From an uncultured Fodinibius sp. (GTDB taxonomy: Bacteria; Bacteroidota; Rhodothermia; Balneolales; Balneolaceae): a stretch of 64,000 bases of DNA. Made by a program: the position numbers and the translations under genes. Below are positions 1 to 64,000 of this stretch, piece by piece; position 1 is the stretch's first letter; every line of letters starts with the position of its first letter. The DNA lies in NCBI GenBank assembly GCA_913056235.1, contig CAJXMW010000003.1, positions 124,001 through 188,000 of the forward strand, written 5' to 3'. Below the pieces are notes generated by a model. It made no database searches and was not told the origin of the DNA. It saw only the letters and a list, made by a program, of their open reading frames with translations.

Positions 1-199
1 TATTGCTAGTGCAATTGACAATAATATGTACGACTTCCTTCGTTCTCAGGATGTACAGACCGGCGGCACGTCGTTGTCACCTGGAGAAATCCAGAATATT
101 CGCTACAATGTGAAAGGCGGCATCGGGGTTTTCGGAAGCATGGCCACCGATACCAACCGCATTTATATTGAACGTCCCCAAACGATCACCAACCAATGA
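1..199 (+). CDS. C-terminal end of a probable DUF4249-family lipoprotein (5' end outside the window)
   Basis: The reading frame starting at base 2 is open from the window edge to a TGA at 197-199 and gives about 65 residues. It ends with a tract containing YDFLRS, then NIRYNVKGGIGVFGSMA. This resembles the C-terminus of DUF4249 proteins, which are lipoproteins of Bacteroidota often encoded near TonB-dependent receptors; that assignment rests on this tail only. The stop overlaps the next start as ATGA (196-199), so the two genes are probably translationally coupled. The N-terminus, signal peptide and upstream neighbours are not visible. Confidence 0.5.
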   Translation, partial: IASAIDNNMYDFLRSQDVQTGGTSLSPGEIQNIRYNVKGGIGVFGSMATDTNRIYIERPQTITNQ

Positions 200-873
200 A
201 GAGAATAGTTACTTCCTTTTTGCTCACATTGTTTTTGTTAGGTCTTGTACTGCCGGCCAGCGCTCAGCAATCATCCTCCTTTAAGCTGGCACGTATTAAA
301 TACCGAGGAGCCGGCGACTGGTATAACGATCCCTCGTCGCTCAAGAATCTTGCAGAATTTGCCCGCCAGCAGGTCCCCATTGCCATCAACCCTGAGTACG
401 ATGATGTCGCCATCGGCAGCAGCGACCTCTTCGAATATCCCTTTGCCTTCTTAACCGGGCACGGCAGCATCAGCATCAACCAAACCGAGGCAGCGAATCT
501 GCGCGAATACCTGAACAATGGTGGCTTTCTCTATATTGATGATGATTACGGGCTCGATAAGCATTTTCGGGACGTCATCAAACAGGTGTATCCCGATGAG
601 GAACTGATCGAAATTCCATTTGATCATCCGATCTATCACCAGGTGTATGATTTTCCTGAGGGGCTGCCCAAAGTTCATGAACACGACGGCAAGCCTCCCC
701 GCGGTTTTGGGCTCCTTCGCAACGGTCGACTCGTTCTTTTTTATACGTACGAATCGAACCTGGCCGACGGCTGGGCTAATCCCGAGGTCCACAATGATCC
801 GGCCGCCATCCGGCAAAAAGCCCTGCAGATGGGTACCAATATTCTAGTGTATGCGCTTACAAGCGGACGATAA
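196..873 (+). CDS. DUF4159 domain-containing secreted protein
   Basis: 225 residues. A Sec signal peptide covers about residues 1-23 (MKR, hydrophobic core, ending ASAQ). The rest matches the DUF4159 pattern: an early KYRGAGDWYNDP segment, a FLTGHGSI strand, then EYLNNGGFLYIDDDYG and a late region on fall-back to the host, DGWANPEVHNDP. Proteins of this family have a glutamine-amidotransferase-like/Rossmann-like fold; the biochemical role is not established. The start overlaps the stop of the upstream probable DUF4249 gene by ATGA, pointing to one operon. In many Bacteroidota DUF4159 proteins sit near MoxR/VWA clusters, which are not visible here. The exported location is inferred from the signal peptide. 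Confidence 0.85.
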   Translation: MKRIVTSFLLTLFLLGLVLPASAQQSSSFKLARIKYRGAGDWYNDPSSLKNLAEFARQQVPIAINPEYDDVAIGSSDLFEYPFAFLTGHGSISINQTEAANLREYLNNGGFLYIDDDYGLDKHFRDVIKQVYPDEELIEIPFDHPIYHQVYDFPEGLPKVHEHDGKPPRGFGLLRNGRLVLFYTYESNLADGWANPEVHNDPAAIRQKALQMGTNILVYALTSGR

Positions 874-1031
874 TGCAGAACAGTGATCTTACAGATTGTG
901 CGGGTTACCACAAATTTCTTAATTTCTCCGAGTTAACTTATAGGACCAATATACCCCGTGTTCTATTACTTTCTCCTCATCTTTTTTTTCGAGATATTTA
1001 GTTGACTATAAAATCAACCAATTAGTGTATA

Positions 1032-1475
1032 ATGATCATACCTATTGCCAGCGACCATGCCGGATTTGAAGCCAAGGAAAAAGTGAAAAAAATATTGGAA
1101 GAGCTCGGGCACATGCCGGTGGATTTTGGTACTCATTCTGATGATTCCGTGGATTATCCTGATTTTGCTGTGCAGGTTGCAGAAAAAGTGGATGATGGCG
1201 AACACAACAAAGGTATTCTGATCTGTGGCACGGGACAGGGCATGTGCATGACCGCCAACAAATATAAAAATGTCCGCGCCGCGCTGGTATATGATGATGA
1301 TTCTGCCCGCCTGTCACGCGAGCACAATAATGCTAATATTATGTGCCTGCCTGGTCGACAGCTTGATGATAATCAACTCAAAAAATTTATTGCCACTTGG
1401 TTGGATACAAGCTTCGACGGCGGCCGCCACGAACGACGCGTTAACAAAATCCATGATTTAACCGATAAAAATTAA
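1032..1475 (+). CDS. rpiB: Ribose-5-phosphate isomerase B
   Basis: 147 residues, the usual length of the RpiB/LacAB family. It interconverts ribose 5-phosphate and ribulose 5-phosphate in the non-oxidative pentose phosphate pathway. The N-terminal IASDHAGFEAKE binds the sugar phosphate. Cys65 in ICGTGQG is the catalytic base, and His98 in SREHNNANI is the ring-opening residue. Arg/Asn positions in the C-terminal helix are also typical. It lies six bases upstream of glyA on the same strand, so the two are probably co-transcribed. No clear Shine-Dalgarno sequence precedes the ATG, which is common in this phylum. Confidence 0.95.
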   Translation: MIIPIASDHAGFEAKEKVKKILEELGHMPVDFGTHSDDSVDYPDFAVQVAEKVDDGEHNKGILICGTGQGMCMTANKYKNVRAALVYDDDSARLSREHNNANIMCLPGRQLDDNQLKKFIATWLDTSFDGGRHERRVNKIHDLTDKN

Positions 1476-1481
1476 GGTCCA

Positions 1482-2780
1482 ATGAAGTCACTTTCAGAAC
1501 AAGATTCCTCCATATTTGACCTACTTTCTAAAGAGAAAAAGCGCCAAAATAACAATTTAGAGCTTATTGCCTCCGAAAATTTTGCATCTCGTGCCGTGAT
1601 GGAAGCCATGGGTTCTACTCTCACCAACAAATATGCCGAGGGACTGCCTGGTAAACGTTATTATGGCGGATGCGAAGTTGTGGATCAGGTAGAAGAAGTT
1701 GCACGTAAACGCGCCAAAGAACTGTTCGGAGCATCCTGGGTAAATGTACAGCCGCATTCCGGAGCGCAAGCCAACGCAGCCGTGTACCTGGCCTTCATGG
1801 AACCTGGTGATACGCTGCTTGGCCTTGACCTGTCGCATGGTGGTCACCTGACACATGGATCGCCAGTAAACTTCTCTGGAATTCTTTACAACTCCGAATT
1901 CTACGGCGTAGATAAAGAGACCGGGCGTATTGATCTGGATCAGGTGCGAAAGAAAGCCAAAGAAGTACAGCCAAAATTGATTTCTATTGGGGCTTCGGCT
2001 TATCCCCGTGATTTTGACTACAAAGCTTTTCGCGAAATCGCTGACGAAGTGGGCGCCTACCTCTGGATGGATATGGCGCACACCGCCGGCCTCATTGCTG
2101 CAGGACTGTTAAACAATCCCCTGCCGCACTGCCATGTAGTAACAACAACTACGCACAAGACGCTGCGCGGCCCACGTGGCGGAATGATCCTGCTCGGCGA
2201 AGACGGCAAGAACACACTGGGCGTAGAAGCTCGAAAATCAGGACGCACAAAGCAGTGGAGCGAAGTACTTGACTCGGCCGTTTTTCCCGGCACACAGGGA
2301 GGTCCGCTAATGCATGTGATTGCCTCCAAAGCAGTATCTTTTAAGGAGGCTCTGCAAGATGACTTCAAAGACTACCAGCAACAAGTCAAAGCCAACACCA
2401 AAGCCATGGGACAGAAGTTCATGGAAATGGGGTATAACCTCGTCAGCAATGGCACCGACAACCACCTTATACTTATTGATCTGCGAAACAAAGGACTGAC
2501 CGGCAAAACAGCAGAGCAGGCACTTGAAAGAGCGAACATCACGCTTAACAAAAACATGGTACCATTTGATACCGAAAGTCCGTTTGTAACCTCTGGCATT
2601 CGTGTTGGATCGCCGGCTATGACCACCAGGGGGCTCCAAACAGATGAGTTTGAGCATATCGCTACCATGATTGACCGGGTACTGCAAAACCCTGAAGATG
2701 AGACAGTTATTGAGGCGGTCAAACGCGAAGTGACTGATCTATGCGACCAATTTCCGCTTTATGATTTCGTAACGGCTTAA
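1482..2780 (+). CDS. glyA: Serine hydroxymethyltransferase
   Basis: 432 residues, full length for the bacterial enzyme. It is a cytosolic PLP enzyme that converts serine plus tetrahydrofolate into glycine plus 5,10-methylene-THF, the main one-carbon source. Visible signatures are [10 protein letters not shown] near residue 27, the KRYYGG loop near 58, and the PLP lysine Lys226 in the [16 protein letters not shown] block. It follows rpiB by six bases. Its TAA stop shares bases with the stop of the convergent tatA gene through a TTAA palindrome (2777-2780), so the two transcripts must overlap at their 3' ends. Confidence 0.97.
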
Positions 2781-2968
2781 CCCTGTTTATTTGATGAGGA
2801 CTGATTTTCATCTTCAACTTGTTCTTTCTGGGAGTCTTCTGTCGCATTTTTGAATTCGGTAATACCTTGGCCGATACCACGTGCTAATTCAGGGATTTTA
2901 CTGGCGCCGAAGAACAGAATAATAAGAACAACGGCAATAATTAATATTTCACTTCCGCCAAAAGTCAT
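2777..2968 (-). CDS. tatA: Sec-independent translocase subunit TatA/TatE family
   Basis: 63 residues. One N-terminal membrane helix (about 8-21, [16 protein letters not shown]), then the TatA hinge [17 protein letters not shown] and an acidic, serine/asparagine-rich cytoplasmic tail. This is the TatA/B/E architecture. The short tail and [12 protein letters not shown] form favour TatA over TatB. TatA oligomers form the passage for folded proteins recruited by TatC. tatC lies on the opposite strand, starting at 3142, so the pair is divergent. The ATG is preceded by an AAAAAGGTG ribosome site and by an exact tandem 17-bp duplication. No tatB is seen, as in minimal TatAC systems. Confidence 0.9.
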
Positions 2969-2977
2969 AAATACACC

Positions 2978-3011
2978 TTTTTGATGTCTAAGTTTTTTTG
3001 ATGTCTAAGTT
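2978..3011 (-). repeat. Exact tandem 17-bp duplication in the tatA leader
   Basis: Bases 2978-2994 and 2995-3011 are identical 17-mers (plus strand TTTTTGATGTCTAAGTT). On the tatA strand the second copy runs directly into the AAAAAGGTG ribosome-binding stretch about ten bases before the ATG, so the duplication also copies part of the ribosome-site surroundings. Directly read from the sequence; any regulatory effect is inference. Confidence 0.85.
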
Positions 3012-3141
3012 CTTGAAAAAATCTATCGAATTAAAATCTGATTCATCCTTACTTTACGTAGATAATAAATAAAGAGATTTATTTGAGATAATAATTCCGA
3101 TATAACCATTACCGAATATTCAAATTTAAGCGAGTACCACA

Positions 3142-3981
3142 GTGGATAACCGAGAAATTATGACTGATGATCCGCCCAAAGCCAAGCCGCCAAAGGACCG
3201 CACGGCCAACATGTCGTTTTTGGACCATCTCGAAGAGTTGCGCTGGCGCCTTATCAAAGGGTTTTCGGGGATTGCAGTTGGTATTGTAATAGCCATATTT
3301 TTAGGCGACTTTCTGGTAGATAAGGTAATGCTTGGGCCCACCAATTCTGATTTTCTGGTGTACAGGTTACTTGGTATTGATGCCATCGACCTGACGATAC
3401 AGAGCCGAAAACTACCGGGACAGTTTTTTACGTACTGGGGTACCATCATCGTCTTTGGCGGAATTGTAGGATCACCCATCTTCTTTTATCAAATGTGGGC
3501 CTTTGTGGAGCCAGCCATGGAAACCTCCGAAAAGCTAAAAACCTTTGCCCATACCCTTTTTATCACCTTCTTTTTTCTGCTGGGCATTGCTTTTGGATAT
3601 TTTATTCTCGTGCCTTTTGCACTACAGTTTTTTAGTCAATTTCAGATTTCAGAAGCTATTCATAACGACTTTGATATCAACGAATACTTTAGCTCAATGA
3701 CGATGTGGGTGGTCTCCTGCGGTATCATTTTTCAACTTCCGGTACTCAGTTACTTCCTATCCAAGTTCGGGCTTCTTACTCCCGAATTTCTCAAGCAATA
3801 CCGGCGCCATGCCATCATCGTCTGTTTCATTCTATCGGCATTTTTAACCCCACCGGATCCCGTATCACAAGTCCTTATCGCCATTCCCTTGATACTGTTG
3901 TACCAACTGGCAATATGGGTCAGCAAGTTTGGCGTCCGCAAACGCAACAAAGAACTGGAAAAAGCGTTTGGTAATGGGTAG
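3142..3981 (+). CDS. tatC: Sec-independent protein translocase TatC
   Basis: 279 residues with a GTG start; an in-frame ATG at 3160 is an alternative, since the SFLDHLEELRWRL motif that opens the conserved family comes after both. Six membrane helices can be traced. The family signature HLEELRWR near residue 29 contacts the twin-arginine peptide, and the long periplasmic loop between helices ends in FGGIVGSPIFFYQMWAF. TatC is the inner-membrane receptor for folded Tat substrates. The tail is short and basic (KFGVRKRNKELEK). It is divergent from tatA across a 173-base AT-rich spacer. Confidence 0.95.
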   Translation: MDNREIMTDDPPKAKPPKDRTANMSFLDHLEELRWRLIKGFSGIAVGIVIAIFLGDFLVDKVMLGPTNSDFLVYRLLGIDAIDLTIQSRKLPGQFFTYWGTIIVFGGIVGSPIFFYQMWAFVEPAMETSEKLKTFAHTLFITFFFLLGIAFGYFILVPFALQFFSQFQISEAIHNDFDINEYFSSMTMWVVSCGIIFQLPVLSYFLSKFGLLTPEFLKQYRRHAIIVCFILSAFLTPPDPVSQVLIAIPLILLYQLAIWVSKFGVRKRNKELEKAFGNG

Positions 3982-4116
3982 CAGCACAAAATTAGGAGGG
4001 TATTTCCCTTTCCTGCTTACTTGAAATACGTTAACTTTAAAACTTGCAAAAGTAGCGTAACGGCTATTTGAATATTGTTCGCTCTAATGAAATTCAATGA
4101 CACAAGAAATCCATCA

Positions 4117-4653
4117 ATGAACTTCTTGAAGAAATCCTCTTTATTCCAACTGACAATCGTCTTATCTGCATTCCTGCTCTTTCAAGGTTGTTCAGATAGC
4201 GGAACCAACGTAAAGGAACCTCAATTCAATCCTCCCCCTCAATACGACTTGTCCAAGGCCGACACCTCCTATACTACCGATGACGGTCTGCAAGTATATA
4301 TTATTGAAGAAGGCTATGGAGGTTTTGAGGTTATTCCACGTGATCAGGTGACTGCAAAATACACCGGCTACACCATGGATGGGAAAGTATTCGACAGCAC
4401 GTTTAGAAATGATCAAAGAACTGGCGGAATTCTTCGAAATTTGCGAACAGTCCCCATCTCCTCTGGAAATAATACGATATCTCCACTCATTGATGGGTTC
4501 CGTCGCGGAATCTTGGGCATGGTTGAAGGTGAAAAACGAACCGTAATTATTCCTCCTGAGCTTGGCTATGGCGAAGCTCAAAAAGGAACCAATGGTTTTG
4601 ACTTGCGTAACGACACTCTTCGCTTCGACATCGAATTAGTCAACATCTTTTAA
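4117..4653 (+). CDS. FKBP-type peptidyl-prolyl cis-trans isomerase, lipoprotein
   Basis: 178 residues from the ATG at 4117. This start is chosen because it gives a clean lipoprotein signal (MNFLKK, hydrophobic stretch, lipobox LLFQGC); in-frame upstream starts at 4087 and 4075 would put a polar stretch in front. The FKBP domain fills the C-terminal two thirds: VTAKYTGYTMDGKVFDSTF, GFRRGILGMVEGEKRTVIIPPELGYG and a closing FDIELVNIF. It probably assists folding of exported proteins at the outer membrane or in the periplasm. It converges on the alanine racemase gene with only two bases between the stops. Confidence 0.88.
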   Translation: MNFLKKSSLFQLTIVLSAFLLFQGCSDSGTNVKEPQFNPPPQYDLSKADTSYTTDDGLQVYIIEEGYGGFEVIPRDQVTAKYTGYTMDGKVFDSTFRNDQRTGGILRNLRTVPISSGNNTISPLIDGFRRGILGMVEGEKRTVIIPPELGYGEAQKGTNGFDLRNDTLRFDIELVNIF

Positions 4654-4655
4654 GC

Positions 4656-5720
4656 CTACGACTTATATTCGCGCGGAATTTTGGGATTGATACTTGTTAG
4701 TACTTCATAGGGAATAGTCTTAATCTTATCAGCCCAATTCCGCGCATTTTCCTCGGATCCCAGTATTTCCACTTCTGTTCCTGGCTCATATTGATCGAGG
4801 CCAAGATAAACCATACAGTAGTTCATCGTTATCGTACCCACTACCGGATACGCTTTATCATCGATACGAACAGAAATATTCCCTGTCAAGCTACGCTTGA
4901 TTCCATCATCATATCCTACAGGTAGGACTCCGAGATATCCATCCTGCGGAGCCTCCCAATTCGCACCATAGCTAACCGTGCTGTGAGCTGCAATACGTTT
5001 TGTCTGTACCAGCCGCGACTTCCACGATAGCACCGGTTCCAATGCCTCGATTTTCGTCTCTCCCGGCGGATACCCATAGAGACCAATCCCCAGCCGAACC
5101 ATATTAAACTGGTCAGTTTCGTAAAAAGCTGTTGCCCCGGTATTGGAAATATGTCCCGACAAACTATCATCAAAATATTTACGTATCGTCTTAAACTGAT
5201 CGTGCTGATTGACAACTAATTGTGAACCGGGATTGTCTGCCGTTGCATAGTGCGTATAAATGCCGGTACAAAATAGCTCCTGATTATCCTCAACCAACTG
5301 GGCAATCCGCTTAGCCTTTTCTGGAGGAAAGCCGAGTCGCCCCATGCCGGTATCAAAGTTAAGATGATATGAAGTGCCATTCGGTAGCCACTCAAAGTGT
5401 TCTTCCGAGCTGATCGTAGCGGTCAAATTATGCACGCGATATTGTGAAACCGATGACTGTTCGGGCACTTCAAAGACCAGGATTGGCTTAGTGATACCGT
5501 TCTCTCGGAGCTCAATACCTTCGTGAATATCATTAACGGCAAACGCCCCCACAAGCGGTTCCAGTGTTTCGGCCACCGGGACGGCCCCATGCCCATAGGC
5601 GTCGGCTTTAACGACCGCCATGATGCGGCTATTTTCGTCCACATGACAACGCAGGGTTTCAAGATTCTGCTTCAGCGTTGTAAGATTAACAGTTACGGTT
5701 GAATTTGACTTCTGAATCAT
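4656..5720 (-). CDS. alr: Alanine racemase
   Basis: 354 residues, PLP-dependent, fold-type III. It makes D-alanine for peptidoglycan. The PLP lysine is Lys38 in VVKADAYGHG and the second catalytic base is Tyr251 in TVSYGANW. The FDTGMGRLG barrel motif and MVRLGIGLYGYPPG are present, and the C-terminal beta domain contains the VGTITMNYCMV strand. It lies 13 bases downstream of a large FAD oxidoreductase gene on the same strand, so it is probably transcribed with it. This copy best fits the housekeeping racemase; two further racemase-fold genes occur at 25133 and 28262. Confidence 0.93.
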   Translation of the reverse strand: MIQKSNSTVTVNLTTLKQNLETLRCHVDENSRIMAVVKADAYGHGAVPVAETLEPLVGAFAVNDIHEGIELRENGITKPILVFEVPEQSSVSQYRVHNLTATISSEEHFEWLPNGTSYHLNFDTGMGRLGFPPEKAKRIAQLVEDNQELFCTGIYTHYATADNPGSQLVVNQHDQFKTIRKYFDDSLSGHISNTGATAFYETDQFNMVRLGIGLYGYPPGETKIEALEPVLSWKSRLVQTKRIAAHSTVSYGANWEAPQDGYLGVLPVGYDDGIKRSLTGNISVRIDDKAYPVVGTITMNYCMVYLGLDQYEPGTEVEILGSEENARNWADKIKTIPYEVLTSINPKIPREYKS

Positions 5721-5733
5721 ACTGAACGTTCGA

Positions 5734-7335
5734 TTAAAATTTGAACCACGATTTCTTTAAATCCTTCAAAATAACATTGGCGGCATTATAGCCGGCCGCT
5801 CCAAAAACACCCCCTCCCGGATGGCAGGACGCTGATGAAAGATAGAGATTTTCGATGGGCGTTTTATACTCACTCATTTCCGGAATCGGACGAAACATAA
5901 ACATCTGATCAAAACTCATTTCTACGTGCATCACGTTGCCACGGACTAGCCCGTGTTTGCGCTCGATATCCAACGGCGTCTGGATATACCAATCGATAAG
6001 CTTGCCTTCCATATTGGGCGCATAGCGGGTTACCACATCGTAAATTTTCTGGGCTTCTCGTTCCCGAATATCATCCCAGTGCAGCCCATCCTGCAGTTCA
6101 TAAGGATGCCACTGCGCCCAGGCATAAAGTGTGTGTCCCCCACTTGGTGCCATCTCGGGATCAATCTCGGAAAAGGTCATCGCCAGCACCGCGGGATCCA
6201 CCGGCGGCTTTTTCTGCATATAATCTCCGATAGCATTATTCATATATTGTACTGACGGTGCCAGCAATTGCATCCCTTTATGTATATGGGGATCATCGGG
6301 ACAAGCACTGTAACGTGGCAGCTCTTCGACGGCGCAGCGGATGACCATCCCAAAACCATTACCTACATTGATGTCTTCTACTTTCTCATAGGTGGAGCTC
6401 GGCAGGTGATCGCGGCCTACCAACTTCATCATCGTCGTCTGCACATGAGCATTTGAGATAATGGCCTCTGCCCGATATTCATTATCTGCCGTTCGCGCGC
6501 CAATGGCCGTGCCGTCTTCAATCAGAATTTCTTTAACCGGAGACCCAGTAATAATTTCGCCGCCATGAGCCCGAATAAACTCGGCCATCGCCTGTGTGAG
6601 CATCCCGCTACCACCCCGCGGATGCTTGGCCCCGCTCTGATGCAGCATCGACTGCCAGCCGGCAAAATCGCCCGTAGCAGGGTGATCGGGTGTTGGGCCC
6701 GACTGTGCCGCAAACCACATAATTGCTGCCTTTAAATGGGAATTTTCAAAAGCATCATCCACCACCTTGCCATAGCTGCTAAGAATCTTCTGCAAGCCGC
6801 CAAGCTGTTTGCCCTTCTCGAACATTCCACCATTACGGATTTGGCCTTTAGCCAACTCTGTCACAATATTTTTCCCGCTCGGTGGCACCATGAAGGCTTT
6901 TAATACCCCTTCGTTGATACGTCCCCAAAACTCCACAAATTGGCGGTAGTTTTCGACATCCTCGGGAGCTACGTTGGCAATGGAATTCAGGGTGCGTTCC
7001 AGATCCTTAAAAAAGTGAATCACGCCCTCTCCATCGGGCACCGGGTACGACATGATGGGATCCATCTCAATATAATCAAGGCCATATTTCTCAAGCTCAA
7101 GTTCCTCAAGGATACCGGTCTGGTGAATCATGATATGCACCGAAGATCCCACATCCATGCGAAATCCCCTGGGATATTGTGCAGACTGAAACATCGTCTC
7201 GGTACTAACGGCTCCACCCAGCTGCTGCTGGCGTTCCAATACCGTTACGCGATAGCCCTCTTTGGCCAGATAACAGGCCGTTACCAAGCCATTATGTCCT
7301 GAACCTATAACCAGTACATCTTGTCGTTTAGTCAT
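5734..7335 (-). CDS. FAD-dependent oxidoreductase of the phytoene desaturase/CrtO/PYROXD2 type
   Basis: 533 residues. The N-terminus has the dinucleotide-binding fold VLVIGSGHNGLVTACYLA followed by VTVLERQQQLGGA. The C-terminus has the family's second FAD motif, SASCHPGGGVFGAAGYNAAN. This pair is typical of the CrtI/CrtO and PYROXD2 group, which includes carotenoid desaturases and ketolases. There is no other carotenoid gene nearby, so the substrate cannot be stated. The gene is immediately upstream of alr. It is divergent from sppA across about 106 bases. The family call is secure; a carotenoid role is only one possibility. Confidence 0.8.
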   Translation of the reverse strand: MTKRQDVLVIGSGHNGLVTACYLAKEGYRVTVLERQQQLGGAVSTETMFQSAQYPRGFRMDVGSSVHIMIHQTGILEELELEKYGLDYIEMDPIMSYPVPDGEGVIHFFKDLERTLNSIANVAPEDVENYRQFVEFWGRINEGVLKAFMVPPSGKNIVTELAKGQIRNGGMFEKGKQLGGLQKILSSYGKVVDDAFENSHLKAAIMWFAAQSGPTPDHPATGDFAGWQSMLHQSGAKHPRGGSGMLTQAMAEFIRAHGGEIITGSPVKEILIEDGTAIGARTADNEYRAEAIISNAHVQTTMMKLVGRDHLPSSTYEKVEDINVGNGFGMVIRCAVEELPRYSACPDDPHIHKGMQLLAPSVQYMNNAIGDYMQKKPPVDPAVLAMTFSEIDPEMAPSGGHTLYAWAQWHPYELQDGLHWDDIREREAQKIYDVVTRYAPNMEGKLIDWYIQTPLDIERKHGLVRGNVMHVEMSFDQMFMFRPIPEMSEYKTPIENLYLSSASCHPGGGVFGAAGYNAANVILKDLKKSWFKF

Positions 7336-7441
7336 TGTTTCTGATACTCACATTTAATAACATACTTAATGTTTTTACGCAACTCCGACTGAAACAAGAA
7401 GCACCCTCTTTTAATTCTGAAACTGACATCAATTAACATAT

Positions 7442-9226
7442 ATGAATTTTTTCAAGACGCTAATTGCCGCTACGCTGGGTACAATCATCGCTTTACTGCT
7501 TATCTTTTTTATCACGCTCATCACCGTCTCCGCCAGTTCCCAGGAACCGGAACCTTATGTTCGGAATAATTCTGTTTTAAAACTTTCGCTGAGCGGCACA
7601 CTGCCCAGCCAGTCCCCTTCTGATCCGCTGGATGACCTGCTCAATCAAAAGAATAATGATAAGGTCTCGCTGCAAACATTAAAAGAAAACTTGAACAAAG
7701 CACAGGTCCACGACAAGATCAAAGGGGTCTGGCTGGAAATTGATATGATGGCTGAGGGATGGGCTAATCTGCAGGAAGCACATCGGCTGATCAGCACTTT
7801 TCGAGACAGTTCGGATAAGTTCGTCTATGCCAGCACCAACGACATCGGACTTAATGAAAAAGGATATTTCCTTGCCACCGCGGCCGATTCCATCTTCTCT
7901 CCCCCGGAATCATTCTTTGAGTTTGACGGTTTCTTCAGTCAGGTAATGTTTTTTGAGGGAGCTTTTGAGAAACTGGGTCTCGAAGCGGAGGTGATCCGCC
8001 ATGGCAAATACAAAGGAGCCGTTGAACCTTTCTTCCGTAAAGAAATGTCGGAAGACAACAGATATCAGCTCAACCAAATTTTAAAAGAGGTGAACGAAAC
8101 CTTTGTAAGTGCTGCCAGCCAAAAGTCGGGCCACAGCGTGGATGAGCTAAACAGCTTGATGAACAGCCAGCCTCGTCTCACCTCAGAGTTCGGATACGAG
8201 CAAAACCTGATCGACTCACTGATGTACACTGATCAGTTGGTTAAGCACATTAAAACGCAGATTGGAGTTGCTAAGGATGACGAACTTGAGACTATTGCCA
8301 ACGGACGCTATGCCAAAGTTTCGAACGCTACAGCGGGCGTGACCATGCCTTCAACATCCGACAAGATTGCAGTAATTTATGCCAACGGACCCATAATGCC
8401 GGAAATGGGCTCCCAGTTTAACAACCAAGAGACAATCAGCGCGAAATTCATGAAGGAGCAGCTTTCCAACATTCAAGACAACGACAATGTGAAAGCGCTT
8501 GTGCTACGCATCAACAGTCCCGGTGGTTCGGGCAGCACCTCTGATGTGATCTGGCGCATGCTCCAGGAGACGAAGAATAACATCCCTGTCATCGTTTCCA
8601 TGGGAGAAGTAGCAGCGTCTGGTGGATACTATATCGCTATGGCTGGTGATACCATTGTAGCTGAACCTACAACCATCACTGGCTCCATCGGGGTATTTGC
8701 TACCAAGTTTAGCGCCCGGCAGCTACTCAACGACAAGCTTGGATTAACGTTTGACCAGGTAAAAACACACGAACATGCCGACTGGCTGCTGCCTACGCGG
8801 GAGCTCTCCTCCTCCGAGGAGAAAGCATTTCAGCAGTATATCGATCAATTTTACCAAACCTTCATTGGCAAAGTGGCTGATGCCCGCGGGATGACCTCAG
8901 AAGAGATTGACAACCGAGCGCAGGGACGCGTCTGGATTGGGGCCGACGCCAAAGGGGTTGGCCTTGTGGATGAGCTTGGTGGCCTTGATCGTGCAATGGA
9001 AATTGCCGCCCAAAAGGCAGGCATAGACAAATACAAGGTTGATCGTTATCCCAAGCCTAAAACCTTCTACGAACTGTTGATGGGATCTGCTGCTGCGCAA
9101 GCCAAAGCTTGGATCGGCAATAGCCTGTTATCCAATCCGGTTTCTGAACAAGTGCAAGAACAGATTTCAATCTTGAAACGACGCGATGCTTTGACATTCT
9201 TCCCGTATCGAATCAATATACAGTAA
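7442..9226 (+). CDS. sppA: Signal peptide peptidase SppA, long (67 kDa) form
   Basis: 594 residues with an N-terminal membrane anchor (about 5-30). It is an inner-membrane serine protease with a Ser/Lys dyad that degrades cleaved signal peptides. The two tandem S49 domains are visible. The first carries the catalytic lysine, Lys191 in HGKYKGAVEPF. The second carries the nucleophile, Ser393 in GEVAASGGYYIAM, after the oxyanion strand LRINSPGGSG. Both catalytic residues are intact. An MBL-fold hydrolase gene follows by six bases, so the two form an operon. Confidence 0.95.
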   Translation: MNFFKTLIAATLGTIIALLLIFFITLITVSASSQEPEPYVRNNSVLKLSLSGTLPSQSPSDPLDDLLNQKNNDKVSLQTLKENLNKAQVHDKIKGVWLEIDMMAEGWANLQEAHRLISTFRDSSDKFVYASTNDIGLNEKGYFLATAADSIFSPPESFFEFDGFFSQVMFFEGAFEKLGLEAEVIRHGKYKGAVEPFFRKEMSEDNRYQLNQILKEVNETFVSAASQKSGHSVDELNSLMNSQPRLTSEFGYEQNLIDSLMYTDQLVKHIKTQIGVAKDDELETIANGRYAKVSNATAGVTMPSTSDKIAVIYANGPIMPEMGSQFNNQETISAKFMKEQLSNIQDNDNVKALVLRINSPGGSGSTSDVIWRMLQETKNNIPVIVSMGEVAASGGYYIAMAGDTIVAEPTTITGSIGVFATKFSARQLLNDKLGLTFDQVKTHEHADWLLPTRELSSSEEKAFQQYIDQFYQTFIGKVADARGMTSEEIDNRAQGRVWIGADAKGVGLVDELGGLDRAMEIAAQKAGIDKYKVDRYPKPKTFYELLMGSAAAQAKAWIGNSLLSNPVSEQVQEQISILKRRDALTFFPYRINIQ

Positions 9227-9232
9227 AAGACC

Positions 9233-10081
9233 ATGCAGGTAGGATCATTCACCATTGAAATATTGAGCGAGGGCCGGTTCGAAATATTTCAGGATGGCCA
9301 TATCAACCGATCATCGGGTGATCAGCCTGAGTCGCAAAAAATCGTTTCAAAAGATCATTCATCGGTTGTTGGCATTAACCCCATCCTGGTAAAAACCGGT
9401 CCCTACAATATATTGCTTGATGCCGGGTTGGGCTGGGGACTCGATTCCGGAAGCTCCTATGGCGATGTTTCCAATGTACGTACCAATCTGGAAATTTTTG
9501 AGCTTGAACCTGAAGATGTCACGCACGTTATTCTCAGTCATCTTCATTATGATCATGCGGCCGGCTGTTCATATACCACTGCTAATCATAAAACGAAACC
9601 TACCTTCCCCAATGCGACCTACTATGTGCACAAGCGCGAATGGGAGCATGCCCTTACACAAGAAAAAACCGAGCAGACCCGTCCCGGAGCAAAGTATCGG
9701 ATGGATGATTTTTATCGCCTGATCGCTGATGAGAAGGTGGAGTTATTGGAAGGCGATTCTACCACCATCCTGGAAGGCATCACCACTATTTTGACCGGAG
9801 GCCACACACCGGGTCATCAAGCAACTATCATTAACGCAAATGGGAAGTTGGCCTATTACCTTGGGGATCTGCTTCCCTCTTCGGCGCATCTCAATCATTA
9901 TGGAATGCACGACCTGGACACCAACCCTATCCAGGCTAAAAAGCGAAAAGTACAACTATTGCGTTCTGCATTTGAGGAAAAGGCCTGCCTGTTCTTCTAC
10001 CATTCACAACATTCCCAAGTAGGTAACCTCGAGAGAAATAAAAACAAACAGTACGTCTTGAAAGAATTGAACGGTAAGTAA
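9233..10081 (+). CDS. MBL-fold metallo-hydrolase
   Basis: 282 residues. The metal-binding signature HLHYDH (His103, His105, Asp107, His108) is intact, followed by GGHTPGHQ and GDLLPSSAHL, which supply the remaining ligands. The general arrangement resembles lactonase-like (AttM/AiiA) or hydroxyacyl-type members, but the substrate cannot be read from the sequence. No signal peptide is visible, so it is probably cytoplasmic. It starts six bases after sppA and converges on rho, with five bases between the stops. Confidence 0.87.
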   Translation: MQVGSFTIEILSEGRFEIFQDGHINRSSGDQPESQKIVSKDHSSVVGINPILVKTGPYNILLDAGLGWGLDSGSSYGDVSNVRTNLEIFELEPEDVTHVILSHLHYDHAAGCSYTTANHKTKPTFPNATYYVHKREWEHALTQEKTEQTRPGAKYRMDDFYRLIADEKVELLEGDSTTILEGITTILTGGHTPGHQATIINANGKLAYYLGDLLPSSAHLNHYGMHDLDTNPIQAKKRKVQLLRSAFEEKACLFFYHSQHSQVGNLERNKNKQYVLKELNGK

Positions 10082-10086
10082 AAAAC

Positions 10087-11568
10087 TTACTTGTTCATAG
10101 AGAGCAGAAACTCTTCGTTGTTTTCGGTACCCTTCATCTTATCCAGCACAAACTCCATAGCCTCAAAGCTGTTCATTCGGTTCAGATAGCGACGGAGCAG
10201 CACCACTTTCTCGTGCTCCGATTCCGGCACAATAAGCTCCTCGCGACGCGTACCGCTCTTGAAGATATCCATCGCCGGATAAATTCTGCGCTCCGACAAG
10301 TTACGGTCGAGCACAATTTCCATGTTACCGGTACCCTTGAATTCTTCGAAGATGAGATCATCCATACGAGAACCGGTCTGTACAAGCGCGGTAGCCAAGA
10401 TAGAAAGGCTTCCTCCGCCCTCAATGTTACGCGCCGAGCTAAAGAGTTGTCGGGGCGCTTTCAAGGCTTCAGAGTCCACACCGCCCGACATTGTTCGGCC
10501 GGATGACGGCTGGCAGATGTTGTAAGCACGAGCCAATCTTGTGATGGAGTCCATCAGGATCAGTACATCGTGCTCGCTTTCGACCAAGCGTTTTGCCTTT
10601 TCAAATACAATTTCTGAAAGTCCAATATGGTTTTCAGGTCGTTCATCAAAAGTAGAGGCAACAACCTCGGCATCATCGACACTGCGCTCCATTTCGGTTA
10701 CTTCCTCCGGACGCTCATCGATTAGCAAGATAATCACCTTTGTCTCGGGATTATTCTCGTTCACCGCATTTGCAATATTACGCAGGATTGTCGTTTTACC
10801 GGTTTTGGGCTGCGCTACAATAAGTCCACGCTGTCCCTTGCCTAAGGGTGAGAAAAGATCAACAATACGCGTCGTATACTCGGTGGGATTGTGTTCCAGC
10901 TTTAAGCGCTCTTCTGGGTAGATAGGCATCAGATCTTCGAAGTCTCCCCGGTTGTCCATGTCGTGGGGAATTTTACCGTTGACCCCATCCACGCGAAGCA
11001 GCGCAAAATAACGCTCACCCACTTTAGGCGGCCGGATAATGCCAATTACGCAATCACCCTGTTTCAGGCGAAAACGCTTGATCTGTGAAGGCGACACATA
11101 AATATCATCGGGACTTGCTTTATAATTGTAGTTGACGGATCGCAAAAACCCATAACCGTCAGGCAAAATCTCCAATGTCCCTTCCTGGATCAAATACGGA
11201 CCCAGTTCAGGCTTAATTTCTTCCAACCGCTCGTCGAGCGTGGGTGCATCCGATTCGGGAAGAATTTCATGGACGCTTTTTTTCTTTTTCTTCTGGCCAC
11301 GATTATTATTCGAGCTCGAATGACCAGAATTGCTCTTATTACGAGTATTATTATCCTGATGTCCATCAGATGACTCATCCAGTTCGCCACGCGCCCTGGC
11401 TTTGTCCCGCACAGACTGTGTAATACGACTAATCAACTCTTCTTTGCGTAGGCCCGAAACAGAACTAAGTCCTTGTTCACGGGCCAGATAACGGAGTTCC
11501 TTAACGGTTTTTTCGTGAAGGGTATCTATTTCTTCCAGAGAAACTCCATCGGTTTGGTAATCCGACAT
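10087..11568 (-). CDS. rho: Transcription termination factor Rho, with an extended polar N-terminal region
   Basis: 493 residues, longer than the about 419 of E. coli Rho. The N-terminal helical Rho_N segment (about 14-55) is followed by a low-complexity, Asn/Ser/Lys-rich stretch (about 66-100, with SSSNNNRG and a run of five lysines). Then come the RNA-binding cold-shock domain ([12 protein letters not shown]) and the RecA-like ATPase. The ATPase has Walker A QPKTGKTT, Walker [11 protein letters not shown], the Q-loop/R-loop region and a C-terminal [10 protein letters not shown]. Rho is a ring helicase that ends untranslated transcripts. The gene appears to be monocistronic. Confidence 0.96.
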
Positions 11569-11706
11569 AATAATCTTCTATCTATTTAAAGGTATTTAAA
11601 ATGGGTTGCGATGAATATAATTGGTCCTATAGCGTGTATTAGGGTCTATAGAGAATTGATCTACACTGTAAAAGGGAGCAAAGCAGGTAGATATGAATAA
11701 CTTGGT

Positions 11707-12972
11707 TTAAGCAATACTTGAAACCCAGTCCCGAACTGTTTCATAAAAGTAAAAACTTCCTGCAAAAATTACTAATTCCGAATCAAAATCATCTGGAAAT
11801 GATGTTTGATGATCGCTTACAGGAAAGGGATTCACTTGCGGCAACCATTGTTTAATATCGTCAAAACTAGCTGCCCGTTCAAGACCTAAAGCATAATAAT
11901 AGATATTTTTGAATTCTGAAAACTCATTCATCACTTCACGCTGTATCTTGTCACGCATCATCGACAGCACAAGGGTGGCATCACTGGGTTGCCCAACTGT
12001 TTTTACCGACTCCTTCAGCGCGCGAACCGCCTCCGGATTATGCCCCCCGTCAAAATACCAACGGCGTGATTGTATAAGCCGCTCAAAACGTCCAACCCCC
12101 ATATTTACGTGTTTCAACCCATCCAAAAATTGTTGCCAAGAAACGGGAAATTTCCCATTAAGGCATTCGACTACCCGCCACGCCATGGCAATGTTTTTAG
12201 CCTGCACCGGCGTCGCCAGATTTGTTGAAATGGGAATCTTTTCACCCTCGATAGTCAGCTGATATTCGCCCGGTTCCAGAAAACGAGGCTCTAGCTGATC
12301 TATAGTATTGAGCGGAGCTTCTCGATCAGTGGCAACCTGCCGAATAACTGTGCGGGCTGATACGGGAAGATCCCCCATAACCACTGGCCGGTTAGGTTTG
12401 ATGATCCCTGCTTTTTCGGTGGCAATTGTCTCAATCGTATCACCCAGAATATCGGTATGATCCAGCGCAATACTGGTAATGACACTTACTGCCGGATCAA
12501 TTACATTCGTTGCATCAAGGCGTCCGCCCAGCCCCACTTCAATGATTGCGATATCAACCTCGGAGCGCTCAAACCACCAGAAAGCAATAGCTGTACTGAT
12601 CTCAAAATACGTTAACCGATGGGATTCCAGCCGATCCGCATGTTGCTGAAAAAAAGCTAACAGCTCATCATCACTTATAAAACCATCATCAATCCTGAAC
12701 CGCTCATTAAAATTCAGGATATGGGGAGAAGTATAGATGCCGACATTATATCCGGCAGATTGATAAATGGATCCTAGTAGATGACATGTACTGCCCTTAC
12801 CGTTGGTCCCTCCCACATGAATAGCCGACAGCTCTTGCTGGGGATTACCTATAGAGGCACAAAATTGCTCGAACCTAGAGAGATCAAAATTGGCCGCTTC
12901 AGATCCAGAGGATTGGAATTTGGGAATATTCTCAAGATACTCGAAGACGGATTTGACGGTACTAAACTGCAT
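11707..12972 (-). CDS. folC: Bifunctional folylpolyglutamate synthase / dihydrofolate synthase
   Basis: 421 residues, an ATP-dependent Mur-ligase-like enzyme that adds glutamate to dihydropteroate and to folates. Visible are the P-loop GGTNGKGST near residue 53, the TSPHILNFNERFRIDD loop, the EVGLGGRLDATN motif, the ALDHTDILG metal site and the C-terminal FDGGHNPEA motif. Only one such gene is seen, so the bifunctional name is used. It is transcribed divergently from pyrD across an 86-base spacer that holds the pyrD promoter and a dyad. Confidence 0.93.
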   Translation of the reverse strand: MQFSTVKSVFEYLENIPKFQSSGSEAANFDLSRFEQFCASIGNPQQELSAIHVGGTNGKGSTCHLLGSIYQSAGYNVGIYTSPHILNFNERFRIDDGFISDDELLAFFQQHADRLESHRLTYFEISTAIAFWWFERSEVDIAIIEVGLGGRLDATNVIDPAVSVITSIALDHTDILGDTIETIATEKAGIIKPNRPVVMGDLPVSARTVIRQVATDREAPLNTIDQLEPRFLEPGEYQLTIEGEKIPISTNLATPVQAKNIAMAWRVVECLNGKFPVSWQQFLDGLKHVNMGVGRFERLIQSRRWYFDGGHNPEAVRALKESVKTVGQPSDATLVLSMMRDKIQREVMNEFSEFKNIYYYALGLERAASFDDIKQWLPQVNPFPVSDHQTSFPDDFDSELVIFAGSFYFYETVRDWVSSIA

Positions 12973-12996
12973 TTACAATTGCTGACGTCTTAAAAT

Positions 12997-13027
12997 TTCG
13001 TTCTTATCCAAAAGCTCTTTACTTTTG
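12997..13027 (+). promoter_or_regulatory. Putative Bacteroidota-type promoter for pyrD
   Basis: TTCG (12997-13000), 19 bases, then TACTTTTG (13020-13027). This differs by one base from the Bacteroidota housekeeping form TTTG-N19-TAnnTTTG. A start of transcription near 13034 would leave a leader of about 25 bases before the pyrD ATG at 13059. A dyad, CCAAAAG (13008-13014) and CTTTTGG (13022-13028), overlaps the -7 element. Confidence 0.5.
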
Positions 13028-13058
13028 GCAGGGCAATAAACTGCTTTGGCGATATATT

Positions 13059-14153
13059 ATGATTTATAATTCGTTGGTGAAACCTCTTTTATTTCAGCTG
13101 GATGCGGAACAGGCACACAATGCAACGCATAAGTTTGCCCGAACGGCTTCCAGAAGCTCATTTTTGCAGGCACTAGCCGGTGCAATGTACAATTATCAAT
13201 CTCCAAAACTAAGCCAACAAATTTGGGGACTTGACTTCAGGAATCCTATCGGACTGGCCGCCGGTTTTGACAAAAACGGAGAAATCCCCGAAATCATGGA
13301 GGCCATTGGATTCGGATTTGTTGAAATCGGTAGCATCACGGGGAATCCCAGCACCGGTAATCCCAAACCCCGGGCTTTTCGGCTGCCACAGGATCGCGCG
13401 TTGATTAATCGGATGGGCCTCAATAACGACGGTGCCAAAACAATCATCAAGCGACTAAAAAACAAGAAGGTCTCCATCCCCCTGGGTATCAATATTGCCA
13501 AAACGCACAACCCTGATATTATGGGTGATGCTGCAATCAGAGATTATGTGCACAGTTTTAACGTAGCAAAAAGGATCGCTGATTATATCACCGTAAATAT
13601 CTCTTGTCCTAATACCACGGAAGGTAAAACTTTTGAAGATACCAATGCTCTCGATGAACTGCTTTCTGCACTCAAGATCCGGGATGATGCCCGAGTAGTG
13701 CCCACACTTATTAAGTTTTCGTCGGATCTCACCAAAGAACATCTCATGGAACTGCTCGAAGTTTGTGAAAACCATCGTGTGCACGGCTACGTAGCGTGCA
13801 ACACCTCATCGGGACGCGATGGATTGCAAACGAACAAACAAACGTTGGAAAAAATTGGGCGCGGCGGACTCAGTGGGCGTCCCATTGCCAACAAAAGCGT
13901 GCAAATTATCGGGTGGATCAGTGAAGCTACCAAAGGACAAAAACCGATCATTGGCGTAGGCGGTGTTGACAGTTTTGAAACTGCCCATCGCATGATGCTG
14001 GCCGGGGCCGACCTGCTGCAAGTTTACACGGGACTGCTTTACGAGGGACCCGGACTGCTAAAATCTATCAATAAACAGCTTGTTGAGGAACTGGATCGCC
14101 TTGATATTCAATCCATTCATCAACTCGTGAAAGCGTCGGCTAATGTTGAATAG
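13059..14153 (+). CDS. pyrD: Dihydroorotate dehydrogenase (class 2 layout, quinone-type)
   Basis: 364 residues. The N-terminal helical extension (MIYNSLVKPLLFQLDAEQAH) is the membrane/quinone-binding part of class 2 enzymes, and the FMN barrel follows (GLAAGFDKNGE, NRMGLNNDG, GVGGVDSFETAHRMMLAGAD). It oxidises dihydroorotate to orotate in pyrimidine synthesis. Unusual: the catalytic-base position reads NISCPNT, so Cys183 stands where the E. coli class 2 enzyme has Ser175. Cysteine at this point is typical of class 1 enzymes. The 3' end overlaps the convergent TPR lipoprotein gene by 14 bases. Confidence 0.93.
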   Translation: MIYNSLVKPLLFQLDAEQAHNATHKFARTASRSSFLQALAGAMYNYQSPKLSQQIWGLDFRNPIGLAAGFDKNGEIPEIMEAIGFGFVEIGSITGNPSTGNPKPRAFRLPQDRALINRMGLNNDGAKTIIKRLKNKKVSIPLGINIAKTHNPDIMGDAAIRDYVHSFNVAKRIADYITVNISCPNTTEGKTFEDTNALDELLSALKIRDDARVVPTLIKFSSDLTKEHLMELLEVCENHRVHGYVACNTSSGRDGLQTNKQTLEKIGRGGLSGRPIANKSVQIIGWISEATKGQKPIIGVGGVDSFETAHRMMLAGADLLQVYTGLLYEGPGLLKSINKQLVEELDRLDIQSIHQLVKASANVE

Positions 14154-16710
14154 GAAATGACACTTCGCACTTCACTTTTTCGGGCAAGTTATCCCCTTGC
14201 AGCGGATTAAATTTCAGGGATTGTTCAAACGCTTTCTCAAAAGCATCCTCTATACCCAGCGAGGTTCGTTGCGAAACCAGCTCATAGGATTCGATACTTC
14301 CATCAGCCTTAAGCGTAAAAGCGTACTCTACCTGCCCTGATATCGAGGTCCCTTTCAGCTTGTCAGGATACGTGACCGTTGATAAAAACTGATCCATACC
14401 TGGCTCTACAGACAGCGAAATGCCTAGATCCTTACAGGTGGTAAGCGAGGAGGACGTCTCCTTTTCCGGTTGCTTTAATATTTCGCGGAGAGCAGCCACT
14501 TTTTTCTGCTGTTTGGCGTTTGTAAATGTCGTATCAAACTCCTGCAGAACAGTACGTACGCTATCCCAGGGAGCGCCACTATATGCCGGCCCTGATAACC
14601 CAAGCAGCGAGTCGGCCACAGCAGCAGTTCCTTTTAACGTATCTGCTGTCACAGCAAATGAACTGTCTTCGGATTTGGCTCGCTGAATATACGCTAATAT
14701 TGCCTGGTAATGGATGTGAGAGGACAGATCGGACGAACGGTTCGCCAATGCCAGTTGACGCAGCTCTAGCGCCTTATTAGGCCCATCAGAGGTCTTTATC
14801 TGCTGAAACCGTTGTACTATTTGCTTGATACTATCCTGTGTGCTGCTTGCAGGATCTTCCCCTGATTGTTTCTTAAGTCTACGGGCATATCTTGTGTCGG
14901 GATAGGCCTCCAAAATACGCTGCCTCCAAAATTGCAAACTATCCTGATTACCGGTAGTCTTAAATAATTCGTGCAGTGAATACATCGCACGAGGACGCAA
15001 CTCATCATGCACTTCGTTTTTAATCACTTGATGAAAATAGTGACGAGCACTATCCGGGGAATTCAGATTCAAAAACATCAGGTTCCCCAGCTCATACTGG
15101 GCATTGGCCTTTTCGACCTGGAGTTTATCGCGCTGCTCAGGGGTATTGGGGATATCTTCTAGATTCATCTGAACCATCGAATCCTTCTGCTGGTTGCCCT
15201 GCTCCGACGAAGATGATCGCTGTTGCCCTGATCCCGAGCTGCTCACATTCGACTGCCGCACCACCTGCATTCGCCGCCAGTCGTCAATAAGCGGTCTATT
15301 GCCCCAGACAACTCTGAATTCTGCCTGCGCTCGACTCACCAACTGTGCATTGCGATGGTTTAGGAATCCATAACGCGAAGAAGCCGCGCTTTGTCCATCG
15401 GAATCGGCAACCCCACGATTCGCCAGTGTATTTTGCGCGTCAGATTGGCGTTCGGCTAGCAGTGTTTGACGTTTTTGAGCCCTTATTCGTTTAATAGCTG
15501 AATCCAACTGCGATGCCGATAAGCTACCCAGGTGCAACAGGCTGTCGGCTCGCTTGATGGTCTGCTGTAATCGTGAATACTTCCCAAAAGCATCGGCAAG
15601 CGTTTGGGGATCTTCGGTGAGATTTATCTCTTTGGGAGCATCGCTGACGGTCGAAGACGAATCAAAATAAGCGGCCGCGATTGAAAAATCATTATACTGT
15701 TCACTGTAGATCTTGCCCAGCCGGTAATAGATATCCGCTTCCCGATCCCGCAGATTCAGATCCTCATTCCCATACAACAGGGATTTGTATAGCTTTTCGG
15801 ACCGACCAATTTGCCCCATCATCTCGTAAGTTCTGGCAATCTCAAAACTGAGTTCCCCGCGGCGCTCCAAGTTCTTATCATCTTTGCGGAGTTGTCGATA
15901 GATATTTAACGCAATTTCCATATTCCCCTCTTTGCGAGCTACATCGGCTTGTTTAAAGTTAGCCCAGTAGATGTATTCAAAGCCGGGAAAATTTTCCGAC
16001 ACTCTCGAAAAAGCATAATAAGCTTCGCCATATCGTTCCAGACGTTCCAAAACCTGACCATATAAAAACAAAGTGCGTCCCAGCAATTCGCGATCCTGTA
16101 AGTTAACTACAGCTTGGGACAGATAATCGGCTGACTCCTCCCAATTTTCGAGCATTGCATAGTGTTCGCCAGTTACCGTCTCAATTTCGGCTCTTTTAGC
16201 TTTCGACCAATTTTCGGAATACTCCTCGAGCTGCGACTCAAGAAAGGAAACCCCATCGCGATAGAGCTTTAAATCAAGTTGTGTGCGCCCCTTCCAAATA
16301 GTAGCATGGTGCTGCATTTTAGGAGAAGAAGTGGCATTCTGCAGCTCCTCGAACTTCTGCTGGGCGGGATAAAACTCTTGGAGGTAATAATAAGATTTCC
16401 CTATCAAAAGGAGAGCATCATCAGCCCATTTCGAAGTCGGAAATTTGCGCAGAATTTTAGCCCCCTTTTCTATAGCCTTCTGGAAGTCGCTGTTACCGGC
16501 CTGCACCGGCGCCGTGTGAACACGGACGGGTTCAGTGGGATCAATCTTAACCGGCTGATCCTGCACTTTCTTCAAGCCAGTGTTGAAATTTTTCTCGGCA
16601 TTGTAATAGGTATTGTAGTAGGCCCGAAAGTTACTCCAGGAATTTTTCAGCGTTTGTCCACAACCAACAACAAACACCGAACACAATAGTATGGCAATCA
16701 GCTTTCTCAA
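14140..16710 (-). CDS. Large TPR lipoprotein with a C-terminal TonB-like domain (PorW/SprE-like)
   Basis: 856 residues. Lipoprotein signal with lipobox VVGC near residue 17. An opening SWSNFRAYYNTYYNAEKNF is followed by many tetratricopeptide-like helical pairs up to about residue 620, with a serine/glutamine-rich linker around 490-520. The last 80 residues look like a TonB/energy-transducer C-terminal domain (GQVEYAFTLKADGSIESYEL and KFNPLQGDNLPEK). The start resembles PorW/SprE lipoproteins of the type IX secretion system, but that link is tentative. pyk ends 15 bases upstream of this start on the same strand, so it is likely read from the pyk transcript. Confidence 0.75.
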   Translation of the reverse strand: MRKLIAILLCSVFVVGCGQTLKNSWSNFRAYYNTYYNAEKNFNTGLKKVQDQPVKIDPTEPVRVHTAPVQAGNSDFQKAIEKGAKILRKFPTSKWADDALLLIGKSYYYLQEFYPAQQKFEELQNATSSPKMQHHATIWKGRTQLDLKLYRDGVSFLESQLEEYSENWSKAKRAEIETVTGEHYAMLENWEESADYLSQAVVNLQDRELLGRTLFLYGQVLERLERYGEAYYAFSRVSENFPGFEYIYWANFKQADVARKEGNMEIALNIYRQLRKDDKNLERRGELSFEIARTYEMMGQIGRSEKLYKSLLYGNEDLNLRDREADIYYRLGKIYSEQYNDFSIAAAYFDSSSTVSDAPKEINLTEDPQTLADAFGKYSRLQQTIKRADSLLHLGSLSASQLDSAIKRIRAQKRQTLLAERQSDAQNTLANRGVADSDGQSAASSRYGFLNHRNAQLVSRAQAEFRVVWGNRPLIDDWRRMQVVRQSNVSSSGSGQQRSSSSEQGNQQKDSMVQMNLEDIPNTPEQRDKLQVEKANAQYELGNLMFLNLNSPDSARHYFHQVIKNEVHDELRPRAMYSLHELFKTTGNQDSLQFWRQRILEAYPDTRYARRLKKQSGEDPASSTQDSIKQIVQRFQQIKTSDGPNKALELRQLALANRSSDLSSHIHYQAILAYIQRAKSEDSSFAVTADTLKGTAAVADSLLGLSGPAYSGAPWDSVRTVLQEFDTTFTNAKQQKKVAALREILKQPEKETSSSLTTCKDLGISLSVEPGMDQFLSTVTYPDKLKGTSISGQVEYAFTLKADGSIESYELVSQRTSLGIEDAFEKAFEQSLKFNPLQGDNLPEKVKCEVSFPIQH

Positions 16711-16725
16711 AGCTCATCCGCTTTC

Positions 16726-18162
16726 TTATTCAATGGTGCTAACCTTGATCATATTGGTACGACCCCGTTTGGCGATCGGCATTCCGGTGGCGATAATAGC
16801 TCGTTCTCCGACATTAATGAGTCCATGCTTTTTGAGATACTTCTCCATAAGCTTAACGCTCTTGTCGGTATCAAATATTTCGTCAATTTTAACTGGCCGT
16901 ACGCCCCAAACCATACCGAGCTGGCGACGTACCTCATCACTTTCGGTAAAGGCGATGATAGGCACACGTGGCCGGAACTTGGCAATACGCCGCGCCGTGC
17001 TGCCCGAATGGGTAATCGTACTAATTACCCTGGCTTCCACATTCTCGGCTAATACAACGCACGAATATGCCAAAGACTCAATCACCTGCTTCTCTTTCCA
17101 CTCCGGCTTGCGGTAGCTGAGGCTATTGTAGATGTGCGGAGCATCTTTCTCAACTGACCGGCAAATCTTTTCCATCGTCCGCAGCGACTCTACCGGGTAT
17201 TCGCCCGCTGCTGTTTCGCCGGAGAGCATTACCGCATCCGTCCCGTCGAGCACGGCATTGGCCACATCCGAACTTTCGGCTCGGGTAGGCCGCGGATTTT
17301 CAATCATTGAATCGAGCATCTGTGTAGCGGTAATAACTGGCTTACCGGCCTGGCGACAGCGATCAATAATCTTCTTTTGCACCATCGGCACCTTTTCACT
17401 TGCAATTTCAATGCCCAGGTCGCCCCGTGCTACCATAATGCCACTGGATTCTTCGATGATATCATCGATCACATCTACCGCTTCCGGTTTCTCAATCTTG
17501 GCAATAATACCGGCGTTTGACCCTTCTGCCCGCACCCTCGAGATCACTTCCTGGATGTCATCAGCTGACCGCACGAACGACATCCCCACATAATCCACGC
17601 CCTGAGATACGGCAAACTCCAGATCCGCAATATCCTTCTCGGTCAGCGATGCCATCGATAAATCCACATCCGGCAGGTTAATACCTTTGCGGGATTTAAG
17701 AGTGCCGCCTACCATCACCTGTGCCACCAAACTGTCGGGATTCTTCTTCATCACTTTAAGCTCAAGCAAACCGTCGTCAATCAACAGCTTGTTGCCTTCC
17801 ACAGCATCTTTGACCAGACCTTTATAATCTACGGGCACCCGTTCTGAAGTACCTTCAATATCTTCAGAAACCAAGGTAACATAATCCCCCTTTTGTATTT
17901 CCTGTCCCCCGTCTTTCATCGTGCCCACGCGAATTTTGGGCCCCTGCAAGTCTGCTAGAATCGGCAGGCTTACATCATATCGGTCAGCAACCTTTCGGAG
18001 GGTTCTAATCACCTCTCCTTTCTCTTCGTGGGTGCCATGCGAGAAGTTAAGGCGGGCAATATTCATCCCATTCCGGACAAGTTCATCAATTTTTTCCTCG
18101 GTGTTACTACTGGGCCCAAGGGTACAAACTATCTTTGTTCGTCGTTCGCCAATATCCATCAA
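16726..18162 (-). CDS. pyk: Pyruvate kinase
   Basis: 478 residues, the common bacterial length. It transfers phosphate from phosphoenolpyruvate to ADP in glycolysis. Motifs are RRTKIVCTLGPSS at the N-terminus, MNIARLNFSHGTHEE, the catalytic-lysine segment GIIAKIEKPEAVD, MVARGDLGIEI, and the VITATQMLDSMIENPRPTRAE block with VMLSGETAAGEYP. The C-terminal domain is present and complete. Two methionines open the protein; either could be the start. Located 15 bases upstream of the TPR lipoprotein gene on the same strand. Confidence 0.96.
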   Translation of the reverse strand: MMDIGERRTKIVCTLGPSSNTEEKIDELVRNGMNIARLNFSHGTHEEKGEVIRTLRKVADRYDVSLPILADLQGPKIRVGTMKDGGQEIQKGDYVTLVSEDIEGTSERVPVDYKGLVKDAVEGNKLLIDDGLLELKVMKKNPDSLVAQVMVGGTLKSRKGINLPDVDLSMASLTEKDIADLEFAVSQGVDYVGMSFVRSADDIQEVISRVRAEGSNAGIIAKIEKPEAVDVIDDIIEESSGIMVARGDLGIEIASEKVPMVQKKIIDRCRQAGKPVITATQMLDSMIENPRPTRAESSDVANAVLDGTDAVMLSGETAAGEYPVESLRTMEKICRSVEKDAPHIYNSLSYRKPEWKEKQVIESLAYSCVVLAENVEARVISTITHSGSTARRIAKFRPRVPIIAFTESDEVRRQLGMVWGVRPVKIDEIFDTDKSVKLMEKYLKKHGLINVGERAIIATGMPIAKRGRTNMIKVSTIE

Positions 18163-18449
18163 AAAAGATTTTACCTGAAATAATTAGTTACTTAAATATG
18201 AACCAACTATCCCTGTTCGGGAGTTGTCATACAAATCATTCTAATGTATGAAATTAATCATAGAATCGTTATCAACCGAGAGGATCGTCACAATTATTTA
18301 AACAGACTTGGAAGACATAAAATAAATGGAATAAATCAGCGGTTAAATATTATGTGAACCGACTTTAAAAGTACTGTTCAATTAGTATATTAAATTTACG
18401 CTTCTGTTTGCATATCCCACTATTCAATTTTTAAGTAACTAGTCTTATT

Positions 18450-19886
18450 ATGAAACACATAAGATTTCATTCTCTGGCTCCCCAGTACTTTTTGATCCTT
18501 GTCCTCTGCTTAATGGGATGTGCAAAATCTTTTAATCCCGATATTGAAAGAGGTGGCAATTACACATTCAGAGCCGGACATCCGGAAGTACGATTCTCGG
18601 CCATAGGACTCATTAACGACCAAGGAGATCCCCAAATAAACATTGCGGCCGACATTGTATATGGAAGCTTAATTTACAATGAGGAGCAAGATACCCTGGT
18701 GTCAGACTTAGCTATTGATATCCAAATCGTTGACCAGGATAATCCCGAAAACGTAATCAGCTCGAAGCGTTATACCTTCAGCATCAAAAAACAAAATCCC
18801 AATATTGTATACAGTCAGGAGGTCTATACTTTTCAACGGGATATTCCTGTCGGACCCGGCAACTATAAAATCAATTTTACGCTTACTGATTTAAATTCAG
18901 ACAAACGAATTACCAGCTCTGCTAATACCTTTATTCCGAATCCCGAAAATAATGTCTCTAACCTTACGAACATTAAAATGATGGGTAAAAATATGGCCAA
19001 GGACCAACCCTCATGGTCGCCCATCACTACTTATGACGTTCCGGGCCGTGTGGACTCGCTAAAATTTATATTCCAGGTGACCAACAATAAATCCAATGAG
19101 CCATTAACAGTAGACTCAAAGCTCATGCGATTTAAGTCGGACACCTCTATTGCACGGCCTATGCATTACAATGATTACAGCCCTTCTAGTATCCAGTACA
19201 AAGGGATCGACTATGATAAGCGCGAAATTATACAGTCTACGCAGCGTAAACTGATAGAAGCCGGCAATGTGTTAATTGAATTTACTTTTGGACAACAAAA
19301 ACGGGGGAATTACCGGTTTCAAGTAAAAACGAATGGTGCTACCGAAGATTCCGACCTGTTTAAAGCACGTGATTTTGCTGTCAAAAGCACGAACTATCCC
19401 TCTATTCAAACGGCACGCGAACTTGCGCGACCACTGGCATACCTGATGGATGACAATGAGTATGAGGAGATGATGAAAATCAGTGATTCAGATTCGCTGA
19501 AAGAGGCCGTAGACCGTTTTTGGCTGCGTCATATTGGTAATAAACATAAAACCAAGAATGTCATTAAGAAATATTACCAGCGGGTTGAAGAAGCAAATAA
19601 ACAGTTTTCCAATTTTAAGGAAGGTTGGAAAACGGGTCCCGGAATGATTTACGTACTCTTTGGACCGCCTTGGTATGTTGATACAACGCTCGAGGAAATG
19701 TATTGGTCCTACTCATATAACCGCAGTGATCCCGAACGCAATTTCTATTTCTATCAACCGCGCTTTAAGTCAAAGTACTTTCCTTTTGAACACTATCTAT
19801 TCCGTCGCTCACAGTCGTACTTTAGCGTTCAGTATCAACAGGTAGAGCTCTGGCTTTCGGGATTGATTCTGCAACGAAACATCTAA
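18450..19886 (+). CDS. GWxTD domain-containing lipoprotein
   Basis: 478 residues with a lipoprotein signal (lipobox LMGC near residue 24). The C-terminal GWxTD domain is recognisable from EEANKQFSNFKEGWKTGPGM, then IYVLFGPPWYVDTT and MYWSY, although the signature reads GWKTG rather than GWxTD. The N-terminal half contains beta-sandwich-like strands. The family is common in Bacteroidota/Chlorobiota-related genomes and its function is not established. It stands alone, with pyk divergent upstream across 287 bases of AT-rich DNA in which I identified no certain promoter. Confidence 0.8.
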   Translation: MKHIRFHSLAPQYFLILVLCLMGCAKSFNPDIERGGNYTFRAGHPEVRFSAIGLINDQGDPQINIAADIVYGSLIYNEEQDTLVSDLAIDIQIVDQDNPENVISSKRYTFSIKKQNPNIVYSQEVYTFQRDIPVGPGNYKINFTLTDLNSDKRITSSANTFIPNPENNVSNLTNIKMMGKNMAKDQPSWSPITTYDVPGRVDSLKFIFQVTNNKSNEPLTVDSKLMRFKSDTSIARPMHYNDYSPSSIQYKGIDYDKREIIQSTQRKLIEAGNVLIEFTFGQQKRGNYRFQVKTNGATEDSDLFKARDFAVKSTNYPSIQTARELARPLAYLMDDNEYEEMMKISDSDSLKEAVDRFWLRHIGNKHKTKNVIKKYYQRVEEANKQFSNFKEGWKTGPGMIYVLFGPPWYVDTTLEEMYWSYSYNRSDPERNFYFYQPRFKSKYFPFEHYLFRRSQSYFSVQYQQVELWLSGLILQRNI

Positions 19887-20018
19887 TCATTAGAAAAGGC
19901 TGCTGGCTATTTCCGGGCAGCCTTACTTACTAGTTCTCATCTACTTTTGCTCCTTCTGTATTCTGTACCATCACTTGCCTTATCTACGCATCGCTTGGTC
20001 ATAGATGCTTTTCTCAAG

Positions 20019-20050
20019 TGATTATGACTCTACTTCAGCCGTCATAATCA
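20019..20050. repeat. Orphan dyad with perfect 10-bp arms
   Basis: TGATTATGAC (20019-20028) and GTCATAATCA (20041-20050) are perfect complements separated by 12 bases. It lies between the GWxTD gene and the susCD terminator. There is no T-run on either side, so it does not look like an intrinsic terminator; a protein-binding site or RNA hairpin is possible. Confidence 0.7.
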
Positions 20051-20099
20051 AATCAGATACGACAGCCCCTTACACATTTCACTGCCTTTACAAGACAAT

Positions 20100-20131
20100 A
20101 AAAAAAGCCGCCCCAAAAATTGGGGCGGCCT
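20100..20131 (-). terminator. Intrinsic terminator of the susC-susD operon
   Basis: GCCGCCCCAA (20107-20116) pairs with TTGGGGCGGC (20120-20129) around a three-base loop. On the minus strand a run of seven T follows directly. It lies 27 bases past the susD stop. Strong stem plus T-run on the gene strand make this a confident call. Confidence 0.9.
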
Positions 20132-20157
20132 TAAAATCAACGGCAAAAAGTTACTGA

Positions 20158-21507
20158 TTAATAACCGTCATTTTGCGTTAATTCCGGATTACTCTCCATT
20201 TCTCGCTGAGGGATGGGCCACAAGGTCATGTTTTGGCTAATGCCAAACGTTGAAGCGGCCATATCCAGACGATTAAGATCGTGCCAGCGATGACCTTCCT
20301 GGGCAAGTTCGATAGAACGCTCTTGCATCACGAAGTTAACCAATTCTTGGTCAGTATAATCCTGAACACCTGGTGTTGGATCATTGATATCAGAAAGGTT
20401 TGCACGATTTCTGATGGTATCGATGTCATCGAGAATATCACTTTCATCCTCACCAGTTTGAACACCAGCTTCGGCACGAATCAGATACATTTCGGCTAAT
20501 CGAACAACGATAACGTCGTCACGTCCTTCAAGAGTGAAGTACTTGCCCAATTCGGGAGTACCATCACTATTGACGTCCATGAGATTTCGTCCCAGACGGA
20601 GATCGCCACTTTCGAAGCTGTTAAGATATGTCTGGGTTGGAGCGTACTCATACCTTCCGCCGGAGCCGTTTGGACGCGCGAAGAATGATAAGTTATTTGC
20701 ATCCTCATTGGTATAAACAAGCGTGAAAATCGGCTCGTTGGAGGAAGGTGTATCACCATAAAGGGCCTCATAGTCTCCCAGGCTAAATGGACCATTCGTG
20801 ATTACGTCATCAGCATAATCATAGGCATCTTGGTAATTACCCTGATACAGATGTACACGAGCTAAGAGGGCTTTGGCCGTCCATCCTGTTGCGGAACGAG
20901 AGTTCGGAGAACCGTTGGCTCCCAAGGTAGATTCAGCATCTCCGAGATCTGTTGCGATCTGACTGTAAACGTCAGAGACCGAAGACCGAGAAACAAAGCT
21001 CTCTTCCCCCAGCGATGTGGTTGGCGTTGTAATCAGCGGTACCGGACCAAACCAACGTACCAGTGAGTGATAAGCCAAGGCTCGCAGAACTTTTGCTTCA
21101 GAAACAATCTGCCCCTTTTCAGCATCACTAAAACCTTCCTCATCAATGTTTGGAACATTGGCAATAAGGTTGTTCGCGATGTTAATAAGATCATAATAAT
21201 CGATCCAGAGATCTCTGGATTCAGCGTTAGAAGCCAGCATATTGTGCTGATCTACCGCCGCCCAGGAAGGATAAGAACCTGAGTGACCGGCGTCATCTGC
21301 TGCCAGCTCGCTAAATACGTAATCATCTTGCAGAACTACTTGGTACTGTGAATAAGCACCTGCCAACGTAGCATTTGCTCCCTGCTCGGTAGTTAACACC
21401 GTCTCAGAAGGCAGACTCTGCTGCGGTGTTTGGTTCGTCACATCGCAAGATGCAACTACAAACACAACCAAAAGTGCGGTCGATATTTTTTGCATTAAAT
21501 ACTTCAT
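20158..21507 (-). CDS. RagB/SusD family nutrient-uptake outer-membrane lipoprotein
   Basis: 449 residues. Lipoprotein signal ending in the lipobox VASC (about residue 21). The SusD fold is suggested by TLAGAYSQYQ near the N-terminus, the helical IANNLIANVPNIDE and AKVLRALAYHSLVRWFGPVPLI segment, and the C-terminal EMYLIRAEAGVQTG ... ERSIELAQEGHRWHDLNRL tract. SusD-like proteins form the lid of the SusC transporter at the cell surface and bind the incoming glycan or peptide. It follows susC by 19 bases and ends at a strong terminator. No adjacent enzyme reveals the substrate. Confidence 0.93.
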   Translation of the reverse strand: MKYLMQKISTALLVVFVVASCDVTNQTPQQSLPSETVLTTEQGANATLAGAYSQYQVVLQDDYVFSELAADDAGHSGSYPSWAAVDQHNMLASNAESRDLWIDYYDLINIANNLIANVPNIDEEGFSDAEKGQIVSEAKVLRALAYHSLVRWFGPVPLITTPTTSLGEESFVSRSSVSDVYSQIATDLGDAESTLGANGSPNSRSATGWTAKALLARVHLYQGNYQDAYDYADDVITNGPFSLGDYEALYGDTPSSNEPIFTLVYTNEDANNLSFFARPNGSGGRYEYAPTQTYLNSFESGDLRLGRNLMDVNSDGTPELGKYFTLEGRDDVIVVRLAEMYLIRAEAGVQTGEDESDILDDIDTIRNRANLSDINDPTPGVQDYTDQELVNFVMQERSIELAQEGHRWHDLNRLDMAASTFGISQNMTLWPIPQREMESNPELTQNDGY

Positions 21508-21526
21508 AATAGAAAGTGTTTATAAA

Positions 21527-24500
21527 TTAAAGTCCGATATTAATTCCAACTTGAATGCTTCGCGCCTGTGGATAGACGAAGAAGTCGGTACCCAGAGAGG
21601 TATTGCTACCATCAAAGGTATTCACTTCAGGATCCATGCCAGGATAATCTGTGATAGTAAATATATTCTGGCCGGTTGCATAAATTCGCAGGCTTCGCAA
21701 TCCGATGGAGCTCAGCTGATCAGCAGTGAAATTGTACGCCAGCGTAGCTGACTTCAACCGCAGGTAAGAACCATCGTAGATGAAGAAGTCGGAATCCCGC
21801 GTATTGTTATTGGGATCGAACCAAGAAGCACGCGGTACATTAGTATCTGTATTGTTAGGCGTCCAGGCATCAAGTGCACGGTCCCAGTGGTTGTAGTAGT
21901 AACCATAGTGGCCGTAGAAGGCTTGGGAATTATTATAGATCTCATTCCCGTAGCTAAATTGCAGGAATGCACTCAGCTCGAAGCCTTTGTACTTAAAGGT
22001 ATTACTAAAACCACCAGTGAAATCAGGCTGAGCAGAACCAACGATCGTCTGGTCATCGGAAGTTATCTGACCATCACCATTGACGTCTACAAATTTAACG
22101 TCACCAGGAACGGCTGCACCAGCGTTGTAGCCGGCATTATCCAGCTCTTCCTGCGTATTCCAGATACCGTCAGTTTTGTATGCATAGAATGCACCCAGTG
22201 GCTCACCTACAGCTACTCTGTTGGCAAAACCTGTACTGAACGCCTGATCTTCGTACAGAGAAGTAACCTCGTTCTGGTTATGCGAGATATTCAGGTTCGA
22301 TGTCCAGCTGAAATCCTGACCCTGAATATTAACAGTGTTCACGGAAAATTCTATACCCTTGTTCTCGATAGAACCAATGTTGCTGTCAAAGCCAGTGAAA
22401 CCAGTTGTTGCTGGTACCGGTCGATTCAACAACAAGTCGTCCGTTTGCTTGATGTAAGCATCAACAGTAACCGACACCCGATCTTCGAACAGGGCCAAAT
22501 CAAATCCTGCATTATACTGGGTTGTCTCCTCCCACTTTAAGTCGGGATTAGCCAACTGTGTAGGGGAAAGTGCCGGTGTACCCGAATAACTTGCTACACC
22601 ATACAATGCGGGATAATTGAAGTTCCCAATACCCTGGTTCCCTGTGATACCGTAACTGACTCGCAGCTTCAATTCATTAATGGCATCCACATCAGACATG
22701 AACTCTTCATTCGTAACTCTCCATGCAATAGATGCAGAGGGGAAGAAACCGTATCGGTTGTCTTCACTAAATCGAGAAGAACCGTCAACACGACCAGTCA
22801 ACGTCAGCAGATATCGGCTGTCGTAACCGTAATTCACTCGTGCCGTATAAGACTCTAGGCCGTTCGTAGTAAGAGAAGAACCACCTGTCGTTGTAGCAGC
22901 GTTGTTGAGGGTCTTCAACTGATCACTTGGGAAAAACTGTCCATCAGCGAAGATACGCTCAAAGGATGTTTCCTGATAACTGACAACACCAATAGCATTC
23001 AGACTGTGCTCGTCAAAATCTTTGTCAAATGCCAAACGAGCTTCTGTCAACCACGTTTGCTCAAATCCAACACTGTAAAAGCCATTTCCGGATGGCGAAC
23101 CCTGGTTTGTAAAGCTCGGTGAATACGATGTTTCATTAAGATCGTATCGATCTAATCCAAGCTTTCCAGTCAACGTCAAGTTATCAGTAAAGTCGTAGTC
23201 TGCCTGTACGTTCCCAACAAAACGAGTGCGAACAGCATCGTTAGTAACTTCGGATGCAGAAACCGGGTTTGAAAAGGCCATCACATCGGAGGTATATTCT
23301 CCGTTGGACTGTTTGACCGGTGCTGTTGGCTTAGCCAACTGAGCATTGGTCAAAACACCATAAATATTGTTGTCATTTTCAAGGCGCTTTGTTACCGAAC
23401 GGTTGTAACTAACACTTGAGCTAATACTCGCTTGCTCATTGAGTGAGTGATTCAAGTTCAGTCGACCACTCAAACGCTCAAAGCCAGCATTACGCATAAT
23501 ACCATCTTCGTTAAAGTAGTTACCGGAGAGGAAGTATTGCGTTTTAACATCCCCACCCTGAGCAGAGAAATTAAATTCATCGGTAGTTCCGGGTCCAAAC
23601 ACCTTACTCTGCCAGTCTGTGGTAGGAGCTTCAGATGGATTAGCACCATATTGGTCAAAAGCTGGTAATCCAGCAAAGGTTTCAAAGTTCAAGCCAGCGC
23701 CTGCAAGAAGATTACTCATAGACTGGTATCGATTCTGATAGTCGCCCCAGTTGCTATAACCAAAGTAAGAAGCATACATACCATCAACATAAGTACGAAT
23801 AAACTCCTCACTATTAAGCAGATCGAGCTGGTTATTAAACTCCTTAACTCCGTGAGTATAACTTACGTCTATTTCGGTATCGCCGGCACGGCCGGTCTTG
23901 GTTGTAATAAGAACAACCCCATTGGCCCCACGGGCTCCGTAAATAGCGGTTGCAGAGGCATCTTTAAGTACCTCAATAGACTTGATGTCACTGGGGCTCA
24001 GCGAAGAAATACCATTAAGACCCTGGTTACCAACGCCCACTGCCGAATTGCTCTCGTTAGAGACGGGCACACCATCGATCACATAAAGTGGATCGTTGCT
24101 GGCGTTGATGGATGTTGCACCACGAACACGGACCATAATACCGCCACCGGGTGTACCAGAGTTCTGGACAATATTTACACCTGCCGCTTTACCCTGGAGA
24201 AGTGCATTGGGATTCGAAGCTGAGACATCTCGAAGCTCATCTCCGCTTACCTGGGAAATGGAGCTTGTCAAATTTCCTTTCTCAACCTCAGATCCATATC
24301 CCGTAACAACAACCTCTTCAAGGTTTTGTGACGATGGTTTCATTTTGATATCAGCAACTACTTCACCGCTGCCAACTTCGACTTGTTTAGTAAAGTCAGC
24401 ATAACCGACATAAGTAGCTCTTAATGTATAAGTACCGGCCGGGACGTTATTTATTTCGTACATCCCGTCAGCATTTGTTGAAGTTCCGCGTTCCAACTCC

Positions 24501-24640
24501 ACGATAAATACGTTTGTACCGGGAAGTGATTCGCCTGTTTGACTGTCTGTGACCGTTCCTTGGACACTGCCTGACTGGGCAAACCCATAAGAAACCGTCG
24601 CAAGACATAACACTGCGAAGGCAAGTAACTTTCTAAGCAT
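21527..24640 (-). CDS. SusC/RagA family TonB-linked outer-membrane transporter
   Basis: 1037 residues. Sec signal peptide (1-21, ending FAQ), then a CarboxypepD-regulatory-like domain (about 25-100, GSVQGTVTDSQTGESLPGTN), the plug domain (about 110-225, with LEEVVVTGYG, NALLQGKAAGV and the IEVLKDASATAIYGARGANG motif), and a 22-stranded barrel ending with YPQARSIQVGINIGL. It imports a large ligand with SusD, powered by TonB-ExbBD. The ribosome site AAAGGTGATC precedes the ATG. The leader carries a TTCACAT/ATGTGAA dyad. No sigma/anti-sigma pair lies beside it, so control is unclear. Confidence 0.95.
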   Translation of the reverse strand: MLRKLLAFAVLCLATVSYGFAQSGSVQGTVTDSQTGESLPGTNVFIVELERGTSTNADGMYEINNVPAGTYTLRATYVGYADFTKQVEVGSGEVVADIKMKPSSQNLEEVVVTGYGSEVEKGNLTSSISQVSGDELRDVSASNPNALLQGKAAGVNIVQNSGTPGGGIMVRVRGATSINASNDPLYVIDGVPVSNESNSAVGVGNQGLNGISSLSPSDIKSIEVLKDASATAIYGARGANGVVLITTKTGRAGDTEIDVSYTHGVKEFNNQLDLLNSEEFIRTYVDGMYASYFGYSNWGDYQNRYQSMSNLLAGAGLNFETFAGLPAFDQYGANPSEAPTTDWQSKVFGPGTTDEFNFSAQGGDVKTQYFLSGNYFNEDGIMRNAGFERLSGRLNLNHSLNEQASISSSVSYNRSVTKRLENDNNIYGVLTNAQLAKPTAPVKQSNGEYTSDVMAFSNPVSASEVTNDAVRTRFVGNVQADYDFTDNLTLTGKLGLDRYDLNETSYSPSFTNQGSPSGNGFYSVGFEQTWLTEARLAFDKDFDEHSLNAIGVVSYQETSFERIFADGQFFPSDQLKTLNNAATTTGGSSLTTNGLESYTARVNYGYDSRYLLTLTGRVDGSSRFSEDNRYGFFPSASIAWRVTNEEFMSDVDAINELKLRVSYGITGNQGIGNFNYPALYGVASYSGTPALSPTQLANPDLKWEETTQYNAGFDLALFEDRVSVTVDAYIKQTDDLLLNRPVPATTGFTGFDSNIGSIENKGIEFSVNTVNIQGQDFSWTSNLNISHNQNEVTSLYEDQAFSTGFANRVAVGEPLGAFYAYKTDGIWNTQEELDNAGYNAGAAVPGDVKFVDVNGDGQITSDDQTIVGSAQPDFTGGFSNTFKYKGFELSAFLQFSYGNEIYNNSQAFYGHYGYYYNHWDRALDAWTPNNTDTNVPRASWFDPNNNTRDSDFFIYDGSYLRLKSATLAYNFTADQLSSIGLRSLRIYATGQNIFTITDYPGMDPEVNTFDGSNTSLGTDFFVYPQARSIQVGINIGL

Positions 24641-25132
24641 AGTAGATCACCTTTGATTTAGTATTAACCCCAAAATTCGTCTGAAAGATGGGTGTGTTTT
24701 ATGTATTCACATATAAAAAATGTGAAATCCTTGTAACTGTAAGTCTTTTAATTGTAAATAATTTTTATTTTCGGGAAGGTTCTAATAACTAATATGGAAA
24801 TGATATTAACAATATAGCCCTAAAAGAATTTAAATATTAAATCCTTGCCCAAACATTTAAAAATAAATAGTATAAACCAACTTAATTATAATTCCGCATA
24901 AATAACCTGTGAACTTTTAACAGGTACCCTAAAGAATTAATTCAATACCTCCCATACGCTAGGAATTAGCTATAAGAAGTTCAAATCTTGATTCATTTTT
25001 TTCTTTAAAAAGTGTTAAACCAGTATCCTCAAAATAGTTTATTTTTAAATAGGTCCAAGGCAACCACTATTTAGCAATTTTATAGATTTAAATCCATAGC
25101 AATTTGTCACCTTTTCACATTTTATGCATTTA
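24641..25132. other. 492-base AT-rich intergenic region upstream of susC
   Basis: No coding region seen. It must contain the susC promoter on the minus strand, but no exact TAnnTTTG match was found. Two dyads stand out: TTCACAT-N7-ATGTGAA (24706-24726), 66 to 86 bases before the susC start, and ACCTGT-N9-ACAGGT (24905-24925). The end at 25132 adjoins the stop of the second racemase gene, with no clear terminator. Confidence 0.6.
24706..24726 (-). promoter_or_regulatory. Dyad in the susC leader, possible operator or RNA hairpin
   Basis: TTCACAT (24706-24712) and ATGTGAA (24720-24726) are perfect 7-base arms around an A/T loop. The position, within 90 bases of the susC start, fits an operator or a 5' UTR hairpin. 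The half-site order is inverted compared with a Crp site (TGTGA-N6-TCACA), so it is not called one. Confidence 0.4.
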
Positions 25133-26305
25133 TTAAACAATGTGCCGTGGAAGTATGGAGGGAATTTGCACCAACACTTCATAATTAAGGTTATTGCGCA
25201 TATTACTGAAAGATGACACCGTCATCTCCTGGTCACCCTGCTTGCCAATAATTACCACCTCATCACCTTTGGATACTTCCGGAATATCAGTGACATCCAC
25301 CGTAAGTAAATTCATATTTACCAGACCGGCCACAGGGGCACGTTTACCATTAATGAGCACAATACCCACATTGGTAAGATTACGCCCAAAGCCGTGCGAA
25401 TATCCAATAGGGACTGATGCAATGATCTCATCTCGACTGGTTAAGTACGTATTTCCATAGCCCACGAACTCTCCAGCCGACACTTTTTTAGTACTCATCA
25501 CATGGCTTTTCCAGCTTAATACGCGCTCAAGCGGATCTTTATGCTCTTTATCCACATCTGGATATCTTTTAACGAAGTTCATATAAGTTTCCCGATTGGG
25601 CCAAAATCCATATTGAGAAATGCCAATGCGAACCATATCCATAATCGTTTCCGGATAGTTTAGCGCCGATGCCGAACAGGCGGTATGTCTATGTTTTGCC
25701 TCGATACCGTGTTCTTCAAACCATGAACAGTACCCCTCAAAATTTTCGATCTGCTCTTTAATTCGTACATAGTTTCCCACGCTTTCGGCACCGGCATAAT
25801 GCGTACAAATACCATCTATTTGTAAATAGTCACTATTTTTCTGAATCAGTTTAACGGCGTCCTTAAATTCTTCATTTTCCAGCCCCAGACGGTTCATACC
25901 GGTTTCAAGATGCAAATGCACGCGTGCAGGTTTGCCAATACGCTTGGCCTCGCGGGCTGCAACCTCAAGCCGATCCAGCTCAAAAATAAAGAATGACACG
26001 TTCCGTTCGATGGCCCAACCCAGCGCCTCGTTACTGATCATACCCATAATCATGATGTGCGTCTCATCATGGTTGCTGGCCCGTGTAGCCTGACGAGCCT
26101 CATCAGAGCTAAAAACCGAAAAATGACGTACACCACAATCCTCGGCTAACGGCACGAAATGTTTGATGCCATGACCATACGCATTTCCCTTTATGACAGA
26201 GCTAAACACTACATCATTGCCGATATAATCCCTCAAAAACGAAACATTCTTTTCAAAAGCAGATTTGTCCAGTTCAATCCAAGAGGGGTATAACTCATTA
26301 TTCAT
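25133..26305 (-). CDS. Alanine racemase-family PLP enzyme, second copy
   Basis: 390 residues. PLP lysine Lys39 in VIKGNAYGHG and catalytic Tyr283 in FVGYGNTYL are both present, as are LETGMNRLG and the C-terminal beta domain (ASVPIGYSHGFGRNL, AGLVNMNLLTVDV). It is complete and differs clearly from alr at 4656. Differences such as KGNAYGHG for KADAYGHG and a longer middle insert mean that the substrate may not be alanine. Its start overlaps the stop of the M20 amidohydrolase gene by eight bases, so the two are translated from one mRNA. A catabolic or peptidoglycan-salvage role is inferred from that partnership. Confidence 0.85.
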   Translation of the reverse strand: MNNELYPSWIELDKSAFEKNVSFLRDYIGNDVVFSSVIKGNAYGHGIKHFVPLAEDCGVRHFSVFSSDEARQATRASNHDETHIMIMGMISNEALGWAIERNVSFFIFELDRLEVAAREAKRIGKPARVHLHLETGMNRLGLENEEFKDAVKLIQKNSDYLQIDGICTHYAGAESVGNYVRIKEQIENFEGYCSWFEEHGIEAKHRHTACSASALNYPETIMDMVRIGISQYGFWPNRETYMNFVKRYPDVDKEHKDPLERVLSWKSHVMSTKKVSAGEFVGYGNTYLTSRDEIIASVPIGYSHGFGRNLTNVGIVLINGKRAPVAGLVNMNLLTVDVTDIPEVSKGDEVVIIGKQGDQEMTVSSFSNMRNNLNYEVLVQIPSILPRHIV

Positions 26306-27464
26306 TATTATTACTACTACTTATTTCTGTTATTATTTGCATGAACATCGATATTCCCGTGGGGATTACCTCATCCTCAAAATCATAGCTCTCGGCATGC
26401 AGCGCAGGATGTTCTTCGCCAATACCAAGCCCAAACATCGCGCCGGGAATATCAGACGTGAAGTGCCCAAAATCTTCAGACCAACTAAAAGGACTCGGCT
26501 TTTCATATATATTGAGCTCCAACTTCTCTGCAGCTAACTGTACCAATTTATATCCATCCTTAGCATTTGTCGTGGCCGGAAACGGTTCGACCCATTCATA
26601 ATCCATTGACAATTCATAAGTCTCAGCCGTACGGCGAGCGATATCAAGACATTTTGTTTTCAGCTTTTCCAGCAGGTCGCCGTCATACGTCCGCAGTGTA
26701 GCCATAACTGTGGCCTTACCGGGTGATGTACCAAAAGCGCGTTCGCCCAGATTGGCATTGATAACCGTCACTTTGGCTGCCTTTTCCAGCGGGCTGTAGA
26801 ACTGCGGCGCCGATGAAAATGCCTGCACGGTTTGTGCCATGGCAAGTGCTGGGCTTTTCCCTTCTTCGGGATGAGCAGCATGCGCCGTACTTCCCTGGAA
26901 ATTAACAATCAGACCTACCGAAGCTGCTGCAAACACATCCTTGCGCATCACAAGCTGGTGTTTTTCGAAACCGGGTAGATTGTGAAGAGCAAAACAGTAA
27001 TCCAGATCGAGCTCTTGAAATTGTTCATCCTCAATAACACGCTCCGCTCCTTTCCCGGTCTCCTCGGCAGGTTGGAACAGCAGTGTGACTTTGCCGGATT
27101 GCAGTGTTCGTTGTTGCAGCAACCTGGCCACTCCACAGACCATAGCCATATGGCCGTCGTGGCCGCATTTATGACCAACGCCTTCGGTTTGTGATCGGTA
27201 GTCAACTTCGATTTGGTCTGAAATCGGCAGTGCATCGAGTTCGCAACGAATCAAGATATGTGGCCCCGCATTACCACTTGCGTACGTAGCTAAAATACCA
27301 TTACCTCCAACCCCTGTTTTCAATTGATCGGGCTTTGTCGATTCCAAGAAGTCGGCAATATATTCGCTTGTATCCTGCTCTTCGCCGGATACTTCTGCCA
27401 TAGCATGCAAGCGGTGACGAAGCTTCGTTATTTCGTCAAGATGTTGTTCGATATTGAAGGGCAT
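26298..27464 (-). CDS. M20-family amidohydrolase (M20D-like)
   Basis: 388 residues, cytoplasmic, no signal peptide. The metal-binding motif GVGHKCGHDGHMAMV, the catalytic-base region EETGKGAERVIED and the later EDFGHFTSDIPGAMFGLG are all visible. M20D enzymes remove acyl or aminoacyl groups from N-acyl-amino acids (hippurate, N-acetyl amino acids) and related amides. The exact substrate is unknown. The stop overlaps the start of the second racemase gene by eight bases, so hydrolysis of an amide and racemisation of the released amino acid may be linked. Confidence 0.87.
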   Translation of the reverse strand: MPFNIEQHLDEITKLRHRLHAMAEVSGEEQDTSEYIADFLESTKPDQLKTGVGGNGILATYASGNAGPHILIRCELDALPISDQIEVDYRSQTEGVGHKCGHDGHMAMVCGVARLLQQRTLQSGKVTLLFQPAEETGKGAERVIEDEQFQELDLDYCFALHNLPGFEKHQLVMRKDVFAAASVGLIVNFQGSTAHAAHPEEGKSPALAMAQTVQAFSSAPQFYSPLEKAAKVTVINANLGERAFGTSPGKATVMATLRTYDGDLLEKLKTKCLDIARRTAETYELSMDYEWVEPFPATTNAKDGYKLVQLAAEKLELNIYEKPSPFSWSEDFGHFTSDIPGAMFGLGIGEEHPALHAESYDFEDEVIPTGISMFMQIITEISSSNNNE

Positions 27465-27592
27465 ACTAGAAAATCTTAACTCAAATTGATACAGGGCTTA
27501 AGTAGAGAATTTTGCAGCAGAATTGCCAATTTGTTTAAAGCTGGAAGGTAGAAGTATGAGGAAAATTTCTTGCATTTTACTACTAGCTTAAA

Positions 27593-28189
27593 TCAATACA
27601 ATTCTCCTAAAACTAACCTGGGATCGGGAAATTTCTCCAATGCCTCTTCCCTGTTTTCTTCAGCAACCACGCCCGGCATATCGGCCTCACCGGGATCATC
27701 AACCGAGAGCTGGAAATGCAGGTGCGGCTCCCACCCCCCATTTACATCATTATCGCCCAGTGTAGCAATTTGTTGTCCTTTTTGGACGGGATCTCTTTCC
27801 GAAACCATCGCCAACGATTCCCGGGACAAGTGTCCGTATAAAGCATACAGCGATTGCCCACTAAGTTGATAGTGGATAACAATAGTGGGACCATAATCAC
27901 CGGGATTGTCATTTTCCCGCATATATAGAACTTGTCCATTGTAAAACGAATAGACTGGCTTACCGGTCGGAGCCCAGATATCAATGCCCATATGCACATT
28001 ACGCTCTCCCTCGAAGAGTTCGGTCTCGTACATATTGAAACGCTTCTCGTTGTATCGGCCAATACCCCACTTTTGATTCGGAATTGATTCAGGATGATAT
28101 CCTTTAGTAAAACCGAATACGTGAAACTGGGAATAATCCTCCGGGTAGTCCATCACCGGAGCAAAGTTGTACTTATTAAATTCGATCAT
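27593..28189 (-). CDS. M23-family metallopeptidase, apparently without a signal peptide
   Basis: 198 residues from the ATG at 28189. An upstream in-frame ATG at 28243 is rejected because the bases between form a terminator hairpin. The LytM/M23 core is present: HMGIDIWAPTGKPV supplies the first histidine and the aspartate, followed by LYGHLS and the closing HLHFQL. No signal peptide or membrane segment is visible, which is unusual for a cell-wall peptidase; it may be cytoplasmic. It lies between the ornithine-racemase-like gene and the M20 gene, suggesting a role in peptide or peptidoglycan fragment processing. Confidence 0.82.
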   Translation of the reverse strand: MIEFNKYNFAPVMDYPEDYSQFHVFGFTKGYHPESIPNQKWGIGRYNEKRFNMYETELFEGERNVHMGIDIWAPTGKPVYSFYNGQVLYMRENDNPGDYGPTIVIHYQLSGQSLYALYGHLSRESLAMVSERDPVQKGQQIATLGDNDVNGGWEPHLHFQLSVDDPGEADMPGVVAEENREEALEKFPDPRLVLGELY

Positions 28190-28206
28190 ATCTTCTAAAC
28201 AACACT

Positions 28207-28242
28207 TAAAAAGAAAATGCACCGCAGCAGAGCTACGGTGCA
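28207..28242 (-). terminator. Intrinsic terminator after the ornithine-racemase-like gene
   Basis: On the minus strand TGCACCG (28236-28242) pairs with CGGTGCA (28218-28224) around an 11-base loop, followed by the T-rich ATTTTCTTTTT (28217-28207). It begins about 20 bases past the stop at 28262. A relative of this hairpin, split by about 70 bases, occurs at 45388-45483. Confidence 0.8.
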
Positions 28243-28261
28243 AGATTAAAAATTGGAATAA

Positions 28262-29332
28262 TTACTCTACTATTTTATCGATGTAATCGGAGTTCATAAT
28301 CCCGAGAGCTCCCATGTATTTCATGCGGAAGCGGATAAAATCACCGACTTCATAGCCCGCTTTGTTATCCCCAACGTCGAGGATAAGCATATCAGAGCTG
28401 GCATCGGCTATTTCGACATCGTCTTCCACGTCAATAAGATGGTCGGGATTAATATCGAGATACCCAATATCCAGGATGGCGCGGTACGATGTTTTGCCAT
28501 AATCATCTTCATCAATTTCAGCTACTTCTCCCTGCGGATTCATGCCCAGATCGCCGCTGGGTACCTTGGGCTTTTCTGAGATCTCGATAATCTGGGTGTA
28601 CAGCTCCAGCACATCGTTATGCATGCCTTCTATAGTGCCATCAGTAAACAGGTTTTTACCAAAGAACAGCGCTTCTCCCACGCGAAAGTGATTCACACCC
28701 TCCGGCAACTGATTACGGAGCAAGAGTGGTATTGCCACCGTCGTACCGCCGGAAACAAGGGGAATCTTTTCATTGAATCGCAACTCAATAATCTGTTTAT
28801 ACAGCGATAACTGAATAAGCTTATCCTCATCCGGCATTACACCGTGCATGCAATTAAGATTGGCCCCAATGCCAATCACCTCAATATTCGGAAGTTTGAA
28901 GACATTCTCATAAAAATCGATCAGGTTTTCGCGGATCACGCCTTCCCGCAAATCCCCGAGCTCAATCATAATGATCACTTTGTGCACCTTATCTTGTCGC
29001 TGGGCTTCCTCGGAAAGTGCGTGCAGCGTAGCCATCTCAGTGTTAAGGCTAACATCGGCATACTTCACCACAGAATCGATAATATCCTTGGGCGGCGGCT
29101 TGATGTAGGTTGTGAGCGTCTCAGGATCGATCTCCTTGATCTTCTTGAGATTGCTCACGCGCGAATCCAGCATCTCACCAATGCCAAGATCAGCTACTTC
29201 TTTCAGGTATTCTTCATGCCCGCAAAGCAGCTTGGTTGTGATGCCCCACTTGATATCATTCTCTTTGAACAGGCTGTCAAGGTAGTTGTAATTATCACGA
29301 AGTTTGTCGCGATACAGTTTTAAATAGGCCAT
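28262..29332 (-). CDS. Alanine/ornithine racemase-family PLP enzyme (Orr-like)
   Basis: 356 residues. The fold-type III PLP barrel is recognisable, but it belongs to the ornithine racemase/YhfX branch rather than to Alr: the PLP lysine is Lys34 in GITTKLLCGHEE, then LGIGEMLDSRVSNLKKI, which follows the VTKxxCG and GDSRxxNLKK pattern of ornithine racemases. Further signs are VIMIELGDLREG and LVSGGTTVAIPLL. Ornithine is the suggested substrate, also because an ornithine aminotransferase gene lies at 31748. It is the last gene of the symporter-GNAT-racemase operon (three bases from the GNAT stop) and ends at a terminator. Confidence 0.78.
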   Translation of the reverse strand: MAYLKLYRDKLRDNYNYLDSLFKENDIKWGITTKLLCGHEEYLKEVADLGIGEMLDSRVSNLKKIKEIDPETLTTYIKPPPKDIIDSVVKYADVSLNTEMATLHALSEEAQRQDKVHKVIIMIELGDLREGVIRENLIDFYENVFKLPNIEVIGIGANLNCMHGVMPDEDKLIQLSLYKQIIELRFNEKIPLVSGGTTVAIPLLLRNQLPEGVNHFRVGEALFFGKNLFTDGTIEGMHNDVLELYTQIIEISEKPKVPSGDLGMNPQGEVAEIDEDDYGKTSYRAILDIGYLDINPDHLIDVEDDVEIADASSDMLILDVGDNKAGYEVGDFIRFRMKYMGALGIMNSDYIDKIVE

Positions 29333-29335
29333 TCC

Positions 29336-29779
29336 CTATTTCTTAAGTCGCATTTCAAGATACTTGTTCGTAAACCCGTATTTCTCGTACAGGTATTTCG
29401 CGGGATTATCGGGTTCAACATGTAAGGCAATATCGCCTTCAGTTGCTTCGATAATATGCTCCATCAACTTTTTGCCGAGCCCTTGCCCGCGGTAATCACC
29501 ATGAACAGCAATATATACCAAGATATGCTCGGGAATAAAGCCGCTCATGTTCGTATCGTTAATAATCACGGCGCCGACAATTTGTTCCTCTTCATGGGCA
29601 ACTAAAATAAAACCATCCTGTCCTTCATCATCGCCATAGGCAAAACCAATGCTTGACAAGATATGCTTTTTTTCATCGCCGTACTCATCGAGGTGATCGT
29701 AAAGAAACTCGGCGATATCCTGCCGACTAAAAGGTGTCGGATTCTCGATATCGGAATGTATTATATCAAATTCAATCAT
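29336..29779 (-). CDS. GNAT-family N-acetyltransferase
   Basis: 147 residues, one GNAT domain. The acetyl-CoA pyrophosphate loop VHGDYRGQGLGKKLM (motif A) lies near residue 95, and the C-terminal NPAKYLYEKYGFTNKYLEMRL is the usual closing tract. Strand LVYIAV before the loop is typical. The acceptor cannot be told from sequence. Its position between a symporter and an ornithine-racemase-like gene, with gaps of three bases on each side, suggests that an amino acid or small amine is acetylated. Confidence 0.85.
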   Translation of the reverse strand: MIEFDIIHSDIENPTPFSRQDIAEFLYDHLDEYGDEKKHILSSIGFAYGDDEGQDGFILVAHEEEQIVGAVIINDTNMSGFIPEHILVYIAVHGDYRGQGLGKKLMEHIIEATEGDIALHVEPDNPAKYLYEKYGFTNKYLEMRLKK

Positions 29780-29782
29780 TTA

Positions 29783-31273
29783 TTAACTACTAATAGTATT
29801 CACATTTTCCATTTCCTGTACTTTAGCGCCAGTTGGCCCGTCGTTATCAGGAAAAGTTAATGAAAGTCCAATAAACACAATAGCAGAAACCGTAATTCCA
29901 AAGACATTAGCATCCAGACCGGCGGGTAACTTGTCGAGGAAAACCTCTAGACAAACTGTTGTTGTTCCACCTAAAATCATGGCACCAATGGCTCCAATAC
30001 TGCTACTTTTACGCCAGTAGAATGCACCCAAGATGGGCACAAACAGACCTGAAACCATAAAGGCATAAGAATACAGCATCAGAGTTAACACATTAGTCAT
30101 TGTAGTAGCCACCAACAGTGCAATGATACCGATGACCAGTGTGGTGACCTGCGAAAATTTCAGAAACTGATCGCTATCGTGATCAACATCTTTAAAATAC
30201 CCAATAATATCGGAAACTACATTACCGGATGCTGCCATCAAGCAACTATCGGCAGTGGACAGAATTGCCGAAAAATACGCACTCATCATAATACCCATCA
30301 GTCCCACGGGTAAAACCGTTCGAAGCAGCATCGGCAGTCCCTTTTCGCTGTCAAAGTTGGCAACAGTTTCAGGTACGCCGAGGTAATCGAACATCCCCTG
30401 CATAAAGGCTACTTTAGCAAACAAGCCCAACAATATGCCCATGAAGGCCATAACCGGCCACTCAAAAAGTCCGGCCAAAAACCAGGCCTTTTTTGCTGTT
30501 TCTTCATCATTGCAGGCGTAGATACGCTGGTAGAGCGTCATTCCCACAAACCATATGGGCAGTACGGTAACAGTCCAATACACTACGTCTTGCCACGTCA
30601 TATTGGTCATGGTGAGCATTGCCGGATCCACCGCCTTGGAGATGGCTTCCCATCCGCCAATAGCAGTATACGAAACGGGGATACCGATAAATACCAATCC
30701 GATCATCAAAATAGCCCATTGCACAGTATCAGTATAGATAACGGCTTTGAGCCCGCCCATTACGGTATAAAGAACGGCCACACCTCCCATGATAATAAGG
30801 GCGGTGGTGAGGTCCAGATTGGCAAAAGTGCCGGTAGCCAGTTTAGCACCAGCCAAAATTTGTGAGCTGGTAAATCCCGCGTAACCAATAGCCGAAATAA
30901 TACCGGCAACGAGGGCTACATGCGGATTAAAATAATACTTAAAAACTTCTGGGAAGGTAAACGCCGTATCAAAAACCTTGTTACCTTTAACTTTGGGGAT
31001 CAGCAAAACAGCTGAAATCCATGCCCCCAGCAGGCCGGTAAATAACATCCACGAGCCGGATAGCCCCATTACAAAACCAAGACCACCAAGCCCGATGGAA
31101 AATCCGCCGCCAACATCTGTTGCTACTACCGATAGCCCCACATGCAGGCTGCTCATTTCTCTACCGCCAACATAATAGTCATCAGCGCCTTCATTCTTGT
31201 TTAGAAAGAATACTCCAAAACCCAACAATCCTACCATGTATAGACCAAAAATCGTCAGGTCAATCCAATGCAT
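29783..31273 (-). CDS. Sodium:solute symporter family transporter (SSS)
   Basis: 496 residues with about 13 membrane helices. The SSS family is recognised by the opening helix followed by YYVGGREMSSLHVGLSVVATDVGGG, the GLGFVMGLSGSWM stretch and the AYFSAILSTADSCLMAASGNVVSDI motif with the sodium-site serines. Such carriers import proline, pantothenate, sugars or other small solutes with sodium. It is the first gene of a tightly packed operon with a GNAT and an ornithine-racemase-like enzyme, so an amino-acid substrate is inferred. A terminator for bactofilin precedes it, so its promoter should lie within about 30 bases. Confidence 0.9.
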   Translation of the reverse strand: MHWIDLTIFGLYMVGLLGFGVFFLNKNEGADDYYVGGREMSSLHVGLSVVATDVGGGFSIGLGGLGFVMGLSGSWMLFTGLLGAWISAVLLIPKVKGNKVFDTAFTFPEVFKYYFNPHVALVAGIISAIGYAGFTSSQILAGAKLATGTFANLDLTTALIIMGGVAVLYTVMGGLKAVIYTDTVQWAILMIGLVFIGIPVSYTAIGGWEAISKAVDPAMLTMTNMTWQDVVYWTVTVLPIWFVGMTLYQRIYACNDEETAKKAWFLAGLFEWPVMAFMGILLGLFAKVAFMQGMFDYLGVPETVANFDSEKGLPMLLRTVLPVGLMGIMMSAYFSAILSTADSCLMAASGNVVSDIIGYFKDVDHDSDQFLKFSQVTTLVIGIIALLVATTMTNVLTLMLYSYAFMVSGLFVPILGAFYWRKSSSIGAIGAMILGGTTTVCLEVFLDKLPAGLDANVFGITVSAIVFIGLSLTFPDNDGPTGAKVQEMENVNTISS

Positions 31274-31304
31274 ACGTTACAATCTAAATTGGACTTATTT
31301 CTAA

Positions 31305-31340
31305 TAAAAAAACCCTTGAGTAAAGTACTCAAGGGTTAGT
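31305..31340 (-). terminator. Strong intrinsic terminator after bactofilin (possibly bidirectional)
   Basis: AACCCTTGAGTA (31311-31322) pairs with TACTCAAGGGTT (31326-31337) around three bases. On the minus strand a T-run follows the stem directly (plus strand AAAAAAA at 31306-31312), and the plus strand shows AGTTTTT after it. It ends the bactofilin transcript and separates it from the symporter operon. Confidence 0.9.
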
Positions 31341-31396
31341 TTTTAATGCACTAAATATATACCTAAATGTTTGAAAATACCAAATTTCTACTCGGC

Positions 31397-31621
31397 CTAA
31401 CTTTCTCCATTCTGCAGGGTTATCTGGCCATTGAAAACAGCCCCCTCTTCGACCATCAGTTTTTTGGCATTTATAGTGGCCTCGATTCGAGCTGATTGCT
31501 TGAGTAACACCTTTCCCGCCGCCACTATTTCTCCATTGAATGCTCCTGCTACAATTACGTTTTCCGTTGTAAGCTCACCCTCAACCGTCGTCTCTTTATC
31601 AAAATATGTATCGTTTGCCAT
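31397..31621 (-). CDS. Short bactofilin-family protein
   Basis: 74 residues, much shorter than usual bactofilins (about 110-200). The repeat rhythm of a right-handed beta helix is clear: VEGELTTENVIVAGAFNGEI, then VLLKQSARIEATINAKKLMVEEGAVFNGQI. Bactofilins polymerise into filaments without nucleotide and support cell shape or membrane-associated structures. The protein is little more than a few windings of the core, with hardly any tail. The gene has its own strong terminator. It is divergent from the ornithine aminotransferase gene. Confidence 0.78.
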   Translation of the reverse strand: MANDTYFDKETTVEGELTTENVIVAGAFNGEIVAAGKVLLKQSARIEATINAKKLMVEEGAVFNGQITLQNGES

Positions 31622-31747
31622 AATGTACCCTGCAGATAAGATGTACTAATAATTATGCTTACTGAAACCCAATGATAAATACCGGTTTTACTTCACTTAT
31701 TAAGATCATATCTTCCCAGCAAATATCAAATTGGAAAATCCTTATAT

Positions 31748-32983
31748 ATGATAACCACGCAAGAAGCGATCGACCTCGAAGACAAGTTTGGTGCTCATAA
31801 TTATCATCCCCTGCCAGTGGTATTGGCCAAAGGTGAAGGGGTAAACGTCTGGGATCCTGAGGGCAACAAATACTACGATTTCCTGTCGGCCTACTCGGCA
31901 GTTAACCAGGGGCACTGCCACCCGCGAATTGTAAACAAGCTAAAACAGCAGGCTGAGAAGCTTACATTGGTTTCGCGGGCTTTTTACAGTGATCAGCTCG
32001 GCGCCTACGAAGAATATATGAACGATCTCTTTGGATATGATAAGCTACTGCCAATGAATACCGGCGCCGAAGGCGTGGAAACAGCCATCAAACTCTGCCG
32101 CAAATGGTCGTACGAGAAAAAGAATCTTACGCCCAAAAAAGCTACTATCATTGTAGCCAAGGGTAATTTTCACGGACGCACAACCAGTATTATATCATTC
32201 TCCAACGACCCTGTAGCCCGAGAGAACTTTGGCCCCTACACTCCGGGCTTTGTGTCAATTCCTTATGACGATCTCGATGCCCTGGAACAGGCGCTGCAAG
32301 AAAAAGATGTGGCCGGATTTTTGGTCGAGCCCATCCAGGGAGAGGCCGGTGTTGTCGTTCCCAGCGAAGGATACCTGAAAAAAGCGGCTGAACTATGTCA
32401 AAAGCACAACGTCCTTTTTATTGCGGATGAAATTCAGACCGGCATTGCCCGCACCGGAGAAATGCTGTGTGTGGATCACGAAGATGTTCGTCCCGATATT
32501 GTAATTCTCGGTAAAGCGCTCTCCGGCGGCGCCTACCCGGTATCTGCGGTGATGGCCGACGACAATATTATGGATTCCATGCGTCCCGGCGTTCACGGCT
32601 CCACCTACGGCGGTAATCCACTAGCTTGTGCCGTGGCCATGGAAGCACTAAAAGTTGTAGAAGATGAAGGATTAGCTGAAAATGCGGACAAATTAGGTCA
32701 ACTGTTTCGCGATGAGATGAACAATCTCGTCGAGGAGTCGAACCTGGTGAATCTCGTACGAGGCAAAGGCCTACTGAATGCTATTGTAATCAATGATTCG
32801 GAGGAGAGCGACACGGCTTGGAACATCTGCCTGAAGCTGAAAGAAAACGGACTACTGGCTAAACCCACCCACGGTAATATCATCCGCTTTGCACCACCGC
32901 TGGTGATGACTGAAGAGCAGCTACAGGATTGCATCTCTATTATTAAGGACACGATCCATTCGTACGAGAAGGCAAATGCGTAA
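31748..32983 (+). CDS. rocD: Ornithine--oxo-acid aminotransferase
   Basis: 411 residues, class III PLP aminotransferase. It converts L-ornithine and 2-oxoglutarate into glutamate-5-semialdehyde and glutamate. Asp227 in [13 protein letters not shown] and the PLP lysine Lys256 in [16 protein letters not shown] are present, with the [15 protein letters not shown] and HGSTYGGNP motifs that are characteristic of RocD. The end is complete. Together with the ornithine-racemase-like gene at 28262 it could drain D- and L-ornithine into glutamate. A hairpin at 32993-33030 follows the stop. Confidence 0.93.
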
Positions 32984-32992
32984 ATAATGGTT

Positions 32993-33030
32993 GAAACCCG
33001 GAATGTTTTAAAAATAACTTTGCGGGTTTC
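32993..33030 (+). terminator. Probable terminator after rocD
   Basis: GAAACCCG (32993-33000) pairs with CGGGTTTC (33023-33030) around a 22-base A/T-rich loop, and TCTTTTCCT follows on the plus strand. The long loop weakens the call. It sits between convergent genes and could serve both. Confidence 0.5.
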
Positions 33031-33040
33031 TCTTTTCCTA

Positions 33041-34207
33041 TTAAAATCGCGCACTGAGCTGCACGGCAAACACATCATCTTGCAACTCGGTACCGTCATT
33101 CCGGGAAAGCAGGTAAGAGGTTTTCAACAAAAGGTTCCGGTTGATTTGATAACCCACCACAAATTCGATGCGGTCTTTATCGGGTGATGGCTTGCCGGTA
33201 ATATTTTGCGAATCCAACCTGATCTCTTTTGGGATGTAGTGCTCGTACCGAACAGCCCCATAGCCGCCAACCAAGAATGGAAATCGCACCTTGAACTTGG
33301 CCAGGTAGTGCTCCACATCGTTGGCAATTTGTTCTTCAATGAGTTGTCCCGTTTCGTTTATCCAGGGAGAATCCCAGCGGTTAAAAGTGTACTGCAACGT
33401 CAACTGATAATAATGATAGGAGAACTCGGTATACGCCGAGACAATATTTTGCAGGTAGTCAGCTCGTTTGTCATCCGAAAGCACATTATTGATTGGATCA
33501 TCCAACAGATAAGGACCCCTTCCGAACGAAAGACCAATTTTATTCCAGATGACGGGCCGCAGTTCCAGACGACCAATAAAGGCCGGACGATTTTGTTCGC
33601 CAATGTCGGTATAGCTCGATACCCCGGTCAACGTGGCGGCCAGCTCGTACTGCAGCACTTCGTTTGAGGTTGTCCCGCTGACTTTTAGGCCCTGAGAATA
33701 GAGCCGCCGATATACCAGTGATTGGCCAGGCGTACCCTCATAGGATGAATTCCCAAAAAAGTAGCCGCGCTTCTGGTTCACAGGCATGTTCCAAACATGC
33801 GACAGCGGCAGATGTACAAACGGGTTTTTTGAGGAAAGCAACAGCTCATCATATCTACCAAAAGGCGTAGTAAAACGGCCGGCCGTGATTTTGAGGCTCT
33901 CATTGGGCATCCAGTTGATATTAAGTGAAGAAACCAGCACATCGCTACGGCTGCCTCTGTAATAGTCCGATTGCAGCGCGCCGGAGACGAACCACTCATC
34001 CGAAATGGGTGCATTAATAAAAAGCCGCAGCGAGGACGCGTACACCAACCACTTGTCGTTGGGCGTCTGGTTAACCGTGGGATCGGAATCGGCCCCGCCC
34101 TTCCGCAGCTCAAATGCTGCTTCTCCTCCAATATTTAACTGTCCCCTTGCGGGCATAGACCATAACATCCCGAGGCAAATACCTATGACAAAAACCGCGT
34201 ATCTCAT
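33041..34207 (-). CDS. Outer-membrane beta-barrel protein (porin-like)
   Basis: 388 residues. Sec signal peptide (1-23, ending ARGQ). The rest is a run of alternating strands such as WFVSGALQSDYYRGSRSD and LKITAGRFTTPFGRYDE, closing with the aromatic terminus VQLSARF expected of barrel proteins. RFTTPFGR resembles the small-filament motif in short phosphate-selective-porin-like barrels. No substrate can be named. It is the last gene of a three-gene operon with a sensor histidine kinase (ten bases upstream) and a cupredoxin, so it may serve copper or an electron-transfer process. Confidence 0.7.
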   Translation of the reverse strand: MRYAVFVIGICLGMLWSMPARGQLNIGGEAAFELRKGGADSDPTVNQTPNDKWLVYASSLRLFINAPISDEWFVSGALQSDYYRGSRSDVLVSSLNINWMPNESLKITAGRFTTPFGRYDELLLSSKNPFVHLPLSHVWNMPVNQKRGYFFGNSSYEGTPGQSLVYRRLYSQGLKVSGTTSNEVLQYELAATLTGVSSYTDIGEQNRPAFIGRLELRPVIWNKIGLSFGRGPYLLDDPINNVLSDDKRADYLQNIVSAYTEFSYHYYQLTLQYTFNRWDSPWINETGQLIEEQIANDVEHYLAKFKVRFPFLVGGYGAVRYEHYIPKEIRLDSQNITGKPSPDKDRIEFVVGYQINRNLLLKTSYLLSRNDGTELQDDVFAVQLSARF

Positions 34208-34217
34208 AAGATTTTGA

Positions 34218-36005
34218 TTAATTTAGTCTCAGTGAACTACTGGATCCTTTCTTATCCTCCTTATCGAAGATCACCGATATAGTCGTTCGTTCTTCTGTAT
34301 CAACAGTGACTTCAGCCTTGAGCTGCTGGGCTAAAATATTCACCAGCGTAAATCCAAGCGTTTCGCTACTTTCAAGCGAAAAGTCATCGGGCAAACCAAC
34401 GCCCTCATCTTCTACCTGTAGAGTAATTTTCTCCTCCTTCTCCTCGATAGAAACAGCAACAACACCCTCACCTCCATCGGGATAGGCATGTTTAAAGGCA
34501 TTGGTAACAAGTTCATTGATAATTAATCCACAGGGTACCGCCTGATTGACATTTAAATTTATATCAGCAGTATTGAGTTTTAGATCAATATTCTTCGAAT
34601 CCGTCTCATAAATTTCCTGGATAGAAGAAACCATCTCAGCAACAAAGTCGCTGAATGAAAGCTGGTTAAAATTCTTCGCTTCGTAGAGCATCTCGTGAAC
34701 CGTAGCCATCGAGTGTATACGAAGCTGGCTGTTCTTCAAAATTCGCTCGGTTTGCTTGTCTTCTGTCTTTTGGCTCTCGAGCTGCAACAACCCGGAGATA
34801 ACGGCTAAATTATTCTTAACACGATGATGTATCTCGGCCAACAGCGTCTCTTTTTCGCGCAGGTTCTCTTTAATATTGGCGACCAGCTTATTAAAAGTAC
34901 TCGTAAGCTGACCAAATTCATCGCGACTCTCAACTGTAACCGGATGATCATAGTCATCGTTTTCTATTCTCTTGATTCCTTCCAACAGACGGTTAATAGG
35001 TCGCGTGAGGTTTCTGGTGAGCGTAATCCCCAACACAATTGCCAATAAGATGCCGCCGAGGCCAATCAGATAGATCACCCGCTGTAGCTGATGCAGGGGC
35101 TCAAGAGCTTTGGTCAGTGATTTTGCCACCGCGTAATAGCCATTTATCTGGGTGGTTTGTGATTTCTGCTCAACCATCGGCAACAGGTACATCAGCCACT
35201 GCTGATCCTTCATATTCAACTCTACCGTAGTGCCGCCCTGCCGGTCAATCACATCAAAACGGGCATTCTGTATCCTCGAATGCAAAGCATTGCGATCCCG
35301 ATCGGAGAGCGAATCAATAGACGTAGTCAACAACTCGTTATCCACAAAGTAAGATACGTCGTATTCAATAACCTCTGCCAGCAGCTCTGCCTCACGATTC
35401 CGGATGGGATAGCCCAGCGATAGTGCCGCAATCACCTGATCCTGCAGAAAAACCGGTATGGTAACGACATTAAAATAACTGTTGCCCCGCTTCCAGATAT
35501 GGGATTGCTGTGGGAAACGACCATTGAGTGCATCCTCCACTCCGGGGCGGCTGATCATTGAACTGTCGGGCAGATTCATCTTGGCAAGTTGTCCCAAGGG
35601 GACGCCCTGCTGATCAAAAACCATTACCAGGCCCACCGAATCCAGGCTTGTGGCCAGCGGCTGTGTCGAAAGTGTATCAGAAATAAGAGGGGAAAAGTGA
35701 AGTAGTTCGGCCAACTCTTGACGAATTTGCTGGTTGACGGTGTTTTCATCACCAGTGGATATTGCCGCCTTCATGTAGGGCATGTCAGCAACCAACGTAG
35801 CAGTTTGGCGAAGCTGCCGAAATCGCACATCCTGTATCTGCTCAAAAATTTTGCCTGCCTCCTGGAAATTAGCATTTATATCCTCGCGGATGCGATCATC
35901 TAGAATGCGACTAACAGCAAAAAGTACCACGAGCAAGACCACAAGCGCCAGACCGACAAAACCGGTCAACAGCTTCCAACGAATGGGAAATTTTGGTGAT
36001 TCCAT
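34218..36005 (-). CDS. Membrane sensor histidine kinase (HisKA_2 type) with periplasmic sensor and HAMP
   Basis: 595 residues. First membrane helix about 11-30; a periplasmic sensor domain of about 270 residues follows (RFPQQSHIWKRGNSYFNVVT, ALSLGYPI); second helix about 305-325; then a HAMP segment (NLTRPINRLLEGIKRI). The phosphoacceptor box is EIHHRVKNNLAVISGLLQLE (His393 or His394), which is the HisKA_2 form. The ATPase has the N box NELVTNAFKHAYP and G box DEGVGLPDDF. No response regulator gene is adjacent. It starts two bases after the cupredoxin gene and precedes the barrel gene by ten bases. Confidence 0.88.
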   Translation of the reverse strand: MESPKFPIRWKLLTGFVGLALVVLLVVLFAVSRILDDRIREDINANFQEAGKIFEQIQDVRFRQLRQTATLVADMPYMKAAISTGDENTVNQQIRQELAELLHFSPLISDTLSTQPLATSLDSVGLVMVFDQQGVPLGQLAKMNLPDSSMISRPGVEDALNGRFPQQSHIWKRGNSYFNVVTIPVFLQDQVIAALSLGYPIRNREAELLAEVIEYDVSYFVDNELLTTSIDSLSDRDRNALHSRIQNARFDVIDRQGGTTVELNMKDQQWLMYLLPMVEQKSQTTQINGYYAVAKSLTKALEPLHQLQRVIYLIGLGGILLAIVLGITLTRNLTRPINRLLEGIKRIENDDYDHPVTVESRDEFGQLTSTFNKLVANIKENLREKETLLAEIHHRVKNNLAVISGLLQLESQKTEDKQTERILKNSQLRIHSMATVHEMLYEAKNFNQLSFSDFVAEMVSSIQEIYETDSKNIDLKLNTADINLNVNQAVPCGLIINELVTNAFKHAYPDGGEGVVAVSIEEKEEKITLQVEDEGVGLPDDFSLESSETLGFTLVNILAQQLKAEVTVDTEERTTISVIFDKEDKKGSSSSLRLN

Positions 36006-36007
36006 AT

Positions 36008-36742
36008 TTATGAACCCAATCTAATTGTCTCAAGCGTTACTTTATCAGTGCTAGTCATAGGGATATCTACCTGTTTAGATCTATCGCCCAGCGCATACAA
36101 ATGAAGTACATAATCGAATCCTTTAGGCACATCAGTAAACTGAAATCCACCATCTCCCGATATCTTTTTAATTGCAAACGTATGAGCAGGCACAACCAAA
36201 ATAACAGCGTGCATGTTGGAATGAATATCACAAAACACATCCACCTTACCCGTTTGGTCGAAGACAACATCCCGGTTATCGCCCGGAGCACGCCGTCCCA
36301 CATCAAAACGCTTGGTTTTTGAGAGGCTAAATACATTGTGGTAAACCGGATCTGAATTATGAATCTGCACTGTTCCTCCAACACGAACAGCCATCAGCCG
36401 TGGGTTGAATTGTTTATCAACCTGGTCCAAAGTCGGAACCTCATCACGTGTTTGAACAAATGACGTATTCTGGCTCTTGGCTTCGAGCCAGATCACAATA
36501 TCGTTCATCGCGGAGCCTCCATTACCAAAGCTGTTTCCTTGTGGCCTGTTGGAATAGCTGCCTACCCCCGTTTGCACTGCCGGCTGCTGAGATTGCTGTA
36601 GCACCACTCGTCCTTCGATTGTCATAGTTGAATCTTGTGCCTGCAACGTTCTTGCACCAAACAATAAGATCCCCAGCACCATTACGGGATAAGCCAGAGC
36701 TATAGAGATCAACCTTTCAAAAAATGTTGCCTTACTAAGCAT
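36008..36742 (-). CDS. Exported cupredoxin-domain protein (methylamine-utilization-like)
   Basis: 244 residues with an N-terminal membrane/signal segment (about 12-35). The domain at about residues 75-240 has a type I copper site: His135 in DPVYHNVFS, then Cys171, His174 and Met177 in VFCDIHSNMH. This gives C-x2-H-x2-M, the short ligand loop of plastocyanin/azurin-type proteins. Proteins of this kind are often labelled methylamine utilization protein. It probably binds copper or moves electrons in the periplasm. It leads the operon with a sensor kinase and a barrel protein, and copper or redox sensing is inferred from this order. Confidence 0.82.
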   Translation of the reverse strand: MLSKATFFERLISIALAYPVMVLGILLFGARTLQAQDSTMTIEGRVVLQQSQQPAVQTGVGSYSNRPQGNSFGNGGSAMNDIVIWLEAKSQNTSFVQTRDEVPTLDQVDKQFNPRLMAVRVGGTVQIHNSDPVYHNVFSLSKTKRFDVGRRAPGDNRDVVFDQTGKVDVFCDIHSNMHAVILVVPAHTFAIKKISGDGGFQFTDVPKGFDYVLHLYALGDRSKQVDIPMTSTDKVTLETIRLGS

Positions 36743-37212
36743 GGATAATGGTTAGAGTATATGCCAGTAGAAAATTTTTAGTTACCCGTCAACAGAATCA
36801 AAGAGCCTATTATATTAAAAAGAATGTAGAAACCACATTTATATCTCTCATTTAACCTTGGAACTGCAGAAAGGCAGCAGTAATTACCATCTATTCTTAG
36901 CCGATCGCCTATGCCATCTTATGCCGCACATCAATAATGCCATACTCAGGTGTTGCTCCATTCTTCAGTGCAATAAGGGAACCAGTGCCATTGGCGCAGG
37001 CCAGCATCTATTTGCCCGGCTTATTTTTGGGATTGCTCATCGTGACACTGATCGAAAATGCTAATTTTTAATCAAATAAATTTACTATCTCGCATTGCCA
37101 AATGAGCTCTGGAGCTCAGCATCTTTGGACAACAGTTCCTGCCCACAAACTGGCCTGAAGTAACGGATGGACTGTTTTTTACACACAAAATATCACAATA
37201 TCAATTAAACGG
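36743..37212. other. 470-base intergenic region with no convincing gene
   Basis: Lies between the cupredoxin start (36742, minus) and the GH43 stop (37213, minus). The only open frame of note is 36858-37064 on the plus strand (68 codons, non-ATG start), with an unusual composition and no recognised family. It could be a decayed gene remnant. The left end should hold the promoter of the cupredoxin operon; I did not find an exact TAnnTTTG match. Confidence 0.5.
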
Positions 37213-38304
37213 TTATCTCTGAGAAGGATCCGTCGGGGCATTGTCGGGCTGTGGTACCCCAAATTTAGGCGTACCATCCACATTCCATCCAATGATCTGC
37301 ACGCGGGTATGACGATTGGGATCATTGAGCGGATCACCCTCAATTTCTTTGTAACTTCGGGCGTGATAAATCATCAGATCCGTCTCTCCGTCAGGGGTAG
37401 TCGTAAAGCTGTTGTGGCCCGGCCCATAAATGCCGTTCTCCGGCGACGACTCAAAAACAGGCTCCTCCGATTTCTTCCATGACGAAGGGTCCATCAAATT
37501 CGCATCCTGATCAGCGGTAAGCAGGCCGACCTTGTAATTGTGATTGGTGCCGCTGGCCGAATAAGTCATAAATATCTTGCCATTTCTTTTGATTACAGCT
37601 GCCCCCTCATTCACTTTAAACAACTGCTTTTCCCACTCATACTCGGGACGCGTGAGTTCCACCTGCGGCTGTTTGATGCTCCAGGGGGTATCCATCTCGG
37701 CAATGTAAAGCGCCGTGTTGCCGTCAAAATCCGGGGGATGCTGTGCCCACACCATGTATCGGGTGCCCTCGTGCTCAAAAGTCGTGGCATCGAGCGAAAA
37801 GGTATCCCACCTGGTCTTCGTTTGCCCCTTTTCAACCCACTTCCCTGTCATGGGATTTTCAGAATCGTTTTCGAGCACGTACATGCGAATAGCCCAAATA
37901 TCCTCCGTGGATCCGGCCGCAAAATACATATACCATTTGCCATTAATGTAATGGAGTTCAGGGGCCCAGATATGCGCCCCCATGACGCCCTGCTCATGCT
38001 TTTCCCAGATCACTTTGGGCTCAGCCTCCTTGAGGCCCTCAACCGTCTTGGACCGGCGAATCTCCAGCCGATCAAAGGCGGGTACCGAAGCCGTAAAATA
38101 ATAATAGCCATCGGTGTGCTTATAGACCCAGGGATCGGCCCGATGCAGGATGAGCGGATTCGTGTAATCAACCGTCATCTTTTCGGATGATGGGCTTTGC
38201 GCCTTTGCTGATTCAATATCAATCTTAACAACTATTAACAGTAATACACCGAGGAAAAATAATAATCGTATGCTTTTACTCTTTCTATTCATAGCTTTTT
38301 CCAT
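37213..38304 (-). CDS. Glycoside hydrolase family 43 (arabinofuranosidase-like)
   Basis: 363 residues with a signal/anchor segment (about 12-36). A five-bladed propeller enzyme: the three catalytic acids of GH43 can be placed at Asp57 in LILHRADPWVY, Asp172 in TFSLDATTFEHEG (transition-state modulator) and Glu233 in FKVNEGAAVI (general acid). GVMGAHIWAPELHYINGKWY and GPGHNSFTTTPDG are further family motifs. It most likely releases arabinose or xylose units from plant or algal polysaccharide in the periplasm. A start at the next methionine (residue 5) is equally possible. It follows the TPR-thioredoxin gene after 80 bases. Confidence 0.88.
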   Translation of the reverse strand: MEKAMNRKSKSIRLLFFLGVLLLIVVKIDIESAKAQSPSSEKMTVDYTNPLILHRADPWVYKHTDGYYYFTASVPAFDRLEIRRSKTVEGLKEAEPKVIWEKHEQGVMGAHIWAPELHYINGKWYMYFAAGSTEDIWAIRMYVLENDSENPMTGKWVEKGQTKTRWDTFSLDATTFEHEGTRYMVWAQHPPDFDGNTALYIAEMDTPWSIKQPQVELTRPEYEWEKQLFKVNEGAAVIKRNGKIFMTYSASGTNHNYKVGLLTADQDANLMDPSSWKKSEEPVFESSPENGIYGPGHNSFTTTPDGETDLMIYHARSYKEIEGDPLNDPNRHTRVQIIGWNVDGTPKFGVPQPDNAPTDPSQR

Positions 38305-38384
38305 TAGTAAAATGAATGAGCAAGCAATATAATAAATGTAATTTATACACCTAATGGAATATTTATGAACGTGATGCTAACCAA

Positions 38385-40598
38385 TCAATTGTTCTTTAGC
38401 GCGTTAATTCGCCATGTGAATTCTTTGACAAGTTCTTCTGTATACCCTTCTTTCACAAAAGCTATTTTGCCCTGAGAGCTTACAAACCAGGTAGTAGGAT
38501 AAGTGTAGACATTTTGATTAATTATGTATCCATTATCCCGTAACACAGGGAATGAAAACTCTTTCTTTTGCATCCAGTTGCGGACTTCTTCGGCATTGGT
38601 GTCATTGTTAATTGTTAAGACAACTACACGAGAATTATCTTGATATTTTTCGTACAGTTTTTGAATGTCAGGCATCTCCTTGACACATGGCCCGCACCAT
38701 TTCCCCCAAATATTTATAACCACAATTTTGCCTTTTAGTTTATCTGAAGAAAATGTATTTCCATCTAGTGTCGATAGTTTAAAGGGATGGATAGGATCAG
38801 GATTCTGTTTCTTTGATGAGAGAACTTCCTTTTTTCTATTTTTCTTATCCGAAGTTTGAAGCTGATCAGTGTACTGGCCGTAACCTGTAGTGTCGCCATT
38901 CATTTCTTTAAAAAGGGATTTGAGAGCAGCCTTGTTTTTGTTATCCCCTCTCCCTTTCATCGTAAATCCTTGAGCATAATAACCTTCAGCCTCTTTTAGA
39001 TTACCCAATTCTTCATTTAGCCTTCCTAAATGGTAGATATTTTGTCTGTTGTCATTATCTAAAGAGTATGCTTTTGAAAGATATTTTCTGGCACTATCAA
39101 GTTTACCATCTTTAAAGTATACCCACCCCAAAGCATCATACATTATCCCAGTATACCATCCTAAACTTTCTCTGTATTCTTCTTCAGATTCATAGCCACC
39201 ACGTTCATGTCGTTCATTAATTTTTTCCTTGGCTAATGTTATACCTTCACGGGCAATCTCTTTGGCACGATCAAAATGTATGTTTCTGTTTGCCAGTAAT
39301 TTTGCTCCTCCTGCATGGGTTGTATGAGGATTAATGCCTTCAAACTCGACCATACCATTAATAACTTGCAGCAAGGTATCTGAGCTTACAGTTGAGTCTT
39401 CCATATAAACATGGTATAGGTTCCGATAGGCATCACCAATTAACGTTTTTCTGCTATGGTACGGGTAGTCAATAAAATCCCACAGCATCTTCTTGTAGTT
39501 AGAAATGACTTCCTCATTCGATTGGTCAGCAAGCTCATCTTGATGATTACTTTGGTAATCCCGATACCGTTCTACCTGAACCCACTCAGCCCAAACGCTA
39601 GAACTGTACTGTTCTAAGATGCGGTTTTCGAATTCTTCTTGCTTTTTAGTCAGTTCCAATTTTTTGTACTGTTCTGCAATCCTAAAAAGTAAATTAGCAG
39701 TTTCTTTACGTTTGTTAGTTAGCTCTTCGATGTCCTTCAGCACCAGACTTTGTTTTTCCTCTTGTGAGAGGCTGTCGATGCCCATTATGGCTTGCCAATA
39801 CCGTCGATGAACCGATGGCGAAGAGGAAAGACGGGATGCTATTTCTAATAGCTCCTCTGCACGCTCATGCTGTTTCCTGAATGTGAGGTAACGTCCAGGA
39901 TAGTAGTAGGCATACACGTTATCAGGATCTATCTCACGCACATGCTCAAATACTGATAATGCTTTTTCAAAGGTTTGGTTTCGCTTGTCACCTTCTTCAT
40001 CATAGGATTTCCCCATCAGCGCTAGTCCTTTTACATTTAACAAGTTGGCTGGATTATCAATATTGCTTTGTTCATCGCCAATAAAGGAAGACAACTGCGC
40101 ATACTTCTCATTATCTTCAAGAACTTTTGCTTTTAGCCACACAAAATCGCTATGCCCAGGATTCTTGCTATAGGCATTCTCAACTAGATCCGATGCTTCT
40201 TCCCAACGCTCATCATGGTACATGATCGTATTTACCAGTGCAAAGTGACTCCAAGCATTATCTGTATTTTCTTGGACAAGCTCTTCCGCTCTTTTAACGG
40301 CCGGTTTGGCTCCTTTGCCAGGCCCATCCGTACGGGCCATGTTTGACAGGTACCAAGCTTTTAGTTTAATGGACTTTGGATATTTCTCAACTAACTTTTT
40401 GCCTTCAAGGTAACCAAGTTCAAAATCCCGCTGGAAGTACAGATCTCTAACTTTTTGTATAGCTTCCCCCTTGTCATTGATGTGATTAGAAATCTGTAGG
40501 TAGGATGAAGAATCCGGTACTAAACCAGTAGCGTAAGCATGCGACACAAGCATTAGAAGCAATGGTATAATTGCCGAAATAAATAAGCGTCTCTTCAT
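38385..40598 (-). CDS. TPR protein with C-terminal TlpA/thioredoxin domain
   Basis: 737 residues. Sec signal peptide (1-23, ending AYA). The body is made of tetratricopeptide-like repeats up to about residue 590 (for example WSHFALVNTIMYHDERWEEA and LGWVYFKDGKLDSARKYLSKA). The last 130 residues are a thioredoxin domain with Cys635 and Cys638 in GKWCGPCVKEMPDI and the cis-proline region TYPTTWFV. It is probably a periplasmic thiol-disulfide protein coupled to a protein-binding scaffold. It is downstream of the BlaI/M56 pair on the same strand with a gap holding a 44-codon frame. Confidence 0.85.
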   Translation of the reverse strand: MKRRLFISAIIPLLLMLVSHAYATGLVPDSSSYLQISNHINDKGEAIQKVRDLYFQRDFELGYLEGKKLVEKYPKSIKLKAWYLSNMARTDGPGKGAKPAVKRAEELVQENTDNAWSHFALVNTIMYHDERWEEASDLVENAYSKNPGHSDFVWLKAKVLEDNEKYAQLSSFIGDEQSNIDNPANLLNVKGLALMGKSYDEEGDKRNQTFEKALSVFEHVREIDPDNVYAYYYPGRYLTFRKQHERAEELLEIASRLSSSPSVHRRYWQAIMGIDSLSQEEKQSLVLKDIEELTNKRKETANLLFRIAEQYKKLELTKKQEEFENRILEQYSSSVWAEWVQVERYRDYQSNHQDELADQSNEEVISNYKKMLWDFIDYPYHSRKTLIGDAYRNLYHVYMEDSTVSSDTLLQVINGMVEFEGINPHTTHAGGAKLLANRNIHFDRAKEIAREGITLAKEKINERHERGGYESEEEYRESLGWYTGIMYDALGWVYFKDGKLDSARKYLSKAYSLDNDNRQNIYHLGRLNEELGNLKEAEGYYAQGFTMKGRGDNKNKAALKSLFKEMNGDTTGYGQYTDQLQTSDKKNRKKEVLSSKKQNPDPIHPFKLSTLDGNTFSSDKLKGKIVVINIWGKWCGPCVKEMPDIQKLYEKYQDNSRVVVLTINNDTNAEEVRNWMQKKEFSFPVLRDNGYIINQNVYTYPTTWFVSSQGKIAFVKEGYTEELVKEFTWRINALKNN

Positions 40599-40688
40599 AA
40601 GAATTGAGTTTATTTAAACTTTAGAAAAATATGTTAACCCGGCTACTATAGTGTCCACCTTTCAATTCAAAATATTACGATCTCAAAG

Positions 40689-40823
40689 TTAGGGATCTAT
40701 TTCATTTAACATCTTTTGTATAGCCTGCTCTAAGGATTGAGCCCAATCTATATTATGCTCTCTTAGTTCATTGCGAAACTCTTTTTGAGATAGATAAACA
40801 CTATCTGCTGAGATGTCCAGCAT
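40689..40823 (-). CDS. Possible 44-residue small ORF or readthrough extension of the M56 protease
   Basis: Starts at an ATG six bases after the M56 gene's TAA and is in the same reading frame; if the TAA were read through or mutated, the protein would gain 46 residues. The 44 residues are mostly charged and helical (ISADSVYLSQKEFRNEL, then DWAQSLEQAIQKML) and end at a TAA at 40689. There is no clear ribosome site. It could be a small coupled gene, a lost C-terminus, or chance. Confidence 0.35.
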   Translation of the reverse strand: MLDISADSVYLSQKEFRNELREHNIDWAQSLEQAIQKMLNEIDP

Positions 40824-40829
40824 CTCAAC

Positions 40830-42032
40830 TTATTTAGTTTCCTCACCTAGCATCTTAGACTGGCCTTTATCTGAATGCAAAGTAGAATAATTGATTTTCA
40901 GGCTGCCCTTTTCGCGAAGGACCTTTTGAACGTCGGTGACCAACCCCATCGGCGTATTCTTATGTACACTAAGGTTTATAAGAGTCTTTTTAGGATCTAC
41001 CAGTAAATCAGAAAACGCAGATTCAAATTTAGATAACGATACCGTTTTTTCATTCAGTTTTATGGTTTCAAAATCCACCAGTTCGAGATTTATACTTTCA
41101 GTTTGATACTCCTTTTCCATACTGACAGGCTCACAACCAAAAATAATCCCAAGGATCATCAGGAATGGAACGATTAGTGCTATTTTTAGCGAAGAGCGGT
41201 ATTTGGAATCTTGTAACGTCATCATTTTGAACCTCTTTTTGGTGATGTTAAAATTTAGACTGGTGCTTAGATAATGTGCAGAACTACTTCTTCCCGTATT
41301 TAATAATATGCGCTGATAAGCCGCGATATCAGCGCCGCCGGATAATACTTTTTGGTCTGCGATGTACTCGTGGTTGACCTGCATAGCCTTTTTATAAAAA
41401 TAAAGGACAGGGTTGAACCAGCAGAAGGTTTTCAAAATCTCTATGAAAAGAATATCCAATAAATGGTTTTGGCGGGCATGAATCAGTTCGTGAGTCAGAA
41501 CCTCCCTGCTGAGCTTCCCGTTTTTGTATTGATCTTTGTTTACAAAGATCGTTTTCCCAAAAGTATGAGGAACAACATCTTTATCCAGTAGCACTACTTT
41601 GTGATCCCTGAAATAAGTAGCCGGATTTTTCATCGACCGTACTTTCATCTGATACAGGTGCCACATCATCCGTGCGGCCAACACAAAGGTTACCATACCG
41701 TAAATCACAAAGAGTAGTGTATAAGGCTGCAAATAGTTTGAGGCCGGACTGAAAGCATTTAGTGCTGTAGAATCAGCAGAAATCTGCAGTAAAGATTTAA
41801 CGTTCACAAACTCCATGCCCTCCAGCGGAAGAGATGACATGTCCACATTGGCGATATTCAAAAGCGAATCAACAATTCCGATGGGCATAAACGGAACCGT
41901 CAAAGAAAAAAGCAGCCCAATAAGAAGGTAGAAACGGTTAATCTGGTATGTTTTTTCCCTGGCAAGAACAGCATGGTAGAACAGGAGCACTAAGACCATG
42001 CATATAGTTGAATATGTCAGATAACCTATCAT
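40830..42032 (-). CDS. BlaR1/MecR1-type M56 membrane metalloprotease
   Basis: 400 residues. Membrane helices at about 2-22, 35-52, 103-123 and 285-305. The zinc site is HELIH (His181, Glu182, His185) with the later glutamate in NHEYIADQKVL. In this family the protease senses a signal and cleaves its partner BlaI-type repressor. The large penicillin-binding sensor of true BlaR1 is absent; instead about 95 mostly polar residues follow the last helix, so the signal is unlikely to be simple beta-lactam acylation. Its start overlaps the BlaI-type gene by four bases (ATGA). The reading frame continues past the stop for 46 codons. Confidence 0.9.
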   Translation of the reverse strand: MIGYLTYSTICMVLVLLFYHAVLAREKTYQINRFYLLIGLLFSLTVPFMPIGIVDSLLNIANVDMSSLPLEGMEFVNVKSLLQISADSTALNAFSPASNYLQPYTLLFVIYGMVTFVLAARMMWHLYQMKVRSMKNPATYFRDHKVVLLDKDVVPHTFGKTIFVNKDQYKNGKLSREVLTHELIHARQNHLLDILFIEILKTFCWFNPVLYFYKKAMQVNHEYIADQKVLSGGADIAAYQRILLNTGRSSSAHYLSTSLNFNITKKRFKMMTLQDSKYRSSLKIALIVPFLMILGIIFGCEPVSMEKEYQTESINLELVDFETIKLNEKTVSLSKFESAFSDLLVDPKKTLINLSVHKNTPMGLVTDVQKVLREKGSLKINYSTLHSDKGQSKMLGEETK

Positions 42033-42400
42033 TGGTCTCTTTTTTTGAGTTCCTCGTTGATGATATCCTGAAGCTCTTCCAGCTCTTCAGCCGAGAGATT
42101 GGTTTCTCGTGTAAAAAAAGAAGCAAAGGTCGAAGCCGAATTGTTAAAGTATTTTTTTATGAGAATATTGAGGTGCTTCGAAAAGTAGTCTGCTTTTTTC
42201 ACAACCGGATAGTATCTACGAGAACGTCCCATCTGCTCATAATCAATAAATTCTTTATCCTTCATCCTCTTCAGCAGCGTTGCCACCGTACTACTGGCCG
42301 GCTTTGGATCTGGATACTTTTCCAACAGATCACTTAAGAACGCTTTTTCAAGCTCCCAAAGATACTGCATCAACTGTTCTTCGGATTTTGATAATTTCAT
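42029..42400 (-). CDS. BlaI/MecI/CopY-family transcriptional repressor
   Basis: 123 residues, the family's usual length. N-terminal winged helix (LSKSEEQLMQYLWELEKAFLSDLLEKYP, then STVATLLKRMKDKEFIDYEQMGRSRRYYPVV), followed by the dimerisation helices (KYFNNSASTFASFF). It normally binds TACAnnTGTA-type operators as a dimer and is cleaved by an M56 protease. Its own leader carries two such boxes, one covering the promoter's -7 element, so it is clearly set up for autorepression. The M56 gene follows, with a 4-bp overlap. Confidence 0.92.
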   Translation of the reverse strand: MKLSKSEEQLMQYLWELEKAFLSDLLEKYPDPKPASSTVATLLKRMKDKEFIDYEQMGRSRRYYPVVKKADYFSKHLNILIKKYFNNSASTFASFFTRETNLSAEELEELQDIINEELKKRDQ

Positions 42401-42404
42401 ATTA

Positions 42405-42420
42405 TTCTACATTGTTAGAA
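42405..42420 (-). promoter_or_regulatory. Second, imperfect BlaI-type operator
   Basis: TTCTACATTGTTAGAA: the left arm TTCTACA matches the perfect box next to it exactly and the right arm differs at two bases. Its centre is 20 bp from the centre of the perfect box, so both face the same side of the helix. It lies within the 5' leader of the repressor gene, four bases before its ATG. Confidence 0.6.
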
Positions 42421-42424
42421 CTGT

Positions 42425-42440
42425 TTCTACAAATGTAGAA
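42425..42440 (-). promoter_or_regulatory. Perfect BlaI-type operator
   Basis: TTCTACAAATGTAGAA: 7-base arms TTCTACA and TGTAGAA around AA, containing the TACAAATGTA core bound by BlaI/MecI repressors. It overlaps the -7 element TACATTTG (minus strand, 42430-42437), so bound repressor should block transcription of its own gene. Confidence 0.75.
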
Positions 42441-42462
42441 ATAAAATATCGTGCATTGCAAA
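42430..42462 (-). promoter_or_regulatory. Promoter of the BlaI/M56 operon
   Basis: On the minus strand TTTG (42462-42459), 21 bases, then TACATTTG (42437-42430). This fits the Bacteroidota form TTTG-N17..23-TAnnTTTG. The start of transcription would be near 42423 and the repressor ATG at 42400. The -7 element lies inside the perfect BlaI-type box. Confidence 0.6.
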
Positions 42463-42617
42463 TAAATTTCTCATTTTTAAACATGATTATGTTGATTGGA
42501 TAAGAAACACTTCTATTTAGAATAGATTTGCTTTTCTCTTTTGAAAAATTCTATAAAACAAACTCCAGATAGGAAATTTATCGGGTAATTATTTTAGATA
42601 TGCTATCCCACCCCGAA

Positions 42618-42660
42618 ATAAAAAAGGCGGCTTCCTGACCAATTCAGGAAGCCGCCTTTT
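42618..42660 (-). terminator. Intrinsic terminator after tRNA-fMet
   Basis: GGCGGCTTCCTGA (42626-42638) pairs with TCAGGAAGCCGCC (42644-42656) around five bases. On the minus strand TTTTTTAT follows the stem (plus strand ATAAAAAA). It is located just past the 3' end of the tRNA. TTTT on the plus side means that it may also act on transcripts from the other direction. Confidence 0.9.
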
Positions 42661-42665
42661 GGTAG

Positions 42666-42738
<73 letters not shown>

Positions 42739-42761
42739 ATGTGAGTCACCTATAATAAGGC

Positions 42762-42781
42762 TTGACATGGGTACTTGTCAA
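42762..42781 (+). promoter_or_regulatory. Dyad upstream of the lysine aminotransferase gene
   Basis: TTGACA (42762-42767) and TGTCAA (42776-42781) are perfect inverted 6-mers separated by eight bases, 70-90 bases before the ATG at 42852. The spacing fits a dimeric regulator such as an Lrp-type or GntR-type protein, but the regulator is not identified. Confidence 0.4.
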
Positions 42782-42851
42782 TAGTAAATTCAAAATTCTT
42801 ACCTAGTTATTAATTGTACTCTAAAACTATTTAAAACACCACAGGAGGCTT

Positions 42852-44201
42852 ATGTCCACCGATAAAGAGGTATCTGCCGCACAAGTTCACAAGATTCTAC
42901 AAAAACATATTCTAACCGACGGTTACGACATTGTGCTCGATCTCGAAAATAGTGAAGGAGCTTACCTTTATGATGCCAAGAGCGGTGAGCGCTACCTCGA
43001 CTTTTTTACCTTTTTTGCCTCCAATCCGCTGGGTATGAATCACCCGCGCCTGGCCAACGATGAATTTCAAAACAAGATCGGCAAGGTGGCCATCAACAAG
43101 CCATCGAACTCGGATATATATACTGAAGAGATGGCCGAGTTTGTTGACAATTTTGACCGTGTGGGCATCCCTGACTACCTGCCTTACTCCTTCTTTATTT
43201 CCGGCGGTGCCCTAGCCGTAGAAAACGCTCTCAAAGTAGCCTTCGACTGGAAAGTGCAAAAGAATTTTGAAAAAGGATATCGGCAGGAGAAAGGTCACAA
43301 AGTACTTCACCTGGAGCAGGCTTTCCACGGCCGATCGGGATACACGATGTCGCTGACCAACACTGATCCCACCAAAACCAAATATTTTCCCAAGTTCGAC
43401 TGGCCGCGGATCATCTCTCCCGCTATGAATTATCCGGCTACGGACGAAAATATCCGTCAAACAGTGCAAAATGAAGAACGGGCTATTGCACAGGCCGAAC
43501 GATATTTTGAAATGTACAAAGATGAGATTGCCTGTATCATCCTGGAACCAATTCAGGGCGAAGGTGGCGACCGACATTTCCGGAAAGAATTTCACCAGGC
43601 ATTGCGCAACCTTGCGGACGAACACGAAGTGCTTCTGATATACGACGAAGTTCAAACCGGTGTGGGACTAACCGGCAAATTCTGGGCACATGAGCACTAC
43701 GTAAAGCCCGACATCCTGGCTTTCGGTAAAAAAGCACAGGTCTGTGGTATCTTAGCCAGCAAGCGCGTCGATGATATTGAGACCAACTGCTTTCACGTCT
43801 CTTCGCGCATTAATTCTACATGGGGCGGCAATCTGGTGGATATGGTTCGCTTCGGGCGTATCCTGCAAATAATTGAAGAGGAAAATCTCGTCGAAAACGC
43901 CGCTACGGTGGGCGATTACCTGCAAGAAAAAATACGCGGCTTGGCTCAGCAATTTGAACACGCCACAAATCCCCGGGGCAAGGGACTGTTCTGCGCAATC
44001 GATTTTCCAAACACTCATGTGAGAGATGCCGTTATCAAAGAATGCGCCAACAATAACTTGATGATTCTCTCTTGCGGGACAAAGACGATGCGATTCCGTC
44101 CGCCGTTGACGGTTACCAAAGAGCATATCGACGAGGGCATCGAGATCATCGAAAAATCGATCAAATCAGCAATGGAAGAATGCCCGGCTGTCACAGTTTA
44201 A
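42852..44201 (+). CDS. lat: L-lysine 6-aminotransferase
   Basis: 449 residues, class III PLP aminotransferase. It moves the epsilon-amino group of lysine to 2-oxoglutarate, giving 2-aminoadipate-6-semialdehyde (piperideine-6-carboxylate). The family-specific stretches are LDFFTFFASNPLGMNHPRL, SSRINSTWGGNLVDM and the PLP lysine Lys293 in ILAFGKKAQVCG, with Asp265 in LLIYDEVQTGVGLTG. A strong AGGAGG ribosome site (42843-42848) precedes the ATG. No downstream aminoadipate-semialdehyde dehydrogenase is adjacent. The gene converges with an SDR gene across an 80-base repeat-like hairpin. Confidence 0.92.
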   Translation: MSTDKEVSAAQVHKILQKHILTDGYDIVLDLENSEGAYLYDAKSGERYLDFFTFFASNPLGMNHPRLANDEFQNKIGKVAINKPSNSDIYTEEMAEFVDNFDRVGIPDYLPYSFFISGGALAVENALKVAFDWKVQKNFEKGYRQEKGHKVLHLEQAFHGRSGYTMSLTNTDPTKTKYFPKFDWPRIISPAMNYPATDENIRQTVQNEERAIAQAERYFEMYKDEIACIILEPIQGEGGDRHFRKEFHQALRNLADEHEVLLIYDEVQTGVGLTGKFWAHEHYVKPDILAFGKKAQVCGILASKRVDDIETNCFHVSSRINSTWGGNLVDMVRFGRILQIIEEENLVENAATVGDYLQEKIRGLAQQFEHATNPRGKGLFCAIDFPNTHVRDAVIKECANNNLMILSCGTKTMRFRPPLTVTKEHIDEGIEIIEKSIKSAMEECPAVTV

Positions 44202-44205
44202 TCAG

Positions 44206-44280
44206 TCTACAGTGAACAGTAGGCAGTTAGCAGTGATTACTTTCTACTGTTAACTGTAAACTGCTCACTGTTTTACTGCC
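44206..44280. repeat. 75-base inverted repeat of CAGT-words between convergent genes
   Basis: Two 26-base arms, 44208-44233 and about 44246-44275, are complementary with about five mismatches and are made of short CAGT/ACTG words. The repeat fills the space between lat and the SDR gene and could act as a bidirectional hairpin. The word-like composition suggests an intergenic repeat family. Its copy number in the genome is not known. Confidence 0.65.
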
Positions 44281-44281
44281 T

Positions 44282-45001
44282 CTACGTCATCTGGTGAGAT
44301 TCCGGCTGAATAGTGATCTCGTTGAGCACCGAGCCCTCGGGCTGATTGGCAGCATAATATACTGATTTCGCCACTTCCTCGGGCGTCAGCATTTTATCTT
44401 TCTGCACGCGCATGTCCACAGTATCACTGTCCCACATTGGGGTATCAACACCGCCGAGATGCATAAGTGAAAACTTGACGCCACTGCGCTTGTGCTCTTC
44501 AATCAGCGACTTGGTAAAACCGGTAATGGCAAATTTGGAGGCCGAGTATACTGATGAGTTTTTCATGGGATATTTACCTACACTGCCGGGAAACATAATC
44601 ACGCGCCCTTTTTTTTCCGTGGCCATATGTCGAACCACAGTTTGCGTAACCAGAAATGTTCCATAGACATTTACATCCAGCATTTCTTTGGCATCATCGG
44701 GCTTTATGTCCAACAATGGCTGAATCACGGCCGTGCCGAATGCATTTACCAGCACATCTATAGTTCCGAGGTCATCGGTTATTTCACGGACCATCTTTGA
44801 TACGGACGCCAAATCTGTTACTTCTACCCCAATGACATATGCTTCACCGCCGTTGTCGTTGATCTCCTTGGCTACTTTTTCGGCTTTCTGTTGATTGCGC
44901 GCGGCCAGCACAACTTTTGCTCCGCCCCTAGCAAAAACTTTACCGCAAGCACTTCCTATTCCGCCCGAACCACCAACAATGAGTACTACTTTATTTTTCA
45001 T
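44282..45001 (-). CDS. Short-chain dehydrogenase/reductase (SDR)
   Basis: 239 residues, classical SDR. The cofactor site VVLIVGGSGGIGSACGKVF with LAARNQQKAE (basic residue after the strand favours NADP), the NNAG-equivalent VNAFGTA, and the catalytic Ser in PGSVGKY with Tyr-x3-Lys in VYSASKFA are all visible. Substrate unknown. It lies alone, opposite lat, with a 518-base spacer upstream toward purL. Confidence 0.88.
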   Translation of the reverse strand: MKNKVVLIVGGSGGIGSACGKVFARGGAKVVLAARNQQKAEKVAKEINDNGGEAYVIGVEVTDLASVSKMVREITDDLGTIDVLVNAFGTAVIQPLLDIKPDDAKEMLDVNVYGTFLVTQTVVRHMATEKKGRVIMFPGSVGKYPMKNSSVYSASKFAITGFTKSLIEEHKRSGVKFSLMHLGGVDTPMWDSDTVDMRVQKDKMLTPEEVAKSVYYAANQPEGSVLNEITIQPESHQMT

Positions 45002-45519
45002 TCTACAAATACCTTATTCTGATTTTGCTGATCTGTTCTATTAATAGACTTGCCTGCTATTTCGTTTCATTTAACTTCTTAAAAGTCACCTGCAATAGAT
45101 CCTGAAACAAGTTCAGGATGACATGAGATAATATCTGGATGGACCCCACTTCCATTTTCAACATCATTTTTTCTGGAGTAAAAGCGAGATACTTGGGCAT
45201 TGAAAGTCATATTCTGTGATGGCGCCCAGCGCAGACTTAAATCTTAGCTGGATGAGATGCTGGCAAAAGAAAGACACTTGCGCTGGCTATGAAGTTTGGG
45301 TATTCCTATCTCTCAAGTTTTCAAAACATCGTATCATACTGATACTTGTTTCAGAAACTTAATTAGTCAATGTCTCTAGCATAGTAAGTGCACCGCAGTA
45401 AAGGCTGTCTTCTCCCAAGCTTTATTGAAAAGTCAGGAAACATCAAAAATATGGTTACGCGCAGGTAAGCTACGGTGCGAGATAGTCAGGTTATTTATAC
45501 TAGAACAATTGTAAAACAA
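45002..45519. other. 518-base intergenic region with repeat fragments, no gene seen
   Basis: Between the SDR start (minus) and the purL stop (minus). No coding frame of note. It holds a dyad ATCCTGAA-N5-TTCAGGAT (45099-45119), which looks like a copy of a widely distributed intergenic repeat, and two halves of the palindrome that forms the terminator at 28207-28242: GTGCACCGCAG (45388-45398) and AGCTACGGTGCGAGAT (45468-45483), separated by 69 bases. Confidence 0.55.
45099..45119. repeat. Interspersed dyad repeat
   Basis: ATCCTGAA (45099-45106), ACAAG, TTCAGGAT (45112-45119): perfect 8-base arms, followed by GACATG. Elements of this wording recur in intergenic DNA of unrelated bacterial genomes, so it is likely a copy of a small mobile-type repeat. 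Copy number here cannot be seen. Confidence 0.55.
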
Positions 45520-47769
45520 TTATTGCAGTTGCTTCTTCATCGCATTGTCGATGACATTGTCATAAATCGAGAATATCTCATCAGTAGAAATATCGAGCAC
45601 ACCGGCTATACTGAGAGTATCTTTTTTACTCCCCACCTTGCCTAATTCGACAAATGGAATATTCTGCTCAGTGAGATGTGCTTCTAGTACTTCTCGCTGA
45701 TCTTTCTTGCAGGTTACTACAACACCGGATTGCGCCTCACTGTATAGCACTTCGTGTTTGTCATCTCCCAGCTTATCTACTGAAAGATTTGCACCTCGTT
45801 TGGAAAAGACCGCCATTTCAGCCAGTGTAATCGCCAGGCCGCCATCTGAAATATCGTGGACCGCATTAACCTTTTGCTGCTGAATCGCTTCCAGCAACGC
45901 CGACTGTAGACGTCCTTCGAACTCGAGATCAATTTCGGGAGCATCACCCATTGTTACATCATGGATGGTATGCAGATATTCACTTCCCCCCAGTCCTTTT
46001 CGGGGTGCCCCAATGTAGTAAATCGCATCGGATTCATTTTTGAAGCCGGGCGTCATACGATCGTTTTCCAGATCTTCAATCAAACCCAGCATGCCAATGA
46101 CTGGTGTTGGAAAAACCGCCATCTTTGGATTCTCGTTATAGAAACTCACATTTCCACCGGTTACTGGGGTGTTGAACATGCGACAGGCATCCCCCATACC
46201 GGCCAGTGCTTCCTTGAACGTCCAGTACACTTCCGGCTTGTAGGGATTTCCGAAGTTGAGACAGTTAGTAATAGCCATCGGTTTGGCCCCGCTGCACACC
46301 ACATTTCGCGCTGCTTCAGCCACAGCAATCTGTCCGCCCTTACGCGGATTCAAATACACATAACGGCCATTGCAATCAGTCTTCACGGCCAGTGCCTTGT
46401 TGGTTCCCTTAATTCGGACAACACCCGAATCTGAGGTACCGGGCCCGTTCACCGTGTTGGTGCGGACCATCGTATCATACTGCTCATAAACCCACCGCTT
46501 AGAAGCAATGTTGGGCGATCCCAATAGTTGTTCAACCACTTCCTTGTGATCCGTAGGATGATCCAGCGAATGGGCGTCGAACGACTGCGTTTCTTCGAGA
46601 TACTCTGGTTTCGTGGCCTCACGCTCATACTGTGGAGCCCCACCGCCCAGCACCAGGCTGTCAGCCGGGATATCCGCCTTCACTTCGCCATCTTTCTCAT
46701 AAGTCACATCTTCGCCTTCAACTACTTCACCGATTACTACGGCATTGAGATCCCATTTTTCGTAGATGTCAATAATCTCATCTTCGCGACCTTTTTCGGC
46801 GACTACCAGCATACGTTCCTGGCTCTCAGAGAGGAGTATTTCATAGGCCGACATCCCCTCTTCACGGGTAGGTACTTTATCAAGATCCAAGTGCATACCC
46901 ACGCCGCCCTTGGCCGTCATCTCGGATGATGAACAGCTGATACCGGCCGCTCCCATATCCTGGATACCGACGATACCGCCATTTTCGATCACTTCGAGCG
47001 TCGCTTCAAGCAATAGCTTCTCTGAGAATGGGTCCCCAACCTGTACACTGGGACGTTTGTCTTCACTTTCTTCGTCAATTTCTTCAGAGGCAAAGGTTGC
47101 CCCGTGGATACCGTCACGTCCGGTATCGGATCCCACAATAATTACCGGATTCCCTACCCCCTCGGCAATAGCAGAGGCCGTTTGGTCTTCCTTCACAATC
47201 CCAACGCTCATGGCATTCACCAGCGGATTACCTTCGTACTTCTCATCAAAATAGATTTCGCCACCAACCATGGGTACGCCAAAGGAGTTGCCGTAATCGG
47301 CAATGCCGCGCACCACGCCATCCAGCAGAAAACGAACGCGAGGTTGATCCAGGTCCCCAAAACGCAGCGAGTTCAGGCTGGCAATGGGACGAGCTCCCAT
47401 AGTAAAAATATCACGGTGAATTCCACCTACCCCCGTTGCAGCACCTTCGTAAGGTTCAATAGCCGAGGGGTGATTGTGGCTTTCCACTTTGAACACGCAT
47501 CCCAGCCCATCGCCGATGTCAACGAGGCCAGCATTTTCTTCGCCGGCGCCGACCAGCATCTGCGGGCCTTCGTTGGGCAATTTTTTAATCTCGAGGATGG
47601 AGTTCTTATACGAGCAGTGCTCACTCCACATCACTGAATAGACGCCTAGTTCAGTAAAATTCGGGGTGCGACCAAGATAATTCTTGACCATCTCGAACTC
47701 CTCTTCGGTAAGTCCGTGATCTTTGGCTAGTTCCAGTGTTACTTCCGGTTCTGTTGTTGCTTGTGACAT
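45520..47769 (-). CDS. purL: Phosphoribosylformylglycinamidine synthase, PurL subunit (short form)
   Basis: 749 residues, the small PurL type that works with separate PurS and PurQ. It makes formylglycinamidine ribonucleotide in purine synthesis using ATP and ammonia from PurQ. The opening [13 protein letters not shown] is the family signature, with [29 protein letters not shown] for the ATP site and [21 protein letters not shown] in the second half. Only PurL is in this window. A YjjG-type phosphatase gene lies upstream on the same strand, with an inverted repeat between. Confidence 0.96.
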
Positions 47770-47806
47770 TGGTAATTATCCTAATGTGATTAAAACGTAA
47801 AATTTT

Positions 47807-47860
47807 AGGTATAAGGTTACAGGGGAATAAGGTCTAATACATGTCTCATTCCTTATACCT
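47807..47860. repeat. Inverted repeat with perfect 10-base arms upstream of purL
   Basis: AGGTATAAGG (47807-47816) pairs with CCTTATACCT (47851-47860), with a 34-base loop that includes a partial third copy of the word (GAATAAGG). It starts at the stop codon of the phosphatase gene and precedes purL, so it may stop the upstream transcript or form a leader hairpin. Its repetitive wording suggests an intergenic repeat family. Confidence 0.6.
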
Positions 47861-48552
47861 TATATTCCGAGAAACTTTATTAACTCTTCAAAATCATTAA
47901 ATACCAAATCCGCTTTGTGGTCTTTTGGATGATCGCCATTGCTCGTAAACCAGGCCGTGTTCCAGCCGAAACGGGAGCCGCCCTCAATATCCGAAGTCAG
48001 CGAATCGCCCACATATAAAATATCATCTGGTGCAAAACCCGCAAGTTCGGTCGCATGAGCAAATACTTTGGGATCGGGCTTCAATACGCCAACATCCTCG
48101 GAAATTACTACGTGATCAGCGGAATCATAAAAATTAAATTTCTTGAACTTAAGCCGCTGGGTCTCGGCAAAACCATTGGTTAGCATCCCCACCGGATAGT
48201 ATTGCACAACCTGTTGATAAGCCTTCTCGGCTCCATTGATCCACTGCCAGTGATCGCGGTAACACTGCATATAATAGTCGCCAACTTCTTTAAACAAACT
48301 CGCATCCAGATCCATCCGCTGAAGCGTCTGCTCAAATCGATTTTGCTGAAGCTGCTCGCGTGTTACATCACCCTGACTGTACAAACGCCACTGCTCACTG
48401 TTTACGTCGTGATAGGTATCAATCAGCGTTTGGGTGTCTGAGCCATCAAACATCGAAAAGTGCTGGTGGACATCCCGTAAACCCGAAGCTTCCGCCGCCT
48501 TGTGATCGAGCAGCGTGTCATCCAGATCAAAATAAATAAAATTGTAGGACAA
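47860..48552 (-). CDS. YjjG-family HAD phosphatase (noncanonical pyrimidine nucleotidase)
   Basis: 230 residues. HAD motifs are intact: nucleophile Asp9 and Asp11 in FIYFDLDDTLLDH, motif II VGMLTNGFAE, motif III lysine in DVGVLKPDPKVF, and motif IV YVGDSLTSDIEGG. LKFKKFNFYDSADHVVISEDVGV is the YjjG family tract. It dephosphorylates noncanonical or oxidised pyrimidine nucleotides. A promoter match lies 45 bases upstream of the start. It precedes purL on the same strand. Confidence 0.88.
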   Translation of the reverse strand: MSYNFIYFDLDDTLLDHKAAEASGLRDVHQHFSMFDGSDTQTLIDTYHDVNSEQWRLYSQGDVTREQLQQNRFEQTLQRMDLDASLFKEVGDYYMQCYRDHWQWINGAEKAYQQVVQYYPVGMLTNGFAETQRLKFKKFNFYDSADHVVISEDVGVLKPDPKVFAHATELAGFAPDDILYVGDSLTSDIEGGSRFGWNTAWFTSNGDHPKDHKADLVFNDFEELIKFLGI

Positions 48553-48596
48553 ATCGTGCGATCTTACAAGTTCAAAATTGTTGGCTCAAAGATAGG

Positions 48597-48627
48597 GAAC
48601 TCCATCCTGATCAGAAAATCTATATCT
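48597..48627 (-). promoter_or_regulatory. Putative promoter of the YjjG-type phosphatase gene
   Basis: Minus strand: TTTC (48627-48624), 19 bases, then TATCTTTG (48604-48597). One base differs from TTTG-N19-TAnnTTTG. Transcription would begin near 48590 and translation at 48552, a leader of about 38 bases. Confidence 0.55.
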
Positions 48628-48670
48628 ATCTCGATTTCTAGATTATGATTCTCTCATGATTGGCTACCGA

Positions 48671-48704
48671 TTTGTATCTCTTTTACAAAGCTTTTGTATA
48701 TTTG
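48671..48704 (+). promoter_or_regulatory. Putative promoter of the lemA-TPM operon
   Basis: TTTG (48671-48674), 22 bases, then TATATTTG (48697-48704). The -7 element is exact; the spacer is long but within the range seen for Flavobacterium-type promoters. The lemA ATG is 31 bases downstream of the -7 element. Confidence 0.45.
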
Positions 48705-48735
48705 TCTCCAATCATTCACATAAACTATTTGGATT

Positions 48736-49326
48736 ATGAACATAAAGACTCTCATCGGATTAGGCGTTGTAGCCTTGTTGGTATTTTTCGGAGTTAGCAA
48801 ATATAACTCGCTTGTACAAGAGCAGCAGCAAGTGAATCAGACCTGGGCACAGGTTGAAAATCAGTACCAGCGACGTGCGGATCTGATTCCCAACCTGGTA
48901 AACACGGTAAAAGGCGCTGCCGACTTTGAACAACAAACGTTAACGGATGTAATCGAAGCTCGCAGCAAGGCATCCTCAATCCAGGTATCGGCCGAGGATC
49001 TGAACAATCCGCAAAAAGTTCAGCAGTTTCAACAGGCGCAGCAACAACTTTCAGGCGCGCTATCGCGACTTTTGGTGACGGTGGAAAAATATCCCGAACT
49101 GAAAGCGAACCAGAATTTCCGGGACTTGCAGACGCAGCTCGAAGGCACCGAAAATCGCATTTCTACGGAGCGACAACGCTTTAACGAAGCCGTACAAAGT
49201 TATAATACAATGGTTCAAAGTTTTCCCAGCAATGTGTTTGCAGGACTCTTTGGCTTCGATCAGAAAGCGTATTTCAAAGCGGATGAGGGCGCCAGTGAGG
49301 TCCCTGAAGTCGACTTTGGCAACTAG
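48736..49326 (+). CDS. LemA family protein
   Basis: 196 residues. One N-terminal membrane helix (about 3-22, short periplasmic/outer part) then a long helical bundle: QQVNQTWAQVENQYQRRADLIPNLVNTVKGAADFE is the family signature, and the final section includes ENRISTERQRFNEAVQSYN. LemA proteins anchor to the inner membrane; function unknown. It is first in an operon with two TPM-domain genes, a common grouping in which the TPM proteins are predicted to assist membrane-associated assembly. Confidence 0.92.
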   Translation: MNIKTLIGLGVVALLVFFGVSKYNSLVQEQQQVNQTWAQVENQYQRRADLIPNLVNTVKGAADFEQQTLTDVIEARSKASSIQVSAEDLNNPQKVQQFQQAQQQLSGALSRLLVTVEKYPELKANQNFRDLQTQLEGTENRISTERQRFNEAVQSYNTMVQSFPSNVFAGLFGFDQKAYFKADEGASEVPEVDFGN

Positions 49327-49358
49327 CCAGATTAATAATTTCATTAAAAATTAAGACT

Positions 49359-49799
49359 ATGGCATCAGACGACTTATTAACAAAAGAACAGGAACAGCAG
49401 GTTATTGAAGCCATTAAGAATGCTGAGCTACAGACCTCCGGAGAAATCCGCCTACATATCGAGCATAACTGCAGCCAGGATCCGCTGGAGCGGGCCGCCC
49501 GTATTTTCCAAGAGCTGGGCATGGATCAAACCGAACAACAAAATGGTGTACTGATTTATATTGCCAGTGAAGATCATCAAGCAGCTGTATATGCCGGAAA
49601 AGGTATTCACGAACAAGTAGAAGATGGTTTTTGGAATGATGTATTGAATCAGCTGATCGAATATTTCAAGGAAGGCGCTTTTGTTGATGGTATCGAGTCA
49701 GCTGTGCATAAAGTCGCACTCAAGCTCGAGAATCTATACCCATATCAGAAAGGCGATACCAACGAGCTTTCCAACGAAATCAGCTATAACAACGACTAA
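49359..49799 (+). CDS. TPM domain protein (no signal peptide)
   Basis: 146 residues. The TPM/YgcG-like domain occupies most of it: the opening EQQVIEAIKNAELQTSGEIRLHIE, then IYIASEDHQAAVYAGKGI and the C-terminal helical tract. No signal peptide or membrane helix is visible, so it is cytosolic, unlike the next gene. The family is named from TLP18.3/Psb32/MOLO-1 proteins. Gap of 32 bases to lemA and 24 to the next gene. Confidence 0.85.
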   Translation: MASDDLLTKEQEQQVIEAIKNAELQTSGEIRLHIEHNCSQDPLERAARIFQELGMDQTEQQNGVLIYIASEDHQAAVYAGKGIHEQVEDGFWNDVLNQLIEYFKEGAFVDGIESAVHKVALKLENLYPYQKGDTNELSNEISYNND

Positions 49800-49823
49800 C
49801 TCTATTTCAAGGAATTTTCCGAT

Positions 49824-50603
49824 ATGTTTTATAGAAGTCGAATTAAGACCATTCTATCAACCTTCTTTTTTGTACTCTTTGCAATTCCCGGATTGCTCAG
49901 CGCCCAGAATCTGCCCGCGGAACCGGTAGGCCATGTAAATGATTTTGCCAAGATGCTCTCCAACTCGGAGCAACAACGCCTGGAGCAAAAGCTGCGCAAC
50001 TATCGTGATACAACCACTACGGTGATTGCCATTGCTACGCTCAAAAGCCTCAATGGCGTTTCTGTGGAAGAGGCCGGCACCACGCTGTTTAACAAGTGGG
50101 ACATGTGGCAAGGCGACAAAGACAACGGTGTGCTGATATTGGTTGCCCAGCAGGAGCACAAAATTCGTATTGAGGTTGGCTATGGACTGGAAGGTGCCAT
50201 CCCTGATATCATGGCGGGACGTATTATCAGGGAAATCCTGAATCCCGCTTTCAAAAGAGGGGATTTCTATGATGGTTTCGATCGAGCTACGTCAGCGCTG
50301 ATCCAGCTGGCAAGTGGCGAATTTACGGGACAGCTTGCCGAAAAAAAATCTTCCGGGGATAACGACATGGCTTCCTTCATCATATTTATCCTGTTTATCA
50401 TTTTTGTGGTGTACGCCTCTTCCCGCAAAGGTGGGGGCAAACGTAACGGCAAAAGACGCCGGCGCACCTTTGGTCCCGGTGGATTCATCTTCCTTGGTGG
50501 AGGGGGTGGATTTGGCGGCGGTTCCGGAGGCGGTGGTGGCTTCGGAGGCTTCAGCGGGGGCGGTGGCTTTGGCTCCGGTGGTGGTGCCAGCGGCGGATGG
50601 TAG
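49824..50603 (+). CDS. YgcG-type TPM domain protein with glycine-rich tail
   Basis: 259 residues. Signal peptide about 1-28 (ending LSAQ). TPM domain about 35-160 (VNDFAKMLSNSEQQRLEQKL, TTVIAIATLKSLNG, KIRIEVGYGLEGAIPD). A membrane helix at about 186-203 precedes a tail that is nearly all glycine, serine and phenylalanine, in the GGGSGGGGGFGGFSGG style. Such YgcG proteins are predicted to be anchored in the inner membrane with the domain outside. Last gene of the lemA operon. Confidence 0.88.
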   Translation: MFYRSRIKTILSTFFFVLFAIPGLLSAQNLPAEPVGHVNDFAKMLSNSEQQRLEQKLRNYRDTTTTVIAIATLKSLNGVSVEEAGTTLFNKWDMWQGDKDNGVLILVAQQEHKIRIEVGYGLEGAIPDIMAGRIIREILNPAFKRGDFYDGFDRATSALIQLASGEFTGQLAEKKSSGDNDMASFIIFILFIIFVVYASSRKGGGKRNGKRRRRTFGPGGFIFLGGGGGFGGGSGGGGGFGGFSGGGGFGSGGGASGGW

Positions 50604-50661
50604 GATCCGATCAGCTAGATTCTTCATGCCAGGGTGGTAGCTTGATCCTTCAAACTATACG

Positions 50662-53600
50662 CTAGCTACTTCCAAAAGCTCCTCCTCCGGGCGTCTTCAG
50701 GATGAACTGGTCACCGGCCTCGAGTGTTCGCCCGTCGATTGCTTGCAGTTGCTCTTGGGCATTATTTCCGCGGATGACCCACTGTTCTCCGGTTTTCGCA
50801 GGCGCTCCACCCTGCAATCCGTAAGGCTGGTACTTACGATGTTGGGTCAAAACAGTGAGCTCTACCGGCTCCAGGAAGGTCATTTTCCTGATAATTCCAT
50901 TTCCACCATCATATTGACCTACACCACCCGAACCTTCTCTGATCCGGTATTCATCCAGCCGAACCGGATAGCGATATTCTAGGATTTCGGGGTCGGTGCC
51001 CCGCGTATTGGTCATATGGTGATGTACGGCATCCGCGCCGTCAAAATCGGGACCGGCCCCTGTGCCTCCACCAACCGTCTCATAGTAGCCAAACTCATCG
51101 TTACCAAAGAGCACGTTGTTCATCGTGCCCTGGCTGCAGGCTATGCGTTCGAAGGGTTTGAGCAGCGTATCCACCAGCCGCTGGCTTACTTCGATATTGC
51201 CGCCCACTACCGCAGGAGACCGGGCAGGATCCGCATCAAAATCGGGATTCAACAAGCAGGTCGGCAGCGTGATTTCAATCGGGCTTAGCAATCCTTCGTT
51301 AAGCGGTATAGGCTCATCCACCAGCAACCGCAATACGTACATCACCACGCTTTGTACGATAGCCGGCGTAGCATTGAGATTATTCTTATGGACTTGGCCT
51401 GTACCGGTAAAATCGATAGCCATTGACTGATCACGCACTTCAATGGATACTGTCAAAGGCGTATCATCATCCAGGAATTCTTCACTTTCGTAATATCCCG
51501 AAGGGATGTTACTGATCGTTTGCTGCATTTTGTACTCCGCATGCTTGCGGATAGAATTCATATGGTATTGAACTTCCTGCACTCCATGCTTGTGGCACAG
51601 CTCCTGCACTTGCTTTACGCCCCGGTGGTTCGCTGCCACCGCTGCCTGCATATCTGCAATGTTTTCATCCGCATTGCGCGTGGGATACTTTGCTGATAGC
51701 AGGTGTCCCCTAATTTTTTGCCACTGCTCCACGCCTTCCTTGACCGCATACATCGGCGGAATGACCACGCCTTCCTGCTGTAGATTGGTCGCAGTAGGCG
51801 GCATTGATCCAGGCGTAATACCACCAATCTCGGCATGGTGTGCACGGCTGGCGGCATAACCAATGAGCTGGTCACCATCTATAAAAATGGGCGTCACCAC
51901 CGTCACATCCGGCAAGTGTGATCCTCCAAAAGCAGGATGATTGGTGACGACCACATCACCCGGCGCCATAGCTATGTGCTCGTTGATATTTCGAACGCAT
52001 AATCCCAAAGCACCCAGGTGGACTGGAATATGCGGGGCGTTAACCACAAGCTCTCCCTCGGCATTCAGCAAAGCACATGAAAAATCAAGGCGGTCTTTCA
52101 CGTTGACCGACATAGCCGTGCGCTGCAGCATTTCGCCCATCTCGGTGGCAATGGAGCTAAAGCGGTTGGTAAACAATTCCAGCCTCACCACCTCAGCGCT
52201 CTCATCCTGCCGCGGTTTCAGTTGCTCCTTATATTCCATCAGCAATGCTTCCTGCTCGTTGACCGCGGCCATCCACTCGGGCTCAATAACAATGGTGCTG
52301 TAGGAATCCAACACCAGTGCCGGTCCTTCGAGTTTATGTCCCGGCTGCAACTGCTCACGCTCAAAAACCGGAGTGGGGATCTCTCCACCTTCAAACCAAA
52401 TCGATTTATCAAACAGCGGTTCCGGTGATCCTTGCCTCTTAACTCCATTCTCAATTTCTTGGTCACGGCCAATGCGGGCTGCTATAACCCGCAGGCTTAC
52501 CACCTCAATACTGCGACCTGATATCCAGTGACCATATTGGGCTTTGTAAACCTTTCTAAATTTCTTTTCAACATCTATGCTTGATTCGTACTCGATCTGG
52601 ATGGCCTTTTCCTGCCCTTCCAGTCGCATCGATAGCAAACATCGCTGCACTGTTATTTTCTGCTGTGAAATACCGACATTCTTCAGCTTTTGCTTCGCCT
52701 GTTGAGCCAAGCGATCGGCGATTGTATCTAATTTATGCTCCACCTCTTCAAGCGATTGCAAAATTTGGGTCTCGGCAAACTCTTCCACCTTCGCATGACC
52801 AATTCCCGATGCACTCAACAAGCCGGCCTCTTTAGGAATCACAACCTGTTCGATCCCCAAACGACGAGCTACCGCGCAGGCATGCTGTCCGCCAGCCCCG
52901 CCAAACGCTACCATAGCATATTCACGGCTGTCGTATCCTTTTCGGACCGACACTTTCCGGATGGCATCCGCCATGCGTTCATTGGCAACTCGCAGAAAAC
53001 CAGACAGAATTCCCTGTGTCGCAACTGACTCTGACTGCTCCGCTTGAATCTGTGCTCTTAAATCCTCGAGTTCGTTTTGGGCAGCATCCAAATCTACCGG
53101 AATATGAAAGTTTTGTGGATTCAGCCGTCCCAAAAGCAGATTCACATCTGTTATGGTCAATGGACCTCCAGCTCCATAGCAGGCCGGCCCGGGAAAGGCA
53201 CCTGCACTTTCGGGTCCCACACAGAGCTTATGCCCATCAAAATAGCAGATGGATCCCCCACCCGCGGCGACCGTCTCAATATTAAGTGCTGAGGCCACCA
53301 AGTGTACGTCAGCAATATTGTGCTCAAAAACATAATCGAAGTCCGCATTATAACGGGCTACATCTGTGCTGGTGCCTCCCATATCAAAGGAGATTACCTG
53401 CTCGAACGCCGCTTTTTTGCCGGCGGATGCTGCTCCCACCACGCCCCCAGCCGGACCACTCAGCAGGCTGTCTTTTGGGGCAAACTGATCCTTCGCCGTA
53501 AGTCCACCGGCACTTGTCATTACCAACAGCTGCTGATTACCAATGGATGAGTGAACGTTGTCCAGATATTGTTGCACAATGGGCGACAGGTAAGCATTGA

Positions 53601-54447
53601 CCAGCGTCGTTTCAGCTCTCGGTATAATCTTAATGAATGGACTCAGTTCCGAAGAAATCGATACATGCTTAAATCCCTTATCCAGCAGCCATTGCCCGAA
53701 TTTACGTTCATGGGCTCCATTTTTATAGCTGTGCATGAAAGCCACGGCCGCAGAAGTGATGCCCTTTTTTAGCAACTCATTAACACTGGCTTCAAGCTCT
53801 GAAAAATCAAGTTCCTGAAGCACCTTTCCCTCAGCATCCAACCGCTCGGGCACTTCAATCACATGCTCATAAATAGGCTCTCGCTTTTGGATATTGAGTG
53901 CAAATAGGTCGGGACGCTGCTGGTTTCCAATCTCCAGCAGACCCCCATAGCCTTTGGTTACAAATAGCACGGTGGGCGCACCTTTTTTCTCCAGCAGTGC
54001 ATTGGTCGCCTTAGTCGTCCCCAGCCGCATGTTGATCGGTGGCAATGGCTCGTCAGAAGGGGTTCGAGTTGCAAGACGAGCGGCCAAGACCGGCACTTCT
54101 TCCTCCGACTGCACCTGGAAAGAAACGGGCCGGTCCGGCAACTGTAAAGAACGATCCAGGGTGAGTAAAGATCGATTGGCATCAAAAGAAGTTACTTTCG
54201 CCGAGACATCCGATTTTTCAAGTAAACTAAAAGAGAAGCCCTTGATAAAATCGTCTGGCACACTCCACTGCTGTTGTATGTGATAAGCATTGGGGGGCTC
54301 TGCTTTGGATAAAATTTTACCCCGAAGTGCACTGCTACTCAGCACTTTAACAGCTTTGTGTTCCCCGTCGGGAGCAATGGCAATACAATCGGTAAAAGTA
54401 CCACCGGTATCTACCCAGACCTGCCAGGGTTCTTTTTTAAGCGACAT
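50662..54447 (-). CDS. 5-oxoprolinase/hydantoinase-type enzyme with HyuA and HyuB parts fused
   Basis: 1261 residues. The first part (about 1-735) is HyuA-like, with the ATP site WVDTGGTFTDC and later MGGTSTDVARY. The second (from about 747) is HyuB-like, with RFSSIATEMGEMLQRTAMS and TNHPAFGGSHLPDVT. The fused form and length match ATP-dependent 5-oxoprolinase, which opens pyroglutamate to glutamate. In many bacteria these domains are two genes. Hydantoin hydrolysis remains possible. It is monocistronic, facing the lemA operon. Confidence 0.88.
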   Translation of the reverse strand: MSLKKEPWQVWVDTGGTFTDCIAIAPDGEHKAVKVLSSSALRGKILSKAEPPNAYHIQQQWSVPDDFIKGFSFSLLEKSDVSAKVTSFDANRSLLTLDRSLQLPDRPVSFQVQSEEEVPVLAARLATRTPSDEPLPPINMRLGTTKATNALLEKKGAPTVLFVTKGYGGLLEIGNQQRPDLFALNIQKREPIYEHVIEVPERLDAEGKVLQELDFSELEASVNELLKKGITSAAVAFMHSYKNGAHERKFGQWLLDKGFKHVSISSELSPFIKIIPRAETTLVNAYLSPIVQQYLDNVHSSIGNQQLLVMTSAGGLTAKDQFAPKDSLLSGPAGGVVGAASAGKKAAFEQVISFDMGGTSTDVARYNADFDYVFEHNIADVHLVASALNIETVAAGGGSICYFDGHKLCVGPESAGAFPGPACYGAGGPLTITDVNLLLGRLNPQNFHIPVDLDAAQNELEDLRAQIQAEQSESVATQGILSGFLRVANERMADAIRKVSVRKGYDSREYAMVAFGGAGGQHACAVARRLGIEQVVIPKEAGLLSASGIGHAKVEEFAETQILQSLEEVEHKLDTIADRLAQQAKQKLKNVGISQQKITVQRCLLSMRLEGQEKAIQIEYESSIDVEKKFRKVYKAQYGHWISGRSIEVVSLRVIAARIGRDQEIENGVKRQGSPEPLFDKSIWFEGGEIPTPVFEREQLQPGHKLEGPALVLDSYSTIVIEPEWMAAVNEQEALLMEYKEQLKPRQDESAEVVRLELFTNRFSSIATEMGEMLQRTAMSVNVKDRLDFSCALLNAEGELVVNAPHIPVHLGALGLCVRNINEHIAMAPGDVVVTNHPAFGGSHLPDVTVVTPIFIDGDQLIGYAASRAHHAEIGGITPGSMPPTATNLQQEGVVIPPMYAVKEGVEQWQKIRGHLLSAKYPTRNADENIADMQAAVAANHRGVKQVQELCHKHGVQEVQYHMNSIRKHAEYKMQQTISNIPSGYYESEEFLDDDTPLTVSIEVRDQSMAIDFTGTGQVHKNNLNATPAIVQSVVMYVLRLLVDEPIPLNEGLLSPIEITLPTCLLNPDFDADPARSPAVVGGNIEVSQRLVDTLLKPFERIACSQGTMNNVLFGNDEFGYYETVGGGTGAGPDFDGADAVHHHMTNTRGTDPEILEYRYPVRLDEYRIREGSGGVGQYDGGNGIIRKMTFLEPVELTVLTQHRKYQPYGLQGGAPAKTGEQWVIRGNNAQEQLQAIDGRTLEAGDQFILKTPGGGAFGSS

Positions 54448-54621
54448 ACACTCTGAAGTTGTTGCTATTGGTTTTTATCCAACTTAACAAAACAAGTGCA
54501 ACTCCAAAGACAACTTTTTGAACAGTAAATTGCTGAATTTGAAACTATGCCATAACAAATTGTTCAGCCGCCAGTGCCTGTTTTAGATCACTGATTCATC
54601 TTCCTATAAAGATTACATGTA

Positions 54622-54660
54622 AATAAAAAAGCCCTGCCGGCTCGGAGACCAACAGGGCTT
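54622..54660 (-). terminator. Intrinsic terminator after fadE
   Basis: AAGCCCTG (54629-54636) pairs with CAGGGCTT (54653-54660), and the plus-strand AAATAAAAAA before it gives a T-run on the minus strand after the stem. It lies 25 bases past the fadE stop. Confidence 0.8.
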
Positions 54661-54684
54661 CACACGCTCACGTGTGTAGGGACA

Positions 54685-57183
54685 TTAGGAAGTAATTTCT
54701 TCCGCTTTTGCGCTGTCTTCGAATTTAGGTGTTGATGGTGTCTGGTTCTGATATTCATCCAGCGTAAACTCATCCACCTGTACCACATCAACACGGGCAT
54801 CTTCGGCTTTGCGAATAAGCTGCGCCTCTTCTTCAGTGATGATCTCCTTCTCAAGCGCCTGATCAATCACAAAACGTGGCTGGGTTTTCGGCAATTCTTT
54901 CTTTTTAGTCGCCACATGAATCTTCTTATACACCGGAGCAGCCTGCTCTAACAGCTCAAGTGCATGTTCATAACGGCCCATGGCCTGATCGTTATCTTCG
55001 GGAAGATAGATTCCATCCGTAAGTCGATCACGCTGCTCGCTGCGCTGCTGCATCGCCTGGGCTACTTTGTGCCCCAGTTTGTCGGACGGCATAGTACCAA
55101 TGCGATTCATACGTGACCACAGAGCAATAGGTCCATGGAACAGCCAGCTTAATCCCGGCACATTGATCTCGCGATAGATAGCATCAAAAGCTTCCTGAAT
55201 CTGAGCAAAGGCGTACTGCATCGACCATTCGAAAAAGATGCGATCCTCCTCGTTCTGGCCCTCTGCATCATACCGTCGCAGCGTGGCCGTGGCCAAGTAC
55301 ATCCAACTAAGGATATCAGCAAAGCGACCGCTGATCTTCTCTTTAATTTTGAGTCCGCCGCCGTAGGATCCCAGCGCTATATCCGCCAAGAAAGCAAAAG
55401 AGGCTGACGTCCACGAAAGCTTCTTGTAATATTTTGCAGGTCCACTAACCGGCGACGAAGCAATAGTCCCGCGAGTTAGACTCATCAAAAGGGCACGGGC
55501 TGTATTGCGTCCAACATGCCCAATATGCTTCCAGAAAGCGTTATCGAATGCTTTTACATCACCATTGGTGAGCGCATCAATTTCGTCATAGGCATATGGG
55601 TGACAACGAATGGCTCCCTGCCCAAAAATCATCAAACTACGTGTCAGGATATTGGCTCCCTCTACGGTAATAGCAATAGGCATTGAGATGTAACTATGTG
55701 CAAAAATGTTGCGCGGACCGCGTGAGATACCAGCTCCGCCCTGTATATCCATTGCATCGGTGATGATCTTGCGTCCAAGTTCGGTAAAATTATATTTGGC
55801 GATGGCCGTAACTACCGACGGCTTTTCGCCCATATCGAGACCGGCACAGGTGTAACGACGAGCAGCATCCATCAGGTAGGTTAATCCACCAATACGCGCC
55901 ATCGGTTCTTCAATTCCTTCAAACTTACCAATGTTGATACCAAACTGTCGGCGTACGGCGGTATAAGCTCCAATTGCTCGAGTAGCAACTTTGGCGCCAC
56001 CTACGCTTTGAGCCGGTAGTGAGATACCGCGTCCAACGCCTAGTGACTCCATCAGCATACGCCAACCGTTACCGGCCTGTTCGGGTCCGCCAATAATCTG
56101 ATCGACAGAAACAACTGCATCGTCACCGTCAATGGGGCAGTTATAAAATGGTACTCCCATCGGATCATGGCGGCGGCCCAGCTTAATTCCTTCGGTGTCA
56201 CTCGGGATGAGCGCGCAGGTGATCCCCAGATCTTCTCCTTTACCAAGGTGGTTTTCGGGATCGCGCAGTTTAAACGCCAGGCCAATGACCGTAGAAATGG
56301 CCGCCAGCGTAATGTAGCGCTTTGTAAAGTTAAGCCTAATATACAGCTCTCCATCATCGCCCTTAAATACTTCTCCTTCGGCCGTCATCGCACCAGCATC
56401 AGATCCGGCTGTGGGCTCAGTCAGGGCAAAGCAAGGCATTTCTTCACCGGTTGCAAGACGGGGCAAGTAGTGATCTTTCTGCTCCTTTGTACCGTAGTGC
56501 ATCAATAGTTCGGCCGGACCCAAAGAGTTGGGCACCATAACAGTGGTCGCCAAGGGGCCGCATCGTGATGCCAGCTTGCCAATAATGGCGCTGTGCGCAC
56601 TGGCCGAGAATTCGAGTCCGCCATACTCCTCGGGGATAATTAGCCCAAAGAATTTATGCTCACGCATGAACTGCCATACTTCATCCGTAAATCCCTTACG
56701 TACAAATACATCCCAGTCGTCCACCATTGAGCAAAGCTCTTCTACGGGACCTTCCAGAAATTCCTTTTCCTTCTCCGACAGATCGGGATACGATTCATTG
56801 GCCAGTCGATTCAAATCGGGCTTGCCGGAAAATAGCTCGGCATCTACCCATACGTTGCCAGCCTCAATAGCCGTGCGTTCCGTCTCCGAAATCGCCGGCA
56901 GGAAGTTTAGGGCATCCAACAATTTCATCAACGGACCAGTGAGCACCGTACGGCGTATAGGTTTTACATTAAACACAATTACCAGCACCGTGTAGGTCAC
57001 AAAAAGCCAGGTTGGTGCAGCAAATCCCCATAGTGCGATATATCCGGCCGCAGCCCAAGCCCACAGGGGCGTTCCCCAGAAAGCAAAAAGTGTGGCTACG
57101 ATAATCATGCTTGTAATGACAGCCCACAAGGGGTTCTGATACAAGATGCCAAAACTTTCATTTAAGAATTCCATAATAGTCAC
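54685..57183 (-). CDS. fadE: Acyl-CoA dehydrogenase, FadE type
   Basis: 832 residues, close to E. coli FadE (814). The N-terminus is hydrophobic, with two or three membrane helices within residues 1-75. The dehydrogenase domain follows: HKFFGLIIPEEYGGLEFSA, the FAD-contact region CFALTEPTAGSDAGAM, and the catalytic region with KYNFTELGRKIITDAMDIQGGAGISRGPRN. A C-terminal domain covers the last 250 residues. It carries out the first oxidation of beta-oxidation. It follows a TetR gene by 14 bases, so that regulator probably controls it. No fadAB is nearby. Confidence 0.92.
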   Translation of the reverse strand: MTIMEFLNESFGILYQNPLWAVITSMIIVATLFAFWGTPLWAWAAAGYIALWGFAAPTWLFVTYTVLVIVFNVKPIRRTVLTGPLMKLLDALNFLPAISETERTAIEAGNVWVDAELFSGKPDLNRLANESYPDLSEKEKEFLEGPVEELCSMVDDWDVFVRKGFTDEVWQFMREHKFFGLIIPEEYGGLEFSASAHSAIIGKLASRCGPLATTVMVPNSLGPAELLMHYGTKEQKDHYLPRLATGEEMPCFALTEPTAGSDAGAMTAEGEVFKGDDGELYIRLNFTKRYITLAAISTVIGLAFKLRDPENHLGKGEDLGITCALIPSDTEGIKLGRRHDPMGVPFYNCPIDGDDAVVSVDQIIGGPEQAGNGWRMLMESLGVGRGISLPAQSVGGAKVATRAIGAYTAVRRQFGINIGKFEGIEEPMARIGGLTYLMDAARRYTCAGLDMGEKPSVVTAIAKYNFTELGRKIITDAMDIQGGAGISRGPRNIFAHSYISMPIAITVEGANILTRSLMIFGQGAIRCHPYAYDEIDALTNGDVKAFDNAFWKHIGHVGRNTARALLMSLTRGTIASSPVSGPAKYYKKLSWTSASFAFLADIALGSYGGGLKIKEKISGRFADILSWMYLATATLRRYDAEGQNEEDRIFFEWSMQYAFAQIQEAFDAIYREINVPGLSWLFHGPIALWSRMNRIGTMPSDKLGHKVAQAMQQRSEQRDRLTDGIYLPEDNDQAMGRYEHALELLEQAAPVYKKIHVATKKKELPKTQPRFVIDQALEKEIITEEEAQLIRKAEDARVDVVQVDEFTLDEYQNQTPSTPKFEDSAKAEEITS

Positions 57184-57197
57184 CTTATCGGTTAAAG

Positions 57198-57824
57198 CTA
57201 CTCGTCGAAATTAGTATTTGTCTTCAAGGATGTACGAACCTGGTATCCTTTGATAATATGGTCGATTGATTCCTCAATAAATTTTTCCTGATCAATACGG
57301 GTATCAAGTCGTTGCGACAATACAACCGACATTACCCCGTGCAGCTGAGCCCAAAACGTATAGGCTGCAATGCGGGGCTGATCCTCGGCAATCAAACCAG
57401 ACCTAACCCCTTCCTCTAGTACTTGGGTCACGATTTCATAACCTTTGCGCGCCTTGCGAAATTTTTCTTTGGGATACCGGCTCATTTCATCAGAACTAAT
57501 CAGATAAATGACCTGATATTCACGCGGATTGTCGAGTGCAAAACCTACATATTCATAAGCCAGCTCCTTCAGCTTTGCAATGGGATCTTCGTGCTCAACG
57601 GTGGACACTTCCAGTCGATTATTCAACCGTTCGATCGCCTCCTCCATCAAAGTGTGTACAAGATCGTCCTTGTTTTCGAAATGCAGATAAATGCTCGTAG
57701 CACTCACATCAATTGCACGTGCAATCTTGCGCAGCGAAAAGTTGCGGTATCCATCCGAGAGCAACACTTGGCGCGCCGCATCCACAATTTGCTGTTTTAG
57801 ACTTATTTTTTGGGCTTCATCCAT
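57198..57824 (-). CDS. TetR/AcrR-family regulator, probable repressor of fadE
   Basis: 208 residues from the ATG at 57824; an upstream GTG at 57842 would place the operator-like dyad inside the gene and is not chosen. The N-terminal helix-turn-helix is typical: AARQVLLSDGYRNFSLRKIA, ID VSATSIYLHFENKDDLVHTL. The C-terminal ligand domain contains DNPREYQVIYLIS. It precedes fadE in the same operon (14-base gap) and likely responds to an acyl-CoA. Autoregulation is suggested by GTTAAC-N3-GTTAAC at 57835-57849. Confidence 0.88.
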   Translation of the reverse strand: MDEAQKISLKQQIVDAARQVLLSDGYRNFSLRKIARAIDVSATSIYLHFENKDDLVHTLMEEAIERLNNRLEVSTVEHEDPIAKLKELAYEYVGFALDNPREYQVIYLISSDEMSRYPKEKFRKARKGYEIVTQVLEEGVRSGLIAEDQPRIAAYTFWAQLHGVMSVVLSQRLDTRIDQEKFIEESIDHIIKGYQVRTSLKTNTNFDE

Positions 57825-57834
57825 ATAGGCAAAG

Positions 57835-57849
57835 GTTAACACTGTTAAC
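57835..57849. promoter_or_regulatory. Operator-like dyad of the TetR-fadE operon
   Basis: GTTAACACTGTTAAC: two GTTAAC words, each itself a palindrome, three bases apart, giving an overall dyad. It lies 11-25 bases before the TetR start at 57824, a place expected for TetR-type autorepression. The protein bound is inferred, not shown. Confidence 0.5.
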
Positions 57850-57928
57850 TAAATTAAGTAAACATTTCTTTCAGGATAAAGCAATACCAGACTACTATTT
57901 TATTACTTAAACATTAAATATGCTTGAA

Positions 57929-58612
57929 TCAATCCAGTATAGGATCTTCCGGCAAACTGAATTTTAGGTAGGAAATAGTTCGCCCATCGGCTAAGTGACG
58001 CTTTTCATAGTCCGTCTTGATAGTGACAAGCTCATCCTCAACCTTCTTTTGATGAATATTTTTTTTTAGATCCAACACTTCGCAACCAGTTTCCTCCATC
58101 ACTTGACGGGTAAATAAAAACAAATCGTCATCATCTGTTTTGAAATGAATCGTCGCCCCAGGCTTCAACACCTTCTGGTAGATATTCAAAAACTTGGGAG
58201 AGGTGAGTCGTTTATTACTATCAGGACTGCGCGGGTAGGGATCCGGAAAAGTAATCCAGACATCACTGACCTCACCAGGCGCAAAGTATTCTTCGAGGTG
58301 ATCGATGTACATTCGAATAAAACGCACATTGTCCAGCTCGTTGTCCAGGGCTGTTTTGGCGCCCCGCCAGATACGGTCGCCTTTGATATCAATTCCGATG
58401 TAGTTTTTGTCGGGATTTCTCCGTGCAAGCTCGAGGGTATATTTACCTTTACCACATCCCAACTCACACACGATAGGATTGTCGTTGCCAAATACATCCG
58501 TATGCCAGCGGCCTTTGGGTTTATCGGTCTCTGGATCCTGGAAATCGGTAAGCTCAAGCGTGTTTTCGAATTGCGAGACCTCCTCGAACTTTTCGAGTTT
58601 TCCTTTGCTCAT
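57929..58612 (-). CDS. trmB: tRNA (guanine-N7-)-methyltransferase
   Basis: 227 residues. It methylates G46 of tRNA. The SAM-binding motif CELGCGKGKYTLELARRNP, motif IGIDIKGDR, the DHLEEYFAPGEVSDVWITFPDPYPR segment and TDDDDLF are as in TrmB. DPYPR replaces the DPWPKxRHxKRR form of many bacteria, but the surrounding pattern holds. It follows the pdxH stop by 84 bases on the same strand. Confidence 0.92.
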   Translation of the reverse strand: MSKGKLEKFEEVSQFENTLELTDFQDPETDKPKGRWHTDVFGNDNPIVCELGCGKGKYTLELARRNPDKNYIGIDIKGDRIWRGAKTALDNELDNVRFIRMYIDHLEEYFAPGEVSDVWITFPDPYPRSPDSNKRLTSPKFLNIYQKVLKPGATIHFKTDDDDLFLFTRQVMEETGCEVLDLKKNIHQKKVEDELVTIKTDYEKRHLADGRTISYLKFSLPEDPILD

Positions 58613-58696
58613 CGATCTGTGAAAATTTCTATATGGAATAGTTACTTTTGGAAAACAAAATGGATACTAAAACTCCGTGTCATCGTAGAAATGAGT

Positions 58697-59350
58697 CTAC
58701 GGCGCCAGGCGTGATTTGGACCAGTGATCGCCTTCTTTATTGTAGCAGATACGGTCGTGCATACGTCCTTTGCGTCCCTGCCAAAATTCTATACGGTTCG
58801 GCTGCAAGAGATACCCACCCCAGAATTCGGGCAGCGGCACTTCTTGGTCTTTAAAACGCTGCTCAATCTCTTTGAATTTGGCTACCAGTGCATCGCGCGA
58901 ATCAACCTCAGTGCTCTGCTGGGAGGCCCAGGCACCGATCTGGCTCAAGCGGGGACGCTGGCGAAAATAATTCTCAGAATCCTCTTTACTCACCTTCTGG
59001 ACCGTACCCTCGATACGCACTTGGCGCTCGAGAGCAGCCCAATAGAAACATAGGGCAGCTTGAGGATTTTCGTCCAGCTCTCTGCCCTTGCGACTATTGT
59101 AATTCGTATAAAACCGGAAACCCTGCTCATCGACACCTTTTAGCAGCACAATCCGCGACGACGGTCGCCCATCATTTGTAGCCGTAGATAACGTCATCGC
59201 ATTGACATCAAGTAAATCCGCTGAAAGGGCCTGCTCAAACCACTTCACAAACTGATCGATGGGATCGTCGCAGACCTCCGATTCCAACAGTTCTTGTTTC
59301 GTATAGTCGCGGCGTAGCTCATCTACGCTTTTTTCCTCGTCACCAGACAT
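58697..59350 (-). CDS. pdxH: Pyridoxamine 5'-phosphate oxidase
   Basis: 217 residues, the normal length. It uses FMN to oxidise pyridoxamine or pyridoxine phosphate to PLP. Signatures include RIVLLKGVDEQGFRFYTNYNSRKGRE, LCFYWAALERQVRIEGTV, GAWASQQS and the C-terminal WGGYLLQPNRIEFWQG. A strong AAGGAGGT ribosome site precedes the ATG, with nine bases between this start and the upstream redoxin gene's stop, so they form an operon. PLP made here would serve the many PLP enzymes in the window. Confidence 0.95.
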   Translation of the reverse strand: MSGDEEKSVDELRRDYTKQELLESEVCDDPIDQFVKWFEQALSADLLDVNAMTLSTATNDGRPSSRIVLLKGVDEQGFRFYTNYNSRKGRELDENPQAALCFYWAALERQVRIEGTVQKVSKEDSENYFRQRPRLSQIGAWASQQSTEVDSRDALVAKFKEIEQRFKDQEVPLPEFWGGYLLQPNRIEFWQGRKGRMHDRICYNKEGDHWSKSRLAP

Positions 59351-59359
59351 AGGACCTCC

Positions 59360-59938
59360 TTATGCAAAGTAGTCGGGTTCATTACCTTCCTTCCACTTGA
59401 TATTGCATCCAACACTGGGCTTCTGATCCTCTTTCACCTTGCCATCGAAAAGTAATTCAACTGCTTCACGGAGATCGCTACCGGTCACTGGCTCATCATT
59501 ACCCGGCCGGCTGTCATCAAACTGACCGCGATAGACCAGTTCATCATTCTCATCAAAAAGGAATAAATCAGGTGTACATGCAGCTCGATATGCTTTGGCA
59601 ACCTCTTGAGTTCCATCGTAAAGATATGGGAAAGAAAATTGTTTCTCCCGAGCCTCTGCAGCCATTTTAACCGGGCTATCGGCAGGATAATTCTCAACGT
59701 CATTTGAGCTGATGGCTACCACGCCAATACCCTTTTGCTGCAGGTCGCGAGCCGCAATGACAAATTCATCCAAAATATGCTGCACATAGGGACAGTGATT
59801 ACACATAAAAACCACCAGTAGTCCCTTGGCGTTGTCAAAATCATCCAGCGAAACAAGCTGGTTGTTTACCGTATCAAATAGTTTAAAGTCAGGAGCTTGC
59901 GTCCCGAGCTCCATCATTGTGGAAGGAGTACTAGACAT
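59360..59938 (-). CDS. Thioredoxin-like/redoxin-domain protein
   Basis: 192 residues. The peroxiredoxin-like fold is visible: LGTQAPDFKLFDTVNNQLVSLDDF, VVFMCNHCPYVQHILDE with a CxxC pair, then GVVAISSNDVENYPADSP and AACTPDLFLFDEND. The CNHC site gives a thiol active centre and a third cysteine sits in ACTPD. It lacks a signal peptide. Promoter element TATATTTG (minus strand, 59992-59985) lies about 46 bases upstream. First gene of an operon with pdxH. Confidence 0.85.
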   Translation of the reverse strand: MSSTPSTMMELGTQAPDFKLFDTVNNQLVSLDDFDNAKGLLVVFMCNHCPYVQHILDEFVIAARDLQQKGIGVVAISSNDVENYPADSPVKMAAEAREKQFSFPYLYDGTQEVAKAYRAACTPDLFLFDENDELVYRGQFDDSRPGNDEPVTGSDLREAVELLFDGKVKEDQKPSVGCNIKWKEGNEPDYFA

Positions 59939-59984
59939 AAAGCAAAATAGTATTTTGAGTTATTTTTTATTCAGACTGAATATA

Positions 59985-59992
59985 CAAATATA
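59985..59992 (-). promoter_or_regulatory. Putative -7 element (TATATTTG) of the redoxin-pdxH operon
   Basis: Minus strand TATATTTG, an exact TAnnTTTG match, 46 bases upstream of the ATG at 59938. The -33 box expected 19 bases further reads TATT, so only the -7 element is well supported. Confidence 0.4.
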
Positions 59993-60049
59993 AGTCCGTT
60001 ACTGTTCCCTGAATATATATGAAATGAAATGGAAAAGTGAATAAAAAAA

Positions 60050-60083
60050 CCAGAGGAATATTACAACGTACACAAAGGTCTGG
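60050..60083 (-). terminator. Possible terminator of the radical SAM gene
   Basis: On the minus strand CCAGA pairs with TCTGG about 24 bases later, followed by a run of seven T (plus strand AAAAAAA before 60050). The stem is short, so confidence is modest. Confidence 0.4.
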
Positions 60084-60093
60084 CGCCCAGTCA

Positions 60094-61152
60094 TCAGAAC
60101 AAATTTAGCTGTCCCTGTTGCGGCCGCTGGAAATGTTCAGTAGACAACGAAAGCGGTGTTTCATTGAATCCCAACTTCTTCGTCTGAATGTTAAACATAT
60201 TTCGAATTTGATCCGCAAATTCACCGTCGCCGTGAAAGCGTTCACCAAATTCACTTTTGTTCAGCTGACCGTCACGCATGTTCTTAATTCTATTTAGCAC
60301 CTTTTCTTTTCGATCGGGGAAGTGCTGCTCCAGCCATTCCCTAAATAAATCTTTGACGGCGTAGGGCAATCGCACGATCGTATATCCCGCATGGGTTGCT
60401 CCTGCCTCACGCGCCGCTTCTAAGATATCGGCCACTTCGTGATCTGTGAGTCCCGGGATGACGGGCGCAACATTCACCCCCACCGAGATGCCGCGCTCTG
60501 ACAGCTCTTTTATTGCTTTCAAACGGCGTGGCGGCTGCGAGGTCCGGGGTTCCATCACACGAGCCAAGTCGCGGTCAAGCGTAGTTACCGAAAGCGTCAC
60601 ATGCACTGCATTATACTGTGCAAGCTCCTGCAGCAGGTCCAGATCGTGCGTTACCAGGTAATTCTTGGTGATGATCCCCACCGGGTTTCGCGCCTCAGCA
60701 AATACTTTCAGGCAATCACGCGAAATCTCCAGCTCACGCTCAATGGGCTGATAAGGATCAGTGACTCCACTCAACGTGATGGATTCTGGTTTCCAACTCT
60801 TGGAAGCAAACTTGTCCCGCAGCTTCTCGGCCGCATCATATTTGACCATGATACGAGATTCGAAATCAAGCCCTGGCGAAAATCCCAAAAACTCATGGGT
60901 GGGACGTGCGTAACAATAAATACAACCGTGCTCGCATCCGCGGTAGGGGTTCAATCCATAGGTAAACGGGATGTCGGGACTGTCGTTCTCTGAGAGGATT
61001 TGTTTGGTGTCATCGCGAATCAGCTTAGTATCCTGTGATGGTTTTTCGCCGGTTTCCTCATCAAGGTCATAATCGGTATACCGGCCCTCAAAACGGTTGG
61101 CCGGATTGTCGGAAGCACCCCGGCCACGAATAGGATTTTTGTCATTATTCAT
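60094..61152 (-). CDS. PA0069-type radical SAM protein
   Basis: 352 residues. The iron-sulfur motif is C-x3-C-x2-C: Cys73, Cys77 and Cys80 in NPYRGCEHGCIYCYARPTHE. The following FLGFSPGLDFESRIMVK and SGVTDPYQPIERE are shared with the PA0069/SplB-related group. No substrate has been established for most of this family. The gene appears alone, with a possible weak terminator after it and a redoxin gene further downstream. Confidence 0.88.
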   Translation of the reverse strand: MNNDKNPIRGRGASDNPANRFEGRYTDYDLDEETGEKPSQDTKLIRDDTKQILSENDSPDIPFTYGLNPYRGCEHGCIYCYARPTHEFLGFSPGLDFESRIMVKYDAAEKLRDKFASKSWKPESITLSGVTDPYQPIERELEISRDCLKVFAEARNPVGIITKNYLVTHDLDLLQELAQYNAVHVTLSVTTLDRDLARVMEPRTSQPPRRLKAIKELSERGISVGVNVAPVIPGLTDHEVADILEAAREAGATHAGYTIVRLPYAVKDLFREWLEQHFPDRKEKVLNRIKNMRDGQLNKSEFGERFHGDGEFADQIRNMFNIQTKKLGFNETPLSLSTEHFQRPQQGQLNLF

Positions 61153-61242
61153 AAGAAATCACTAAATCTACATTACTATCTAAATATAAGCATGCAGACT
61201 GACAACCCTATGACACCAAACACCTGCAAAATCCCTTATCTC

Positions 61243-62046
61243 CTATGAACATGGCGCATTCACAAAATTTTCGTCCCAGCACCTTATTTCGGTTCCATCA
61301 TCAACAGATCCGATATTGCTATCTGTATTCCACAATACCTGCCAGTCATTAGAATCCGAAAACATATATGTTAAGTCATAATCCGATGAATTCTGTATAT
61401 AATCTGCCGAAAAGTCGACTGATCCATCCTCAGCATAAGCTTTCACAGAAAAAACCTTTTCATCATCACTCGTTACCATCCACGAATTATCAAAAGCTTT
61501 GACTTCCTGATTGGTCTCAGGATTTAATGAGTTAAAGGTCCAGGTGCCTTGCAAGCCATCTTCAGATACAGTTCCCTCCATAACCTTATAGTTTTCGTAA
61601 CTATTTCCCTGCCCATCATCATATGTCAAATATAATACCCACTCCCATCTGTCTGCAACCTCCCTGGATGTTAACAGGATTTCCGCGGTCTCATTTCCAT
61701 AAGAGTACATATAGCTCCACTGCCACTCTCCTTCTGTAAACGTAGCATCCTGTTGATTCGCAGCCTGCAAGAAACCAGAATAAACTGATCCAAAGGTGTA
61801 GAAACTACTAAACCCCAACACCGAATTTCTTGCATAGTAATAGTTTGATGTATCGGCAATAGTAGTGGACTGGACCTTGGGTTGATTGTCAATAAAGAAT
61901 GACAAATCCGGTTGTGCATCTTTGTTTATAGCAGTTGGCAACGACGGCGGATTATTATTGGTCTCATCACTGTCGCTACTGCTGCTACAGCTTATTACAA
62001 ACAACCCCAATAACACATAGACTAGACTCTTGGTTGACTCCCTCAT
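61243..62046 (-). CDS. Hypothetical lipoprotein ending in a CWDEN...PCS motif
   Basis: 267 residues. Lipobox VISC near residue 20, followed by a serine/aspartate-rich linker. The body is acidic and rich in tyrosine, tryptophan and serine with a predicted beta character (WEWVLYLTYDDGQGN, LQGTWTFNSLN). The last residues read CWDENFVNAPCS, which is shared with the partial lipoprotein at 63727-64000 and may form a disulfide. A strong AAGGAGGT ribosome site stands before the ATG, and TATATTTG is at 62098-62105. No family recognised. Confidence 0.75.
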   Translation of the reverse strand: MRESTKSLVYVLLGLFVISCSSSSDSDETNNNPPSLPTAINKDAQPDLSFFIDNQPKVQSTTIADTSNYYYARNSVLGFSSFYTFGSVYSGFLQAANQQDATFTEGEWQWSYMYSYGNETAEILLTSREVADRWEWVLYLTYDDGQGNSYENYKVMEGTVSEDGLQGTWTFNSLNPETNQEVKAFDNSWMVTSDDEKVFSVKAYAEDGSVDFSADYIQNSSDYDLTYMFSDSNDWQVLWNTDSNIGSVDDGTEIRCWDENFVNAPCS

Positions 62047-62097
62047 GGGTACCTCCTTAAAGAATGAGTTTTTAGTTTATTAAAAGGACAAGATTAC

Positions 62098-62105
62098 CAA
62101 ATATA
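62098..62105 (-). promoter_or_regulatory. Putative -7 element (TATATTTG) of the lipoprotein gene
   Basis: Minus strand TATATTTG, exact TAnnTTTG match, about 52 bases upstream of the ATG at 62046. The -33 region does not match well. Confidence 0.35.
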
Positions 62106-62196
62106 TCCCACCAACTTTTATTTTGATCTTGGCCTTATTACTCTAAATATACGGAAGTCCCAAATAAATTTCCCTATCTATTTATTTTTTATGTAT

Positions 62197-63558
62197 TTAA
62201 GCTCGATACACCGTTTTTATATTTACGAATTCTTTAATGCCAAAGTGCGAGAGCTCACGTCCAAAGCCGGATTCTTTGATGCCTCCAAACGGCAACCGCG
62301 GATCAGACTTCACAAATTCATTGATGAAACAGCATCCAGCCTGGAGCTCATTTGCCGCAATTTTCTCGGCATGATCCACGTCCTCGGAAAAGATGGCCGC
62401 GCCCAGTCCGTAGTCGGTATCATTGGCTACCTTGATAGCTTCCTGCTCATCTTTCACCTTGATCACCGAGGCGACTGGGCCAAATAATTCCTCCTCGTAC
62501 GCTGGCATGCCGGGTCCTACGTTGGTCAATACTGTTGGCGGATAGAAATAGCCACCACGATCGGGGATTTCACCGCCAAGCTCACAATTAGCCCCGGCCT
62601 CGATACTGTCCTGCACCTGCTTGTGGAGCTTGTCGCGAAGATCCTCACGGGCCATGGGGCCAATATCGGTGGAGCTATTTGTGGGATCACCTATACGCTT
62701 TAGCTGCATCCGATCGATCACGGCATCCAGAAATTGATCATAGTTATCCTCCACCACAATGTAGCGCTTGGCAGCAATGCAGCTTTGTCCGCTGTTAAGG
62801 AGGCGCGATGTCACGCATGTTTCGGCCGCCGCTTCGATATCAGCATCGGCAAAAATTACATAGGGATCGCTGCCGCCCAGCTCCAACACGGTCTTCTTTA
62901 GTTGGCTGCCCGCCTGCGATGCTACTGCCTTACCAGCCCTTGTGCTGCCGGTAAGCGTCACTGCTGCAATGCCGGGATTGGCAATCAACTCCTGAGTCTG
63001 ATCCACATCGGCAACCGCGGTACGGAACAGATCCTCTGGAATGCCGGCATCGTGCATCACCTCTTCGATCGCCAGCGCACAACCAGTGACATTAGGGGCG
63101 TGTTTCAGAATGGCGGCATTGCCAGCCATGAGCGCAGGAGCACCAAATCGAAAAAGCTGCCAAAAGGGGAAATTCCATGGCATAATAGCCAGCACCGTAC
63201 CCAGCGGATTAAAGGTCACGTAGCTCTTTGCAGCATCCGATTCAATGGGTTGATCCTGCAAAAAGCTTTCGGCATTATCGGCGTAGTATTCGCATACCCA
63301 GGCACATTTTTCGCTTTCAGATTCGCCCTGCGGCAGCGGCTTGCCCATTTCCCGGGCCATCAACTCAGCAAACTCTTCTTTCCGATCTTTCAGGATCTGG
63401 GCCGCCTTTTGCAATCTTTCGGCTCGCTCATCAAATGATTTCTTACGCCAGCTTTCTTGGGCTTTATTAGTGTTCTGAACAATCTCGTTCAGTTCAGCAT
63501 CGTCCATTAAATCATATTCCTGAATCTTTTCTCCTGTGGTGGGATTAATCGTTTCCAT
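62197..63558 (-). CDS. NAD-type succinate-semialdehyde dehydrogenase (YneI/Sad-like)
   Basis: 453 residues, ALDH superfamily; short, like E. coli Sad/YneI rather than GabD. Catalytic residues: Asn129 in IMPWNFPF, Glu226 in VLELGGSDPYVIF and Cys260 in LLNSGQSCIAAKR. It oxidises succinate semialdehyde to succinate. The opening METINPTTGE and closing GFGRELSHFGIKEFVN are typical of this subfamily. It lies between two related lipoprotein genes and is the final step of GABA degradation; no GABA aminotransferase is adjacent. Confidence 0.9.
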   Translation of the reverse strand: METINPTTGEKIQEYDLMDDAELNEIVQNTNKAQESWRKKSFDERAERLQKAAQILKDRKEEFAELMAREMGKPLPQGESESEKCAWVCEYYADNAESFLQDQPIESDAAKSYVTFNPLGTVLAIMPWNFPFWQLFRFGAPALMAGNAAILKHAPNVTGCALAIEEVMHDAGIPEDLFRTAVADVDQTQELIANPGIAAVTLTGSTRAGKAVASQAGSQLKKTVLELGGSDPYVIFADADIEAAAETCVTSRLLNSGQSCIAAKRYIVVEDNYDQFLDAVIDRMQLKRIGDPTNSSTDIGPMAREDLRDKLHKQVQDSIEAGANCELGGEIPDRGGYFYPPTVLTNVGPGMPAYEEELFGPVASVIKVKDEQEAIKVANDTDYGLGAAIFSEDVDHAEKIAANELQAGCCFINEFVKSDPRLPFGGIKESGFGRELSHFGIKEFVNIKTVYRA

Positions 63559-63629
63559 AAGTATCGATATTCTTTGATTCGCCGTTAGATATCATAACCG
63601 ATAATCGGCTCTTCAGATTCCTGGATAAC

Positions 63630-63665
63630 ATAAAAAAGGCCCGCATTGAAAGCGAGCCTTTTAAT
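63630..63665 (-). terminator. Intrinsic terminator after the truncated lipoprotein gene
   Basis: AAGGC-c-CGC (63636-63644) pairs with GCG-a-GCCTT (63652-63660) and on the minus strand a run of six T follows (plus AAAAAA at 63632-63637). A second hairpin, GACGAC-N7-GTCGTC with flanking TTCATC/GATGAA arms (63682-63714), stands between the stop codon and this terminator. Confidence 0.75.
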
Positions 63666-63681
63666 TAAAAATTGCTGTAAA

Positions 63682-63714
63682 TTCATCAGACGACAAATCC
63701 AGTCGTCAGATGAA
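63682..63714 (-). repeat. Hairpin just after the truncated lipoprotein stop
   Basis: TTCATC-a-GACGAC (63682-63694), seven bases, GTCGTC-a-GATGAA (63702-63714). The two arms match except for one A-A mismatch. It precedes the terminator at 63630-63665, so the transcript end carries two hairpins in a row. Confidence 0.65.
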
Positions 63715-63726
63715 AATGATCACTCA

Positions 63727-64000
63727 CTATTCACTACAAGGCACATCCTGAAGATTCTCATCCCAACAAGCCTTTTCTCCATTGTTGTAGTTTGGAGCAA
63801 TAATATATCCGGCCTTCGTATTCACATTGTACTGAATTTCAGTCTCGGCATCCTCGCTGTTATCATAATAGACGACTGTCTTCAGTGAATCCTCATAGGT
63901 ATAATCGATATAATCACCTTGATTGCCGTGTCGGTCAGAAGTGACCTCCAGTCGTAGCTCAATGTCATTCTCATCATTAATCGCCCAATTAAGATGAGAC
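63727..64000 (-). CDS. Hypothetical protein, 3' end only, related to the lipoprotein at 61243
   Basis: The start lies beyond the window edge. The visible 91 residues are acidic, rich in tyrosine and asparagine, and end in KACWDENLQDVPCSE. The last ten residues are nearly the same as those of the lipoprotein at 61243-62046, and both have DYI and tryptophan in similar order, so they are paralogues flanking the dehydrogenase gene. No family recognised. It ends at two consecutive hairpins. Confidence 0.6.
   Translation of the reverse strand, partial: SHLNWAINDENDIELRLEVTSDRHGNQGDYIDYTYEDSLKTVVYYDNSEDAETEIQYNVNTKAGYIIAPNYNNGEKACWDENLQDVPCSE

Follow-up and report, generated by a model that had tools for sequence, protein, structure and literature searches.

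What is the function of a compact gene cluster that brings together two racemase-fold enzymes, an acetyltransferase, two hydrolases and a symporter? In the 64,000-nucleotide stretch of DNA analyzed here (hereafter, the window), six genes run along the minus strand in the following order: an SSF sodium:solute symporter (29783..31273; PF00474, E 4.6e-49), a GNAT acetyltransferase (29336..29779; PF13508), a fold-type III PLP enzyme related to ornithine racemase (Orr) and hereafter called Orr-like (28262..29332), an M23 protein (27593..28189), an M20 amidohydrolase (26298..27464) and an alanine-racemase-type PLP enzyme, Alr2 (25133..26305). The intergenic gaps are 3 bases (SSF-GNAT), 3 bases (GNAT-Orr), 72 bases (Orr-M23) and 128 bases (M23-M20), and the M20 and Alr2 frames overlap by 8 bases; the gene order, the 3-base gaps and the overlap are all as described in an earlier, sequence-only reading of the locus. 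A terminator-like hairpin (28218..28242, minus strand; 11 pairs, 7 of these G-C, then TTTTCTTTTT), a pattern match and as such a candidate terminator, divides the SSF-GNAT-Orr core from the M23-M20-Alr2 accessory half. The TTG start of a 216-codon M23 frame (28243) overlaps this strong hairpin, which makes the ATG at 28189 the likelier start.

Between the symporter and rocD lies a bactofilin gene (31397-31621, minus strand; PF04519, 55.2 bits). As had been noted from the sequence, rocD, the gene for ornithine aminotransferase (31748..32983, plus strand; TIGR01885, 672.7 bits, cut-off 378.4), is located nearby on the opposite strand, its start 2.4 kb away from that of the Orr-like gene; the gene for L-lysine 6-transaminase (LAT) is found at 42852..44201 (plus strand; TIGR03251, 683.9 bits, cut-off 520.8). 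The count of three racemase-fold genes, Alr1 at 4656 and the two in the cluster, was confirmed as well; genome-wide there are five Ala_racemase_N matches, these three included. Apart from the symporter, no protein of the window shows a hydrophobic leader. Riboswitch control of the cluster was considered and rejected (a tRNA is the sole match to Rfam in the window at the gathering threshold), and so was phage origin (PHROGs match M23 and GNAT weakly, and the Orr-like protein has no match at E 0.001).

The cluster recurs as a module with two separable halves, the core and the accessory one. All six genes are found within 10 kb in 14 of the 18 Balneolaceae loci fetched, and parts of the gene set recur in other families, so the clustering is not due to chance. 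The six-gene set was found in salt-loving bacteria, with its parts widely scattered through the phylum; L162, which represents a third family-level background, contains a single tight run, M23-GNAT-Orr-SSF-M20-Alr2. The expectation that the cluster is conserved was thus borne out, and the opposite outcome, separation of the genes in relatives, was observed only in part: the cluster recurs but in some genomes the two halves lie apart. A search restricted to the openly licensed literature found no paper describing the module.

The strictest partner of the Orr-like enzyme is GNAT, and the two form a near-obligate pair. Phylum-wide counts over 394 genomes were obtained for GNAT, Orr-like and Alr2. 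There are Orr matches in 71 genomes, 9 of which were dropped as weak (E 9.8e-8 to 5.6e-4); the Orr-like clade is represented in 60 genomes, all with GNAT, and 60 of the 61 genomes with the GNAT family (model A2, E 1e-25) hold the clade. The Orr count omits two non-clade genomes, G228 and G396; when these are included, 60 of 62 Orr-bearing genomes have GNAT. GNAT is encoded in the same orientation as Orr and no more than 10 kb away in 58 of 58 clade loci, compared with 0 of 2 non-clade loci fetched. The sequence-only reading had left GNAT without a role.

The ten solved structures matched by GNAT include four protein N-terminal acetyltransferases (NAA30 at the top, NAA50 and two RimI) and three glucosamine-phosphate acetyltransferases, but, judging by the names, no amino acid acetyltransferase. 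These matches, together with the near one-to-one association of GNAT with the Orr-like enzyme alone, could indicate protein modification, whereby GNAT would acetylate the Orr-like enzyme, at the N-terminal Ala or Ser after Met removal or at K78, and so switch or stabilize it. Residue 2 is Ala in 92 clade members, Ser in 6 and Gly in 1, whereas all 8 outside rows compared have Pro, which would fit such a scheme. However, Ala is common at position 2 and might be needed by the N-terminal strand, three of the solved matches act on sugar phosphates, and several other GNAT models match the protein as well, so that this mechanism appears improbable.

The accessory half follows the core even where the two are not linked. 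The Alr2 clade (E 1e-75) is represented in 42 of the 394 genomes, each of which is also one of the 60 that carry the GNAT-Orr core, and in several of these Alr2 is encoded at a distance from Orr or on a different contig; at the same threshold, 18 of the 60 core genomes lack Alr2. At 12 separate Alr2 places, M20 adjoins in 6, M23 in 2 (as M23-M20-Alr2 in L253, and as Alr2 and M23 in L256) and neither in 5; these places come from 14 stretches, with L260 (no Alr2 frame by the filter) and L264 (a paralogue with a different gene set) left out. The dependence of Alr2 on the core is not absolute because three Balneolaceae genomes, G047, G069 and G070 (84, 94 and 76% complete, respectively, with hundreds of contigs each), have an Alr2 match but no Orr match, although Alr2 matches at 44–47% identity include the L264-type paralogue, on which the counts for G069, and perhaps G077 and G260, may rest.

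The core, in turn, can stand by itself: in family f26, the GNAT-Orr pair is found in 4 of 4 loci with no other module genes nearby. A racemase and an acetyltransferase would be the minimal pair for a producer, and accordingly, the module could be biosynthetic, with the Orr-like enzyme making a D-amino acid that GNAT caps, to yield an N-acetyl-D-amino acid that serves as a solute, as a component of the wall or as a signal, and the remaining genes involved in salvage. Such a role seems rather unlikely considering that a same-strand symporter (at least 45% identical) is encoded within 10 kb of Orr in 41 of the 60 fetched loci, that M20 and M23 belong to hydrolase families, and that the carriers are not confined to halophiles but include Chryseobacterium.

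Is the Orr-like protein an ornithine racemase? Judging by the tree, it is nearest to the true ornithine racemases but belongs to a clade of its own. In the tree, which was thinned to 55 clade rows, it appears to group with ornithine racemases, beside the Acetoanaerobium Orr and that of an OraE locus, and away from YhfX and Alr; the outcome that would have told against the sequence-only reading, grouping of the protein at 28262 elsewhere, did not occur. The clade itself is separate at 100/100 and is joined to L108 at 93/72 and to L192 at 87/2. The single NCBIfam model that matches the protein is that of Orr, NF040742, at 317.7 bits, under the cut-off of 480 (other clade members: L162, 254.7; L102, 317.7); the Acetoanaerobium Orr scores 533.7 and the Orr at the OraE locus narrowly misses the cut-off as well, at 462.4. 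Position 315 is occupied by M or I in each of the 100 clade rows and by H in each of the 14 outside rows (SSDH to SSDM or SSDI), and position 78 by K and R, respectively, the clade rows not being independent, as they come from two overlapping collections with some genomes present twice. H315 and R78 might be defining residues of Orr, and, by alignment, the clade-specific sites would lie near the pocket; K34 is the PLP lysine by motif. Assignment to the Orr branch is plausible as far as the grouping is concerned, but the score and the two residues set the protein apart, and ‘ornithine racemase' is not a safe name for it.

The predicted structure of the Orr-like protein (pLDDT 90.8) matches solved structures led by the broad-specificity racemase Bar (Z 27.6), with alanine racemases and a lysine racemase tied at Z 27.0; a single-sequence search found no solved relatives at E 0.001, and an alignment-profile search found weak matches. 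Another relative is located in a cluster with 5-guanidino-2-oxopentanoate decarboxylase and D-amino acid dehydrogenase.

In the pathway proposed from the sequence, a true ornithine racemase would convert imported D-ornithine to L-ornithine, to be drained by RocD into glutamate. The model match, the position in the tree and the short distance to rocD are in its favor, but the replacement of H315 and R78 speaks against it, the strictest partner, GNAT, is left unexplained, and many RocD-bearing genomes of the family lack Orr. Furthermore, OraE has no match at E 0.001 in the present genome (G000, 98.4% complete) in a protein search where the same query recovers its own gene in G441; this absence comes from that search with its positive control, whereas Pfam models of OraS/OraE-type families, which matched nothing in any control genome, were set aside and not used. 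Overall, this pathway is an unlikely one, if a shade less so than the biosynthetic role. Among the 92 Balneolaceae genomes, at E 1e-100, LAT is present in 84, RocD in 67 and Orr in 46, and the idea that the presence of RocD or LAT tracks the module was rejected because both are common in relatives without it. RocD is encoded nearby but is unspecific, and its presence there is weak evidence for an ornithine pathway. LAT and Orr share a contig in 22 of the 46 Orr-bearing family genomes, in all 22 within 22 kb, and are on separate contigs in 20 of the 42 Orr-bearing genomes with LAT, where many assemblies are fragmented; LAT is also near Orr in L094 and, outside the 22-genome count, has a match at the far end of stretches L130 and L132. 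RocD and LAT are perhaps downstream drains, and the proximity of LAT to Orr may reflect inherited gene order.

The accessory hydrolases bear on the nature of the substrate. The M23 protein matches PF01551 at 68 bits (cut-off 28.7), and in addition to this support for the fold, its metal and catalytic site (HxxxD, H, HxH) is complete, with the five His/Asp residues conserved in 57 of 57 rows. The best match, at 117.5 bits, is the middle part of PRK06148, an M23 type fused in rhizobia between a kinase-like part and a class III aminotransferase. By a crude measure based on the hydropathy of the N-terminal 45 residues, none of the 56 M23 sequences reaches 1.8, compared with 23 of 25 for SusC and 4 of 4 for SusD, which served as controls. 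With no hydrophobic leader and given its affinity to the fused type, M23 is probably not an ordinary wall hydrolase, which undercuts the earlier suggestion that it releases D-amino acids from peptidoglycan. The SSF symporter falls under the cut-offs of all 8 NCBIfam models that it matches (best, PutP, TIGR02121, 158.4 against 515.5 bits). SSF carriers of established type are not known to transport peptides, and accordingly, M23 has no obvious imported substrate.

M20 matches TIGR01891 at 239.3 bits (cut-off 153.75), and its second model is DoeB2, a diaminobutanoate deacetylase (209.5 bits, under the 550 cut-off). Alr2 matches TIGR00492 at 273.4 bits, over the cut-off of 168, and Alr1 scores higher, 309.4 bits. 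In Alr2, the PLP lysine K39 and Y283, which from the pattern would be the catalytic Tyr, are present in 49 of 49 rows, and the GYxHG motif has His in 48 of 49 where Alr1 has GYDDG. Assignment of Alr2 to the lysine-racemase type by Asn for Asp in the CMD loop was rejected since Alr1 also has TMN there, so that this feature is not diagnostic.

The intact M23 site, with M20 and Alr2 adjoining, would also suit wall fragments: intracellular M23 would cleave an amide between D-Ala and a diamino acid, with Alr2 then taking D-Ala and the Orr-like enzyme the D-centre of DAP or D-lysine. DAP enrichments contain Balneolaceae, Cyclobacteriaceae and Flavobacteriaceae, according to PMC9602339, which is compatible with such use, but for the four strains of Pseudomonadota that it studied, the same paper identified LysA as the key enzyme. 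Considering also the missing leader, the symporter type and the occurrence elsewhere of the same M23 type as a fusion with a kinase-like part and an aminotransferase, this possibility is about as doubtful as biosynthesis. In the passages of PMC9662197 consulted, no catabolic role of M23 is mentioned.

The most likely role of the module would be to import a basic diamino acid and convert it, from D to L or by deacylation, so that it can enter lysine or ornithine catabolism. As a specific proposal, put forward tentatively but ahead of the alternatives above, it would use an uncommon basic diamino acid, either D-lysine or D-ornithine or else a derivative that is N-acylated or bound in a peptide. 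The SSF symporter would take up the compound, M23 and M20 would release the amino acid from a small amide (a dipeptide or N-acyl form), and Alr2 and the Orr-like enzyme would invert or otherwise activate the alpha carbon via PLP. GNAT would add an acetyl group to the substrate or to the product, in the simplest case at an amino group, making the reversible racemization one-way, M20 or a general deacylase would return the L-amino acid, and L-lysine would then pass to LAT and L-ornithine to RocD. A PLP racemase requires a free alpha-amino group, and therefore alpha-N-acylation before racemization would be unworkable, while side-chain or later acylation could work. In favor of this scheme are the dependence of Alr2 on the core without linkage, the tight six-gene run in L162 and the constant GNAT-Orr pairing; a basic substrate is suggested by Orr as the nearest family, the relative in the guanidino-oxopentanoate cluster, the nearby LAT and the second M20 model. 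PMC6034422 provides a precedent for a racemase in Lys/Arg catabolism. Against it, LAT and RocD also occur without the module, Alr2 is missing from 18 core genomes, and the GNAT matches include no named amino acid acetyltransferase.

A bolder version, more speculative than the general scheme, is that the clade paired with GNAT represents a new PLP enzyme rather than an ornithine racemase. It and its dedicated GNAT would jointly perform an acetyl-CoA-driven, one-way conversion of a basic D-amino acid via a side-chain-acetylated intermediate or product acetylation, a PLP counterpart of the N-acylamino acid racemase route, and the PRK06148-type M23 would be an intracellular amidase of amino acid catabolism. 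If the clade takes another substrate or works only with GNAT, the names alanine racemase and alanine/ornithine racemase, which database records of the wider family encountered here carry, mislead in many Bacteroidota and Balneolota genomes. If correct, the proposal would reveal a route by which these bacteria recycle dead cell matter for its D- or acylated basic amino acids, and M23 proteins would gain an intracellular role, outside wall hydrolysis.

Among the closest known systems is Orr of ornithine fermentation in Clostridia, with the same family and fold and with the K34, DSR..NL, SGG, SSD and Tyr339 positions in common; the Orr-like clade has SSDM in place of SSDH and differs at residues 78 (K instead of R), 76 (Y instead of L), 288 (mostly D instead of A) and 292 (mostly L instead of Q), and its partner is GNAT rather than OraE/OrtAB. 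The N-succinylamino acid racemase (NSAR) pathway of Geobacillus consists of a GNAT succinyltransferase, NSAR and an M20 desuccinylase. It shares with the module the combination of GNAT, racemase and M20 hydrolase, where acylation would make D-to-L conversion one-way, but the racemases of the module use PLP and require the alpha-amine to be free, and the cluster has no enolase-type racemase. In the DUF1611 and Orr-like pairs of vibrios and roseobacters, an Orr-family gene overlaps another conserved gene by four bases, but the product of the latter, DUF1611, is a P-loop protein, and SSDH and R78 are both present in the racemase. The broad-spectrum Alr of Pseudomonas putida (PMC6034422) resembles the module in placing a racemase in basic amino acid catabolism, Bar being among the top solved folds of the Orr-like model, but it is periplasmic, whereas no leader is seen here, and GNAT, M20 and M23 partners go unmentioned in the abstract. 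Finally, rhizobial PRK06148, which joins a kinase-like part, M23 and class III aminotransferase in one chain, has the same M23 signature, Y-E-R and NG.W..H.H, but in the module M23 stands alone, adjoining racemases and an M20 enzyme.

Six genes follow one another on the minus strand of the window, from 31273 down to 25133: an SSF symporter, a GNAT acetyltransferase, a PLP enzyme resembling ornithine racemase (Orr-like; 28262..29332), an M23 protein, an M20 amidohydrolase and an enzyme of the alanine racemase type, Alr2, with spacings of 3, 3, 72 and 128 bases and, last, an 8-base overlap (M20/Alr2). Together with rocD on the plus strand (31748-32983), this is the gene set and order given by the sequence-only reading. 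A terminator-like hairpin between the Orr-like gene and M23 lies at the border between the core half (SSF-GNAT-Orr-like) and the accessory half (M23-M20-Alr2). A small bactofilin gene lies between the symporter and rocD (31397-31621), followed by a hairpin with a T tail (31337-31311), and the gene for L-lysine 6-transaminase (LAT) is at 42852-44201. The closest named records to the Orr-like protein are from Fodinibius/Aliifodinibius genomes.

The cluster is a real, recurrent module. Sixty loci containing an Orr match were fetched, from all 42 genomes beyond the family whose match was better than 1e-50 and from 18 of the 46 matching Balneolaceae genomes. Of these loci, 58 belong to one clade of GNAT-paired Orr-like proteins; GNAT lies on the same strand within 10 kb of Orr in 58 of these 58, compared with neither of the two non-clade loci. 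The other genes are found less regularly across all 60 loci (SSF in 41, M20 in 28, Alr2 in 25 and M23 in 24, at identity cut-offs between 35 and 45%). In Balneolaceae, all six genes lie within 10 kb in 14 of the 18 loci, most of these 14 with the order of the window; an exception is locus L170, with M23, M20 and Alr2 on the opposite side of the core. By family-level group, M23 is near Orr in 18/18 loci of f1, 3/4 of f2, 2/2 of f3 and 1/11 of f24. Genome G077 (contig C326:81-938) has two M23 matches side by side next to Orr within a single 304-codon open frame, which reflects either partial duplication or faulty assembly.

The phylum-wide survey of 394 genomes covered GNAT (counted at E 1e-25), the Orr-like clade and Alr2 (at E 1e-75). 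The GNAT model matched 61 genomes, the weakest match being 1.2e-46, and the Orr-like clade is present in 60, all among these 61 (Fisher p about 1e-70, kinship ignored). The remaining genome, G159, has a lone GNAT without Orr or symporter, beside genes read as succinate dehydrogenase (L231:9532-9972); because locus L098 carries SSF-GNAT-Orr at that place, this GNAT is probably a remnant left after loss. Alr2 occurs only alongside the core in this sample (42 genomes, every one among the 60), although in several of them it is distant from Orr. Of 14 stretches with a distant Alr2, one without an Alr2 frame (by our own filter) and one with a paralogue were left out; in the 12 counted, the neighbours include M20 in six, M23 in two (L253, with M20 too, and L256, without it) and neither in five. 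The module therefore consists of two halves, of which M23-M20-Alr2 is looser than SSF-GNAT-Orr. In Balneolaceae, Alr2 matches at E 1e-100 were found in 42 of the 46 Orr-bearing genomes versus 3 of the 46 Orr-less ones; these three (G047, G069 and G070) are assemblies of hundreds of contigs, and the full-length match in G069 is the paralogue. An Alr2 paralogue with 44-46% identity (L234:7049-11762, L235:5294-9710, L237:4500-9453, L264:3292-7799) forms a trio with proteins of about 404 and 660 residues; in L235, the shorter partner is an ATP-grasp protein (PF13535) and the longer one had no Pfam match.

The Orr-like enzyme matched a single model, that of ornithine racemase (NF040742), at 317.7 bits, under the cut-off of 480. 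In a tree of 66 rows, the GNAT-paired proteins form one clade (55 rows, support 100/100) next to the Orr of Acetoanaerobium (533.7 bits) and that of a Mycoplasmatota locus which also carries OraE, OrtA, OrtB and Ord, and far from YhfX and Alr, as the earlier assignment to the ornithine racemase branch anticipated; the joining branches are weak (87/2, 93/72). The residues were compared between 100 clade rows and 14 outside rows (Bacillota, Mycoplasmatota, Fusobacteriota, Pseudomonadota and the window's own phylum). All rows of both sets share K34, R58, R129, N158, C161, S194, R217, E250, K254, S313, D314 and Y339, whereas residue 315 is Met (99) or Ile (1) in the clade and His in all 14 outside rows, residue 78 is Lys in all 100 versus Arg in all 14, residue 288 is Asp in all 100 versus Ala, Asn or Gly, residue 292 is Leu, Ile or Met versus Gln, Glu or Ala, and residue 76 is Tyr or Phe versus Leu or Met. 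In a profile alignment of low overall significance (E 0.028), SSDM falls on an alanine racemase's C-M-D-Q loop, which includes the active-site residues C311-M312-D313; residue 78, at a barrel-strand end, would be near the pocket.

Structure prediction (pLDDT 90.8) gives the complete two-domain fold, for which the top solved match is Bar, a broad-specificity racemase (Z 27.6, rmsd 3.0, 324 aligned), tied within one Z unit with alanine racemases (Z 27.5 and 27.1) and a lysine racemase (Z 27.0, 3.0, 325), with a D-threonine aldolase near behind (Z 26.0, 3.0, 313); the fold thus permits racemase, aldolase or dehydratase chemistry. We conclude that this is an Orr relative with a re-made pocket, and infer that it is a racemase; the proposed kinship to Orr stands, but with a score under the cut-off and H315 and R78 replaced, 'ornithine racemase' is an unsafe name. 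Elsewhere in the Orr family, on plasmids of vibrios and roseobacters, SSDH-type genes share a four-base overlap with DUF1611 genes (L188, L189, L197, L198, L200), with small unnamed genes ahead of the pair in the three roseobacter plasmids. A longer member of 595 residues (L191:5968-7755 and L196) is clustered, in an annotated Roseateles plasmid, with 5-guanidino-2-oxopentanoate decarboxylase, D-amino acid dehydrogenase and RidA.

The strict pairing raises the question of whether GNAT acts on the Orr-like enzyme itself. Position 2 is occupied by Ala, Ser or Gly in 99 clade rows and by Pro in the eight outside rows compared, and protein N-terminal acetyltransferases account for four of the ten solved GNAT matches; the others, however, are sugar-phosphate acetyltransferases (three) or lack a functional name (three), and we consider such a role very unlikely.

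The metal and catalytic residues of M23 are intact in 57/57 rows, and structure search returned LytM/ShyA-type folds. By a crude hydropathy measure that flagged the controls (SusC 23/25, SusD 4/4), none of 56 M23 rows has a hydrophobic leader, and the window's own M20, Alr2, Orr-like and GNAT proteins likewise have none; rows over the mark numbered 0/51 for M20, 1/48 for Alr2, 2/109 for the Orr-like enzyme and 0/97 for GNAT. The best NCBIfam model for the window M23 is the middle part of PRK06148 (117.5 bits), as it is in three loci from two other families (L162, 158.8; L253, 142.0; L256, 157.4). Since the M23 proteins have non-catalytic positions in common (Y-E-R ahead of the site, NG.W..H.H), they are of one type. 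In Sinorhizobium, the M23 part precedes a class-III aminotransferase part within one 1008-residue protein, the first part of which looks kinase-like ('phosphotransferase' in one record). On the simplest reading, M23 is a putative intracellular protein of amino acid metabolism. Vibrio tritonius has a stand-alone M23 gene of the PRK06148 type (L186:6589-8495), with a four-base overlap with an MFS transporter gene.

RocD is not specific to the module: at E 1e-100, the 92 Balneolaceae genomes include 84 with LAT and 67 with RocD, compared with 46 with Orr, so neither transaminase depends on the module. In 22 genomes LAT and Orr share a contig, always within 22 kb; in 20 they are on different contigs, partly from broken assemblies. 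The pattern fits a lysine link at least as well as an ornithine link.

Co-occurrence, order, residue changes and the absence of leaders are directly established for the module. Its catabolic reading as a whole, uptake and conversion of basic diamino acids, is tentative, and we give it somewhat less than even weight. Substrates would enter through the SSF symporter, M23 and M20 may release amino acids, Alr2 and the Orr-like enzyme would invert them, GNAT would acetylate, and LAT and RocD would serve as drains; acetylation would have to be on the side chain or after inversion, because a PLP racemase needs a free alpha-amine. Relevant background covers the function of RimI, the N-succinylamino acid racemase pathway and the clostridial Orr assay. 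With its strict GNAT partner, its changed residues and its type of M23, the module is more interesting than its first description suggested. A report on DAP enrichments lists Balneolaceae among the families present, and in the four Pseudomonadota strains that it studied LysA was the key enzyme (PMC9602339); two further papers are also cited (PMC9662197, PMC8142540). In P. putida, the periplasmic racemase functions in the breakdown of Lys and Arg (PMC6034422).
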